Origin: Lepisosteus oculatus
Lineage: Eukaryota; Chordata; Actinopteri; Semionotiformes; Lepisosteidae
Length of the DNA: 64,000 bases
Direction: 5' to 3'
NCBI RefSeq assembly: GCF_040954835.1
Contig: NW_027167687.1
Span: 33,501-97,500 of the forward strand
Every line of letters starts with the position of its first letter. Position 1 is the first letter of the stretch. The position numbers and the translations under genes are program-made. The notes beneath the pieces are model-generated. The model did not search any database, was not told the origin of the DNA, and saw only the letters and a program-made list of their open reading frames with translations. Positions 1-64,000 of this stretch are shown one piece after another.

Positions 1-33
1 AAGCAATTTTTGAGCAAGGTGTTTAAAGACAGA
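1..33 (+). pseudogene. U4-like snRNA 3' remnant with 3' box
   Basis: The first bases contain an Sm-site-like AATTTTTGA (5-13). The terminal stem-loop expected after it in U4 is missing. GTTTAAAGACAGA (21-33) is an exact match to the snRNA 3'-box consensus GTTTN0-3AAARNNAGA. The flank after it (TTTTGTCA) resembles the flank of the U4 3' halves at 4424, 8579 and 46783. The gene body lies outside the window, so identity rests on the Sm site, the 3' box and this flank similarity. Confidence 0.5.
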
Positions 34-280
34 TTTTGTCATGGTAACATCATGGTAGAAAGAAACAAGCTTGTTACGTCTCAACAGAAACGCTCTTTAG
101 CTCTTTCAGCGTTATGCAGAGAACAGCGTCTGTCGAGATCACTTTTGAGTCAGCGCGAAACGCCGTGTGCTGTCAGTTTGATTTCATATTGCTCGTAGCG
201 GCGCCCGGCTTTTGTCTGTCAAACGTTAGGTTGCGCTTCTTCATGCTGCATCGTCGGCATGAGTGGAGCTCTTTAAACGT

Positions 281-825
281 CTGTACTTACTGCGCCCCAT
301 AAGAAATTGTTTGTCCCCGTTCAAAAGAGATTGTGCGATGTCCTGCAGCGTTCACAAAGCAAACCTTTGACAGTTTGAAAAGAGGAATTTATTCTGCTTC
401 CTGTGCGTGCAGTAGTTACAAAGTTGAACGTCTTTACACGATCTGCTGCAGTTTTCAGTGGGCGGGCTTTGTCAGATGGCTTTGAAAAACGCACTGTGTT
501 TCGGCTCGGGAAACATCATGAGCAGTGTCCTGCATGTTTTCTGTGTATAGCTGTCTTTTAACGCATACAGAATTCATTCGAAATCATTGATTTCTCCAAT
601 TAACAAGGGTCCCTTTTTGAACCTGCGAGAAGCATTCTTTCAATGTAACAGATTTACTCCGAGGAAAGGCAGCATGACATTAAGAGTAGCTCAAGCTTTC
701 AGCACCCGTATCGGACTGCGTGTATGCAGACACCGCTCAGAATCCCCTGTAAGATTCTCCCTCAATTCCGTTGTGCAGTGCTTTACCTCTTTCAAAAGGC
801 TTCACTTTCCTAGTCACATTCCAAG
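281..825. repeat. Dispersed repeat copy 1 (second copy 14943-15478)
   Basis: This stretch is nearly the same as 14943-15478, starting with CTGTACTTACTGCGCCCCAT in both. The similarity resumes at 840-930 versus 15728-15815. The second copy has a segment with tRNA-Gly(TCC) between the two blocks. Short open frames here are repeated in both copies and resemble no protein. It is probably spacer of the small-RNA gene cluster. Confidence 0.85.
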
Positions 826-904
826 ACTCATCGAACCCGGGCTGTTTCCTCCAGCGGTATAGTATTGCAGTGAGACAGCACGATGCCTGCAAGACTATGT
901 CACG
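784..904. repeat. Left arm of about 120-bp inverted repeat
   Basis: The reverse complement of 1483-1602 matches this arm with only a handful of differences, including the run TTCAAAAGGCTTCACTTTCC. The arms flank about 580 bp whose right end is the U4 gene. Part of the arm also occurs at 15728-15813. Confidence 0.85.
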
Positions 905-1321
905 CTAAACGCCACAGATTGTGTTTGTCCCTTCGTGTCAGTCGTCCTGCAGCCACGGGAAGTGGGACACAAACATGCTGCAATGCTTTCAGGACGTTTG
1001 GATTTGTTTGTGCAACATCCGAGAAGAGTACTTGTGGCTTGAATGTGAACTGTACGTGCCCGCCCCCTTTCCTCTGTAGTGCATGAGTTCCTCCCGGCAT
1101 GCCCTTCGTCATTGTTCTGTCATCTTGTATTTAAAGGGTTGTATTTCTGCTGCTGAAAATAAGCAACGGTTTTCTCACAACGCCCTTTGTTCCCGACGGA
1201 GCCCTTGTCTGTCATGAAATTCTTTAAAACCTCAAGCTAGAAGAAGAAGACGACAAATATGAAGCGTTACAGCAACGACATGCCATGAGACGATTGATAA
1301 CGATTTCCATAGGATCCCCGC

Positions 1322-1336
1322 GGTTGCCTGGCAACC
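1322..1336. promoter_or_regulatory. Perfect palindrome just upstream of U4 (X-box-like)
   Basis: GGTTGCCTGGCAACC ends 3 bp before the U4 start at 1340. It fits the RFX-factor X-box pattern GTNRCC-N(0-3)-RGYAAC and could also form a short hairpin. No proximal sequence element was recognised upstream. A regulatory role is inference only. Confidence 0.3.
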
Positions 1337-1339
1337 GTC

Positions 1340-1482
1340 AGCTTTGCGCATTGGCAGTATCGTAGCCCGTGAGGTTTAGCCGAGGCGCGATTATTGCTAG
1401 TTGAAAACTTTTCCCAATACCCCGCTTCCGCCGGTTTGCAATACAATCGGCGAAAGCAATTTTTGACAGTCTCGTCAGAGCG
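1340..1482 (+). ncRNA. U4 spliceosomal snRNA (3' stem-loop altered)
   Basis: U4 pairs with U6 in the U4/U6.U5 tri-snRNP. The 5' end AGCTTTGCGCATTGGCAGTA, the 5' stem-loop, the core around CGCGATTATTGCTA, the following AACTTTTCCCAATACC and the Sm site AATTTTTGA match vertebrate U4. The central stem is kept by compensating bases (GCTTCCGCCG with CGGCGAAAGC), which suggests real U4 ancestry under constraint. The last stem-loop is degraded: AGTCTCGTCAGAG replaces the usual perfect AGTCTC...GAGACT hairpin. The sequence then runs into the right arm of an inverted repeat rather than a 3' box. It may be a variant or a recently damaged gene. Identity is firm; activity is uncertain. Confidence 0.85.
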
Positions 1483-1602
1483 CGACATAGTCTTGCAGGC
1501 ATCGTGCTGTCTAACTGCAATACTATACCGCTGGAGGAAACAGCCAGGGTTCAATGAGCCATGGAATGTGACTAGGAAAGTGAAGCCTTTTGAAAGAGGT
1601 AA
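1483..1602. repeat. Right arm of about 120-bp inverted repeat
   Basis: This is the reverse complement of 784-904. It starts exactly where the U4 gene loses its 3' stem-loop, so the rearrangement that made the inverted repeat probably removed the U4 3' end and its 3' box. Confidence 0.8.
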
Positions 1603-1624
1603 TGTCGACGCTTTTTTTTTTTTG

Positions 1625-1673
1625 GCGTGGTACTAATAACGCCAAGGCTGGGGTTCGAGCCCCGTACGGGCCA
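1625..1673 (+). pseudogene. tRNA-Ile(AAT) 3' fragment
   Basis: The anticodon arm (loop with AAT), T arm (GGGGTTCGAGCCCC) and 3' acceptor strand ACGGGCCA match the full tRNA-Ile at 10325. The acceptor 5' strand and D arm, with the A box, are replaced by a T run and U4-flank sequence. It cannot fold as a tRNA. The downstream flank is the same as that after 10398 and 52420. Confidence 0.85.
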
Positions 1674-2450
1674 GGTCCTTTTCTCCTCTCTTACAAAAGC
1701 TGTTAGGTTCCTTTCCGTGGTGAGATGGGTTGTGATGCAACGCTACCACATAGTGCCGACAGACAATTAAATGACAAAAATGAAGAGAGTTAAAGCAGCT
1801 GGAGAGGTTTTCTTACAACTTTTGAGCTGACACAGTTTTGGAAAATGTTTTCTTCACGCTGCACTGTACCACATAGGCAGCCAAGAGTCTCCAAAACAAA
1901 ACAGCATTGACAGTCATATAATGTCCATTAACCCCGGTTTTAAACACAGTATCATGTCTGCCATCATAAGAATATAAGTCCAATATTTTAGAATATAGTC
2001 AGAATGTCTTCTAACCTTACCTGTGGTGTCTTTAATACCTATTGCTCAATGCATGGTGTACGTACTGCATACATGTGTCTTGAGAATGAGGAATGGGCCC
2101 CTGAGACATTTACCTGTTTCACAAATGATCGTATTTTACTAGAGATTCTGTTTGGGATTCAGATGTGCATTCGGACAGCAATTCCTTTCAAGAAATGATA
2201 CGTTCTGGATGAGGTCAAAGGTGCTGGAACACTGTATTTAGGATGTGTTTGCAGTGATTGTGTCTCCTGCTTCAACGCAATGATATATAGATGTGTTCCT
2301 GTAATTTACTGGTACATGCCCAGGGCAGTAAGCAGTCTGAGGATTTATTTCCAGACGACATAGAGCAGTGAAGCAGTGAAGTAGTGCAACACACTGGATC
2401 ATTATATTATTAGAATCTATTCTACTTAAATTATTACATTATACACAACT
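1674..2450. repeat. tRNA-Ile downstream spacer, copy 1
   Basis: This spacer is closely similar to 10399-11215, and in part to 52421-52500, 52757-52905 and 54650-55140. No gene is seen in it. Short open frames here are not conserved between copies. Confidence 0.75.
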
Positions 2451-2602
2451 TGAGCTCTCAGCACCGTACTGAGCCCAGGTGTTTTTCTAAAGCTGTCAGG
2501 TGCAGTTCATTTACATGAAGGAAATCTCTTACTGGGTACGATTACAATGCAGTAAGTAGCACAGGCTACTTAGGGAGTAGGCTGATGTGTTTAAAAACGA
2601 CC

Positions 2603-2674
2603 CGAGCCAGCAGGAGTCGAACCTGCAATCTCCTGATCCGTAGTCAGACGCGTTATCCATTGCGCCACTGGCCC
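2603..2674 (-). tRNA. tRNA-Arg(ACG), one base short
   Basis: The sequence starts GGGCCAGTGGCGCAATGGAT and has the anticodon loop CTACGGA (anticodon ACG), matching vertebrate tRNA-Arg(ACG). The A and B boxes are intact. At the T-stem/acceptor junction one C is missing compared with the copy at 6632, giving 72 nt rather than 73, so the acceptor or T stem must lose a pair. It is probably a decaying copy. Confidence 0.85.
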
Positions 2675-3201
2675 TGGTGTGACACTGCAGGACTGTAACC
2701 CAGTGAGCTTAGCACTGCAACTAGTAAAATATTACCCCCGGTCCATTCTTTTCCAAAAGTGAGAAACACCTGTTTTCTACATTTTGTCTGTTTTAAAACC
2801 ATATCTCTTTAAACCAAACCAAGAGTTTGTCTTTTGCACTGATATTCTGATTCATTTCGATTTCAAAGAAAAAAGAAACATTACCTTCCAAAGCATCATA
2901 AAATTGTCCCTTCCTCCAGACTCTACTTCTCTCTTGTAGTAGTACAGCAGACCTTTCCAGGTGAGCAGATCACAGAGTCCAAAATGAGCTTCCTCCATCA
3001 AGCAAAGTACCTGAACATGACTCTTTCATCATAAAAGCGCCCCTGTAATAAAGAAATTAAATCCGAAATCAAGAGGGCAGTTGCCTACTGAAGTTCAAGA
3101 AGTCATAAATTTTAACCTAGCAACACATTAAAGGCTGCATCTATACAAGTACGATTCTAGAAATGCTCACCAGATTACGTTTTAAGAAAGAACTGCGCCT
3201 C

Positions 3202-3274
3202 AGGTTCCGCCGAGATCTTAACTCGGATGGCAGGATTCAGAGTCTGGTGTGGAATGATGGCGCACGGAGGGTCC
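3202..3274 (-). pseudogene. tRNA-Gln(CTG)-like pseudogene
   Basis: On the minus strand the 3' half matches tRNA-Gln: anticodon-loop region ACTCTGA, then CCGAGTTAAGATCTCGG and the acceptor strand GGAACCT. The 5' half (acceptor and D arm) is strongly diverged. The T loop has TTAAGAT where TTCAAAT is usual, which weakens the B box. A better-preserved relative lies at 7205-7279. Confidence 0.65.
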
Positions 3275-3728
3275 ACATACTGTGGATCCCTCAGTGTTCT
3301 TCCGCGTGTTCAAACCGCCAGCGTGTGACTCCCCTGTCCCCGTGACCTCATTGCTCTGCTCTCGCCTCTGTGCAGCTGAGCCCGACTCATGGTAAAGTGG
3401 AAAAAAATATGCCCTCAACGTGAGATTTACTCTGGAGTGAGGATAGTTGTTACCTTCTTATCGTTGAAACGGATGTATGTGATATGGCGACTAGGTTCTT
3501 CTCCATTAGCAGGCTTAAGGTTAAAGAAAAAAACATTGCTGACTTCTTTTTTTTTTGCCAGCTGCGAGCGCTGATTAGCGAGGTTTGTATTTCATGTTTT
3601 GCAAGTTGCATCCATTTTAAGAAAAACAAGTCGTTCAAGACAGGAAATGAATACTTGCATTTAATTAAGTCTAGACGTATGCGGTTGTCCATAATGACCA
3701 GTTCTGTTTGAGAACACAGAACAAAAAA

Positions 3729-3802
3729 AGGCACCGCTGGGATTCGGACCCAGGATTTCCTGTTTACTAGACAGGCGCTTTAACCAACTAAGCCACGGCG
3801 CC
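3729..3802 (-). tRNA. tRNA-Thr(AGT)
   Basis: This 74-nt gene starts GGCGCCGTGGCTTAGTTGGT. The anticodon stem-loop CCTGTCTAGTAAACAGG gives anticodon AGT, and the acceptor ends GGTGCC plus T. All stems pair. The T loop reads TCCGAAT instead of TTCGAAT, a change at T55 inside the B box. A T run follows on the minus strand (A run at 3722-3729), a good Pol III terminator. The copy at 7850 carries the same T-loop change, so it predates the tandem duplication. Confidence 0.9.
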
Positions 3803-4179
3803 CCGGAAGTGCTGTCCTTTTGCAGCCACTTGGACACACCACTCAGACACATCTGCATTCGGTGTGTGCTCCGCCTGCTCGCTGAGCAAGTTGCCACCTT
3901 TACATACAATAGCAACATCGACACCAAGAGAAAGGATGACAAATGGCTTTTATTGGACTTTTCATGTCCAAGGAGCTCAATGTGCTTTCTGTGTACAGCA
4001 GGGCCACTGAACTCCACACTGGCCACTGAACCAAAGCAGTGGCTTGCTGGCTTGACATCTCCCAAGGAAAATGTTGAAATCGCATGTGGAACAGGAAAAT
4101 GACCCTCGAGTATGAGGGAAAAAAAAGAAAAAGATCAACTGGAGTGCGCCAACCCATGTCAGGACAGCCCAGTTTTGTT

Positions 4180-4229
4180 GACGAGGTGGCCGAGTGGTTA
4201 AGGCATGGGGTCGAATCCCATCCTTGTCG
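4180..4229 (+). pseudogene. tRNA-Ser(GCT) lacking anticodon and variable arms
   Basis: The acceptor stem and D arm (GACGAGGTGGCCGAGTGG) are joined directly to the T arm (GGGGTCGAATCCCA) and the 3' acceptor TTGTCG. About 32 nt are deleted relative to the 82-nt copy at 8303, removing the anticodon and variable arms. A-box and B-box sequences remain but are unusually close. It cannot act as a tRNA. Confidence 0.9.
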
Positions 4230-4423
4230 CTCTCCATGTCTGACACGTGTGCCCGTTCGGTGTTGGCCCTCCTGTTCTTTGCTCCGGTACTAGAGCTGTA
4301 CATTTTCTAGCGGTGGCTGAACATGTTATAGTAGGCTAACGTTGGTATCGAGCAGTCACAGTAACAGTATTTACATGCCGCTGCTGCCAAGTGGCTCTGG
4401 GTTGAGACCGCGTTTTCACTTAC

Positions 4424-4472
4424 TTGCAACGCAAACGGAGAAAGCGATTTTTGACAGTCTCTCGAGAGACTG
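4424..4472 (+). pseudogene. U4 snRNA 3' half
   Basis: The TTGCAAC loop region, the Sm site (G)ATTTTTGAC and the perfect terminal hairpin AGTCTCTCGAGAGACT match the U4 3' domain. The U4/U6-pairing 5' half is absent; the sequence before 4424 does not resemble U4. A 3'-box-like element follows at 4481. The copies at 8579 and 46783 share the same truncation. Confidence 0.7.
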
Positions 4473-4480
4473 CACTAGGT

Positions 4481-4493
4481 GTTTAGGGATAGA
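4481..4493 (+). promoter_or_regulatory. snRNA 3'-box-like element
   Basis: GTTTAGGGATAGA lies 8 bp after the U4-like 3' hairpin. It is close to GTTTN0-3AAARNNAGA; the exact form is at 21-33. The same element follows the other U4 halves at 8636-8648 and 46840-46852. Confidence 0.55.
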
Positions 4494-5594
4494 CTTTGTC
4501 AGTTCCCCCTGGGATGATGGCCTCTCAAATAGTTTGTGATTCCTCTAGACGTTTATACAGTAGAAGCCTGCTTCGTGGCTTAAATCCAAGCTAAGGAAAC
4601 GAGTTAGAGGTCTGATGCAGAACTGCGAATTCAATGAACGGGAACAGTACAGTACATTGGACTGTATGTGTGAGGAAAGCTGCCCCCTTCTGTCCCTTGT
4701 CGACCGAACAGAGGACTGTAAAGGATACCGCCAAGAAACTTTAGGATGCTGGTTGGAATACAGCTCCAAAGAAGCCCCTTTGGGTGTTATGTCATCAAAA
4801 AGTAAGAACAGCGACTCTCCCTTTGATCAAAAGCGCAACAGAACTGTTTTCCGTGGAGCAGGTTTCAGACCCGTAGACCTGTTTTATTTGTAGGGCAGGG
4901 CGCATTCCCAAATGCGAATCTCCTGTTTTAGAAATGCTTTGGGCGGCGTGAAGTGAAAATAAGAAATGGGCTCCAGATGCACATGGAAGCCATCAAGTGT
5001 TTCATCCGAGCTGTTTCAAAGACTGCTCAAGAGCTTTCCTTTCACAGAGGTGCAATGATTAATGATGGGGGTGCACCCTTCAATGCGCCTTACGACTCTA
5101 GGGAGTGATTGAGACGATTCGTAGCGTGTGCTCATTTCCCTCTATTCCCCGTGTTGCAGTGGTAGGATGACGTAAATTTCTGCTTCGACACGTAACGGCG
5201 TTATAATCAAGTGCAGGAGCTGAGGGCTTTTGTTTTGTTTCGTTTTCCATGGCGTTTGTAAGCACGCAAATCAAAGGCAATTCCTGCGTCTAACAGGAAT
5301 GTAAATGCTTTGGAAAGTGCAGTGTGGTGCAGCTTGTAAAATCCTTATCCACATTTGTGGTTTGTTGATGTTTGTTCTGTCTGCCAAAGCTGCATTTTGA
5401 CATCCGGACGGGGAGACTTTATCATTTGAACGTGAAGCCAGCCTTAAACCCTCTGAGGCGTGTCTGTCTGCTGGCACGTATTTTGTCAAAGGTATTTTTT
5501 TTTTTTTAACGGAGAGCGACTTTGAAAAGGTTTCCGCAGCCACGTCGCACTCCGTGTTAGATTAAAGGAGGAATGCGTCGATGGCGAACTCGCT

Positions 5595-5676
5595 GTAGTC
5601 GTGGCCGAGTGGTTAAGGCGATGGACTCGAAATCCGTTGGGGACTCCCCGCGTAGGTTTGAATCCTGCAGACTATG
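5595..5676 (+). tRNA. tRNA-Ser(CGA), slightly degraded
   Basis: This 82-nt serine tRNA starts GTAGTCGTGGCCGAGTGG with anticodon loop CTCGAAA (CGA) and a long variable arm. Compared with the intact copy at 50680, it has GTTTGAAT in the T arm and AGACTATG at the 3' end, which breaks acceptor pairs. It is likely a weak or dead copy. Confidence 0.85.
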
Positions 5677-6631
5677 GCGTCTGCCGCACGTCTCCTTGTG
5701 CCTGCGCGGCAAAAGCGTGGTGCCGCTTCTCCTTTCCTGGTACTATAAAAACGCTAAATCGCTTGGCCCTGCTGCCATGGAAATGAGTTCTTCAGATAAC
5801 CACACATCTTGCGTTTGCACCTCTGGTGTTCTACTTATGCCTTTGAAAACCTAATGAATAAAACTGAAAGAACCGACACAATATGTAGGTGCTCGTAAAG
5901 CACGCATTAAAGAACTGTTAACAGCAAGGGTTTCAGTGGGTTAACTGAGGAGAAGGCGTGATCGCTAATTGTTGACTTTGTATTTGGTGTTAGAAACATT
6001 CTTACTGTGCATGACGTGCAACAAATGTAGCCACAGAAATTGCATCACGCTTTCATGTATGCTATTGCAGACACCAACGTTGCCTAGATAGAAAACCGAA
6101 ATAGCCGTGGGTTTGCTTGCTGGTCTGAAGGATCTCTCTTCGAATCTCTATCATTTGTCAATTGAAGTAAAAGGCGCTCCAATCTGATACGTTCAGAATC
6201 AAACCCGCAGCTGTTGTTCGACTTTATTTCTTGACTAATTACAACTGAGTGTCGCATGAGCAGTTACGTAAACTTGTCTGATATATTTGACAAATGCCGT
6301 TCTTCAATTAAAACTAACAGTACATTGTCAGGGACATTCAGTTCTATACAAACAAGAGACAGACAAGAGAATGTTTCTACCTTTCATGTGGACTACGTGT
6401 TGACTTAATGATCGGAATAATTGAAAAGTTCGGGTTCATAGCCGATGCAGTGCGTGCTAATTAGAACAACAGCAACGCTGAGCTCTCAGCACCGTACTGA
6501 GCCCAGGTGATTTTCTAAAGCTGTCAGGTGCAGTTCATTTACATGAAGGAAATCTCTTACTGAGTACGATTACAATGCAGTAAGTAGCACAGACTACTTA
6601 GGGGAGTAGCCCGATGCGTTTAAAAACGACC

Positions 6632-6694
6632 CGAGCCAGGCAGGAGTCAAACTTACAATCTCCTGATCCATAGTCAAACGCGTTATCCATTGCG
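6632..6694 (-). pseudogene. tRNA-Arg pseudogene
   Basis: This is the unit-2 counterpart of the tRNA-Arg(ACG) at 2603. The 3' acceptor and T arm are present but the T loop is mutated. The anticodon now reads ATG, and the 5' acceptor strand and part of the D arm are deleted (the sequence jumps after CCATTGCG). Confidence 0.85.
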
Positions 6695-7204
6695 GGACTG
6701 CAACCCGATGAGCTCAGCACTGCAACTAGTAAACTATTACCCCCGGTCCATTCTTTTCCAAAAGTGAGAAACACCTGTTTTCTACATTTTGTCTATTTTA
6801 AAACCATATCTCTTTAAACCAAACCAAGAGTTTGTCTTTTGCACTGATATTCTGATTCATTTCGATTTCAAAGAAAAAAAAACCTACCTTCCAAAGAATC
6901 ATAAAATTGTCCCTTCTTCCAGACTCTACTTCTCTCTTGTAGTAGTACAGCAGACCTTTCCAGGTGAGCAGATCACAGAGTCTGAAATGAGCTTCCTCCA
7001 TCAAGCAAAGTACCTGAACATGACTCTGTCTTCATAAAAGCGCCCATGTAATAAAGAAATTAAATCTGAAATCAAGAGGGCAGTTGCCTACTGAAATACA
7101 AGAAGTCATCAATTTTAACCTAGCAACACATTAAAGGCTGCATCTATACAAGTACGATTCTAGAAATGCTCACCAGATTACGTTTTAAGAAGGAACTGCG
7201 CCTC

Positions 7205-7279
7205 AGGTTCCGCCGAGATCTTAACTCGGATGGCAGGATTCAGAGTCCGGAGTGCGGACTGATGGCGCACGGAGGGTCC
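7205..7279 (-). pseudogene. tRNA-Gln(CTG)-like, degraded
   Basis: This minus-strand copy is better preserved than that at 3202. It has CACTCCGGACTCTGAATCC around the anticodon (CTG), and the T arm and acceptor GGAACCT as in tRNA-Gln. The 5' acceptor strand (GGACCC) no longer pairs well and the D arm is irregular. Confidence 0.6.
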
Positions 7280-7849
7280 ATATACTGTGGATCCCTCAGT
7301 GATCTTCCGCGTATTCAAACCGCCAGCGTGTGACTCCCCTGTCCCCGTGACCTCATTGCTCTGCTCTCTCCTCTGTGCAGCCGAGCTCGATTCACGGTAA
7401 AGTGAAAAAAAAAGGTGCCCTCAACGTGAGATTTACTCTGGAGCGAGGATAGATGTTACCTTTTTATTATTGAACAGGATGTATGTGATGTGGCGACTAG
7501 GTTCAATTTTGTATCCTTTTAAAAGATTAAGGACTGGGGTGAGCGGGATTTACCACCCTTTCAGCTAAGAACCCGACGTGCGGACCGTTTAAGCTGCATA
7601 GACTCAGTCGTTTAACTCTTCTCCATTAGCAGGGTTAAGGTTAAAGAAAAAAAACATTGCTGACTTCTTTTTTTTTGCCAGCCGATTGCGCTGATTAGCA
7701 AGGTTTGTATTTCATGTTTTGCAAGTTGCATCCATTTTAAGAAAAACAAGTCGCGTTAAAGACAGGAAATGAATACTTGCATTTAATTAAGTCTAGCTGT
7801 AGGCGGTTGTCCATAATGACCAGTTCTGTTCAAGAACACAGAACAAAAA

Positions 7850-7923
7850 AGGCACCGCTGGGATTCGGACCCAGGATTTCCTGTTTACTAGACAGGCGCT
7901 TTAACCAACTAAGCCACGGCGCC
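7850..7923 (-). tRNA. tRNA-Thr(AGT)
   Basis: This is the same 74-nt gene as at 3729, including the TCCGAAT T loop, anticodon AGT, full acceptor pairing and a T run downstream on the minus strand (A run 7845-7850). Confidence 0.9.
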
Positions 7924-8302
7924 CTGGGAGTGCTGTCGTTTTGCAGCCACTTGGACACACCACTCAGACACATCTGCATTCGGTGTGTGCTCCGCCTGTT
8001 CGCTGAGCAAGTTGCCACCTTTACATACAATAGCAACATCGACACCAAGAGAAAGGATGACAAATGGCTTTTATCTGGAACTTTTCATGTCCAAGGAGCT
8101 CAATGTGCATTCTGTGTACAACAGGGCCACTGAACTCCACAATGGCCACTGAACCACAGTAGTGGGTTGCTGGCTTGACATCTCCCAAGGAAAATGTTGA
8201 AATCGCATGTGGAACAGGAAAATGACCCTCGAGTACGAGGGAAAAAAAAGAAAAAGATCATCTGGAGCGCGGCAACCCATGTCTGGACAGCCCAGTTTCC
8301 TA

Positions 8303-8384
8303 GATGAGGTGGCCGAGTGGTTAAGGCAATGGACTGCTAATCCACTGTACTCTGCACGCATGGGTTTGAGTCCCATTCTCGTCA
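8303..8384 (+). tRNA. tRNA-Ser(GCT)
   Basis: This 82-nt serine tRNA starts GATGAGGTGGCCGAGTGG, with anticodon loop CTGCTAA (GCT) and variable arm. The T loop is TTTGAGT instead of TTCGAAT, so the B box is weakened. The acceptor pairs with wobbles at positions 3-70 and 7-66. No clear T run follows closely. It is probably decaying, but the whole cloverleaf can form. Confidence 0.8.
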
Positions 8385-8578
8385 CTCTCCATGTCTGACA
8401 TGTGTGCCCGTGTGCCTTTGGCCCTCCTGTTGTTTGCTCCAGTACTAGAGCCGTACATTTCCTAGCGGTGGCTGAACATGGTATAGTAGGCTAACGTCAG
8501 TATCGAGCAGTGACAGTAACAGTATTTACGTGCCGCTGCTGCCAAGTGGCTCTGGTTTGAGACCGCATTTTCACTTAC

Positions 8579-8627
8579 TTGCAACGGAAATGGAGAAAGC
8601 GATTTTTGACAGTCTCTCGAGAGATTG
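8579..8627 (+). pseudogene. U4 snRNA 3' half
   Basis: This is the unit-2 counterpart of 4424-4472: Sm site ATTTTTGAC, hairpin AGTCTCTCGAGAGATT, then a 3'-box-like GTTTAGGGATAGA at 8636-8648. The U4 5' half is missing. Confidence 0.7.
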
Positions 8628-9739
8628 CGCTAGGTGTTTAGGGATAGACTTTGTCAGTTCCCCCTGGGATGATGGCCTCTCAAATAGTTTGTGATTCCTT
8701 ATACAGTAGAAGCCTGCTTCGTGGCTTAAATCCAAGCTAAGGAAACGAGTTAGAGGTCTGATGCAGAACTGCGAATTCAATGAACGGGAACACTACAGTA
8801 CATTGCACTGTGTGTGTGAGGAAAGCTGCCCCCTTCTGTCCCTTGTCGACCGAACAGAGGACTGTAAAGGATACCGCCAAGAAACTTTAGGATGCTGGTT
8901 GGAATCCAGCTCCAAAGAAGCCCCTTTGGGTGTTATGTCATCAAAAAGTAAGAACAGCGAATCTCCCTTTGATCAAAAGCGCAACAGAACTGTTTTCCGT
9001 GGAGCAGGTTTCTGACCCGTAGACCTGTTTTATTCGTAGGGCAGGGCGCATTCCCAAACGCGAATCTCATGTTTTAGAAATGCTTTGGGCGGCGTGAAGT
9101 GAAAATTAGAAATGGGCTCCAGATGCACATGGAAGCAATCAAGTGTTTAATCCGAGCTGTTTCAAAGACTGCTCAAGAGCTTTCCTTTCACAGAGGCGCA
9201 ACGATTAATGATGGGGGTGCACCCTTCAATGCGCCTTACGACTCTAGGGAGTGATTGAGACGTACGTAGCGTGTGCTCATTTCCCTCTATTCCCCGTGTT
9301 GCAGTGGTAGGATGACATAAATTCCTGCTTCGACACGTAACGGCATTATAATCAAGTGCAGGAGCTGAGGGCTTTAGTTTTGTTTCGTTTTTCATGGCGT
9401 TCGTAAGCGCGCAAATCAAAGGCAATTCCTGCGTCTAACAGGAATGTAAATGCTTTGGAAAGTGCAGTGTGGTGCAGCTTGTAAAATCCTTGTCCACATT
9501 TGTGGTTTGTTGATGTTTTTTCTGTCTGCCAAAGTTGCATTTTGACATCCGGACGGGGAGACTTTATCATTTGAAAGTGAAGCCAGCCTTAAACCCTCTG
9601 AGGCATGTCTGTCTGCCGGCACGTATTTTGTCAAAGGTATTTATTTTTTTTTAACAGAGAGCGACTTTGAAAACGTTTCCGCAGCCACCTCGCACTCCGT
9701 GTTAGATTATAGGAGGAATGCGGCGGGGGTGAGCTCGCT

Positions 9740-9821
9740 GTAGTCGTGGCCGAGTGGTTAAGGCGATGGACTCGAAATCCGTTGAGAACTCCCTGCGCAG
9801 GTTTGAATCCTGCCGACTATG
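9740..9821 (+). tRNA. tRNA-Ser(CGA), variable arm degraded
   Basis: The sequence starts GTAGTCGTGGCCGAGTGG with anticodon CGA; the acceptor 3' strand CGACTATG gives one wobble. The variable arm reads GAGAACTCCCTGC and no longer pairs as in the 50680 copy. The T loop is TTTGAAT. Functional state is uncertain. Confidence 0.8.
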
Positions 9822-10324
9822 GCGTTTGCCACACGTATCCTTGTGCCTCTGTGGCAAAGGCGAAGTGCCGCTTCTCCTTTCCTGGTACTATAAATACGCT
9901 AAATCACTTGGCCCTGCTGCCATGGAAATGAGTTCTTCAGACCTCTGGTGCTCTACTTATGCCTTTGAAAACCTAATGAATAAAGCTGAAAGAACCGACA
10001 CGATATGTAGGTGCTCGTAAAGCACGCAGTAAAGAACTGTTAACAGCAAGGGTTTCAGTGGGTTAACTGAGGAGAAGGCGTGATCGTTAATTGTTGACTT
10101 TTTATTTGGTGTTAGAAACACTCTTACTGTGCATGACGTGCAACAAATGTACCCACAGAAATTGCATCACGCTTTCATGTATGCTATTGCAGACACCAAC
10201 GTTGCCTAGATAGAAAACCGAAATAGCCGTGGGTTTGCTTGCTGGTCTGAAGGATCTCTCTTCGAATCGCTATCATTTGTCAATAGAAGTAAAAGGCGCT
10301 GCACAGAGAGGATCACTGTCGTGA

Positions 10325-10398
10325 GGCCGGTTAGCTCAGTTGGTTAGAGCATGGTGCTAATAACGCCAAAGTCGTGGGTTCGAGCCCCTTACTGGCCA
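10325..10398 (+). tRNA. tRNA-Ile(AAT)
   Basis: This 74-nt gene starts GGCCGGTTAGCTCAGTTGGT. The anticodon loop CTAATAA gives AAT, and the T arm GTGGGTTCGAGCCCCTT has an intact B box core. The acceptor ends ACTGGCCA. One T-stem position and one acceptor position differ from the vertebrate consensus. The flank after it recurs after 1673 and 52420. Confidence 0.85.
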
Positions 10399-11215
10399 GG
10401 TCCTTTTCTCCTCTCTTACCAAAGCTGTTAGGTTCCTTTCCGTGGTGAGATGGGTTGTCATGCAACGCTGCCACATCGTGCCGACAGACAATTAAATGAC
10501 AAAAATGAAGAGAGTTAAAGCAGCTGGAGAGGTTCTCTTACAACTTTTGAGCTGACACAGTTTTGGAAAATGTTTCCTTCACGCTGCACTGTACCATATA
10601 GGCAGCCAAGTGTCTCCAAAACAAAACAGAATTGACAGTCATATAATGTCCATTAACCCCGGTTTTAAACGCAGCATCATGTCTGCCATCATAAGAATAT
10701 GAGTCCAATATTTTAGAATATAGTCAGAATGACTTCTAACCTTACCTGTGGTGTCTTTGATCCCTTTTGCTCAATGCATGGTGTACGTACTGCATACATG
10801 TGTCTTGAGAATGAGTAATGGGCCCCTGAGACAGTCATTTGCCTGTTTCACAAATGATCGTATTTTACTAGAGATTCTGTTTGGGATTCAGATGTGCATT
10901 CAGACAGCAATCCCTTTCAAGAAATGATACGTTCTGGATGAGGTCAAAGGTGCTGGAACACTGTATTTAGGATGTGTTTGCAGTGATTGTCTGTCTCCTG
11001 CTTCAACGCAGTGATATATAGATGTGCTCCTGTAATTTATTGGTACAAGCCCAGGGCAGTAAGCAGTCTGAGGATTTATTTCCATACGGCATAGAACAGT
11101 GAAGCAGTGAAGTAGTGCAACACACTGGATCATTATATTATTAGAATCTATTCTACTTAAATTATTACATTATACACAACTTGAGTTCATTTTAAAAATT
11201 AAAAGGTAATGAAAG
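10399..11215. repeat. tRNA-Ile downstream spacer, copy 2
   Basis: This is near-identical to 1674-2480 and extends into 54640-55656. No gene is seen. Confidence 0.75.
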
Positions 11216-12027
11216 GAATGCATTTTCATGAGAAAGATAATACCGATTTTTCATGTGATAATCTTCCTTATATCATGTCGTGCATCATTTGGACACTTTG
11301 TGGGCTTGAAATACAAAGAAAATCATGTTCTATGGTACAAAACAAATACAAAACTTAAGTTTTTATTTTAATTAGATTTGTTTATTAAGCATAAGCAATC
11401 ATTTATTACATTAATATATGTGAAAATGACATTTTAGCACCATAATATTACATACAGGTCTCTAGCTTCAACACAGTGATATATGCTCAGTGATTTATTG
11501 GTACATGCCCAGGGCAATAATCAGAATTAGTATTTATTTCCATACGGGCTACAGGTAGTGTTGTGAAATACTTCAACACACTGGATCGCAGATTTAGACC
11601 CCCTGCACTCTTACTCCTTAAAAACCAAAGAAATGAAGATATGTAGCAATCACATTGTAACAGGGGTGACAGTGACTTAATGCTTATACTAGTGGACTTC
11701 TGGTACCTTTAGGGTACGGTGTTCCCTGAAGGGCTCTCAAACCCCGCATTTCAGATGCCTAGCTGTATCGCTGATGTGTTGCACCTCAGAATCACTTTTA
11801 AACCTTACCTCTGGTATCTTTAATCCCTATTGCTCAACGCATGGTGAAAGTATTGCATAAATGTGTCTGAAAATGAGCAATGGGCACCTGAGAGACTCAT
11901 TTGCCTGTTTCACAAATGATCATATTTGACTAGAGATTCTGTTTGGGATTCAGTTGTGCATTCTGACAGCAATCTCTTTCAAAAAATGATTTTACCTTAT
12001 CGCAGCTTTGCCCTTCTTGCCTCTTTG

Positions 12028-12107
12028 GACAATATCTCCATCTTGTGGTCGTTGTTGGTAATGTCTAGACAATATCTCCATCTTGTGGTCGTTGTTGGCA
12101 ATGTTTT
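12028..12107. repeat. Two-copy 40-bp tandem repeat
   Basis: The unit beginning GACAATATCTCCATCTTGTG is present twice head to tail (12028-12067 and 12068-12107) with one or a few differences. Confidence 0.9.
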
Positions 12108-14546
12108 CTTATGCCCTTTTTTATTTCAATTCTCTATTAGTTGATTCTAGAATCTCTACAATAGAGTTGAAAACATCATTTTTATAGCAGACAATATGAC
12201 ATTATTTATAGTCCAATTAGAAATTTATTACCCTGTTTTTAACATAATAACAAATTAAAATTGATTAAAACTAAGTTTGGAACACCAGGGAACATAAAAA
12301 ATGATTTTTAGGAAAACCATGAGGTTCTCTGTGTCCGATGCCTGCAAGGGGAGAAAGCTAGAATCCTTTGATTTTTCAAAATTTGAAAATAAACATTATA
12401 TAACAACAGCTTTCATTCCTAGGAGTGAAAAACAACCATTTTTGAAGACATATTAGTTTCTAAAACACTACAATAAAGTTAAAAACATCCATTTTATATC
12501 ACATTATTTTTTGTGAAATAATTAAATTGGCTTATTTCTCTCGCATTAAATTGGCTACAAATGCAAGAATTCAACCAGATATTCTTGTAAAATGTATAGT
12601 GTTGCATTGCAGTTAGTTAATGTAGTTAGTCCATAGTCAGCAATCTAAACTTTATTGTTAAGCTTTAATGATTGATGTTGTACCAGTAACCTTTAGAAAT
12701 ACTATAGTACTTCACAAATGCTTTGTGTGTTTGGAAATCTTTTGAGTAAAAGCCTTATAAAAATAGGTTTAGTTTTTACAGGACATCACAAAGAAATAGG
12801 ATGGTATAATTCTTATAATTGCTTAGTGATTGTATTTGGAAGATTATGCACTAAACAGACTTCAGGAATGCCAGTGGATCATTGTGCTATTTGGAATTAT
12901 TCCAAAAATCAAGTGACCTCTTTGCTGAAGTATTTTTAGTATTATTTATTTAGTATTAATAAAGAATAGATTTATTAAAGTCATGCGATGTGCAAGCGGG
13001 ATATGTAAAATAATTGAAAATAAAGTTTTTTATTATTGTTATAGAGAAACATGATCAGATTTTCCCTGGTTCAGAAAAAAAACGATTAAAATCTGTAATC
13101 TTTCCACTTGTATGTCATCAGACATTAACGAGTACAACCCCCCTCTCTGCCGGAGTGCTGGCTGTGACGAATTAAACCAATTTCACAGGTATTTTCAAAG
13201 TAGGAAGTACAGTGTTAACTAGTAGATGGCCTCCTCAATGAAATCGCTTCAACATGCTAATGCGTTGGTGTAACAGTCCGGGCGTGGCAAGCTTCCAATG
13301 TCAACTCGACTCGATTGGAAGACAATGAACGTATTTTAGCCCTAAATGAATTAATAGCAAACATGGTTTACATAAAAGACATTTTTCCAAGAAAGTTCAT
13401 AATAATACGATCTATAGTTGAAATCTGAGCCTAAATATAAAGAAAAAAGCATTTTCAGAGAGCAATCACGCTGTGTTTATGTAGAAAAAGCGATTAGGTT
13501 TATGAGCAATCTAATTATCTATTCGCTTAAAACGCTATATAAAATAAAGTTTATTTAAAGATGAATGATAAGTGTCGCAGTTTAAATAATTTTCGTAGTA
13601 GGGCTTGGACAGATTCCAAGTGCATTTTTGCAATTTACGTTGCATTGTCCAATGTGATGTTGTAATACAGTTTAGAATACAGTAAGTCTAAACTGTATCA
13701 GCTTTATTTATGGGTTGCAATTTAGAAAAAGTCAAAAACCGCACTCAAAATGCAATTTAGAGCTTTCTGGCAAGAGGAGACACCCAAATTATAATGTAAC
13801 ATGCCACTGTTTGTGCATGAACAAAGTTATACTGCAATTTTCCTTAGATTCGCAATTAAAAAAAATAATTTTTTTGAATCCCCGGCCGAACACATTCCAT
13901 TAGAATCAGCACTTTTATACAGTATATCGCCTTTAAACACATATATTTAAACACGCGTTTACGATTTAAATCAAAACGCGATTCAAATCAATATAAATGT
14001 TTATTTTGTAACGCATAGGTGACTATTCATTGTTATTAAAAAGACGTAAATTCGATCATGTTGTGATATTTAGAAATATAAATTTGTTTTGATGCGAGTG
14101 AGGTTTTATTTAATCTCTGACCAAGGGAAATGTTTCATTTTTTCAAAGAAATGTTTGTTAAAAATTAAAGTCATAGTTCCATGAGATTCAACCACAGACC
14201 ATGTGACATAGGAGTCAGGAACCTAACCCACAGCACCACCAGCGCAGACACATGCTGAGGGCTGAAAAAGCACTACAGAAACATTATCGACTATAAAATA
14301 ATGTAATTAGGCACAGAAGAAGTTTACAGCACAGTACAATAATAAATGCTGACCATGACTTTAGAAGCATAAATTACCTTACACTCAATTTAAACACAAG
14401 CTGTCTTTAGCCCTCTAAGCTGGTTCATACAGAAATGTAGAGAACCAGGCTCAGAACACACAGCTTCATTAGCGAATACATATGCAGAACAACTAGAGAA
14501 GATTCCAAATAAATATTCAATACTTAAACGGGCACAGTTAAGACAT

Positions 14547-14574
14547 TACATATACATATACATATACATATACA
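14547..14574. repeat. ATATAC microsatellite
   Basis: About four and a half copies of a 6-bp ATATAC unit. Confidence 0.9.
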
Positions 14575-14942
14575 AACTGTATACAGTACAGTTTGCATAC
14601 GGTAATATGTTTATGTTCCTAAATCAACCTCTTTTATGAGCATGTGAAAGGCATGGTGAATCGATTCTCAAAAATTACTGTACTTTGCATGATTGGAAAA
14701 AAATGCGTGATTGCGAAATGCTGTGGTGTTACTTTTACAAAGACGGTCAATGAAAAAAATAATGTGGACCAGGGCAATACTTTGAGTTTACAGCTTGTCC
14801 AAGTTCATTTATTATTAATACTATTAGTAATATCTTCATTAAAGACTTTGATGGCTACAGCTCAAACATGAGAAGTTGAGCTTTATTAGCGCCACCTTGC
14901 GGAAATTCCGGATACTATTATTTTGCTAGCGGTATTACTGCT

Positions 14943-15815
14943 CTGTACTTACTGCGCCCCATAAGAAATGGTTTGTCCCCGTTCAAAAGAGATTGTGCGA
15001 TGTCCTGCAGCGTTCGCAAAGCAAACCTTTGACAGTTTGAAAAGAGGAATTTATTCTGCTTCCTGTGCGTGCAGTAGTTACAAAGTTGAACGTCTTTACA
15101 CGATCTGCTGCAGTTTTCAGTGGGCGGGCTTTGTCAGATGGCTTGGAAAAACGCACTGAGAGATCATGAGCAGTGTCCTGCATGTTTTCTGTGTATAGCT
15201 GTCTTTTAACGCATACAGAATTCATTCGAAATCATTGATTTCTCCAATTAACAAGGGTCCCTTTTTGAACCTGCCAGAAGCATTCTTTCAATGTAACAGA
15301 TTTACTCCGGGGAAAGGCAGCATGACATTGAGAGTAGCTCAAGCTTTCAGCACCCGTATCGGACTGCGTGTATGCAGACACCGCTCAGAATCCCCTTTAA
15401 GATTCTCCTTCAATTCCGTTTTGCAGTGCTTTGGCTCTTTCAAAAGGCTTCGCTTTGCTATTCACAATCCAAGGCTCATGACAGCATTTAAAACCAATCG
15501 CCACTGCGTTGGCCGGGAATCGAACCCAGGTCAACTGCTTGGAAGGCAGCTATGCTCACCACTATACCACCAACACACACACACAAAAAGCCCTGCAGGA
15601 CACCACCAGAGAATGCTCACGATTTCGGAAGCTGTCTCCGGGACGTGCTGATTCCACAAATCCTGAATAAATCATGATATTGTTAGTTGCTGTAGCTAGA
15701 CGTTCAAATGAGTTTCATGGCCAGATGGACTGTTTCCTCCAGCGGTATAGTATTGCAGTGAGACAGCACGATGCCTGCAAGACTATGTCACGCTAAACGC
15801 TACAGATTGTGTTTG
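14943..15815. repeat. Dispersed repeat copy 2 with tRNA-Gly insertion
   Basis: This matches 281-825 and 840-930. The segment 15479-15727, which includes tRNA-Gly(TCC), is absent from the first copy. The copy ends at about 15815, where ERV1-related sequence begins. Confidence 0.85.
15505..15576 (-). tRNA. tRNA-Gly(TCC)
   Basis: This 72-nt gene reads GTGTTGGTGGTATAGTGGTG on the minus strand, with anticodon loop CTTCCAA (TCC) and an intact B box GGTTCGATTCC. The acceptor pairs fully with one T-G wobble at 2-71. A TTTT terminator follows on the minus strand (AAAA at 15490-15493). It is one of the best-preserved tRNAs in the window. Confidence 0.93.
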
Positions 15816-15879
15816 TGTTGGACAGTTGGACCCTACAGCTGGACCCTCATAGACAACCTGAATAGCTTATTCAGAAGCA

Positions 15880-17100
15880 GTGCTGGACCGGGAACGAACC
15901 AGCTTCTTCCCAGGCACAAGAGTGACTTGTGAGGACTCGCGGTCCCACTCTGTGCATAGAGACTTTCTACCAGCCAGCCGGACTGCTGGTAGATCCCCTC
16001 GGAGCAACGACTGCCCTGCGTGGATGTCTAGACAAGGACCGGAGGTCTGTAATAGCTTTGAGGAGCTGTGTCAGGCAATGATCGGAGAATTTTCGGCTTT
16101 TATCGATCCCATAGCTGCCGTGGCCGCTGTGCACCATATTAAGCACGAAAAAGCTGAAGCCCCTCGCGACTATTATCAGAGGCTTAGGCGCACTTATTTT
16201 GCAGGGCGGAATGAAGAGGGTTGCGAAGAGAACGTGAATTTCAAAGGTTTATTCATTGCTAATCTGCATCCCTCAGTCAGGAAAATGATTGTGATGCACA
16301 CTGATGCAAAAGCGATGAAAATGGCTGACATTAGAAGGTTGGCTCAAAAAGCCTGGGGAGCTGAAGTCTCTGCTTCCTCAGAGCGAAAACCTGCTAAAAC
16401 GGCCGTGTTCGCCACTAAAGCCAGCAGGGTTGACGACTCGCCTCAGCTCGAGGCAGCTGAGGTTCCTGAGCTCGCTAAGCCCCGGCGCAAAATAGGCAGG
16501 CAGGACCGCACTAAGCGTCAGAGCCGCCGTGAGCGCTACGGGGAAGGCAAGGGCTCAGGCAGAGTCTATCATAAGACTGGACGAAGGGAGTCGACTGCAG
16601 CCCGCCTGGCCAGGCTTGAACAAGCCCTGCCTGAGAGATCAGGACAGGGTAAACCTTCCGCACCGAATGCCGGAAGTGTGAATGAGCTTAGGGGGACCAC
16701 GCCCCTTCTCACTGGAGGAGGCGGGGATCCGTCCCAAGCCCCTCCCTCAGTCTATCTGATTGGGTGGGAGGGTTCCTGCCTGGAAGAAGGCTGTGACTCT
16801 GAGTTGGGCGCTGACCCCGCCCCTGAAGTCAAAGAAAAGGCAGGCTTCCAACAATTCTTAGGGAATCTCAGCCAGAAAGGCAAAGCAAGGCGTATTTATA
16901 TCAAGGTTTCTCTTGAAAACGTCTTAGATAGAGAAGCACTGATTGACACTGGGGCTGAAATTAGTTTGATGTCAGCCGATCTACTCAGCGAGCTCAAACG
17001 AGTAGCGAAAGGAAAAGGCATCAGACTTAAGGTAGAACCGTGTAAGATAGATATTTCCAGCTATACCCAGGATCATGCCAGGAGTGTGGGTGGCACTTAG
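15880..17100 (+). pseudogene. ERV1 gag C-terminal region plus protease start
   Basis: This open frame of about 406 codons covers the capsid C-terminal region with a major-homology-like stretch (around [16 protein letters not shown]), a basic nucleocapsid-like linker rich in Arg and Lys, and an aspartic protease start with the catalytic [12 protein letters not shown] (DTG-A codons near 16944-16955). The first roughly 45 residues probably derive from LTR or leader sequence; the ATG at 16021 may be the first in authentic gag. No zinc knuckle was seen. The frame ends within protease, whose second half lies in another frame. It is a broken gag-pro. Confidence 0.8.
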
Positions 17101-17359
17101 GTTCGGGCCAATGAACGTGGTGCATCCTGTTTACATCTCTAGGTTTAAAACAGAGCCACTACTCATTGGCCAAGACCTGCTTGACAGGCTGGAGCCTCTG
17201 GTGGACTGCCAGCGTGGAAAATTGTGGGCTCAGGTCAAAAACCCTAAGCCTGTTGCACAGCAAAAAGGGGGATTCAGTGGTTATGCTGTGATCACACAGT
17301 GCCCACTGAACACTATAGCTGAGTTGGAGGTTCCTCCTGGTTCCTCTGGACGAGAATAA
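17075..17359 (+). pseudogene. ERV1 protease second half
   Basis: The frame contains PLLIGQDLLDRL, the usual flap-distal protease motif (LIGxDLL), showing a frameshift from the upstream DTGA-containing frame at about 17080. It is followed by 17360-17810, where the pol N-terminal region is out of frame. Confidence 0.7.
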
Positions 17360-17810
17360 ATGTCTCTTCTTGCTTTCCAAAACTACAGGGAAGTCCTGCC
17401 CAGGCCAGCACTCCCACGGTCTCCCAACTACAGGAGCAGTGCTCCAAGCAGCTGCTTGACCCGCCAGGTAAAGCACACCCCCTTTTCATCCCTGAAGAAG
17501 AGTGGATCTCCCTGTCCGGTAATGAATGGGAGTCCTTTCTGTGCACCCTGGTACCTCAGGGGGTCCAGGAATACCACCCCATGGTGGTGGGAGGGGGTCC
17601 AGGTGGCAGAAGTGCAGGTTGATGATGTAATTCTTAGCCTCAGCTCTGAGAAGTCCATAATCAGTGAAGGTCTGTTCGAGGACCTGTCGCCAAGCTGTCA
17701 AGTGACCCTGGTGACGCAGTCACAGGTTCTGTGGTGGGCACCCCCATCTCATAGGTCCATTTGGAGCAAAGGAAGCTGTGTAGCTTCCATCTCCATCGGA
17801 AAAAGGAAGT

Positions 17811-19640
17811 TTGCTCACTACTTCCTATTGGAAGTACCTATTGGTTCGACTGGGCGCCCAGCTGGACACAGTAAACAGTGTGCTGTGGACACGGGTGGAC
17901 CCAGATGCCCACTCTCTAAGCGGTGACCCCGAGAACATTCGGTCAGGTCAGACGATTCCTCAGGCCTGCCAGGTAGTAAACGAATCGGACCTGATCGTTC
18001 CTGCGTCAACAGCAGGGTTTCCAGTACGCCTTGTCCTAAAGAAGGGACAGAGAATGGACGCTGAGATGGTTTTCTTCCAACCATCAGCTCAGTTTATCAG
18101 ACTGAACCTAGCAGTCTGTTGTACCCCCAGACTGGAACGGAATGGCCGAGCCACCTGCCTGTTGGTGCAGAACATAGCAAAACAAGATGTCAAAATCCCT
18201 GCTCGCACTGACATGGGACTGGTAATTGACAATGGTTTCTATGATTTCGAACTAGCCATCCCAGTACTGGGGCAGCTCCCTGGTCCCTTGGCCAGGGAGG
18301 GGGGAACCGAGCAGGTGTACTACACCTACCCCCGGCGGATGATTGCAATTATGCCAATAGAGGGATTCTGCAACCAGGAGGTGTGCAGGGTGGACCTTAG
18401 CGATAAGGATGAGATGGTTGTGTACACAGTACACGCAGGTGTTCCGATGGACCACTCAGCCGAGAGTACGACCCGGGATACCGCCATGCCGTCAAAAGCG
18501 GGGTTCCTAGAGCAGGTACAGGAACAGGTTGGCAAGGCAGATGCCCTGGAAACGGAAAGCCAGCGTCAGCAGCTGCGTCAGAATTTCCAGGATTTCCGGG
18601 AAGTGTTTGCACGGGACGCCTATGACTGCGGGGTGACGGATTTGAACACAGTGCGCATTCCAACGGCCCCTGGCGCCCGCCCAACCTATGTCAGGCAGTA
18701 TCGCATTCCCCTCACGGCATACGAGTCCATAAAGCAGACGTTGGATGCTCTACTAGAGCGTCAGATCATAAGGGAGTGTAACTCCACTTATAACTCCCCA
18801 CTGTGGCCGGTGCTGAAACCCAATGGTAAATGGCGTCTGACCATTGACTACCGGCAGCTGAATAAACAGGTTCCTTTGTCACGATGGCCAATGATCTACC
18901 TAGATCAGGAGTTAGCCAAGGTGACAACAGCGAAATATTTCACCACAGTGGATGTGGCCAATGGGTTCTGGACCCTTAAGGTAGAACCAACAGACCAGTA
19001 CAAACTGGCCTTTTCCTTTGGAAACAGGCAGTTCACCTGGAATCGATGCCCCTTTGGGTATTCCAACTCCCCAGCGGAGTTCAACATATTTCTGCACAAA
19101 GCCATGAGTGATGCAGCCGCCAGGGGCAACCTGGTCTATGTGGACGATATTCTGATGAGGAGTCAGACCTGGGAAGAACACATGGCCGAGATCAGGCATG
19201 TGTTGACCCAGCTCTCCTGTGCAGGGGCCAAACTGTCCCTGGCTAAGGGACAGTGGTGTAGGACCCAAGTGGAGTACGTGGGACTGTTGGTTGGAGCCCA
19301 AGGCATACAGCCACAGTCCAGCAGAGTCCAAGCTATCCAGAATATGAAGTCGCCCACTAACCTGTCTGAACTGCGCAGCTTTCTGGGAGTATGTAATTAT
19401 TCCCAGCAGTCCATTGAGGATTACGCTGAAATAGCAAGGCCCCTCCACAAGCTGTTGCAGAAAGACGTGCCCTTTGAGTGGGGGCCTTCCCCAGAACAGG
19501 CTGTGATGGAGCTGAAGCGCAGACTCGGTAGTGCGCCGAGCTTGGCCTACCCTGACAAAAATAAGGTCTTCTACCTTGAAGCAGGGTTCTCAGAGCACTG
19601 CCTTGGGGCTGCTCTGAGTCAGGAATATAACCAAGAGTGA
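17811..19640 (+). pseudogene. ERV1 pol: reverse transcriptase
   Basis: This frame of 609 codons has a pre-RT region of about 270 residues and then the RT fingers and palm: KWRLTIDYRQLN, TTVDVANGFWTL (first catalytic Asp) and LVYVDDIL (YVDD box, 19137-19148), followed by LRSFLGVCNYSQ of the thumb/connection. The frame stops at a TGA (19638-19640) just before VVAYASRAL, the start of the tether. Everything after that belongs to the same ancestral protein. The family is fish retroviral, but I cannot assign a genus. Confidence 0.85.
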
Positions 19641-19643
19641 AGG

Positions 19644-20510
19644 GTGGTGGCATATGCCAGTCGAGCCCTGAGCCCAGTGGAGCAAAAGTTCTTGGACTGC
19701 GAGAAGGCCCTGTTGTCTACGGTCTGGTCGGTAGAACACTTCCGTAGTTATGTTGGGGGACAAAAGATCATCATCGAAACCTGCCACCAACCTGTGACAT
19801 TCCTGCATAGCCAGAGACTGAAAGCGGGCAGGGTGTCAAATAGCAGGATTGTGGCATGAATGATGGCCCTACAAGGCTATGAGATAGAGGTACGTTATGC
19901 ACAGAGCAAGAAAATGTACCTGGGACAGGGCCTGGCTTTGGGCCAAGTGTGTCACGGCTGTGACACTGACATGGAAGCTCCAGAAACAATTCCCGCTGCT
20001 GAGCTACCGAACAATCATGTTCGATGAGAACGTGGGCCAGGGCTTACCCATGGCCTATGTTGACGGTTGCTCTTTTCGCCACGAACAGCAGGTGCTAGCA
20101 GGGGTAGGAGTAGTCTGGCAAGACAATACTCCCTGTGGGCCGACCCGCTATAAGCTAGGACCAAAGACTAGTCAGTATGCGGAAGTAGCTGGGGTGCTGA
20201 TCACCCTCCAGCAGGCCCTGACACATGGCCTTAAACAGTTTGTCATCTGTAGTGACTCGAACTACGCCCGACATAGCTTCGTGTCTCACGTTCCGTATTG
20301 GAAGGGTAACGGCATGAAAAATGCCCGGGGCAAGGAAGTAAAGAACAAAGAGTTGTTCCTGGCCAGTGACAAGCTCACGACCGAGGCTGGAATGATGGTT
20401 TACTGGAGGAAGGTGAAGGGACACTCCCAGGTGAAGGGACCCGACAAAGACGGGAATGATGAGGCCGACCGGTTGGCCAAATCTGGCGCCTTAGAGGGTG
20501 AACCCTGGCA
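19644..20510 (+). pseudogene. ERV1 pol: tether and RNase H
   Basis: The tether (VVAYASRALSP..., [14 protein letters not shown]) is interrupted by a TGA at 19857-19859. A frameshift near 20020 follows. RNase H then reads openly with catalytic-type residues in YVDGCSF, AEVAGV, CSDSNYA and DEADRLAK. A chromo-like domain is not seen. Confidence 0.8.
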
Positions 20511-21954
20511 GTTCCAGCAGGAATGGCTACCCCCAGAATTCGTGGCTGAGGTCAAGGCGGTCACCCGAAGCAGGGCTAGACAGGATGTCGGAGCTGACCC
20601 TCAATCTGTAGTGCTTGGGTCACAGGGTTTTAACACCGATCTTGCGGAAATGCAGAAACAGGACCCAGCAATTGGGCAAATGTATCAGCATATCGCTGAC
20701 CCAGTGCGTCAACCTCTTTCGGAGCAGGTGCTGAGCCAGTCTCTGGAGCTGAAGGAGCTGGCAGAGGTGAAAGACAACCTAAAAATTATAAAGGGGTTGT
20801 TGGTTTGTGTACCAGTTGCACAAGGTGTCCCAAAGTGGGTAGTTCCCCACTGTCATCGGGGGGTCATGATCCAACACGCTCATGACGAACCCTGTGGGGG
20901 TCACCGGGGAATCAAGGCTACATACGACACTATCCAGCAGGTGGCATTCTGGCCTCACATGGGCCAAGACATCGCCGCGTATGTAAAGGGGTGTCTGACG
21001 TGTAGCCAGTTCCAACCATCACGGCCCTTGCACCGTGCACCACTCCAGAAAAAGGGCATGACATTCACCTGGTCCAATCTTCAAATGGATTGGGTGGGGC
21101 CGCTGGTGAGGTCATCCAGAGGGAACAAATATTTCCTCACTGTTACGTGTGCATTCACAAAATGGATTGAGTGCCTCCCAGCACCCAACGACACGGCAGA
21201 GACAACTGCAGTGCTGTTGGTGAACCATGTGTTCAGTCGATGGGGATTCCCCCTGACCATGGTCTCGGATCGGGGAACCCATTTCACAGCTACAGTAATG
21301 GCAACCCTGTGGAATATGCTTGGGGTCAAGACCCAGTTGCATATCTCCTACCACCCTCAATCCTCGGGCCAGGCAGAAAGGGCAAACCGAACGGTGGTTA
21401 GTATGCTCAAAAAGTTTGTCTCCAACAGCAGTAGGGACTGAGACATTAAGCTGCCCCTGGTTCTGATGGCCATCCGAGCTACGCCCCATTGCTCTACGGG
21501 GGTCCCACCTTTTGAGATGATGACAAGTCGGAAGATGACTCTTCCCCTACACTGTCTTTATGGGGTGGAGGACCTGAGCACGACGGGGGCTGCTACGGCC
21601 CATCAGTATGTGTCAGACCTGCGAGCACATCTGCAGGCAACCTTTGCTTTTGCCCAGAACAATCTGGGAAGGAGTGCAGAGGGTAGGAAAGCATACTATG
21701 ACTGAAAGGCAGTTAACCAGGAACTCCAAGTAGGAGACAAGGTCCTGTACTTCCAATTTGCCAAACCCACAGGGGTGGCCCGGAAGTACTTACCCAGTTG
21801 GACAGGACCCCACGAGATTGTCGATAAGGTATCACCGGTAGCTTATCGAATTCAGATTGAGAAGGGAAGGCAATCTCTGGTCTACAAGTGGGTGCATCGC
21901 AACCACCTCCGGTTGTATCGCCCACCTCAAATGGCGCCGGAGAACACAGAATAG
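20511..21954 (+). pseudogene. ERV1 pol: integrase
   Basis: A zinc-binding HHCC region (HRGIKATYD...CLTCSQFQ, about 20900-21010) is followed by the catalytic core, with Asp in LQMDWVGPL, Asp in MVSDRGTHF and Glu in [14 protein letters not shown] at 21439-21441 and another at 21703-21705 break the frame. The C-terminal domain (VGDKVLYF..., WVHRNHLRLY) reaches a natural-looking stop near 21954. All catalytic-core residues are still present. Confidence 0.85.
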
Positions 21955-22095
21955 GGTTAAACGTCCAAACCCGATCAAAGAGGGGGGTGCCCCTTTGTAG
22001 CTGCAGGCAGTTAGGTACTGTACTGTAGGTCCTGCTAGGAAAATATATTCAAAATTATAGTGGAACTGTACCATGTGCCTCATCTATGTTCCAGA

Positions 22096-22243
22096 ATGGG
22101 AATCCTAAAACTGCCAGGGCTGGTCCTGACAGTACTGTGGATCGCCTCGACACAGCCCCTTGAAGTTGTGGAACCTGGTCCTCCTACCGGCATAGTCCTG
22201 CAGGAAACCGTAGTCCTCTCCATGGAAATCTTTATGGTACAAT
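22096..22243 (+). pseudogene. ERV1 env start, truncated
   Basis: An ATG at 22096 begins a hydrophobic signal-peptide-like stretch (KLPGLVLTVLWIAS) shortly after the pol stop, the place expected for env. The frame is destroyed after about 50 codons by the LINE fragment starting at 22244. The bases 22786-22890 after the LINE may be the far 3' end of env. Confidence 0.6.
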
Positions 22244-22785
22244 CTTTTTTTTTTCTTATAAAATATACTTTATTCCGAAAAAAAACACATCTCAAAGGGA
22301 AACGTCTCACACGATAACACTCCACAAAATTAAAACATCGGCGGAACGGCGGTGATTGTCCGTTATCAATCCTTGCAAGGGTGGGCGGATTTGCGCTATT
22401 ATGAGAGTCCCTCCAAACCCTACCGCTTGCTGTAAACCATTAATCCCTGTACAGGGTCCATAGGCCTTTCCAGTGCTCCTTTGCCGTGGGGAAACCCCAT
22501 TTAGCAACGTCGCGCTTCATCCTCCTCCTGAGGTCCGCCAGGATCCTCTCTTCCAGCTCCCTCGCTCCCCACTTGTTGTTGTGCCGGATGAGATTGTTTC
22601 TCGCGTCCCACAGGCCTTTCTTTGTGAGGGACAGCAGCAGCCACATCAGGAACTGCGTCCCCCTGTCCAGTCCGGTAGGTGCCAGCCCCAGCAGAATGTA
22701 CTGGTAGCTGAGCACCGCATTCGTTTCCAGGAGTTGCATTATGTTGTCCATTCTGCCCCACACCGCCTTGGCGAAGGGGCAGCTC
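22244..22785 (-). mobile_element. 5'-truncated LINE copy (same family as 26006-32011)
   Basis: The reverse complement of this stretch matches the last part of ORF2 and the 3' UTR of the complete LINE (26030-26560). It ends in a short poly(A) (T run at 22244-22253). It is truncated within ORF2 at 22785. No confident target-site duplication was found. It sits in ERV1 env. Confidence 0.92.
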
Positions 22786-22890
22786 CTTCACTTTATTAAG
22801 ATACTGAAGAAAGATGTGGAGACGGGGGTTTGAATTTAATCCTTTCTGTAGGGGGTTTAGACTTTCAAGTCACAAACTGGGGTTTATGGC

Positions 22891-22904
22891 AGGAAAGGGG
22901 GGTT
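22891..22904 (+). other. Polypurine-tract-like sequence
   Basis: AGGAAAGGGGGGTT directly precedes the LTR-like region, where the plus-strand primer of a retrovirus is expected. Confidence 0.5.
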
Positions 22905-22907
22905 AAC

Positions 22908-23214
22908 TGATAAGGATTGCAGATGCAAGCTAGGAACCCCCCTGGGTGTAATGTTAAACTGACCATTTGTCCAGAACATCGTAAACTGGCCAAATACCAT
23001 GAACCCCCCTCTTTACCATCAGACCGAGTGACGTCAGAAACGGAGAAGAAAACACTATATAACCCAAAAGTTTGTAACAGTACGGGGAACAATACTTCGG
23101 TTTTGTTGTTTCTTGCGGGAAACAAGACTTTGGCTTTATTGTTCCTTGCATGCAATAAACTCATCTGTTTTACTTCATCTCGGGATCAAGAACCTTATTT
23201 CTTCTGTTACAACA
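22908..23214 (+). mobile_element. Retroviral LTR (about 307 bp)
   Basis: Bounded approximately by TGATAAGG and ...TGTTACAACA. It contains a TATA box (TATATAA, 23056-23062) and a polyadenylation signal (AATAAA, 23154-23159) about 100 bp apart, then a primer-binding site just after its end. A polypurine tract precedes it, so it could be read as a 3' LTR of one provirus and a 5' LTR of another. The 5' boundary is uncertain by a few bases. Confidence 0.75.
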
Positions 23215-23218
23215 AATT

Positions 23219-23236
23219 TGGCGTAGTCGGCGGATG
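23219..23236 (+). other. Primer-binding site complementary to tRNA-Ser
   Basis: TGGCGTAGTCGGCGGATG matches the complement of the 3' end of the tRNA-Ser genes of this window (...GCCGACTACG plus CCA) over the first 13 bases, then with a one-base gap. Confidence 0.75.
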
Positions 23237-23714
23237 CTCCAGAAGGCGCAGAACTTCCCATCGGCAGGAGAGATGGTCAGCGCGCACATAACTAAGAGGT
23301 AAGGACTCCTCTTTTATTTAAAAGTCCCGACTCTCTCTGACCGATTGGGAAATCTCTGCTCCCTGCGAGAATCGCCCGAGATGACGGAGTAAACGTGAGT
23401 TTCTGAATTCCTCTGGCCCGGGGAAGACACCGGTGTATGTAATGGGTTGTTTGCTGTAAGCCCAGAATTTGGTCTGGCAGGGGTTCCGCGGTATTGTGTA
23501 CAGGCGTTCGAAGCTGGTTTATGCCTTAATTGCGCGTGGAGTTTTTGAACGGGTTTTGGACCCTTACCGTGAAGTTCAGGACTGGTGTGGGCCTTAATTG
23601 CGCCCGGAGTTCTGAAGGTCAGAACTGGTTTGGGCCTTAATTGCGCCCGGAGTTCTGAGGCTCAGGATCGGTGTGGGCCTTAATTGCCAGATTAAGGCCT
23701 TAAATGGCCTTAAT
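23237..23714 (+). mobile_element. ERV leader with splice donor and 43-bp repeats
   Basis: This noncoding leader follows the PBS. A good splice donor AGAG|GTAAGG occurs at 23299. The part 23514-23690 contains imperfect repeats around GGCCTTAATTGCGCCCGGAG, about 43 bp apart in the last copies. The leader ends abruptly where U5 snRNA begins; gag is absent. Confidence 0.7.
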
Positions 23715-23721
23715 CAGCCAT

Positions 23722-23836
23722 GCACTCTGGTTTCTTTTCATCTCGTACAAATCTTTCGCCTTTTACTAAAGATTTCCGTGGAGAGGAGCATGAATGAGTT
23801 CCATGCAATTTTTGTGCTTCCCTGCCTTCGGGTGGG
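23722..23836 (+). ncRNA. U5 spliceosomal snRNA, copy 1
   Basis: U5 aligns exon ends in the spliceosome through its loop I. ACTCTGGTTTC at the 5' end, the invariant loop I (CGCCTTTTACTAAAGATTTCC) flanked by pairing stems, and the Sm site CAATTTTTG are conserved. The 3' hairpin (CCCTGCCTTCGGGTGGG) is imperfect. A 3' box (ends AAAGAGAGA) follows at 23847-23862. The normal upstream spacer is absent: an ERV leader abuts about 7 bp before the start, so this copy lacks the native promoter seen before copy 2. Confidence 0.88.
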
Positions 23837-23846
23837 TCGCAGCTGG

Positions 23847-23862
23847 GTTGGTCAAAGAGAGA
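23847..23862 (+). promoter_or_regulatory. snRNA 3' box of U5 copy 1
   Basis: GTTGGTCAAAGAGAGA lies about 11 bp after the U5 end; AAAGAGAGA fits AAARNNAGA. Confidence 0.65.
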
Positions 23863-24229
23863 AAACAAGCACGTTCGCAATCGCTCTTGTAATGGTGATT
23901 GTGGCCGTCTGCTCCGCGAGTTCTCGGTCTCCGGCCGTCTGATTGGCGTTCTTTTCTTTGGGGGGCGGGAAGTGTCCGGCCGCAGGGGATCTTGGGACCT
24001 CGCTTTGCATAGAGGCTTCCCAGAGTGCGTCGTTTCCGGCACAGTGTGGCCGGGTGTTTTCCGAGTTATCGCACGGATTGGGCACGGCCGCAAGCTGAGA
24101 GCCGCAGGCGATGAGCCCGGAGCTGAACGGGCCCCACTGGCTAGTTTGTAAGGCCAGGTGCATTGCCAACCACGACCGGCAGCGCAGAGGCTTTGAAGGC
24201 GGCCTGGGCTCCTGCAGCTGTGCAGCCAC

Positions 24230-24344
24230 GCACTCTGGTTTCTCTTCATCTCGTACAAATCTTTCGCCTTTTACTAAAGATTTCCGTGGAGAGGAGCATG
24301 AATGAGTTCTATGCAATTTTTGCGCTTCCTTGCTTTCGGGTGGG
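24230..24344 (+). ncRNA. U5 spliceosomal snRNA, copy 2
   Basis: The same features as copy 1: loop I identical, Sm site CAATTTTTG, 3' hairpin (CCTTGCTTTCGGGTGGGG) imperfect. A 3' box AAAGAGAGA lies at 24355-24370. This copy keeps a full upstream spacer (24030-24229) and is the more likely to be transcribed. I could not define a proximal sequence element. Confidence 0.9.
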
Positions 24345-24354
24345 GTACAGCTGG

Positions 24355-24370
24355 GCTGGTCAAAGAGAGA
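24355..24370 (+). promoter_or_regulatory. snRNA 3' box of U5 copy 2
   Basis: GCTGGTCAAAGAGAGA at the same distance as in copy 1. Confidence 0.65.
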
Positions 24371-24739
24371 AAACAAAAACGTTCACAATTGCTCTTGTTA
24401 TGGCGATTGTGGCTGTCTGCTCCGCGAGTCCTCGGTCTCTGGCCGTCTGATTGGCGCTCTTTTCTTTGGGGGGCGGGAAGTGTCCGGCCGCAGGGGATCT
24501 TGGGACCTTGCCTGCATAGCGGCTTCCCAGAGTGCGTCGTTTCCGGCACAGTGTGGCCGGGTGTTTTCCGAGTTATCGCACGGATTGGGCACGCTCGCAA
24601 GCCGTGAGCCGCAGGCGATGAGCCCGGAGCTGAACGGGCCCCACTGGCTCGTTTGTAAGGCCAGGTGTATTGCCAACCACGACCGGCAGGGCAGAGGCCT
24701 TGAAGGCGGCCTGGGCTTGCGTGATCGGATCAACTAAAT

Positions 24740-25230
24740 GCTGTGGTGTTACTTTTTGTCAATGAAAAAATAAACTCTTTTCGTTTACAAAGACGGTTAC
24801 AAAGAATGTGGACCAGGGTAATACTTTGAGCTTACAGCTTGTCCAAGGTCATTCATTATTAATACTCTTAGTAATATCTTCAGTAAAGACTTTGATGCAT
24901 AAAATATTCCTGCATATTTAAAATATTTATGATAAAGGTGGTAGGTTGTGTACTTTTGTCCAACAGAACAATCTTGCTTTTATAAAATATACCGCCTTTT
25001 TAATGTTTAATGATTAACATGCTGTAATACACTGTTTAAATTTAAAAGTCTAAAGAGTATACACCTTAAATTCTTAATTGAATAAAGATTGTCCCTCAGC
25101 AGTGATCAGGATTCAAAACTGACGTTTTCTGGTGACAGCTCAAATGCTGTACAGGAGAGGTTAACCTTTATTAGCTCCACCTGGCGATTTTACAAGGTGA
25201 TTCCGGATACTATTAACATAATCTAATTTG
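24740..25230. repeat. Dispersed repeat related to 14710-14940
   Basis: It begins AATGCTGTGGTGTTACTTTT and follows 14713-14940 with insertions. No gene is seen in it. Confidence 0.75.
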
Positions 25231-25315
25231 CGTCCGGTATGATGCGGTATACTGCGACACTCCCACCGTGTTATACCGCAGCATACCCCGCTTGTTTTGA
25301 ATGGCTGCATATGTA

Positions 25316-25548
25316 TATAGACTCTATATATACATTTGGTGCATGCCACAATTTTGGATGGTGGTGGAGGAATAGGGATTTTCTCAACACGGCAGGGACT
25401 CCAGTTAAGAATGCTGGGTTTATCTCTGAACTATTAGAAGCTTTGCAGCTACTGACTGAAGTAGCTGTGGTAATGTGTAAATCACATAATAAAGAAATGT
25501 TTCCAGTAACTCGAGGGAACAACTTTGCAGATGCAACTGTCAGGTGAG
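25316..25548 (+). pseudogene. ERV2 RNase H fragment
   Basis: An open frame carries the second half of a gammaretrovirus-like RNase H: DSIYTFGACHNFG (catalytic-type Asp), TPVKNAGFISELLEAL, and the C-terminal GNNFADATVR. The upstream part is missing; an inverted-repeat hairpin at 25237-25286 precedes it. It is in the same direction as the integrase pieces downstream. Confidence 0.8.
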
Positions 25549-25639
25549 CAATACTTGTAGAACAGTAGTCTGAGACCTCTGTGAAGCAGAGAAATGGACA
25601 TGGTTAGAAAAGATTATGGGGCTGCAGGATGATGGGGTG

Positions 25640-26005
25640 TGGAGCTGACAGCACACCAGACGCCCTGCATGCCCTCACAGCCTAATGCCCTTTATAGCCC
25701 GACAAATGCACTCTGTTGGACACCCAGGTGGGAGTCAAATGGTGTGCCGGTTACCCAAAACTGGGTGAGAACCGGGTTTGAAGCAGTAACCACTTATGTG
25801 GTATCTAATGTGGATGTAATGTTTATCAAAGGAACTCAACTACAGTTCAGGTGCGGGTGCAACAGCTCAAAAGGCCTGCTCCTGAGGAACCTTTCAAACC
25901 TGGGAAATTGAAAATTGTAAAGGGAAACCTGGGCTCTTATAATCTGTTTTCCCGGTGGGTTGCTGCCACTGCCTCTGTGTCTACCAAACACTTGATAACA
26001 GAGAT
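25640..26005 (+). pseudogene. ERV2 integrase, left part
   Basis: QLKRPAPEEPFKPGK and LFSRWVAATAS...KHLITEI resemble the gammaretroviral integrase core before the second catalytic Asp. The first catalytic Asp position seems lost. The frame is split by the LINE at 26006 and continues at 32069. Confidence 0.7.
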
Positions 26006-26215
26006 TTTTTTTTTTTTTTTTTTTTTTTTCTTATAAAATATACTTTATTCGGAAAAAAAAACACATCTCAAAAGGAAAACATCTCATACAATAACACTCC
26101 ACAAGTTAAAACAACGGCGGAACGGCGGTGATTGTCCGTTTTCAATCCTTGCAAGGGTGGGCGGATTTGCGCTATTATGAGTGTCCCTCCAAACCCTACC
26201 ACTTGCTGTAACCCA

Positions 26216-29200
26216 TTAATCCCTGTACAGGGTCCATAGGCCTTTCCAGCGCTCCTTTGCCGTGGGGAAACCCCATTTTGCAACGTCGCGCTTCATCCTC
26301 CTCCTGAGGTCCGCCAGGATCCTCTCCTCCAGCTCCCTCGCTCCCCACTCGATGTTGTGCCGGATGAGATTGTTCCTCGCGTCCCACAGGCCTTTCTTTG
26401 TGAGGGACAGCAGCAGCCACAACAGGAACTGCGTCCCCCTGTCCAGTCCGGTAGGTGCCAGCCCCAGCAGAACGTACTGGTAACTGAGCACCGCACCCGT
26501 CCCCAGGAGTTGCATGGTGTTGTCCGTTCTGCCCCACACCACCTTGGCGAAGGGGCAGCTTCAGAACACGTGCTCCTGAGTCTCCTCGACGAAACACGTG
26601 TCCCGGGGGCAATGCGGATTCCTGGTAAGCGAGTGTCTGTAGAGGACCTCTCTGGTAGCCAGTCTCTTGTGTACGGCCATCCAGTTGAGGTCCTTCAGTT
26701 CGTTGTCCAGTTCTTTAGGCTGCGTCCTTTCCCAGACTTGTCTGGGAATTCGCAGCCTTTCGTCGGCGACCAGATGCCCCCTCACCTCTTTGTACAGAGC
26801 TCTGTGGTTGGTGCAGAGCTCTGGCTGTCTCGTGGCCTCGTACCTCCTGCTCCACTTGACAGCGTGGGTGTAGAACTTTGGTCGCCTCTCTGCCTTGGGC
26901 CCAGTGTTTGACCACTGGACCAAGTGCCTCATCGGGATGGAGAGCCACAGCCTGACAAAGTACTGGTACTTGTGGCCGATGGGCTCCCGCAGCGCCCGAC
27001 AGAGGTTGCAGTAAAAGATGCAGTCGAGTTTCAGGGGGAAATGTGGGACATCTCGACCCCCTTCCTCGACCGGCTGACACATCCGGTTTCTCGTGATGTA
27101 CTCGTACCTGCCGCCCCAGACGAAGCCGAAGATCATCCCTTGCAGCGCTCGTCTGAGTCTGGCCGGCAGCGGGTACACCACCGCCAGGTAAACCAAAGCC
27201 GGCAGGACGTCTGCTTTCAACACCGTCACTTTCCCTGTGTAGGACAGCGACCGCGTTTTCCACAGACCCAGCTTCGCGTTCACCTTGGCGATCCTCTCAG
27301 TCCAGTTGTTGGTCTCGTTGTCCTGGCTCTGGAAGGAAACCCCCAGTATTCTGAGGGGCTCCGTGCAGAGCTCGAGACCCTCCGGCGCCGTCGTCCTGTG
27401 CTTCCAGGGCCCGAAGAACTTCAGTTTGCTCTTTCGGCGGTTGAGCTTCGACCCCGAGGCTCTGGAGTATTGCTCCATGACCTGCAGGGCCCTCCTCAAC
27501 CCCCTGTCCGACCTCAGGAACAGCGTCGTGTCGTCGGCGTACTGGGAGATCTTCAGGGTTTCCCCCGCGCCTCCCGGTATCTCCAGGCCGTCGATGACGG
27601 GGTCCCGTCTCACCGCCTCTGCTAGGGGCTCTGTGAAGAGAACATAGAGAAGGGGTGAAAGGGGGCAGCCCTGTCGTACTCCGGATTCCTGGGGAATGAA
27701 ATCCCCCAGGTTTCCGTTCACGTTCACTCTGCTGCCCACGTCAGAGTACAGAATCTGAATCCAGCGGCTGAAACTCTCTCCGAAACCGAAGCGTTCCAGC
27801 ACCCTGAACAGATAGCTGTGGTTCACTCTGTCGAAGGCTTTCTCCTGGTCCAGGCTGACCACCATCATGGGCACGTTCCGGTCCTCGGCCCAGGCGATGG
27901 CGTCTCTGGTCAGCTGGAGGTTCCAGCTGACGGATCGCCCCTCCACCCCACACGTCTGGTCGCTGTGGATGATGTGGGGGAGGGCGGTTCTCAGTCTGCC
28001 GGTCAGGAGCTTGGACAGGATCTTTACGTCCACGCAGAGCATCGTGATCGGCCTCCAGTTTTTGAGGTCGGCGGCGTCTCCTCCCTTGAAGAGCAGGGAG
28101 ATGACGCCCTCCCTCATGGTGTCTCCGAGTTTCCCCCGGCGGAAGATCTCCTGCGCCACTTCCACCAGATCTGCCGCCAGGGTGTCCCAGAAGCAGGTGT
28201 AGAATTCCTTGGGGAGTCCGTCCGGCCCCGGCACCTTGCCATTCTCCATGGACAAGAGCGCCGCCTTCAGCTCCTCGGCCGTGATCGGACCCTCCAAGTC
28301 CTCCCTCACCTCCTCCGGTACTCGTGCCGTCAGCCCCTCCAGAAAAGCATCGCCTGCCTCCACCTCCGTCTGCTTTTCTGAAAAGAGCTCCGTGTAGAAA
28401 GCGGTGGCCGCCTCTACTTTGTCGCTCTCGTCCAGCACTTCCTCTCCATCTCCCCGTCTCAGGCTGTGGATCACCCTCTTTTTCTGGGCTCCCCGGACCT
28501 GGTTGAAGAAATAGGAGGAACAGGTTTCATTATTTTCGTAATGCTCCCTCTGTGCTTTGACGAGGAAAGCCTTGGCTTTCTCCGTGTGCAGTCTGCGGAG
28601 CCTCTCCTTCAGGTCCCGTGCCCGGGCTGAATTGAAGGCTCCTCCCCCGTTAGCCGAGCTGTACTCCTCCTCGAGTTGCCTCTGGAGTCGTGCAGCTTCC
28701 TTCCTCTCCCTGGCCGCCTTCCGTCTGCAGTACGTCTGCGCCAGGGTTCGGGTCCTGTCCTTCACCGACTCCCACCATTCCACCACGGAGCTGTAGCCGT
28801 CTCTCAGGTCTCCCCAGCTCGCGTAGTCTTTCCGGAACAGTGCCCTGAAGTCGTCTTCCTCCAGTATCTCCCGGTTCAGCTTCCAGTACCCACGACCGAA
28901 TGCCGGTAGGCTGGTGTTAGCCACCACCGTCAAGCGCTCGTGGTCGGAATACCACGCCGGGGACACCGTCGCCGACTCCAGGGAGCAGGTCGTGTGCACG
29001 AAGATGTAGTCCAGGCGGCTGCACACTCCCCGGGAGTTCTTCCAGGTCGGTCCGGCGTCGTTCGGGCGGCACCGTCTGAAGCCGTCTACTAGGGAGAACT
29101 GCTTGAGTAGCGACTCCAGCTCTGCCGAGCTAGCGTCGCTCCCCTTCTCCCGGTCGACGTTGAAGTCCCCGCCGAGCACCACCTGTCTGTTAGTGGTGCA

Positions 29201-29593
29201 GCAGCTGGCCAGGTCAGCAAACACTTCCTTCCGGATAGAGGGTTCCGTCGGAGCATAGACGTTAATCGCTCTCAACTTCTGCCCCCTCCAGTCGATGTCT
29301 GCGACCAGGATCCGGCCCTGCACCACCGAGAAGGAGGAAACCAGCGTCATCTCTGGGTTCCCGAGGAGGATTCCCACTCCGGAAGAGTGGACCCCTCCTA
29401 CGCTCCAGCATGATTCTCCCTTCGTCCATTCCCTGGTGAATGTCAGCTTGTCGCTTTCATCCTTCAGGTGGACCTCCTGTAAGAAACAAACTGAGAAAGG
29501 CTTTGAGGCCAGATCATGAAAGACTCCCCGTCTTTTCACTGGGTCTCTCAGCCCTCTCACGTTAGTTGTTAAGAAGGTTAGTTTCACAGTCAT
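26216..29593 (-). CDS. LINE ORF2: endonuclease / reverse transcriptase (one in-frame TGA)
   Basis: About 1126 codons from the ATG at 29593. The N-terminal apurinic-type endonuclease shows TTNVRGL, FLQEVHL, INVYAPTE, GGDFNVD and YSDHERL. The RT shows KNWRPITML, LDQEKAFDRV, GVRQGCPLSPLL and SQYADDTTLF. A C-terminal region carries a Cys/His motif ending in CFVEETQEHVF. A single TGA (26561-26563) in that motif replaces what is likely Trp (HVF-stop-SCPFAKVVW); the same frame then continues openly to 26216. Otherwise intact, so the insertion is fairly young. The start is 79 bp after the ORF1 stop. Confidence 0.9.
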
Positions 29594-29672
29594 GGTTAAA
29601 CTAGTGAAAGGTAAACCTCCTCTCTGTACTTACAGTGGAAACTTGGGAGTCTACATCTGGGCACTGTTTAGC

Positions 29673-31181
29673 CTAGATGTAACTCCTCTCGTTCGGGTCC
29701 TGGGGGGAATATACTGGGCTCCCTCCAGGTTTTGCTGGGGACTGAAAAGAAAACATGCTGGACAGGTCCAGCCCTACCATCAGTCCGGGCTCCAGGGCGG
29801 CTTCAAAATAATCCTCGTCGTCCTCGAGGATACTCTCAGCCACCGCTTCGGGGAGGCTCCTTTCTTCCCTCTCTCGGGGGGTTTCGGGGGCCTCCAGTTT
29901 CTCCTGGGCCTCGGGGGAAGGGGGCTCCAGTTCCTCGGCTGCCTCTTCCTTTTGTCCCTGGGCCTCGGGGGAGGGGGTTACCTCTTCCTGGGCTGCCTCC
30001 TCCTTTTGTCCCTGGGCCTCGGGGGAGGGGGTTACCTCTTCCAGGGCTGCCTCCTCCTTTTGTCCGTGGGACTCGGGGGAGGGGGGATCCGTTTCCTGGG
30101 CCTCGGGGGGGAGGGTTTCCATTTCCTGGAGCGCCTCCTCCGGTTGTTCCTGGGCCTGGAGGGAAGAAAGTTCCGTTTCCTCTAGGACGAGGAAACGGTT
30201 TTCCCTTACCACTCTCTTCTTCTGTCCTTCCGAAGGTGGGTCCGTCCTGGGTCTCTTCTCCCGCTTGCGCTTTCCCTTTTTGCTGGGAGTTATCCAGGTC
30301 CCTTCCTCCGGTCGGCCATCTTGTCCCTCTTCCTGGCGGCCATCTTGTGGCACCGATGCGGCTGGGGGTGTGGCCTCGGCAGTTTCGGGTCTCAGCGGGG
30401 GAGGTGCGGGTTCTTTGTTCTCAGCCCTCTCCCTTTGTCTGGAGACCGGTTTCTGCCTGCCGGCTTCCACCACCTGCGCAAACGAAGGTTTGCTTACCTT
30501 GCATTGGCGAAGGAGGTGTCCCTCGGCGCCGCATCCGTCACACTTTTTGGCTGCCCGGCAGGTTTTTGCCAGGTGCCCGTCCTCATTGCAGTTGTGACAT
30601 CTGACGATGTCACATGTATTTGTCTTGTGGCCGGACCGTCTGCATTTGCTGCAGAAATCCGGCATCCTGGGGTAGTAGAGGTACCCCCTGTCGGCTCCGA
30701 TGTTGAAGCGAGCCGGGGGGTGCTGGAAACCGTCAACGCCCTCTGGGTCCTCCTTCAGGAGGACTCGGTACTGGCGTTTGCCGTACCAGACGCCTTCGTC
30801 CCTGACCTCTGTCGGTTTCCCCACTACGGTTACATACCTCCCTAGGTACGCTGTTACCCGCTCCGCTGGTACGTAGGGATTGTACGTGCAAACCGTAATG
30901 GTCCTCTGGTTCGTCTTCCTCATAGGCTCCGGCCTGAAATCAGAGAAAGCAGGGTGCTTACCTTTCTCCCTGACCAGTCTCGTTGCCTTTTCATAAGCCG
31001 CGTCCGTGGCCATGTAGGCCTCCATGTATCTCTCTGCCTTGTTGTCCTGGAGGCAGTAGAGATCGCCGGCAACCAACTGCAAGATCCCTCGCAGGAAGGT
31101 CACGAAAAATGCCTTAGCAGTCGGCATCGGCTCCGTCTTCTTTGTCCAGTGGAACCGGATCAAAGTTCTCTTGTCCGCCAT
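29673..31181 (-). CDS. LINE ORF1: nucleic-acid-binding protein with CCHC knuckles
   Basis: This intact frame of 502 codons is the RNA-binding partner of ORF2 that packages LINE RNA. Three consecutive CX2CX4HX4C knuckles are seen (CSKCRRSGHKTNTC, CHNCNEDGHLAKTC, CDGCGAEGHLLRQC) near residues 175-235. They are followed by a long acidic, Pro/Glu-rich tail with a repeated module of about 18 residues (EEVTPSPEAQGQKEEAA). The N-terminal 170 residues show no familiar domain by eye. The counterpart in the second LINE (61536-62674) aligns from TEVRD through the knuckles. Confidence 0.9.
   Translation of the reverse strand: MADKRTLIRFHWTKKTEPMPTAKAFFVTFLRGILQLVAGDLYCLQDNKAERYMEAYMATDAAYEKATRLVREKGKHPAFSDFRPEPMRKTNQRTITVCTYNPYVPAERVTAYLGRYVTVVGKPTEVRDEGVWYGKRQYRVLLKEDPEGVDGFQHPPARFNIGADRGYLYYPRMPDFCSKCRRSGHKTNTCDIVRCHNCNEDGHLAKTCRAAKKCDGCGAEGHLLRQCKVSKPSFAQVVEAGRQKPVSRQRERAENKEPAPPPLRPETAEATPPAASVPQDGRQEEGQDGRPEEGTWITPSKKGKRKREKRPRTDPPSEGQKKRVVRENRFLVLEETELSSLQAQEQPEEALQEMETLPPEAQETDPPSPESHGQKEEAALEEVTPSPEAQGQKEEAAQEEVTPSPEAQGQKEEAAEELEPPSPEAQEKLEAPETPREREERSLPEAVAESILEDDEDYFEAALEPGLMVGLDLSSMFSFQSPAKPGGSPVYSPQDPNERSYI
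29938..30100. repeat. 54-bp tandem repeat inside LINE ORF1
   Basis: Three in-frame copies of a 54-bp unit (starts near 29938, 29992 and 30046) encode the Pro/Glu/Gln-rich module. The frame is kept in all copies. Confidence 0.8.
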
Positions 31182-31317
31182 CTCTGAGGGAGAAAAAAGG
31201 GAACAAAAGGGAAAAAAAAGGAGGGAAAGAGAGAGAGCAAAAGGAGCAGCGAGGGAGCCCTGGCCTTTGTCCCTGTGGGCAAAGCCCAGCTAGGTGCAGG
31301 CGCAGGAGGAGAGAGAG

Positions 31318-31790
31318 GAGAGCGGATAGCGCTTCCGAGTCTCGAGGTGGAAAGCAAGCACCGCGGGCAGGCCACGTGTACCTGCTCCCAGCCAAGAGGC
31401 CAAGGAGGCAGAGAGAGAGAGAGCGAGAGAGAGAGGGAGCGGATAGCGCTTCCGAGTCTCGAGGTGGAAAGCAAGCACCGCGGGCAGGCCACGTGTACCT
31501 ACTCCCAGCCAAGAGGCCAAGGAGGCAGAGAGAGAGGGAGAGACAGAGAGAGAGGGAGCGGATAGCGCTTCCGAGTCTCGAGGTGGAAAGCAAGCACCGC
31601 GGGCAGGCCACGTGTACCTACTCCCAGCCAAGAGGCCAAGGAGGCAGAGAGAGAGGGAGAGAGAGAGAGAGAGCGAGAGAGAGAGAGGGAGCGGATAGCG
31701 CTTCCGAGTCTCGAGGAAGAAAGCAAGCACCGCGGGCAGGCCACGTGTACCCACTTCCAGCCAAGAGGCCAAGGAGGCGGAGCAAGAGAA
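31318..31790. repeat. LINE 5'-UTR tandem repeats (4 units, 117-132 bp)
   Basis: Units start at about 31321, 31438, 31558 and 31690. Each has AGCGGATAGCGCTTCCGAGT, a conserved middle (GCGGGCAGGCCACGTGTACC), then CAGCCAAGAGGCCAAGGAGG and a variable GA-rich stretch that accounts for the length differences. On the minus strand the middle to end of each unit resembles the U2-LINE junction at 31917-32011. By analogy with other LINEs these repeats may act as promoter units. Confidence 0.92.
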
Positions 31791-31979
31791 AGGGGGAGGG
31801 GAGAGGAGAGGAGAGAGCAGAGAGAGAGAACGTTGATGCCGGATTCCACCCAGCTCAGCTGCTGCTTGGCCTTAACCCCCTAGGCTCAACCTAGAGCGAT
31901 ACCAGCTCAAGCACTCTTCAGAATCTTCGATCGCCTTCTAGACCTCTGGCAAGACAAGAACTGCGGGCATGCCACTTGA

Positions 31980-32011
31980 ACTTGATCTTAGCCAAAAGGC
32001 CGAGAAGCGAT
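31980..32011 (-). ncRNA. U2 snRNA nucleotides 1-32 as LINE 5' head
   Basis: On the minus strand the LINE begins ATCGCTTCTCGGCCTTTTGG and continues exactly as vertebrate U2 to nucleotide 32 (...ATCAAGT), then switches to LINE sequence. It starts at U2 position +1. No U2 sequence flanks the other end of the LINE, so this is a carried head rather than a target gene. Confidence 0.93.
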
Positions 32012-32068
32012 GATAACAGAGATAAGCGATGATATGGAAATATGGTACCTAGGGGGATAAACTGTTCA
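32012..32068. other. Filler sequence at LINE 5' junction
   Basis: After the U2 start comes a copy of target sequence (TGATAACAGAGATAAG), then GCGATGAT as at the U2 end, then 37 bp (32032-32068) identical to 33904-33940 from the end of ERV2 env. The integrase then resumes with CTTGATAACAGAGATAAGCC. Confidence 0.8.
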
Positions 32069-32200
32069 CTTGATAACAGAGATAAGCCCTCGGTGGGCAC
32101 TGCCCTGCCCCTTGTATTATGATCAAGGAACACACTTCACAGGGAAGGTGTGTCAGGCTGTGGCTGCATTGTTCGGAGTGAGATGGACTGAGATCACCCT
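32069..32200 (+). pseudogene. ERV2 integrase, right part
   Basis: This continues the piece at 25640-26005. YYDQGTHFTGKVCQAVAALF contains the second catalytic-type Asp of the integrase core. Frame is lost soon afterwards, and the C-terminal domain is not seen. Confidence 0.75.
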
Positions 32201-32441
32201 CAGTCTGCTGGAACAGTGGAATGAAGGAACAGATCTCTGAAAGATCGACTAGACATCAGACTGAAGGAACGCCATGGGATGCGGGCTGGATCAAACAGAA
32301 CTGTGTAACAGCCTGTTTGATATCATCACGGGCCAATCAATGAAACTTCCTGGGGGGACGAATTTAGCTGGACGAATGGATTGTTGAATTTGCTAATTCT
32401 CTATTGTAGTATTGTAGGTTGCTAGGACTTAGCAAAGCACT

Positions 32442-32675
32442 ATGATGAAGAAAAATATATATCATAATTATAATCCAGATGATTGGGGCATTGGTGCATG
32501 GCTACAGTCTGTGCTAGGAACATTGAGAGGGTCTCTGGTTCAATACATATTTGTGGGTCTGGTATTATTCGTTATGATCATATCGTTAATATCCTGTTTG
32601 AAAAACATGTGGACTAAAGCTGCTGCTTCTGTGCTAATTGTACGCCCTGAAGGGATCATGAAGGTCAAAAAATGA
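32442..32675 (+). pseudogene. Retroviral env C-terminal end (type A)
   Basis: A short open frame ends with WLQSVLGTLRGS, a hydrophobic membrane span (about 20 residues, YIFVGLVLFVMIISLI) and a basic cytoplasmic tail. This is the layout of a retroviral transmembrane subunit end. Nothing upstream in frame resembles the ectodomain. It differs from the second env end at 33434-33900. Confidence 0.5.
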
Positions 32676-32750
32676 TTTCATGGGAAAGGTTCTCTTATCT
32701 AGTGGCAGAACCTGATGGGTAGAACAATATAGCTTTAAGGGGGGTTACCC

Positions 32751-32954
32751 TTGGGAGTGATTCCCCTAGATGCAAATGATTATTGTGGTTTGTTTGTTCA
32801 TAATAAGATGTTTTGCAGGAACGGAACAAAGAGAAATTTTACAACTTCAGCTAGAATTGTTCTACAAAACGTCACAGCTGAGGCAGGGGAACAATGTGTA
32901 GATTTTTCTAAGAGTTATTACCCAGTTGTTGACCAATCTGTTGACCAATGTTGA
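32751..32954 (+). pseudogene. Possible env surface-subunit fragment
   Basis: This 67-codon frame has three potential N-glycosylation sites (NGT, NFT, NVT) and spaced cysteines, between two env C-terminal pieces. I do not recognise it otherwise. Confidence 0.25.
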
Positions 32955-33299
32955 CCAAAAAAGCCTAGGATTATGCTGGGCTCCAGCCCACAGGGATTTA
33001 CCTGTGCTGTAAGAACTAATGAGTGAATAAGGAGACTGGATTCTGGTGAAAGACTTCAGGAAAAAGAAATGGTGTTCACTCAGGTGGAGGGGGCTGTACC
33101 AGGTGCTGCTGACCACTGCCACTGCTGTGAAGGTCACAGAAATGGTGCCCTGGATTCATGCTTCCCACTGTAAAAAGGTCACAAACGAACTGAACAAAGC
33201 GCAGGAGTGATGTCTCCACAAGGACAGATGGGGATAACCTGCTTGGGACTGATGTGCACAGCCTTTTTCCTTTTTATGTAGAAGCCTGTCACCACCCCA

Positions 33300-33905
33300 A
33301 AAGAGGAAGAATCTAAACACGAAGCCTCTTTGTATACAAACTGGCTGAATGAAACTGATAATGAGGGGGATATGAGTAATTTGTGGTATAAATTTATAAA
33401 TCATACTGTAAAGTTAAAGAAATTTAATGCATCTTGTTATATATGTGCTTTAATGCCTCATTCTACAGCCTCACCCATGCGACTTTTTATGAAATGTACT
33501 CTTTTATTAATATCATGTTAGAAGGCTTAGACGCTATCAAACAAGAATTAAGGGGAGTTAGATTAATGGCACTTCAGAACAGGTTCGTGCTGGACCTTCA
33601 AAATGCAGCATCTGGAGGAGTCTATGCTTTAGTAGGAGACTCCTGTTGTACATATATTCCAGCTAATGACTATGATTACGGAAATCTTACACTCGCTATT
33701 CAGCATTTAAAAGAACTAAAAGACAAGGTGAATAAAGAGAGAGGCATAAAAGATACACCGGCTTTTCTCTCCTGGTTAGAATCACTGTTTGGGCCAGGGG
33801 GAATGTTTTTCTTTTAAGTTACTAACACCGATTATAGGGGCTGTGATACTTGTCTTCCTGTTTTTATGTTGCTGTATGACATGTATTATTCCAATGCTTC
33901 GAAAT
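33300..33905 (+). pseudogene. ERV2 env transmembrane subunit remnant
   Basis: The frame starting at 33434 contains a heptad-like stretch, then LQNRFVLDLQNAASGGVY, an immunosuppressive-domain-like region followed by a CX6CC-type motif whose first Cys is replaced by Tyr (GVYALVGDSCC). A frameshift near 33815 moves the membrane span (IIGAVILVFLFL) into another frame. Upstream 33300-33500 is another frame of the same protein. It is clearly inactive. Fish gammaretrovirus-like env is the best match I can offer. Confidence 0.7.
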
Positions 33906-33940
33906 ATGGAAATATGGTACCTAGGGGGATAAACTGTTCA

Positions 33941-35590
33941 TCCTTCCAGTCTGGAGAATTGGCAGCTGTCTGACGTCGGTAAGTGATCCTTAAAAAATTA
34001 ATAGTTCCATGACAGTGTGCATCACCAGAAAATCAATTTCAATGCATTAAAACTCTTGTTATCCTTCTGATCATTGAAGTGTCATTGCCCCAGCACTGTA
34101 TACTCTTACTTTTGACGCCTGTCTGAAGTTGGATCCATTTCTAAGAATGGTGACTCACATATCCTCATGCTCAACTTTGGCTCAACCACACAAACTATGA
34201 AGTTAATCATCTGCTTTTGCTCCAAGATTTATGTTACTAGGCTCTCTCCTGGGGATCCTCGTGTTCAAACTTTGCCCTTATTGTGGATGATCCATGACAG
34301 AATTCAGGGAATTCAGAATTCTGATACCTCAGCTCAGATTCTGACTGGGCAGACTGTCATTGCCTGGTGTGAATGTGTGCATATCTGTTTTTGTGCATGT
34401 TCTGTGGCCTGTTGTACAGTACATCACAAATGAAAGGGAAATGGAAAACTAAAATAAGACTCAAGTGTTTTATCTTTCATTAACAGTGTTTCATTAGTAT
34501 CTGTGCTAGATCCTGTCATCCACTGCTTACCATGACAGGCTCTAGCACAGGATAGCAGCTAATACATTTAACAATCTCACTGCACAATGTTGTATATTCA
34601 AGGGCTGATCTTCTGTACTTTTTCTTTCACTTTTCATTTCCTAGAAACTCAGTCCTGCCAGGAATAATCTGAGAACAAAATCAATCTGAGTGAAAATCTA
34701 AGCAGAGGAAGATTGTTTTACAGAGTTAACAAGGTCTAATTCAAGGTCATCAGCACTAACAACATTCTCTCTGGAGACAGGCGATAAGAAAATTGAAAGT
34801 GTGTATTGTTACACAACAGCAGAGACTATGAGTTATGCTATCATGAGAGTGGTGATGGATTTTTTTCATTGCTTAGTTTTACAGGTTCTGTACATTTGAA
34901 CATTCAAAGTGACTAAAGTAAAGGAGTTTTCCCTTTTTACCACATAATTCCCAAAGATCAACACTAATAGAAAGCCTAATTCCAGCCAAGATTCAATTAC
35001 TGTCTCTCAGGCATCCCAGCAGTGGATTTCATGACTTCAGACAGCCATCTTTATCAGTGGAGAACTCAATGCTCTGAGGTTTACTGGCAGAGTCTCACAC
35101 TGGGTAATACGTTGGTAAATAATGTCCTATGGAATTCTACTATTGATACATTCTACTATGGAACTGCGATGTGTCCTGAAAAAATCTTCTATGATAGTGG
35201 TACAGTCCATCACACCCCACCTACAGCCTTTAAAAGAGAAAAAAACAAATTCTGATATTATGGTGGAAAAAGAGCCCTGGAATCTTTGTAGAAGGACAAA
35301 AGACGGAAAGAACGGGCAGTGTATCCATGGCGAAGAGAAGGGAAATATTGGAGAGAGCTTTTTTCATACACTTTTTATCATTGTTTTTCCAGCCCAACAA
35401 TGATCAACAAATATGGGCAGGCGTCCTGTGCCAAATCCAATCTACCTTTCTTCCAAGCATACAGGAATGTCAGTGAATTAAATATTGACATATGAAAATT
35501 CCCAAAAATATGCAATCACACATATGCAGTTTGAGCAAACATAAGACAATACCCAAGTACCACAAACTACCAGGCATCATTAGCAGTTCA
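33941..35590. other. No gene recognised
   Basis: Moderately AT-rich sequence. The frame 35022-35255 (77 codons with several Trp and Cys) might be another env remnant, but I cannot support it. The rest shows no RNA gene. Confidence 0.4.
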
Positions 35591-35592
35591 GG

Positions 35593-35790
35593 TGGGGAGC
35601 TGTGTCAGCATGCGTAGGCTGCAAAGGAACAAGTAATAGGTCTATTCCATGCTTAAAAGAGAAGAAAGAAAACACAACATTTCAGCCGTGGAGCCCTCAC
35701 ACCTGAAGAAGGCTCCACGGCCGAAACGTTGTGTTTTCTTTCTTCTCTTTTCATCCAGTGTCATTAGCCAGTTCCTGTCAAAATAAAATA
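35593..35790. repeat. Hairpin (foldback) dispersed element, full copy
   Basis: Two arms of 41 bp (35655-35695 and 35711-35751) are nearly perfect inverted repeats around a 15-bp loop; the arm ends in GGCTCCACGGCCGAAACGTT. Partial copies lie at 37805-37870, 40381-40500, 41386-41545, 42890-42932 and 44105-44165. No coding capacity, so a nonautonomous element is likely. Confidence 0.75.
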
Positions 35791-36740
35791 GAAATGGATA
35801 ACATTCTAGAGAGAGTTTGAAATACCAAGGTACAATTTAAACCATATTTCTTCCACTACAACCACAATATTTTGGAGAGATCGCTGAGCCTAACTGTTCT
35901 GGCATGCCCGTTAGCCTCCGTCCTGCTTCAGCAATGAATGCAACGGGGCACATTCTGAGGGAGATGCGGTCAATCAGGTTGCAGGAAAACCACGCTATGC
36001 TTTTTTTTGAGATCCTGAAAAGGACAGAGGGGCCATGTATATGTGTGCAGCTGGATATGTAATTGCAGGTGGCGTTGCAAATTCTGCTGAAGCCCCACTG
36101 CCTGGTGTGGACGGTAGCTGTGCATGTTGCAGCAGAATTGTGCATGTGAGATCAAGGGGGCATGTCATGTGTTTGAGCACTTCACTCCCTTCCGGAAGCA
36201 CGTGATTCCCTGAGTCCCAAAAATTTGTAAGTTCTTTGGATGACCTGTGGACCGATCTTTCACGATGAAGAATTCCTTAAGAAGAATAGATCTCGGCCCA
36301 CCATCCCAATGCCTCCATCTCAAAACAGCAACCTCCCACTGCCCTTAGTCTGCAAGGCAGTCCTTTCAAGTGCGATGATGACGCCGGGACCTTCGTTGCC
36401 TATTGTACGAGCTGAACTTTTGTGCTCATCAATTCAACGCTCTTTCCATCAACTCATCTTGTCTTTGACGCTTCGTGTTTTGTGCTCCTTTGACTATCGG
36501 CATATCGGGTGACTGCAAACACTGAAGTTCTTGCTTACGGAGTGTGGAACAGTGTTTTCAAGTGATCGCTGTTCTGTCATGTTGACGCCGAGTGAATCTT
36601 TCTTTGGCAACATGGGCAGGCTGACAGCAGCGCGAGCTAAAGTAATGGCAAATTTCTTGACTTATTTCTGAATGTGAATGTTCTTTAGAAAAGGGATGCG
36701 GCGTTGCTTCTCCCCCGTGTAAAGGTCACGCATTCCAGAT
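35791..36740. other. No gene recognised
   Basis: Open frames on both strands (for example 35837-36145 minus) have no family resemblance that I can see. No RNA gene. Confidence 0.4.
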
Positions 36741-36799
36741 GTGGTTATGAGCGAAAAGTTGCCGCAAGTGTTTGAAAAGAGCAAGAGAGGAAGCAGCCC

Positions 36800-36872
36800 T
36801 GCCCCGTGTGAGGATCAAACTCAGGACCTTCAGACGATGAAACTGACGCGCTACCAACTACGCCAACGAGGC
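36800..36872 (-). tRNA. tRNA-Met(CAT), elongator type, degraded
   Basis: It starts GCCTCGTTGGCGTAGTTGGT and ends CACGGGGC with discriminator A; the anticodon is CAT. The anticodon loop reads TTCATCG instead of CTCATAA, breaking the closing pair. The T loop is TTTGATC, weakening the B box. It is a likely pseudogene of an elongator tRNA-Met. Confidence 0.75.
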
Positions 36873-37219
36873 CAGCTGCAGTACACAGCCGGAAAGTTTG
36901 CCTCATATGGATTTCAGTCGCCCGTTCCCTAATCTTTAGACGCCCTCTGCTGGATGTTGCATTTGCCTTTTGATCTCACCGATACTTTTTTGGTCTGTTT
37001 CTGTTGCGAGTCCGTTTTTCAGATCTCACCTAGCACAAGTCTCTCTGGCTGAAGTGGCCTCTCTGCTTCAGCATCGTGCCCTCACTCAGCCATTAAAAAC
37101 GTCACTCGGACTTCTGACATGCTGACATGAAATGTCAAGAGAGAGTGGCAGAGACGCTTAAGGCAGAGAGAAGATGAAGAGGGGGCGTGGCTGCGAAATG
37201 ATTGACAGCTGCAATCAGC

Positions 37220-37747
37220 TTTAGATGGGGAAGTGTACTACTAGTAGCAGTGTAGAGCTCTCTGTGGTGGAGTTCACGCGCATGTTCTATGGGCCAGTGG
37301 CGTAATGGATAACGCGTCTGACTTCGGATCAGAAGATTGTAGGTTCGAGTCCTACCTGGCTTGCGAGGCTTTTAAACCTCTCAGGTTCCTCGGTAACAGG
37401 TTGCCGTCATGTATATGAACTATAGAAAAGCATTTGCCACAACCCGTAAATTAGCACGCAAGTGTGGGCTAGTGAACACAGAACTGTATGGAGATCATCT
37501 CCAGTTCCGAGCTCAATTGCAATGAAAAAACATGCAGAACAGAACTGGAGAGCAGCTGAATTTGTGCTCAGTAGGGTGGGGAGGACTCAGCATTCCTATT
37601 GTTCTAATTGGCATGAACTGCAGGGGATCTGAATCAGAACATGTCAGTTAGTTCGATCATTGCGTCAATATGTAGGCCACGTTAATACAGAATTATTACT
37701 TTGTCTGTCTCGTCTTTGTATATAGCTGAATGTCCCTGACAATTTCA
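37220..37747. repeat. Duplicated tRNA-Arg(TCG) unit, copy 1
   Basis: About 528 bp nearly identical to 41737-42268, including flank and tRNA. Confidence 0.92.
37291..37363 (+). tRNA. tRNA-Arg(TCG)
   Basis: This 73-nt gene starts GGGCCAGTGGCGTAATGGAT. The anticodon stem-loop TCTGACTTCGGATCAGA gives anticodon TCG, and the B box GGTTCGAGTCC is intact. The 3' end CTGGCTTG has one acceptor wobble (T for C). It has a full cloverleaf and is likely functional. Confidence 0.92.
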
Positions 37748-38131
37748 TGTTAGTTTTTAAGAACGACATTGGTGCTAATATATACATATATAGCATATAA
37801 GGAACACGTAAAAGTTTAGTCCATGCTGAAAAGATAAGAAAACCACCACAACGTTTCATCTTGGAATAAATCTTTACTTGTTGTTTTGCAGCCTACCCAT
37901 TCTGACCTAACTCCTCCCTTGAAATTCCCTAACAGATAAGGGTACGTAACGGCTCATGCGATGCTCAGTTGCAATTTGTCCCAAAACAAACAAGAACAGC
38001 AGCTGAGGGTTTGAGTTTGAACATGCACTGTATTAAAGCAGCTTTTATTTCCATTGATAAATGCTAGATATTCCTACAGAGATTCTCCAGGTGAGTAAGC
38101 GATTCCTGTTTCTGTTTCTATTTCTGTTTCA

Positions 38132-38158
38132 TATATATATACAGTATATATATATATG
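38132..38158. repeat. TA-rich microsatellite
   Basis: An ATATAT run interrupted by a single CAG. Confidence 0.85.
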
Positions 38159-38869
38159 TTACATGTGTCTCTGCAATAGTATAAATGTGTTATACGCTAT
38201 CAGGGGCTGCTTTTTTGTGCACCTCATCTACATCAAGGGTTTTTTTTTTCATTTATGTTTGTGGACCTTCACCATTTGAGGAAGTGAGTTAGATAATAAA
38301 GTTACAGGTATGGTGAGCAATGACTGACAAAGGCACGTACTGCGTATTCCTTACAGAAGTGTAAGCAATTTGTTCTTAAAAACACCGGCTAAAGTCCAAA
38401 AGTAATTTGCAATCTTATTACTTAAACAGAATTAACATCAATAAACTGTAAGGTGCTGGTACATGCGAGTAGATTTGATCTTCTATTAAACAAAAATGCA
38501 ATTACAGCTCTAAAAAGGTCAACCTAGATTTCTGTAAAAGATCTGTTCAGGTCATCGCTGTTCCTCTGACCTTGTGAGTCTTTGGAATTTTAAAAGTGTA
38601 TTTTGCTTGCCTTTCATGTGGTCTGTGTACAAGTCACTGTGGCGTATGCGGTCCTACACAGCCTTGCTATAGACGTGACGAGCCTCCGCTATGTTGCAAT
38701 GGAGAACAGGTTCAGTACGGAGCTGCCGAGAAAATTCAGCTGGAAAGCTCGTTGCAGAAAAGCATCGGTATCTGTGTCCAGCGGCAAAGCGTCCTTCGTG
38801 GGTTCTGAAGAATCGATTTCACAGGCTGCGGGTCCAGGCGATTTAGAGTGTTAAAGGTCCCAGCGAAAA

Positions 38870-39560
38870 CGAAACGAGGCTGGTCCTTTTACACGCACGC
38901 ACGCAACCAAATGCAAAAGACGCTGTAGTCGGCAGGATTTGAACCTGCGCGGGGAGACCCCAACGGATTTCAAGTCCGTCACCTTAACCACTCGGCCACG
39001 ACTACAGCGAGTGCCACGGCCGCTGCCTTCTTGCTACAATCGAACAGGGAGTGCGAGGCGGCGGCGGCAGCAGAGGCAACTTTTTTCAAGATCGCTCTCC
39101 GTTTAAGGAACCTTTTACGCCATACGTGCAAGCACACACACACACACCTCAGAGGACTTAAGGGTGGCTTCAAGTTGGAATGATAAAGTCTCCCCGTTCA
39201 GACATGAAAACAGAACGTTCTTAGACAGAAAGCAATCAACAACGGAGACATGTGGACGACGATTTTAGTCACTGCACTTTGAATAGCATTTTTGCTCCAG
39301 TTACAGGAGATGCACCAATGGCCCTTGACCTACACTCTACCAATGCCTTGAACATTCAAACAAAACAGCCCTCAAGTCCTGTGGTTTAATATAACGCTGT
39401 TACGTGTCGAGGCAGTATTTGACTCTGTCCTACCGTTGAGACACGGGGCGTATATGGAAACGAACACATGCTACGGATCGTCTCTAATCGGTCCCTACAG
39501 TTGGAAGGCTCCTTGAAGCGTGCACCCCCATCATTCATCTTTGCGCATCTGTGAAAGGTA
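38870..39560. repeat. Inverted partial copy of small-RNA unit
   Basis: In reverse orientation this follows the tRNA-Ser part of the tandem unit (compare 5030-5700 and 53080-53790), with the tRNA-Ser body and the CTCAAGAG...TTTCACAGA block. Confidence 0.7.
38924..39005 (-). tRNA. tRNA-Ser(TGA)
   Basis: This 82-nt gene starts GTAGTCGTGGCCGAGTGG. The anticodon stem-loop is ACGGACTTGAAATCCGT (anticodon TGA). It has a complete variable arm (TTGGGGTCTCCCCGCGC) and acceptor pairing. The T loop is TTCAAAT. A TTTT terminator follows on the minus strand (AAAA at 38915-38918). It looks functional. Confidence 0.9.
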
Positions 39561-40380
39561 GACTCTTGAGCAATGTTTGAGCCAGCTCTAAGGCAACTAG
39601 TGCTATTGGACAGACACCTCTGGAAGATCCTAAGAGTCTCTTAACACCACTTCCAGCAGCAAGCTTAATTGTTCGCTGGAGGTCTCCCACCCAGGTACTG
39701 ACCAGGCAAAGAATCACCAGTACATTGAATGAGGAAGTTAATCCTGAAATCCAATTACATATCTCAAGGTAAGACAAATCCATAAGAACATGTCTTAGTA
39801 TTACTTCGTTTACATTAGTATGGCACTGAGTTGGAGCTCCTCTTTAAGCTGTGGTTTAGTTTTGCATTCATGTGTTTCTAGAGCAGTTATTTATGGGGGT
39901 GGGTGGGTCTTTCACAGAGGCTCAGGACAAATCCCCCACCTGAAAGTCTAATGTGTGTGTTCAGACAGTCACAGGTCAAGAGCCAGGCAGGAGGACAATG
40001 GACAGAAGAGCCAACGAACTAAAAATAAAAGAACAGATATGAAAAAGCCACCATCTTTTTCTTTTTGACATTTTCTGACTTTCATGCAAGCCAGGACAAA
40101 GTTGCTCATAGCTACTTGTGGATTCAAATACTCTATCGAGTGCTTTGATGAGTTTTTGCAATTTGATTGTCGTCCTGTCAGCCTGTTTCTGTTTTTTTTT
40201 TTCAATCTAGGGATGGAAAGTATGAGGGAAATGATGGAGCAATCAATAACCGCTCCGGAAAAATGGCAGAAAGAAATGGTCCGTCACTAAGGACATTTGT
40301 GAAGCAGAGGAGTGACATCACCACAAAGGCGACACATTCTGCTGATGGTTTTGGTGAATAATGATTGAGGCGCGTTAAGA
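39561..40380. other. No gene recognised
   Basis: Repeat-derived and unique-looking sequence. Open frames of 60-80 codons have no recognisable domains. Confidence 0.4.
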
Positions 40381-40540
40381 GAAAGGCAGCTGTGTCAGCA
40401 TGCGTAGGCTGCAAAGGATCAAGCAAAGGTTTACTCCATGCTGAAAAGAGAAGAAAAGAAGCACAACGTTTCGACTGTGGAGCCTTCTGCGCCATCTTCT
40501 TTAGCGGTGATGATGTTCACATTGGAAAAAATGAGACATG

Positions 40541-40563
40541 CGTCCCTGGGTGGGCTTGAACCC

Positions 40564-40608
<45 letters not shown>

Positions 40609-40614
40609 AGAGAC
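40541..40614 (-). tRNA. tRNA-Asn(GTT)
   Basis: This 74-nt gene starts GTCTCTGTGGCGCAATCGGT. The anticodon stem-loop TTCGGCTGTTAACCGAA gives GTT. The acceptor CAGGGACG pairs with the 5' end. One T-stem mismatch (GGGGG with CCACC) and T loop TTCAAGC differ from consensus. A TTTTTT terminator follows on the minus strand (A run 40525-40530). Confidence 0.9.
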
Positions 40615-40857
40615 TGACGGCCTCTTGTACTCCCTACATTTGCAGGTTTATGGTCAAAGAAAACAATCACTTGCGCTTCTTGCAGCCGGCAATCTTTTTC
40701 CACTGACAACCAAGAAATGGATTTCATCTTTCACAAGCTGTATGGATTTCTTCAAAAACAAGTTATTCCAGAAAGGAAATGAATTCTTGCATTAAACTGA
40801 ACCAAGCTGTACATGTTTGTCTGAAATGAGACATTCGGCACAACAAGACACGGAGAG

Positions 40858-40931
40858 AGGCACCGCTGGTATTCAGACCCAGGATCGTCTGCTGACTAGG
40901 CGGGCACTTTAAGCCACTAGGGAACAGCGCC
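40858..40931 (-). pseudogene. tRNA-Thr(AGT)-like pseudogene
   Basis: On the minus strand it starts GGCGCTGTTCCCTAGTGGCT and ends CAGCGGTGCC, as in tRNA-Thr. The D arm is altered and the anticodon stem (GCCCGCCTAGTCAGCAGACG) no longer pairs. The upstream and downstream flanks resemble those of the tRNA-Thr units at 3729 and 7850. Confidence 0.75.
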
Positions 40932-41736
40932 AGCGGAGCACCGCGCTTTTACAGACACTTGGACACATCTGCGTTCGGTGTGCACTTAACCTGCTCTCTA
41001 AGCCCGTTGCCTCCGTCCCATTTAATAGCAGAACTGACGCCAAGAGAAATGATGAGAAATGGCATTTATCGGGCACTTTTCATGTCCAAGGAGCTCAATG
41101 CCCTTGACACCACCCCAAGGCGACAGAGCTGTGCATTCTTTGGCGACACCATTTTTTCTTTTGTTTAATTTCTATACTTATTGATAGAATAAAAACGATA
41201 TGTCATGTACTGTAAGGGAAATGTCTCTTTTCATGGGGAAAGCTAGCACCAGCAAATGTTGTGTTTAGAAGAAGTGATTTAACATGACACGTGACCTAAT
41301 TTACCGGAGCAAAAGCTCACCCAGCAAGCCCTGCTTTACTTCTACAGGAGAGAAGTACTGTAGAGTCTGCAAGATGTTCAGCTGGGTAGCTACGTCAGCA
41401 TGCCTCGGCTGCAAAGGAACAAGTAATAGGTTTATTGCATGCTGAAAAGAGAAGAACGGAAACACAGCGTTTCGACTGTGAGGTCTTCTCACACCTGAAG
41501 AAGTCTCACACCTGTAAAAGGCTCCATGGTTTTCTTTCTTCTCTTTTCAACATGGAATACACTTATTGTCTGCAAGATGTGACAATTTCATGGTGTTTTG
41601 GAAGAAAACCTTTTTTCTTTGAATTCAAAATCAATCGGAATTTCAGCACGACACATCAACACTTTTTCAATTTTAAGGAGATGATATTTTAAACCTGATA
41701 AAAATAGTAGGAAACACAAGTTTCTTGCTGTGAAAA

Positions 41737-42268
41737 TTTAGATGGGGAAGTGTACTACTGGTAGCAGTGTAGAGCTCTCTGTGGTGGAGTGCAAGCGCAT
41801 GTTCTATGGGCCAGTGGCGTAATGGATAACATGTCTGACTTCGGACCAGAAGATTGTAGGTTCGAGTCCTGCCTGGCTCGTGAGGCTTTTAAACCTCTCA
41901 GGTTCCTCGGTAACAGGTTGCCGTCATGTATATGAACTATAGAAAAGCATCTGCCACAACCCGTAAATTAGCACGCAAGTGCGGGCTAGTTAACACAGAA
42001 CTGTATGGAGATCATCTCCAGCTCCGAGCTCAATTGCAATGAAAAAACATGCAGAACAGAACTGGAGAGCAGCTGAATTTGTGCTCAGTAGGGTGGGGAG
42101 GACTCAGCATTGCTATTGTTCTAATTGGCATGAACTGCAGGGGATCTGAATCAGAACACGTCAGTTAGTTCGATCATTGCGTCAATATGTAGGCCACGTT
42201 AATATAGAATTATTACTTTGTCTGTCTCGTCTTTGTATATAGCTGAATGTCCCTGACAATTTCATGTT
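41737..42268. repeat. Duplicated tRNA-Arg(TCG) unit, copy 2
   Basis: Near-identical to 37220-37747. It ends at a junction with a Ty3/gypsy gag fragment. Confidence 0.92.
41808..41880 (+). tRNA. tRNA-Arg(TCG), anticodon stem mismatch
   Basis: Same body as 37291 with anticodon TCG. Two changes weaken it: ACATGTC for ACGCGTC in the D/anticodon region, and a mismatch at the top of the anticodon stem (A opposite C, from GGACCAG). The acceptor end CTGGCTCG is better than in copy 1. Confidence 0.85.
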
Positions 42269-54052: not shown

Positions 54053-54074
54053 GCGGCTTTTGCAGCGAGCGGCT

Positions 54075-54270
54075 CCATCACTTGCATCCCCTTGCAACTC
54101 GCAACTGAAAACCCACTGAAGCTAAGCAGGTGTGAGCCAGGTCAGTACCCGGATAAGGGTGAGCTACAGGGAAAAACAAAGCTTCCAGCTGGAAGCGGTG
54201 TTAATGGTGCCGGCGGGAGGGCATTCACCCTGAGGTCTGTGCGGGTCCCAATGCCCCAGCATAGTGACAG
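54075..54270 (+). mobile_element. 5S-derived SINE copy, interrupted
   Basis: The same start as 51835. It breaks at about 54270 with a repeat-containing insert, and an inverted SINE piece follows at 54565-54640 (reverse complement of TTTTGGATGAGATGTAAAAC). Confidence 0.7.
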
Positions 54271-54565
54271 AGAAATAAACATGTTTGGGCAACTTTGGTC
54301 ACCCCCAATTAACTTCTGGGGCAGGAAAAGCACACTTTTCAAAACTTGTTTTTCAGCTCGAAATAAACGTGTTTTTTCAAACCTTGGAATCCCAATGTAA
54401 CTGCCTGGCTCATTAGAGCCCACTGAGTCAGCCCTTAACCCCACTGTGCAGAAGTTGTCAAAACGGGTTTTTCAGCAGAAATAAACACGTTTGGGCAACT
54501 TTGGTCACCCCCATTTAACTTCTGGGGCAGGAAAAGCACACTTTTCAAAACGTGTTTTTCAGCTC
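54271..54565. repeat. Insert with two 88-bp direct repeats
   Basis: The segment starting GAAATAAACATGTTTGGGCA occurs at 54271-54358 and, nearly identical, at 54477-54565. No gene. Confidence 0.8.
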
Positions 54566-54639
54566 GCTGTGACCTCTGTTTTACATCTCATCCAAAAGAC
54601 AGCGCCCTTTTGCAACACAGCGTCTCTGTCACTATCATA

Positions 54640-55656
54640 AGTGACTGCCATCATAAGAATATGAGTCCAATATTTTAGAATATAGTCAGAATGACTTCTA
54701 ACCTTACCTGTGGTGTCTTTAATCCCTATTGCTCAATGCATGGTGTACGTACTGCATAGATGTGTCTTGAGAATGAGGAATGGGCCCCTGAGACGGTCAT
54801 TTACCTGTTTCACAAATGATCGTATTTTACTAGAGATTCTGTTTGGGATTCAGATGTGCATTCGGACAGCAATCCCTTTCAAGAAATGATACGTTCTGGA
54901 TGAGGTCAAAGGTGCTGGAACACTGTATTTAGGATGTGTTTGCAGTGATTGTGTGTCTCCTGCTTCAACGCAGTGATATATAGATGTGCTCCTGTAATTT
55001 ATTGGTACAAGCCCAGGGCAGTAAGCAGTCTGAGGATTTATTTCCAGACGGCATAGAGCAGTGAAGCAGTGAAGTAGTGCAACACACTGGATCATTATAT
55101 TATTAGAATCTATTCTACTTAAATTATTACATTATACACAATTTGAGTTCATTTTAAAAAGTAAAAGGTAATGAAAGGAATGCATTTTCATAAGAAAGAT
55201 AATACCGATATGCATGTGATAATCTTCCTTATATCATGTAGTGTGTCATTTGGACACTTTATGGGCTTGAAATACAAAGAAAATCATGTTCTATGGTACA
55301 AGATAAATACAAAACATAAGCTTTTATTTTAATTAGATTTGTTTATAAAGCATAAGCAATCATTTATTACATTAATATATGTGAAAATGACATTTTAGCA
55401 TCATAATATTACATAAAGGTCTCTAGCATCAACACAGTGATATATATATATGCTCAGTGATTTATTGGTACATGCCCAGGTCAATAATCAGAATGAGGAT
55501 TTATTTCCAGACGGGCTACAGGTAGTGTTGTGAAATACTTCAACACACTGGATAAAAACCAAAGAAATGAAGATATGTAGCAATCACATTGTAACAGGGG
55601 TGACAGTGACAGTGACTTAATGCTTATACTAGTGGACTTTTGGTACCTTTAGGGTA
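54640..55656. repeat. Copy of tRNA-Ile spacer and AT-rich flank
   Basis: Collinear with 10685-11730, without the tRNA. It ends abruptly at 55656, where the GC-rich 5S/U1 block begins. Confidence 0.85.
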
Positions 55657-56480
55657 CGGAGCGAGCCGCAGGGAAGGCTCGCTCCGTGCGCACACGTCCT
55701 TTCGATGCCAGTCCAACAAGTGCTCCGCATTAGCTGCGTCGGGGCCCCGGCGTGTCGCACCTCACCTCACCTCGCACTGCCCCCTCCTTGAATGTCTGCC
55801 GCTGGGCATGCCCTGCTCTCCTCCGCCTTATCTTATCGCGTGTGAGCACCGACAATGGCCACAATGCCGGGGAATGGCACCTGTAAAGTGTTAATTAGGG
55901 CACAGGAACAGCCCGTCTCGTCTCGGGGGGGGCGGCTTCAGAGACAATACAGCAAACACAGCGGGGCGGGGGAAGAAGACGACACCACACATGCGGGTAC
56001 ATTCAGCTCCGGCGGGAACGAGACATTTGTCGGTCTTTTCAAGTGCCGAGAGCCGAGCAATCCTTCACTTGTATCGTTTCTCCCCGGTGACTAGATCTGG
56101 CCCTGCGACTCTCGACTGGGCTCACCCCCGGGGCAGCCCAGCAGGTGTGAGCCTGGCCGGCACCCGGATGGGAGATTCCACCCCGGAAAAGCTCCGGTTG
56201 CTGCTGCTCCTGCAAGAGGTGTGACTGGGACCAGTAGGGAGCGTTCACCCTGCGGGCTGTGTGGCTCTCTTACGCCCCAGCCTCCTGATGGCGACACTCT
56301 GCTGCACAAACAGGCGCCGTCCTTCAGGGGAGGCGTCAAACCGAGGTCCCGACCCTCCTTGGCCATTAGGAAACCCCAGGGCGTCTCTCAAAAAGAGACG
56401 CCGGGGGTGTCCCTCTGGTGTTAGTGCTCCCCTTTACCCATCAGTCGGGGTCTCCTCCTAATCCCCGTCTCACCTGTAAC
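55657..56480. repeat. GC-rich block of 5S/U1 unit, copy 1 (contains 5S-derived SINE)
   Basis: About 810 bp nearly identical to 63190-64000. The second half (56099-56480) is a 5S-derived SINE: AGCAGGTGTGAGCCTGGCCGG, ACCCGGATGGGAG, then CGTCAAACCGAGGTCC and the hairpin GGCGTCTCTCAAAAAGAGAC. The first half is spacer. Open frames are shared by both copies but look like repeat sequence. Confidence 0.88.
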
Positions 56481-56527
56481 AATCAATGACGAGGCCCCCC
56501 TGTCCGTGAGATTTAGTACTCGCGCAA

Positions 56528-56640
56528 GAGACCGGGGGAAGAGCGCGAACGCGGTCCCCCGCCCCCCACAAAGTGCGCGCTCCGGGTTCCCTCTCGGGGC
56601 CCTGCAACACAGCGGAAGGGCAGCGAGAAGGAGCCTCTTG
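56528..56640 (-). pseudogene. Possible diverged U1 snRNA 3' part
   Basis: The plus-strand run GAGCGCGAACGCGGTCCCCC closely resembles the complement of the U1 3' end, seen exactly at 57768-57787. The following 80 bp are only weakly similar. If real, it would be the remnant of a U1 gene in the neighbouring array unit. Weak evidence. Confidence 0.3.
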
Positions 56641-57007
56641 CTCTGACGGCGCAAGGCCACAAGAGGGCGGAGGCGCCGCGCGCCCGGCCGACGTGTTGGA
56701 CCGGTGCGCTTTACGTGCTGAAATAAACACGCGAAAGCCCCGAAATGTTTCCAGAGTGCTGTGCACTGGAGGTTTTTGTCTGGTGAAGACTTGCCTGGTG
56801 CTCCTCCGTGCAGATTGTTTGTCCTCCTCCAGTGCGGGACGAGCCAACACAAGGGAGCGCATTCCCCAACATCCAGGCACGCAATGCGATTTGGAAAGCA
56901 GCTCCTTTCCAAAGAGTTGCACACGAACGATCCTTCAGTCCCGCTCGGGGGGCACGGAGCCCCCGCCACACACAGCTTCAAGTAGCGAGTCAGGCGCCAG
57001 GGCTTTC

Positions 57008-57126
57008 GCTTACGGCCACACCACCCTGAACAAGCCTGATCTCGTCTGATCTCGGAAGCTAAGCAGGGTTGGGCCTGGTTAGTACTTGGATGGGAGTCCG
57101 CCTGGGAATACCAGGTGCTGTAAGCT
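57008..57126 (+). rRNA. 5S ribosomal RNA
   Basis: This gene of about 119 nt begins GCTTACGGCCACACCACCCT and ends GGTGCTGTAAGC. The internal control region is present: A box GCTAAGCAGGGTTGGGCC, intermediate element TTGGATGGGAG, C box. A TTTT terminator follows at once. There are a few differences from the usual vertebrate sequence (AACAAGCC, GGGTTGGG, GAGTCCGCC). The terminal stem pairs perfectly (GCTTACGG with CTGTAAGC). It is likely functional or a recent variant. Confidence 0.93.
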
Positions 57127-57739
57127 TTTGCTCTCCCGGCCAGCAGGGGTCGCCGTTGGTGCCGTAGGCTTTGGGAGGAAAACCTGCAGGATGGAAAGGT
57201 GATCTATAGCCTCATCTCTAGAGATGTTTTGTTGCTGTGGCATGTGTGTGACCCATATTCAAAAAAAAAACCCGTCTGTAAAACGAATATCGAAGCTGCC
57301 TCTAAATCTGCAAATGAAGATGAGTCGATAAACCACTCGTTTTTCGTATAACTAGACATATATTCATTTGTTACCGATTTCATTCATTGAGCACGGATAC
57401 AATAGAGGTACAGCCATTCACTGTTTGACATGTCTGCACTGGTACAGAACCGAGCAATCAGAAAACGGGTGAAACTGTCTTTAGACTCAGCATACAGTAC
57501 CGAGGCCCCCCATGACCAAATAAAGGCTAACCTCGATAATCAGCCTAAAGAACGCAGACTACAGCAAAACGACTGACTTTGAAAAGGGAATGAACGTCCG
57601 GAAGGAGTAGTGGAACTAGCTTGAGATGCTTCTCCGGACCCCTAACTAAAAGCCAGCGAGAACCAGCAGCGGCGTCCACTCCTGTCGAACCGGGATCCTT
57701 CCGCAGCCACGCAGCTCGTGGTGTCCTAACCCTCCCGTA
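57127..57739. other. 5S-U1 intergenic spacer
   Basis: No gene recognised. It ends with the U1 3' box. Confidence 0.5.
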
Positions 57740-57752
57740 TCTGATTTTGGAC
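57740..57752 (-). promoter_or_regulatory. U1 snRNA 3' box
   Basis: On the minus strand GTCCAAAATCAGA lies 9 bp after the U1 3' end and fits GTTTN0-3AAARNNAGA with two changes in the GTTT part. Confidence 0.7.
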
Positions 57753-57761
57753 CAAGCACAT

Positions 57762-57886
57762 CAGGGGAGAGCGCGAACGCAGTCCCCCACTACCAGAAAT
57801 TATGCAGTCGAGATTCCCACATTTGGGGAATTCGCAGGGGTCAGCACAGCCGGAGTGCAATGGCCGAGCCTCGCCCTGGGTGAACC
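57762..57886 (-). pseudogene. U1 snRNA, 3' part (nt 40-164), split by LINE
   Basis: On the minus strand, GGTTCACCCAGGGCG is followed by the rest of U1: stem-loop II and III sequence (CATTGCACTCCGG, CCCCAAATGTGGG), Sm site ATAATTTCTGG and 3' stem-loop ending CTCTCCCCTG. The bases 57872-57886 are the duplicated target. With 62675-62728 and one duplication copy removed the gene is exactly 164 nt, the standard U1 length. The body looks intact, so the gene was probably good before insertion. Confidence 0.95.
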
Positions 57887-58089
57887 GATTTCGATTTTTA
57901 AGAACTTTATTTTCTTTTCACAAAAAAATACAGGAAATCACAAATCAGAAAGCTTTACATTAATATACATACTTAAAACAGTATATATGATCACATCTCA
58001 TTACATTTTGACACGGAACCAGTTACATAGCAACAATTTCTTTTTTTCTGGTGCAAATCACATTCTTTACTTAAACATGATAATGTTTT

Positions 58090-61000
58090 TCACAGTTTCT
58101 TGAGATACTGTCCAATGCCCTCTATTTCCCACAGATTTTCTGCTTCCTCCCTCCCTTCTCTCCACAGATCTCTGAGGTAATAGTTCTCTCGGGTGATGAA
58201 CAGGGCCAGGCTACCTGCTGCCTTGACTGGGACCTTGATGCCTTTGAACAGCCCCATGTTCCTAACTCTCCACAGGGCGTCTTTCCCACTGTTCACCACG
58301 GCCCAGATCCTGTCAAACACGTCAGGAGGAAGCTTGACAGGAGAGATGCCGTATATGATGAAAGCAGCGGTCAGGGTAAATTGGGGCGAGAGAGCCTGCA
58401 ACCAATCTTCAAACTGTGCCCAGAAGGCCTTAGCAAAAAAGCAGGACCACAGGAGGTGGGTCACAGTCTCCTCCTCGCCGCAGCCCACCCTAACGCAGCG
58501 AGGGCTGGGGGTGAGGCCCCTACGGTACAAGAAAGTTCGTACCGGTAAGCACTGGTGGACGACACTCCAGGCTAAATCTCTGTGAATGTTGCACAGAAAT
58601 TTAGAGGATGTGTGTTTCCACACCTTCCTTGTTTGGGCTGATGTTAAAATGCCCACAGGGGTCTGCCTATTGTTCTGGGGTGCTACGAAATCTTCCAGTT
58701 TTTGGACGCTGACATCTCGGAGGGGAATATGGCCAATTGGGTGAGATCTTAGAAAACTTTTAACTGTCCCATAAATTGCAGGGCATGTGTCAGAGAGTGG
58801 GACGTCCAGCTTGGGTCTGACACCCCACACTCTGAACACCTCCCTACCTACCCAGAGCCTGGAAAAATAAGTCCAGGTACGCGCTGCAGGTGCTGTTGCA
58901 AAGCCTCTCAGCACAGAGGCCAGGAAAATGCACAGCAGCTTCGTAGCAATATCTGGGACAGACTTCCCCCCTGAGGGTAGCGGCCTGTACATTATTTCCC
59001 TTCTGAGTCTTTCCTGCTTCCCACCCCATAGAAATTGAAACATCAATCTCCTCAGCACCGCCGCAACACGGTGTGGGATTGGGAAGGTAGAAGCCAGAAA
59101 ATTCAAGACAGGCAAGAGCTCGGCTTTGATGACCAGCACCTTCCCTGTCATGGTGAGGTCTCGGTCCTTCCATTGCATCAGTTTTTTGTTTAAGATTGGC
59201 AATTTGTTCTGCCAATTTACTGTTCCCATCTCTTCTCCAAAATACACCCCCAGGACCTTAATTCTCCTCTCTTGCAGCCTGAGATCATGTCCTTCTTTTG
59301 GCTCCCTCCAGTTCTGATAAAAAATCTCACTCTTAGATGTGTTAATTTTTGCGGAGGAAGCCAAAGAGAACCGATCACAGCACTGCAGAGCTCTGCTAAT
59401 TGAGGCATTGTCAGAGAGGAGCAGGGTGACGTCATCCATGTATAGAGATGTCTTTACCTCTCCTCCCCCACTTCCAGGCACTGGTATCCCATTAATGGCC
59501 TGATCCTGGCGCAAGGCACAGGCTAAGGGCTCCATAGCCAAAACGAATAACAAGGGGGATAATGGGCAGCCCTGCCTCACCCCTGAACAGACTTCAAAGG
59601 TGCGTGATCTATTGCCATTAACCATGACTCTGCTGTTGCTACCTGTGTACAGCAGGTTAATCCACTTTCTCATGATGGGGCCAAACTTCATGTGCTCAAG
59701 TACCGATGTTAAGTACTGCCGGTTTAGGCGGTCAAAGGCCTTTTCTAGGTCTACACCTAAAATGCACAGAGGGAGGGAGCGATCCTCAGAGTACAGACAG
59801 ACATCCCTCAACAAGGCCAGGTTGTCGCTCATCAGGCGTCCTGCTATCCCACAAGTCTGTTCTTTCCCTACCAGTGAGGCCACTACATTTTGTAGGCGCA
59901 GGAAAAGGGCTTTGGACAGGATCTTAGTGTCTACGCCTAACAGGCTGAGGGGTCTCCAGTTCTTTATGTCATTTTTTGCTCCTTTCTTAAACAAGAGAGA
60001 GATAGTGCCTTCTCTTAAGGAGTCAGGCAGCAATTCTGTCTTGTAGCTTTCCTCGAATAGGAGCAGTAGCGGATCCTGAAGCAGATCCCAAAAGGTGCAA
60101 TAAAATTCTTTAGGGAGCCCGTCAGCACCCGGAGTTTTCCCCTTCTGTAAGCTCTCCATAGCCTGTCTCAGCTCTTCTACTGTCAAATCCCTCTCAAGTA
60201 CTTCCCTATCTTCTTCACTCAAAATGTTTTCTAGCTTTGAGGTAAAAAAATGAATATCTTCATCCTTTACCTCTGTAGAGCTGTACAGTCTTGAGTAGAA
60301 GGCCTCGGTGCAGGAGAGGATAGCACTCGGCTCTGTTCTCTCTCGTCCCTCCTCATCAACTACACTTTCCATGACAGTCTTGGAGCCTACCACTTTCCTG
60401 AAAAAGAAGCGAGTACACTTCTCATTTTCTTCCAAGAACTGCACTCTGCTTCTTAACAGCACTCCTCGACTACTTTCTTCGGCTATGCTCCGGATGTCCT
60501 TTTTTAAAAGGGCGATATCCTCGAGCACATCGAAGCCACTGTGCAGCATCGTGTAGAGACGCTGCAGCTGCCTCTGTTTCCTGGCTAGCACTCCTCTCCG
60601 TCTGGCAGCAGCCTTCCTTCCCTCAGCCATGAAAAAGGCCTTTGTCCTCACCTTCACCTCCTCCCACCACTCTCCTACTGACCCGTACAGACACTGCAAG
60701 GACAGCCACTGTGATAGTTTCTCCTTGTAGCGGGATACTACCCCCTCGTTCTCTAGCAGCTTTGTGTTGAGTTTCCAGAGGCCTGGGCCAAAGACAGTCC
60801 CGCCCTGGAGTTCCACTCTACACCCTAAAGCCTGATGATCTGAGAAGAAGACAGGCTGAAGAGTGACCCCAACAACTTTCACTCTCTCTGAGACAAAGCA
60901 ATAGTCAATTCTGGAGCTGCTATTCCTCCCTGACCATGTATATCCTGCTGTTGTGGGATATATACATCTATATGTGTCTGAGAGTTTAAAGTCTTGAACT

Positions 61001-61509
61001 AAGTTTTGCAGGGCCAGTGAGCTGGAATCCAATTTTATCGGCGAGCTAGACTGCCTGTCTGTGTGCTCTAAGATACAATTAAAATCCCCTCCCACTATCA
61101 CGTCTGTGCTGCATAACAATAGGGGGGAGAGTGCCTTGAGTAGCTCCACCCTTCCTCCTACGTCAGTAGGGCAATACACATTGATTAGCCGCAGGTTAAC
61201 GGTCCCCCATTCCACATCCACACACAGCAACCTGCCATCTATGACCCTCTGAATACTTTTCAATTTGAATGCCCATCCTTTGAAAAGAATGGCCACGCCA
61301 GAGGCTCTGTTGTTATTGTCCCCTGACCAAACAGAAGGCCCTTTATCCCACCTATCTTCAAAACTTTTATACCTCTCTTGATAGGCTAAAGCACACTCCT
61401 GCAACATCAACACATCTCCCTCTCTCTGCTGGAGGTAATCAAAGACAGACTGGCATTTAACTCTGTCATTGATACCTCTTGTGTTAAGAGAAATTATGTT
61501 AAGAGCCAT
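58090..61509 (-). CDS. LINE ORF2: endonuclease / reverse transcriptase, intact
   Basis: About 1139 codons from the ATG at 61509 (MALNIISLNTRG, the usual start just before the endonuclease). The frame stays open 13 codons further upstream and overlaps ORF1 by 13 bp. Endonuclease: LNTRGI, MLQECAL, INVYCPTD, GGDFNCI, FSDHQAL. RT: KNWRPLSLLG, GVDLEKAFDRL, GVRQGCPLSPLL and TSLYMDDVTLL (YMDD). A C-terminal Cys/His region CVRVGCGEEETVTHLLWSC is intact, unlike the counterpart at 26561. No stop or frameshift, so the insertion is recent or selection was recent. Confidence 0.93.
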   Translation of the reverse strand: MALNIISLNTRGINDRVKCQSVFDYLQQREGDVLMLQECALAYQERYKSFEDRWDKGPSVWSGDNNNRASGVAILFKGWAFKLKSIQRVIDGRLLCVDVEWGTVNLRLINVYCPTDVGGRVELLKALSPLLLCSTDVIVGGDFNCILEHTDRQSSSPIKLDSSSLALQNLVQDFKLSDTYRCIYPTTAGYTWSGRNSSSRIDYCFVSERVKVVGVTLQPVFFSDHQALGCRVELQGGTVFGPGLWKLNTKLLENEGVVSRYKEKLSQWLSLQCLYGSVGEWWEEVKVRTKAFFMAEGRKAAARRRGVLARKQRQLQRLYTMLHSGFDVLEDIALLKKDIRSIAEESSRGVLLRSRVQFLEENEKCTRFFFRKVVGSKTVMESVVDEEGRERTEPSAILSCTEAFYSRLYSSTEVKDEDIHFFTSKLENILSEEDREVLERDLTVEELRQAMESLQKGKTPGADGLPKEFYCTFWDLLQDPLLLLFEESYKTELLPDSLREGTISLLFKKGAKNDIKNWRPLSLLGVDTKILSKALFLRLQNVVASLVGKEQTCGIAGRLMSDNLALLRDVCLYSEDRSLPLCILGVDLEKAFDRLNRQYLTSVLEHMKFGPIMRKWINLLYTGSNSRVMVNGNRSRTFEVCSGVRQGCPLSPLLFVLAMEPLACALRQDQAINGIPVPGSGGGEVKTSLYMDDVTLLLSDNASISRALQCCDRFSLASSAKINTSKSEIFYQNWREPKEGHDLRLQERRIKVLGVYFGEEMGTVNWQNKLPILNKKLMQWKDRDLTMTGKVLVIKAELLPVLNFLASTFPIPHRVAAVLRRLMFQFLWGGKQERLRREIMYRPLPSGGKSVPDIATKLLCIFLASVLRGFATAPAARTWTYFSRLWVGREVFRVWGVRPKLDVPLSDTCPAIYGTVKSFLRSHPIGHIPLRDVSVQKLEDFVAPQNNRQTPVGILTSAQTRKVWKHTSSKFLCNIHRDLAWSVVHQCLPVRTFLYRRGLTPSPRCVRVGCGEEETVTHLLWSCFFAKAFWAQFEDWLQALSPQFTLTAAFIIYGISPVKLPPDVFDRIWAVVNSGKDALWRVRNMGLFKGIKVPVKAAGSLALFITRENYYLRDLWREGREEAENLWEIEGIGQYLKKL

Positions 61510-61535
61510 ATTACATAAGAAAGTGGAACCAGTCT

Positions 61536-62674
61536 TTACAAAACACATTTCTCTTCGGTCTCACCTGTTACCTTTTTCTTTTTCTTTTTCTTCTTACCAA
61601 TTTCCTGCCAGCCATCCTCTGAATGAGCCTTCATCAGGGTGGCAGCAGTAAAAGCGTTCACAGAGTCCATTTCAAGGAAGGGGGTAGAGGGAGGGGTGGA
61701 GAGGTTCCAGCTGTCCCCATCGCCATGCTCTCCTTCCTCCTCGCTCGGGGAGAAAACAGAGTCATTTTTTCTTTTCCTCAAGTCCAGCTCCTGGGAGCAC
61801 TGAGGGGAAAGGGGTGCAGCCGATGCACCAGTCTCCTCTTCCCCCTCACCCACCAGCTGCTGCAGATCCTCCGTGATGGACTGGATGGAGGAGAGGAGGG
61901 CATCTGTAGCACTTGCAGAGTCTGAGAAAAGCAGCTCCGCTGAATCCTGGGTATCCTCGCTGGACCCGCTCCACCGGGGGGCCCCACACTGGCCCTCGTT
62001 CTGAGGAGCAGGAGTGGGGGAGGGGTCCTCGCTGTTCTCGGGGGTTTTCAAACCCTCGTGCTTGTCTGGTGCAGTCTGCGGTTGTGGGGGCGTAGTGGAT
62101 TTCTCTTCCACCAGCCCCGGAGCCACAGCAGGACTGATCCTGGCTGGAGGCTGAGAGTCTTTGTCCAACAAGGGTTCTTTGTTTGACTTGTTGTTTGCTT
62201 TGGATTTTCGGGCCGGTTTGGCTGAAACAAGCACTGCCTCATCCTTTCTCATTTTGAGTTTATTGGCGTAGGCGTGAGGGCAGTTCTTAAAAACGTGTCC
62301 TTCCGAGCCACATAAATTGCACTTTGGCAGCATTGAACAGTCAGAGGCTAAATGTCCCTGTTTGCCACAGGTCTTGCAGCATTTCACAGTGCAGGACGAT
62401 GCCAGGTGTCCCACAGCACCACAGCGCCGACACACCTTTGGTTGTCCCACATAAAACACATAGCCATTGCAGGCGCCCAGCCGGATTGTAGAGGGCAGGT
62501 GCCTTAAGCCTCCATTTACGCTGTCCGGTAGCAAGCGAACCTCGAATTTCCTTGCTCCTGTTTTTATACCATCAACATCTCTAACCTCAGTTCCATGGTG
62601 GACGGTGCAGTACTGGTTAAGCCAGGTGTGAATGTCCTCCGTCTTTGCCAGTTCCGAGAACATAACAACATGCA
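61536..62674 (-). pseudogene. LINE ORF1, 5'-truncated
   Basis: An open frame of about 379 codons runs from the LINE/U1 junction. Three CX2CX4HX4C knuckles (CRRCGAVGHLASSC, CKTCGKQGHLASDC, CNLCGSEGHVFKNC) near residues 80-130 are followed by a Ser/Pro/Glu-rich tail and a terminal Lys run. Compared with the other LINE about 110 N-terminal residues and the 5' UTR are missing. The frame continues into U1 sequence, but no authentic start codon is present. Confidence 0.9.
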
Positions 62675-62728
62675 CGCCCTGGGTGAACCTCCTTCTTGAT
62701 CAAGGTATCTCCCCTGCCAGGTAAGTAT
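62675..62728 (-). pseudogene. U1 snRNA, 5' part (nt 1-54)
   Basis: On the minus strand it starts ATACTTACCTGGCAGGGGAG, with the complete 5'-splice-site-pairing sequence ACTTACCTG and most of stem-loop I. It ends with the duplicated GGTTCACCCAGGGCG. Upstream (62729-63189) is presumably the U1 promoter region, but no proximal sequence element was recognised with confidence. Confidence 0.95.
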
Positions 62729-63189
62729 GAGTTAAACAGGCCCCTGCAAGCGGCCCGCACCCACAGCACAAATCGCACAGCCTAGGCCACCTCCTCGCCC
62801 CGCACGCCACCGCCTCCTGCTGGGCCCACTCTTTCACACACTCACACGCCACACTAACACTCAAAAGTGTGGGCAAAACGAGAAAACGAGCGCGCCGTTT
62901 CCTACACATCTGCAGTCGCCGTTGCGCATTCGCAGCATGTCCCGGGATGCAATTCGGCCTCATTTGCATAACTCCAGACCGGCAGATCGCCACGCAAGCT
63001 CGCGACGTGCGCCTGCCACACACCGAACAAACCTTTTCAGCAATTTCCAAAAAACGGGCCTGCTCGCCTGCCCACAAGGCTCCGTCTCTTACCTGCTCTC
63101 CAGAGCCTGCTGCCTTCTGTGCTTTTCTCTCGGCACCGCTGCAGTGCACACAACTCCTGCAGCGGGAGGGGGGGAGAAAGATCCCGCGC
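62729..63189. other. U1 upstream region
   Basis: GC-rich sequence before the U1 start. No RNA gene or coding region. Expected to hold the snRNA promoter by position only. Confidence 0.4.
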
Positions 63190-64000
63190 TCCGCAGCAGG
63201 GAAGGCTCGCTCCGTGCGCACACGTCCTTTCGATGCCAGTCCAACAAGTGCTCCGCATTAGCTGCGTCGGGGCTCCGGCGTGTCGCACCTCACCTCACCT
63301 CGCACTGCCCCCTCCTTGAATGTCTGCCGCTGGGCATGCCCCGCTCTCCTCCGCCTTATCTTATCGCGTGTGAGCACCGACAATGGCCACAATGCCGGGG
63401 AATGGCACCTGTAAAGTGTTAATTGGGGCACAGGAACAGCCCGTCTCGTCTCGGGGGGGCCGGCTTCAGAGACAATACAGCAAACACAGCGGGGCGGGGG
63501 AAGAAGACGACACCACACATGCGGGTACATTCAGCTCCGGCGGGAACGAGACATTTGTCGGTCTTTTCAAGTGCCGAGAGCCGAGCAATCCTTCACTTGT
63601 ATCGTTTCTCCCCGGTGACTAGATCTGGCCCTGCGACTCTCGACTGGGCTCACCCCCGGGGCAGCCCAGCAGGTGTGAGCCTGGCCGGCACCCGGATGGG
63701 AGATTCCACCCCGGAAAAGCTCCGGTTACTGCTGCTCCTGCAAGAGGTGTGACTGGGACCAGTAGGGAGCGCTCACCCAGCGGGCTGTGTGGCTCTCTTA
63801 CGCCCCAGCCTCCTGATGGCGACACTCTGCTGCACAAACAGGCGCCGTCCTTCGGGGGAGGCGTCAAACCGAGGTCCCGACCCTCCTTGGCCATTAGGAA
63901 ACCCCAGGGCGTCTCTCAAAAAGAGACGCCGGGGGTGTCCCTCTGGTGTTAGTGCTCCGCTTTACCCATCAGTCGGGGTCTCCTCCTAATCCCCGTCTCA
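63190..64000. repeat. GC-rich block of 5S/U1 unit, copy 2 (contains 5S-derived SINE)
   Basis: Nearly identical to 55670-56480 and cut by the window end. The 5S-derived SINE part is 63628-64000. Its position upstream of U1 here, and upstream of the 5S gene in copy 1, suggests a tandem unit of about 2.7 kb once the LINE is discounted. Confidence 0.88.

Follow-up and report, generated by a model that had tools for sequence, protein, structure and literature searches.

A LINE interrupts a U1 snRNA gene

The window, a 64,000-nucleotide stretch of the Lepisosteus oculatus genome, contains a U1 snRNA gene interrupted by a LINE of 4,788 bp, both on the minus strand. The 5′ part of the gene (nt 1–54, 62675..62728) and its 3′ part (nt 40–164, 57762..57886), each identified from the sequence and from an Rfam U1 match (62728–62601 for the 5′ part), flank the LINE, denoted copy A (57887..62674). 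U1 nt 40–54 are present at both LINE edges as a target-site duplication, GGTTCACCCAGGGCG, with a 5′ copy at 62675..62689 and a 3′ copy at 57872..57886 (minus strand); since the last G may be the LINE's own (a 1-nt overlap), the duplication measures 14–15 bp. A search of the window with this 15-mer in the U1 sense (≤2 mismatches) matched the two LINE edges only, compared with a mean of 0.15 matches in shuffled windows, none of which (0/100) had two.

The rejoined halves form a U1 gene of 164 nt with 151/164 identity to human U1. Eight intact U1 genes were fetched of the 42 listed in the same genome, and all eight match the rejoined gene at 162–163 of 164 positions, so the empty site is observed. 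By eye, a sequence resembling the 3′-box consensus (GGTCCAAAATCAGA, 57740..57753, minus strand) follows the gene. An octamer, ATGCAAAT, resembling a DSE lies at −241 of the U1 start (62962..62969, minus strand) and suggests a functional promoter; no PSE was identified for the interrupted gene, nor was one found that the window's U1, U4 and U5 genes share. The interrupted gene shares a tandem repeat unit (55665..63192) with a 5S rRNA gene (57008–57126, plus strand), and the next unit, beginning at 63193, is 98.8% identical to it over 808 bp.

The original prediction had described a LINE inside U1, flanked by nt 1–54 and nt 40–164, and this arrangement is present at 62728–62675 and 57886–57762. 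The 164-nt length of the joined halves, the 3′-box-like sequence, the defined LINE 3′ end without poly(A) and the intact ORF2 were likewise borne out. The 15-bp duplication was found at both edges, with the qualification that its length is 14–15 bp and that the complement of the sequence had been written. Both ORFs of the predicted two-ORF LINE exist, the first without its N-terminal residues in this copy.

Coding capacity and classification of the LINE

Compared with copy B, a second and full-length insertion on the same contig, copy A is truncated by 357 nt at its 5′ end and lacks the first 96 residues of ORF1, a truncation that the original prediction had not noted. The remaining ORF1 (residues 97–475 of 475; 61536..62675, minus strand) contains a second ZCCHC3-type RNA-binding domain and CCHC zinc knuckles, with matches of the LINE ORF1 to PF00098 and PF23058. 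An ORF1 with CCHC zinc knuckles is typical of the Tx1 clade. ORF2 of copy A (58090..61548, minus strand) is open over 1,152 codons and encodes an N-terminal AP-type endonuclease (PF03372, E = 4e-15), a reverse transcriptase with a YMDD motif (PF00078, E = 1.3e-34) and a zf-RVT domain; the LINE-1 ORF2 protein 8sxt matches it with E = 1.3e-90. The 3′ UTR (57887..58089, minus strand) ends in AATAAAGTTCTTAAAAATCGAAATC, and an AATAAA lies close to this end, yet a poly(A) tail is absent. In all eight full-length copies described below, both the 475-aa ORF1 and the 1,152-aa ORF2 are open.

In a reverse transcriptase tree built without any protein assigned to Tx1, Keno or Mutsu, the LINE groups with unnamed contig proteins (100/99) and more distantly with a clade holding the Takifugu reverse transcriptase Q76B34, whose family is not stated; at 38% identity, Q76B34 is also the nearest species-named match.

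Copies in other U1 genes share one 3′ junction

Eight further copies within U1 genes, spread over two kinds of U1 array, were read in the same genome, giving nine in total: A, B (contig C68, which holds the window), L037, L038, L039, L040 and three in C1. Copy A came from the window and B from reading its contig whole (243,230 bp, 3,016 N), where both of the two LINE 3′ ends lie in U1. The search for the other seven was directed at gaps that separate U1 genes and that were picked by their spacing, so the sample is not unbiased: all four of the 10.5-kb gaps fetched between listed intact U1 genes held a U1-inserted LINE, and one 28.7-kb gap held three.

Within the part of the genome fetched, the LINE 3′ end is followed by U1 nt 40 in all nine copies that keep it (in L038 one G is missing, so U1 resumes at nt 40 or 41), through four different 3′ tails. 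This supports the U1-specific family that the original prediction had proposed as possible, on the basis of nine 3′ ends of which seven were sought between U1 genes, and alongside four LINE 5′ fragments outside U1.

The 5′ junctions revealed a feature beyond that prediction, a U1 head on the full-length copies. In seven of these eight, U1 nt 32 is joined directly to the LINE. Between the head and the ORF1 AUG lie only 68 nt of 5′ UTR. The exception, L039, consists of nt 1–41 of the target U1 followed by a second U1 nt 1–32 fused to the LINE, the start of this second head falling precisely on U1 nt 1. Copy A keeps U1 nt 33–39 along with its 15-bp duplication.

Four LINE 5′ fragments (C–F) on the window contig are found away from U1 genes, in antisense orientation upstream of a U5 gene. 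They start with U1 nt 4–32 and have lost their 3′ ends; the head is 3 nt short of the U1 start, and CTT is common to the U5 flank. As C–F share one 5′ flank, they are probably one event that was copied. An internal LINE fragment (G, C68 15187–15378) adjoins no U1 sequence.

A model for insertion at U1

We consider it very probable that these copies represent a young and autonomous family of two-ORF LINEs, for which a single site in U1 snRNA genes is the target and the host's U1 promoter drives transcription. The nt-32 joins and the doubled head of L039 make it most likely, as far as genomic sequence can tell, that the LINE RNA starts at U1 +1 from that promoter and carries the U1 head. RNA polymerase II would start at +1 of an occupied U1 gene and read through the LINE, yielding an mRNA of U1 nt 1–32 plus the LINE. 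At an intact U1 gene, the ORF2 protein would then nick the non-coding strand opposite nt 39/40, where reverse transcription would be primed from a short tail that varies and ends in AATC. In a complete cDNA, the U1 head could pair with the 5′ end of the U1 gene being targeted, giving a seamless join in which nt 33–39 are lost and the new copy is placed behind an intact U1 promoter. A cDNA that stopped early, as proposed for copy A, would be joined so as to leave the 15-bp duplication, and an unpaired head, as proposed for L039, would be joined to leave a doubled head. In a predicted fold of the 103-nt leader, the U1 5′ end pairs with GUAGGUG; this fold is not better than those of shuffles (z = −0.64).

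One different account of the shared junction is that a single chance insertion into U1, without any preference for U1, gave rise to the other copies as U1 units underwent tandem duplication and gene conversion. U1 units are indeed tandem and alike, with pieces of >200 bp matching elsewhere in C68 at 92–99%; the LINEs of C1a and C1b differ at 2/4,600 positions behind identical promoters, and L037 and L039 have a common tail and 2/1,000 differences downstream. Some of the copies may thus stem from gene conversion or unequal crossing-over among U1 units instead of new insertions. Copying of one insertion is nevertheless a very improbable source of the whole set, because A (5′-truncated, with nt 33–54 retained and a 15-bp duplication) and L039 are not plain copies of the nt-32 type and still have the same 3′ junction, while A and L038 differ at 4/4,710 positions in the LINE as against 11/1,000 in the flank. 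The downstream flanks of the C1 copies also do not align with the others (304–309/600 matches in forced alignment, four pairs compared); the C1 promoter is 279–280/300 identical to that of the other array (four pairs compared), and the C1 LINEs differ from the others by 18–25 substitutions and 10 gap columns in ~4,600. The three foreign predicted proteins described below, which break at the same U1 codon, argue in the same direction, and the four different 3′ tails among the nine copies likewise point to separate insertion events.

The preference could instead be for a short motif at the nick (GGTGAACC/TCCTTC, non-coding strand) wherever it occurs, U1 being its commonest bearer. LINE endonucleases usually read short motifs, and LINE 5′ fragments are present outside U1; against this, both LINE 3′ ends on C68 lie in U1, and we regard a motif-only preference as highly unlikely. 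The window itself offers no other site on which to judge it, since the 15-mer (≤2 mismatches) occurs there only at the LINE edges. Nor does the U1 head have to report transcription from the U1 promoter: it could be built into the DNA of the element, with the element using its own promoter, as the joint occurrence of head and body in all eight full-length copies would allow. This is unlikely, because in L039 the head begins exactly where U1 transcription starts, and in C–F 3 nt short of that point, as expected of an RNA 5′ end, because the second head of L039 has no U1 upstream DNA before it, and because the 68 nt before the ORF1 AUG leave little room for an internal promoter. A start of the LINE RNA at U1 +1 is thus the reading that we prefer, and the doubled head of L039 provides direct sequence evidence of an element's RNA start, which is rarely visible in genome sequence.

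Comparison with known target-specific elements

The U1 LINE combines an AP-type endonuclease and a reverse transcriptase with one target position in 9/9 copies (seven of them sought between U1 genes), as in target-specific AP-endonuclease LINEs. According to a 2015 paper, the elements known by then from snRNA genes were only Keno and Utopia (U2), Dada-U1 and Dada-U6 (PMC4640811), and no U1-targeting LINE is described in the titles, abstract openings and passages among the best 20 of longer literature lists on U1 LINEs, gar, family names and cotranscripts. Keno, a Tx1-type LINE specific for U2 snRNA genes, is likewise an AP-endonuclease LINE of fish using one site of a spliceosomal RNA gene (PMC4640811); judged by this description it is set apart by its target, U2 rather than U1 nt 39/40 (9/9 junctions), and its site is given in one passage as 37 nucleotides downstream of U2 (PMC6136364). 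The zebrafish LINEs Mutsu (5S rRNA) and Dewa (tRNA-Leu spacer) are, by their descriptions, also specific for multicopy small RNA genes and differ in their targets (PMC3706591). Utopia is another snRNA-gene-specific LINE, described with a restriction-like endonuclease and a U2 target, in contrast to the AP-type endonuclease and U1 target found here (PMC4640811).

Dada-U1, like the U1 LINE, inserts inside fish U1 genes, and is described as a DDE DNA transposon with an unrelated protein that makes a duplication of 6–7 bp (possibly 8 bp) at GCGAAT/GCGAAC, another place in U1 (PMC3706591, PMC8869645). The U1 LINE is instead a reverse transcriptase element with a 15-bp duplication at U1 nt 40–54. 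Cotranscription with a host RNA gene, as proposed here, is described for R2, a LINE of 28S rRNA genes; there, an HDV-like ribozyme at the 5′ junction frees the R2 RNA from the 28S cotranscript (PMC3774820), whereas the U1 LINE keeps its U1 head. R2 also differs in having a restriction-like rather than an AP-type endonuclease. Upstream target homology may be used by R2 cDNA to complete the 5′ junction.

A LINE at U1 adds a further site-specific endonuclease for the study of target recognition. With every frame open and its target defined, this AP-endonuclease LINE is also a candidate for insertion biochemistry. The weld through the U1 head is a testable route by which a LINE could secure a strong host promoter.

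Possible relatives in other animals

Scans of viral_contigs and genome_contigs found no U1-inserted relative. L001 (phage-like DNA, no Rfam match), L002 (a bacterial MAG contig whose ORF has 30% identity and in which no spliceosomal RNA was matched) and L003–L009 (matched places not continuing as U1) were rejected as relatives. A junction search returned 33 foreign predicted-protein matches, which we sorted by eye. Most (23/33) remain U1 beyond the site and reach at least the expected stop; six end near or before the site and are uninformative (P0107, P0119, P0120, P0122, P0124, P0126), and one has an internal deletion (P0112). The remaining three (P0099, P0100, P0115) depart from U1 at the site, all at one and the same codon, a coincidence in predicted proteins that hints at relatives elsewhere.

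Tentatively, and with some doubt on our part, a LINE lineage older than gars may target U1 nt 39/40 in several animals and own the U1 transcription start, its full-length insertions being welded behind an intact U1 promoter by the U1 head. The mRNA of such a lineage would carry the U1 5′ end, including the sequence that pairs with 5′ splice sites, and its own splicing, polyadenylation or capping may be affected.

Insertion of a LINE in a U1 snRNA gene

On the minus strand of the window, U1 nt 1-54 (62728-62675) and U1 nt 40-164 (57886-57762) flank a LINE of 4,788 bp (copy A, 62674-57887), as the original prediction had read from the window sequence; both U1 pieces are matched by Rfam (E 4.3e-23 and 2e-07). 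The 15-bp duplication claimed for this insertion is also present: the 15-mer GGTTCACCCAGGGCG lies at both edges of the LINE and nowhere else in the window with two mismatches allowed (shuffles average 0.15, and 0/100 reach two). Joining the U1 halves yields the anticipated 164 nt, identical at 151/164 positions to human U1 and at 162-163/164 positions to eight intact U1 genes of the same genome (8 of the 42 listed), each of which contains a single copy of the target sequence. The adjoining DNA (window 1-57126) is a dense small-RNA cluster with one U4, two U5, one 5S and 20 tRNA genes annotated by Rfam, and holds many internal repeats longer than 150 bp (66-99% identical among the repeats listed).

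ORF2, which was described as intact, encodes a protein of 1,152 aa in which endonuclease, reverse transcriptase and zf-RVT domains are recognized, and which carries the motifs GGDFN, SRIDY, FSDH and YMDD; its closest solved relative by sequence is the LINE-1 ORF2 protein (8sxt, E 1.3e-90). The window copy is truncated, lacking the 5′ part of full-length copies, and the first residue of its ORF1 corresponds to the start of the second ZCCHC3-type RNA-binding domain. As full-length copies in the same genome are 357 nt longer and encode an ORF1 of 475 aa, the window copy retains residues 97-475. A protein of the alligator gar, Atractosteus spatula (P0092), is 96% identical to ORF1 over 94% of the query and extends 23 residues further upstream. 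This match bears the source name ZCHC3 protein, so a LINE protein has seemingly been annotated as a host gene.

Further copies at the same U1 position

A U1 family search of the assembly (1,200,105,466 bases, 813 contigs) scored 42 of 22,159 first-look candidates, and all 42 are whole U1 genes, which is a lower bound. Contig C68 was examined whole because the window lies there (C68:33501-97500), not for its U1 genes. Including the window, it carries six whole U1 genes and the U1-inserted copies A and B, whose identity is 99.6% across 4,789 alignment columns, as well as four pieces of the LINE 5′ end (fragments C-F) and an internal piece (fragment G). Some listed U1 genes outside C68 are spaced about 10.5 kb apart, a distance that we take to span two units, one empty and one occupied. 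All four such gaps examined (two in contig C445, two in C369) contain a full-length copy inside U1 (L037-L040), and a 28.7-kb gap in contig C1 contains three more (C1a-c).

U1 nt 40 had been named as the point at which to test other copies, and the LINE is followed by U1 from nt 40 onward in all nine copies with a 3′ end (A and B from C68; L037-L040 and C1a-c, the seven sought in gaps between U1 genes). In L038 a G is missing, and the junction can be placed at nt 40 or 41. Within C68 the LINE 3′ end was found twice, each time in U1. The tail preceding this junction is ATCGAAATC in A, L040, C1a and C1c, ATCGAAATCGAATC in B, ATCGAAAATC in L037 and L039, and ATCGAATC in L038 and C1b. Three 5′ structures accompany the one 3′ junction: copy A retains U1 nt 33-54 with the 15-bp duplication, L039 has a doubled U1 head, and the other seven join U1 nt 32 directly to the LINE.

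Different events thus lie behind these copies. The C1 array and the other array type are identical at 279-280/300 promoter positions and match at only 304-309/600 downstream positions in a forced alignment (four pairs compared), while over some 4,600 positions their LINEs differ by 18-25 substitutions plus 10 gap columns. Copies A and L038 differ at 4/4,710 positions in the LINE but at 11/1,000 in the flank. Some copies inside one array are probably duplicates, for example C1a and C1b, which have two differences in 4,600 and identical promoters, although their tails are not the same.

A U1 head on the element

In 7/8 full-length copies, U1 nt 1-32 immediately precedes GCCTGTAGG..., with nt 33-39 missing. 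In L039, the target U1 nt 1-41 comes first, and a further copy of U1 nt 1-32 stands between it and the LINE; this doubling indicates that the head belongs to the incoming element and starts exactly at the U1 transcription start. On the simplest reading, the LINE RNA would be made from the U1 promoter. Head and AUG are separated by 68 nt, a stretch in which a promoter of the element's own would hardly fit. An octamer lies at −241 upstream of U1; a PSE was looked for in the U1 upstream region and not identified. The U1 head would pair with the target U1, welding the 5′ junction. In the predicted fold of the copy B leader (L031), U1 UACUUAC pairs with GUAGGUG, a 5′-splice-site-like stretch in the LINE 5′ UTR; the fold is no better than those of shuffles.

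Fragments C-F (C68 107621-108286, 166930-167595, 208691-210910 and 29109-32904; within L018-L036) carry U1 nt 4-32 outside any U1 gene, fused to sequence from upstream of a U5 gene in antisense orientation. The head again begins near the U1 start, CTT at the fusion point is common to both partners, and all four fragments have a common 5′ flank. They may go back to a retrocopy with a U1 head or else to a rearrangement, duplicated afterwards.

Relatives and matches in other species

In a tree, ORF2 groups with unnamed contig proteins (46-53% identity, 100/99 support); more distant are one clade with Takifugu Q76B34 and another with two amphibian proteins. By resemblance, the LINE may belong to the Tx1 clade; none of the sequences in the tree is identified as a member of a family of that clade. 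A LINE ORF2-like protein with 30% identity is encoded on contig L002, which is assigned to an Anaerolineae MAG and is probably eukaryotic contamination. Among the open-access papers listed, the best 20 of long lists, we found no U1-specific LINE. Site-specific LINEs as such are already known; what would be new is U1 as the target, together with a U1 head that stays on the element.

A protein database query with the antisense frame spanning the 3′ junction returned 33 matches, sorted by eye, whose recovery depends on similarity to U1. At the protein level, 3/33 (P0099, P0100 and P0115) leave U1 at the same codon as the LINE; 23 run on as U1, six are uninformative and one has an internal deletion. 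Two matches with uninterrupted U1 (P0113 and P0116) have the same 3′ flank as P0115. The first five P0115 residues past the break fit tail ATCGAATC in register at 13/15 bases, against 9-10/15 for the other three tails; with a one-base offset, 13/15 bases fit the window tail. The latter fit is reached by 0.08% of five-offset window positions and by 60/20,000 shuffles. It weakens when eight residues are compared (17/24, reached by 1.1% and 463/20,000, respectively). P0099 and P0100, from two NCBI contigs, have runs of F or L after the break. Such runs, which set them apart from the gar element, could be encoded by T-rich DNA; the two perhaps reflect another element, with an A tail, that occupies this U1 site, and they may share descent. 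The match with the internal deletion is P0112, a predicted protein of Dissostichus eleginoides; it corresponds to antisense U1 from which a stretch between the target region and the 5′ end of U1 is missing.
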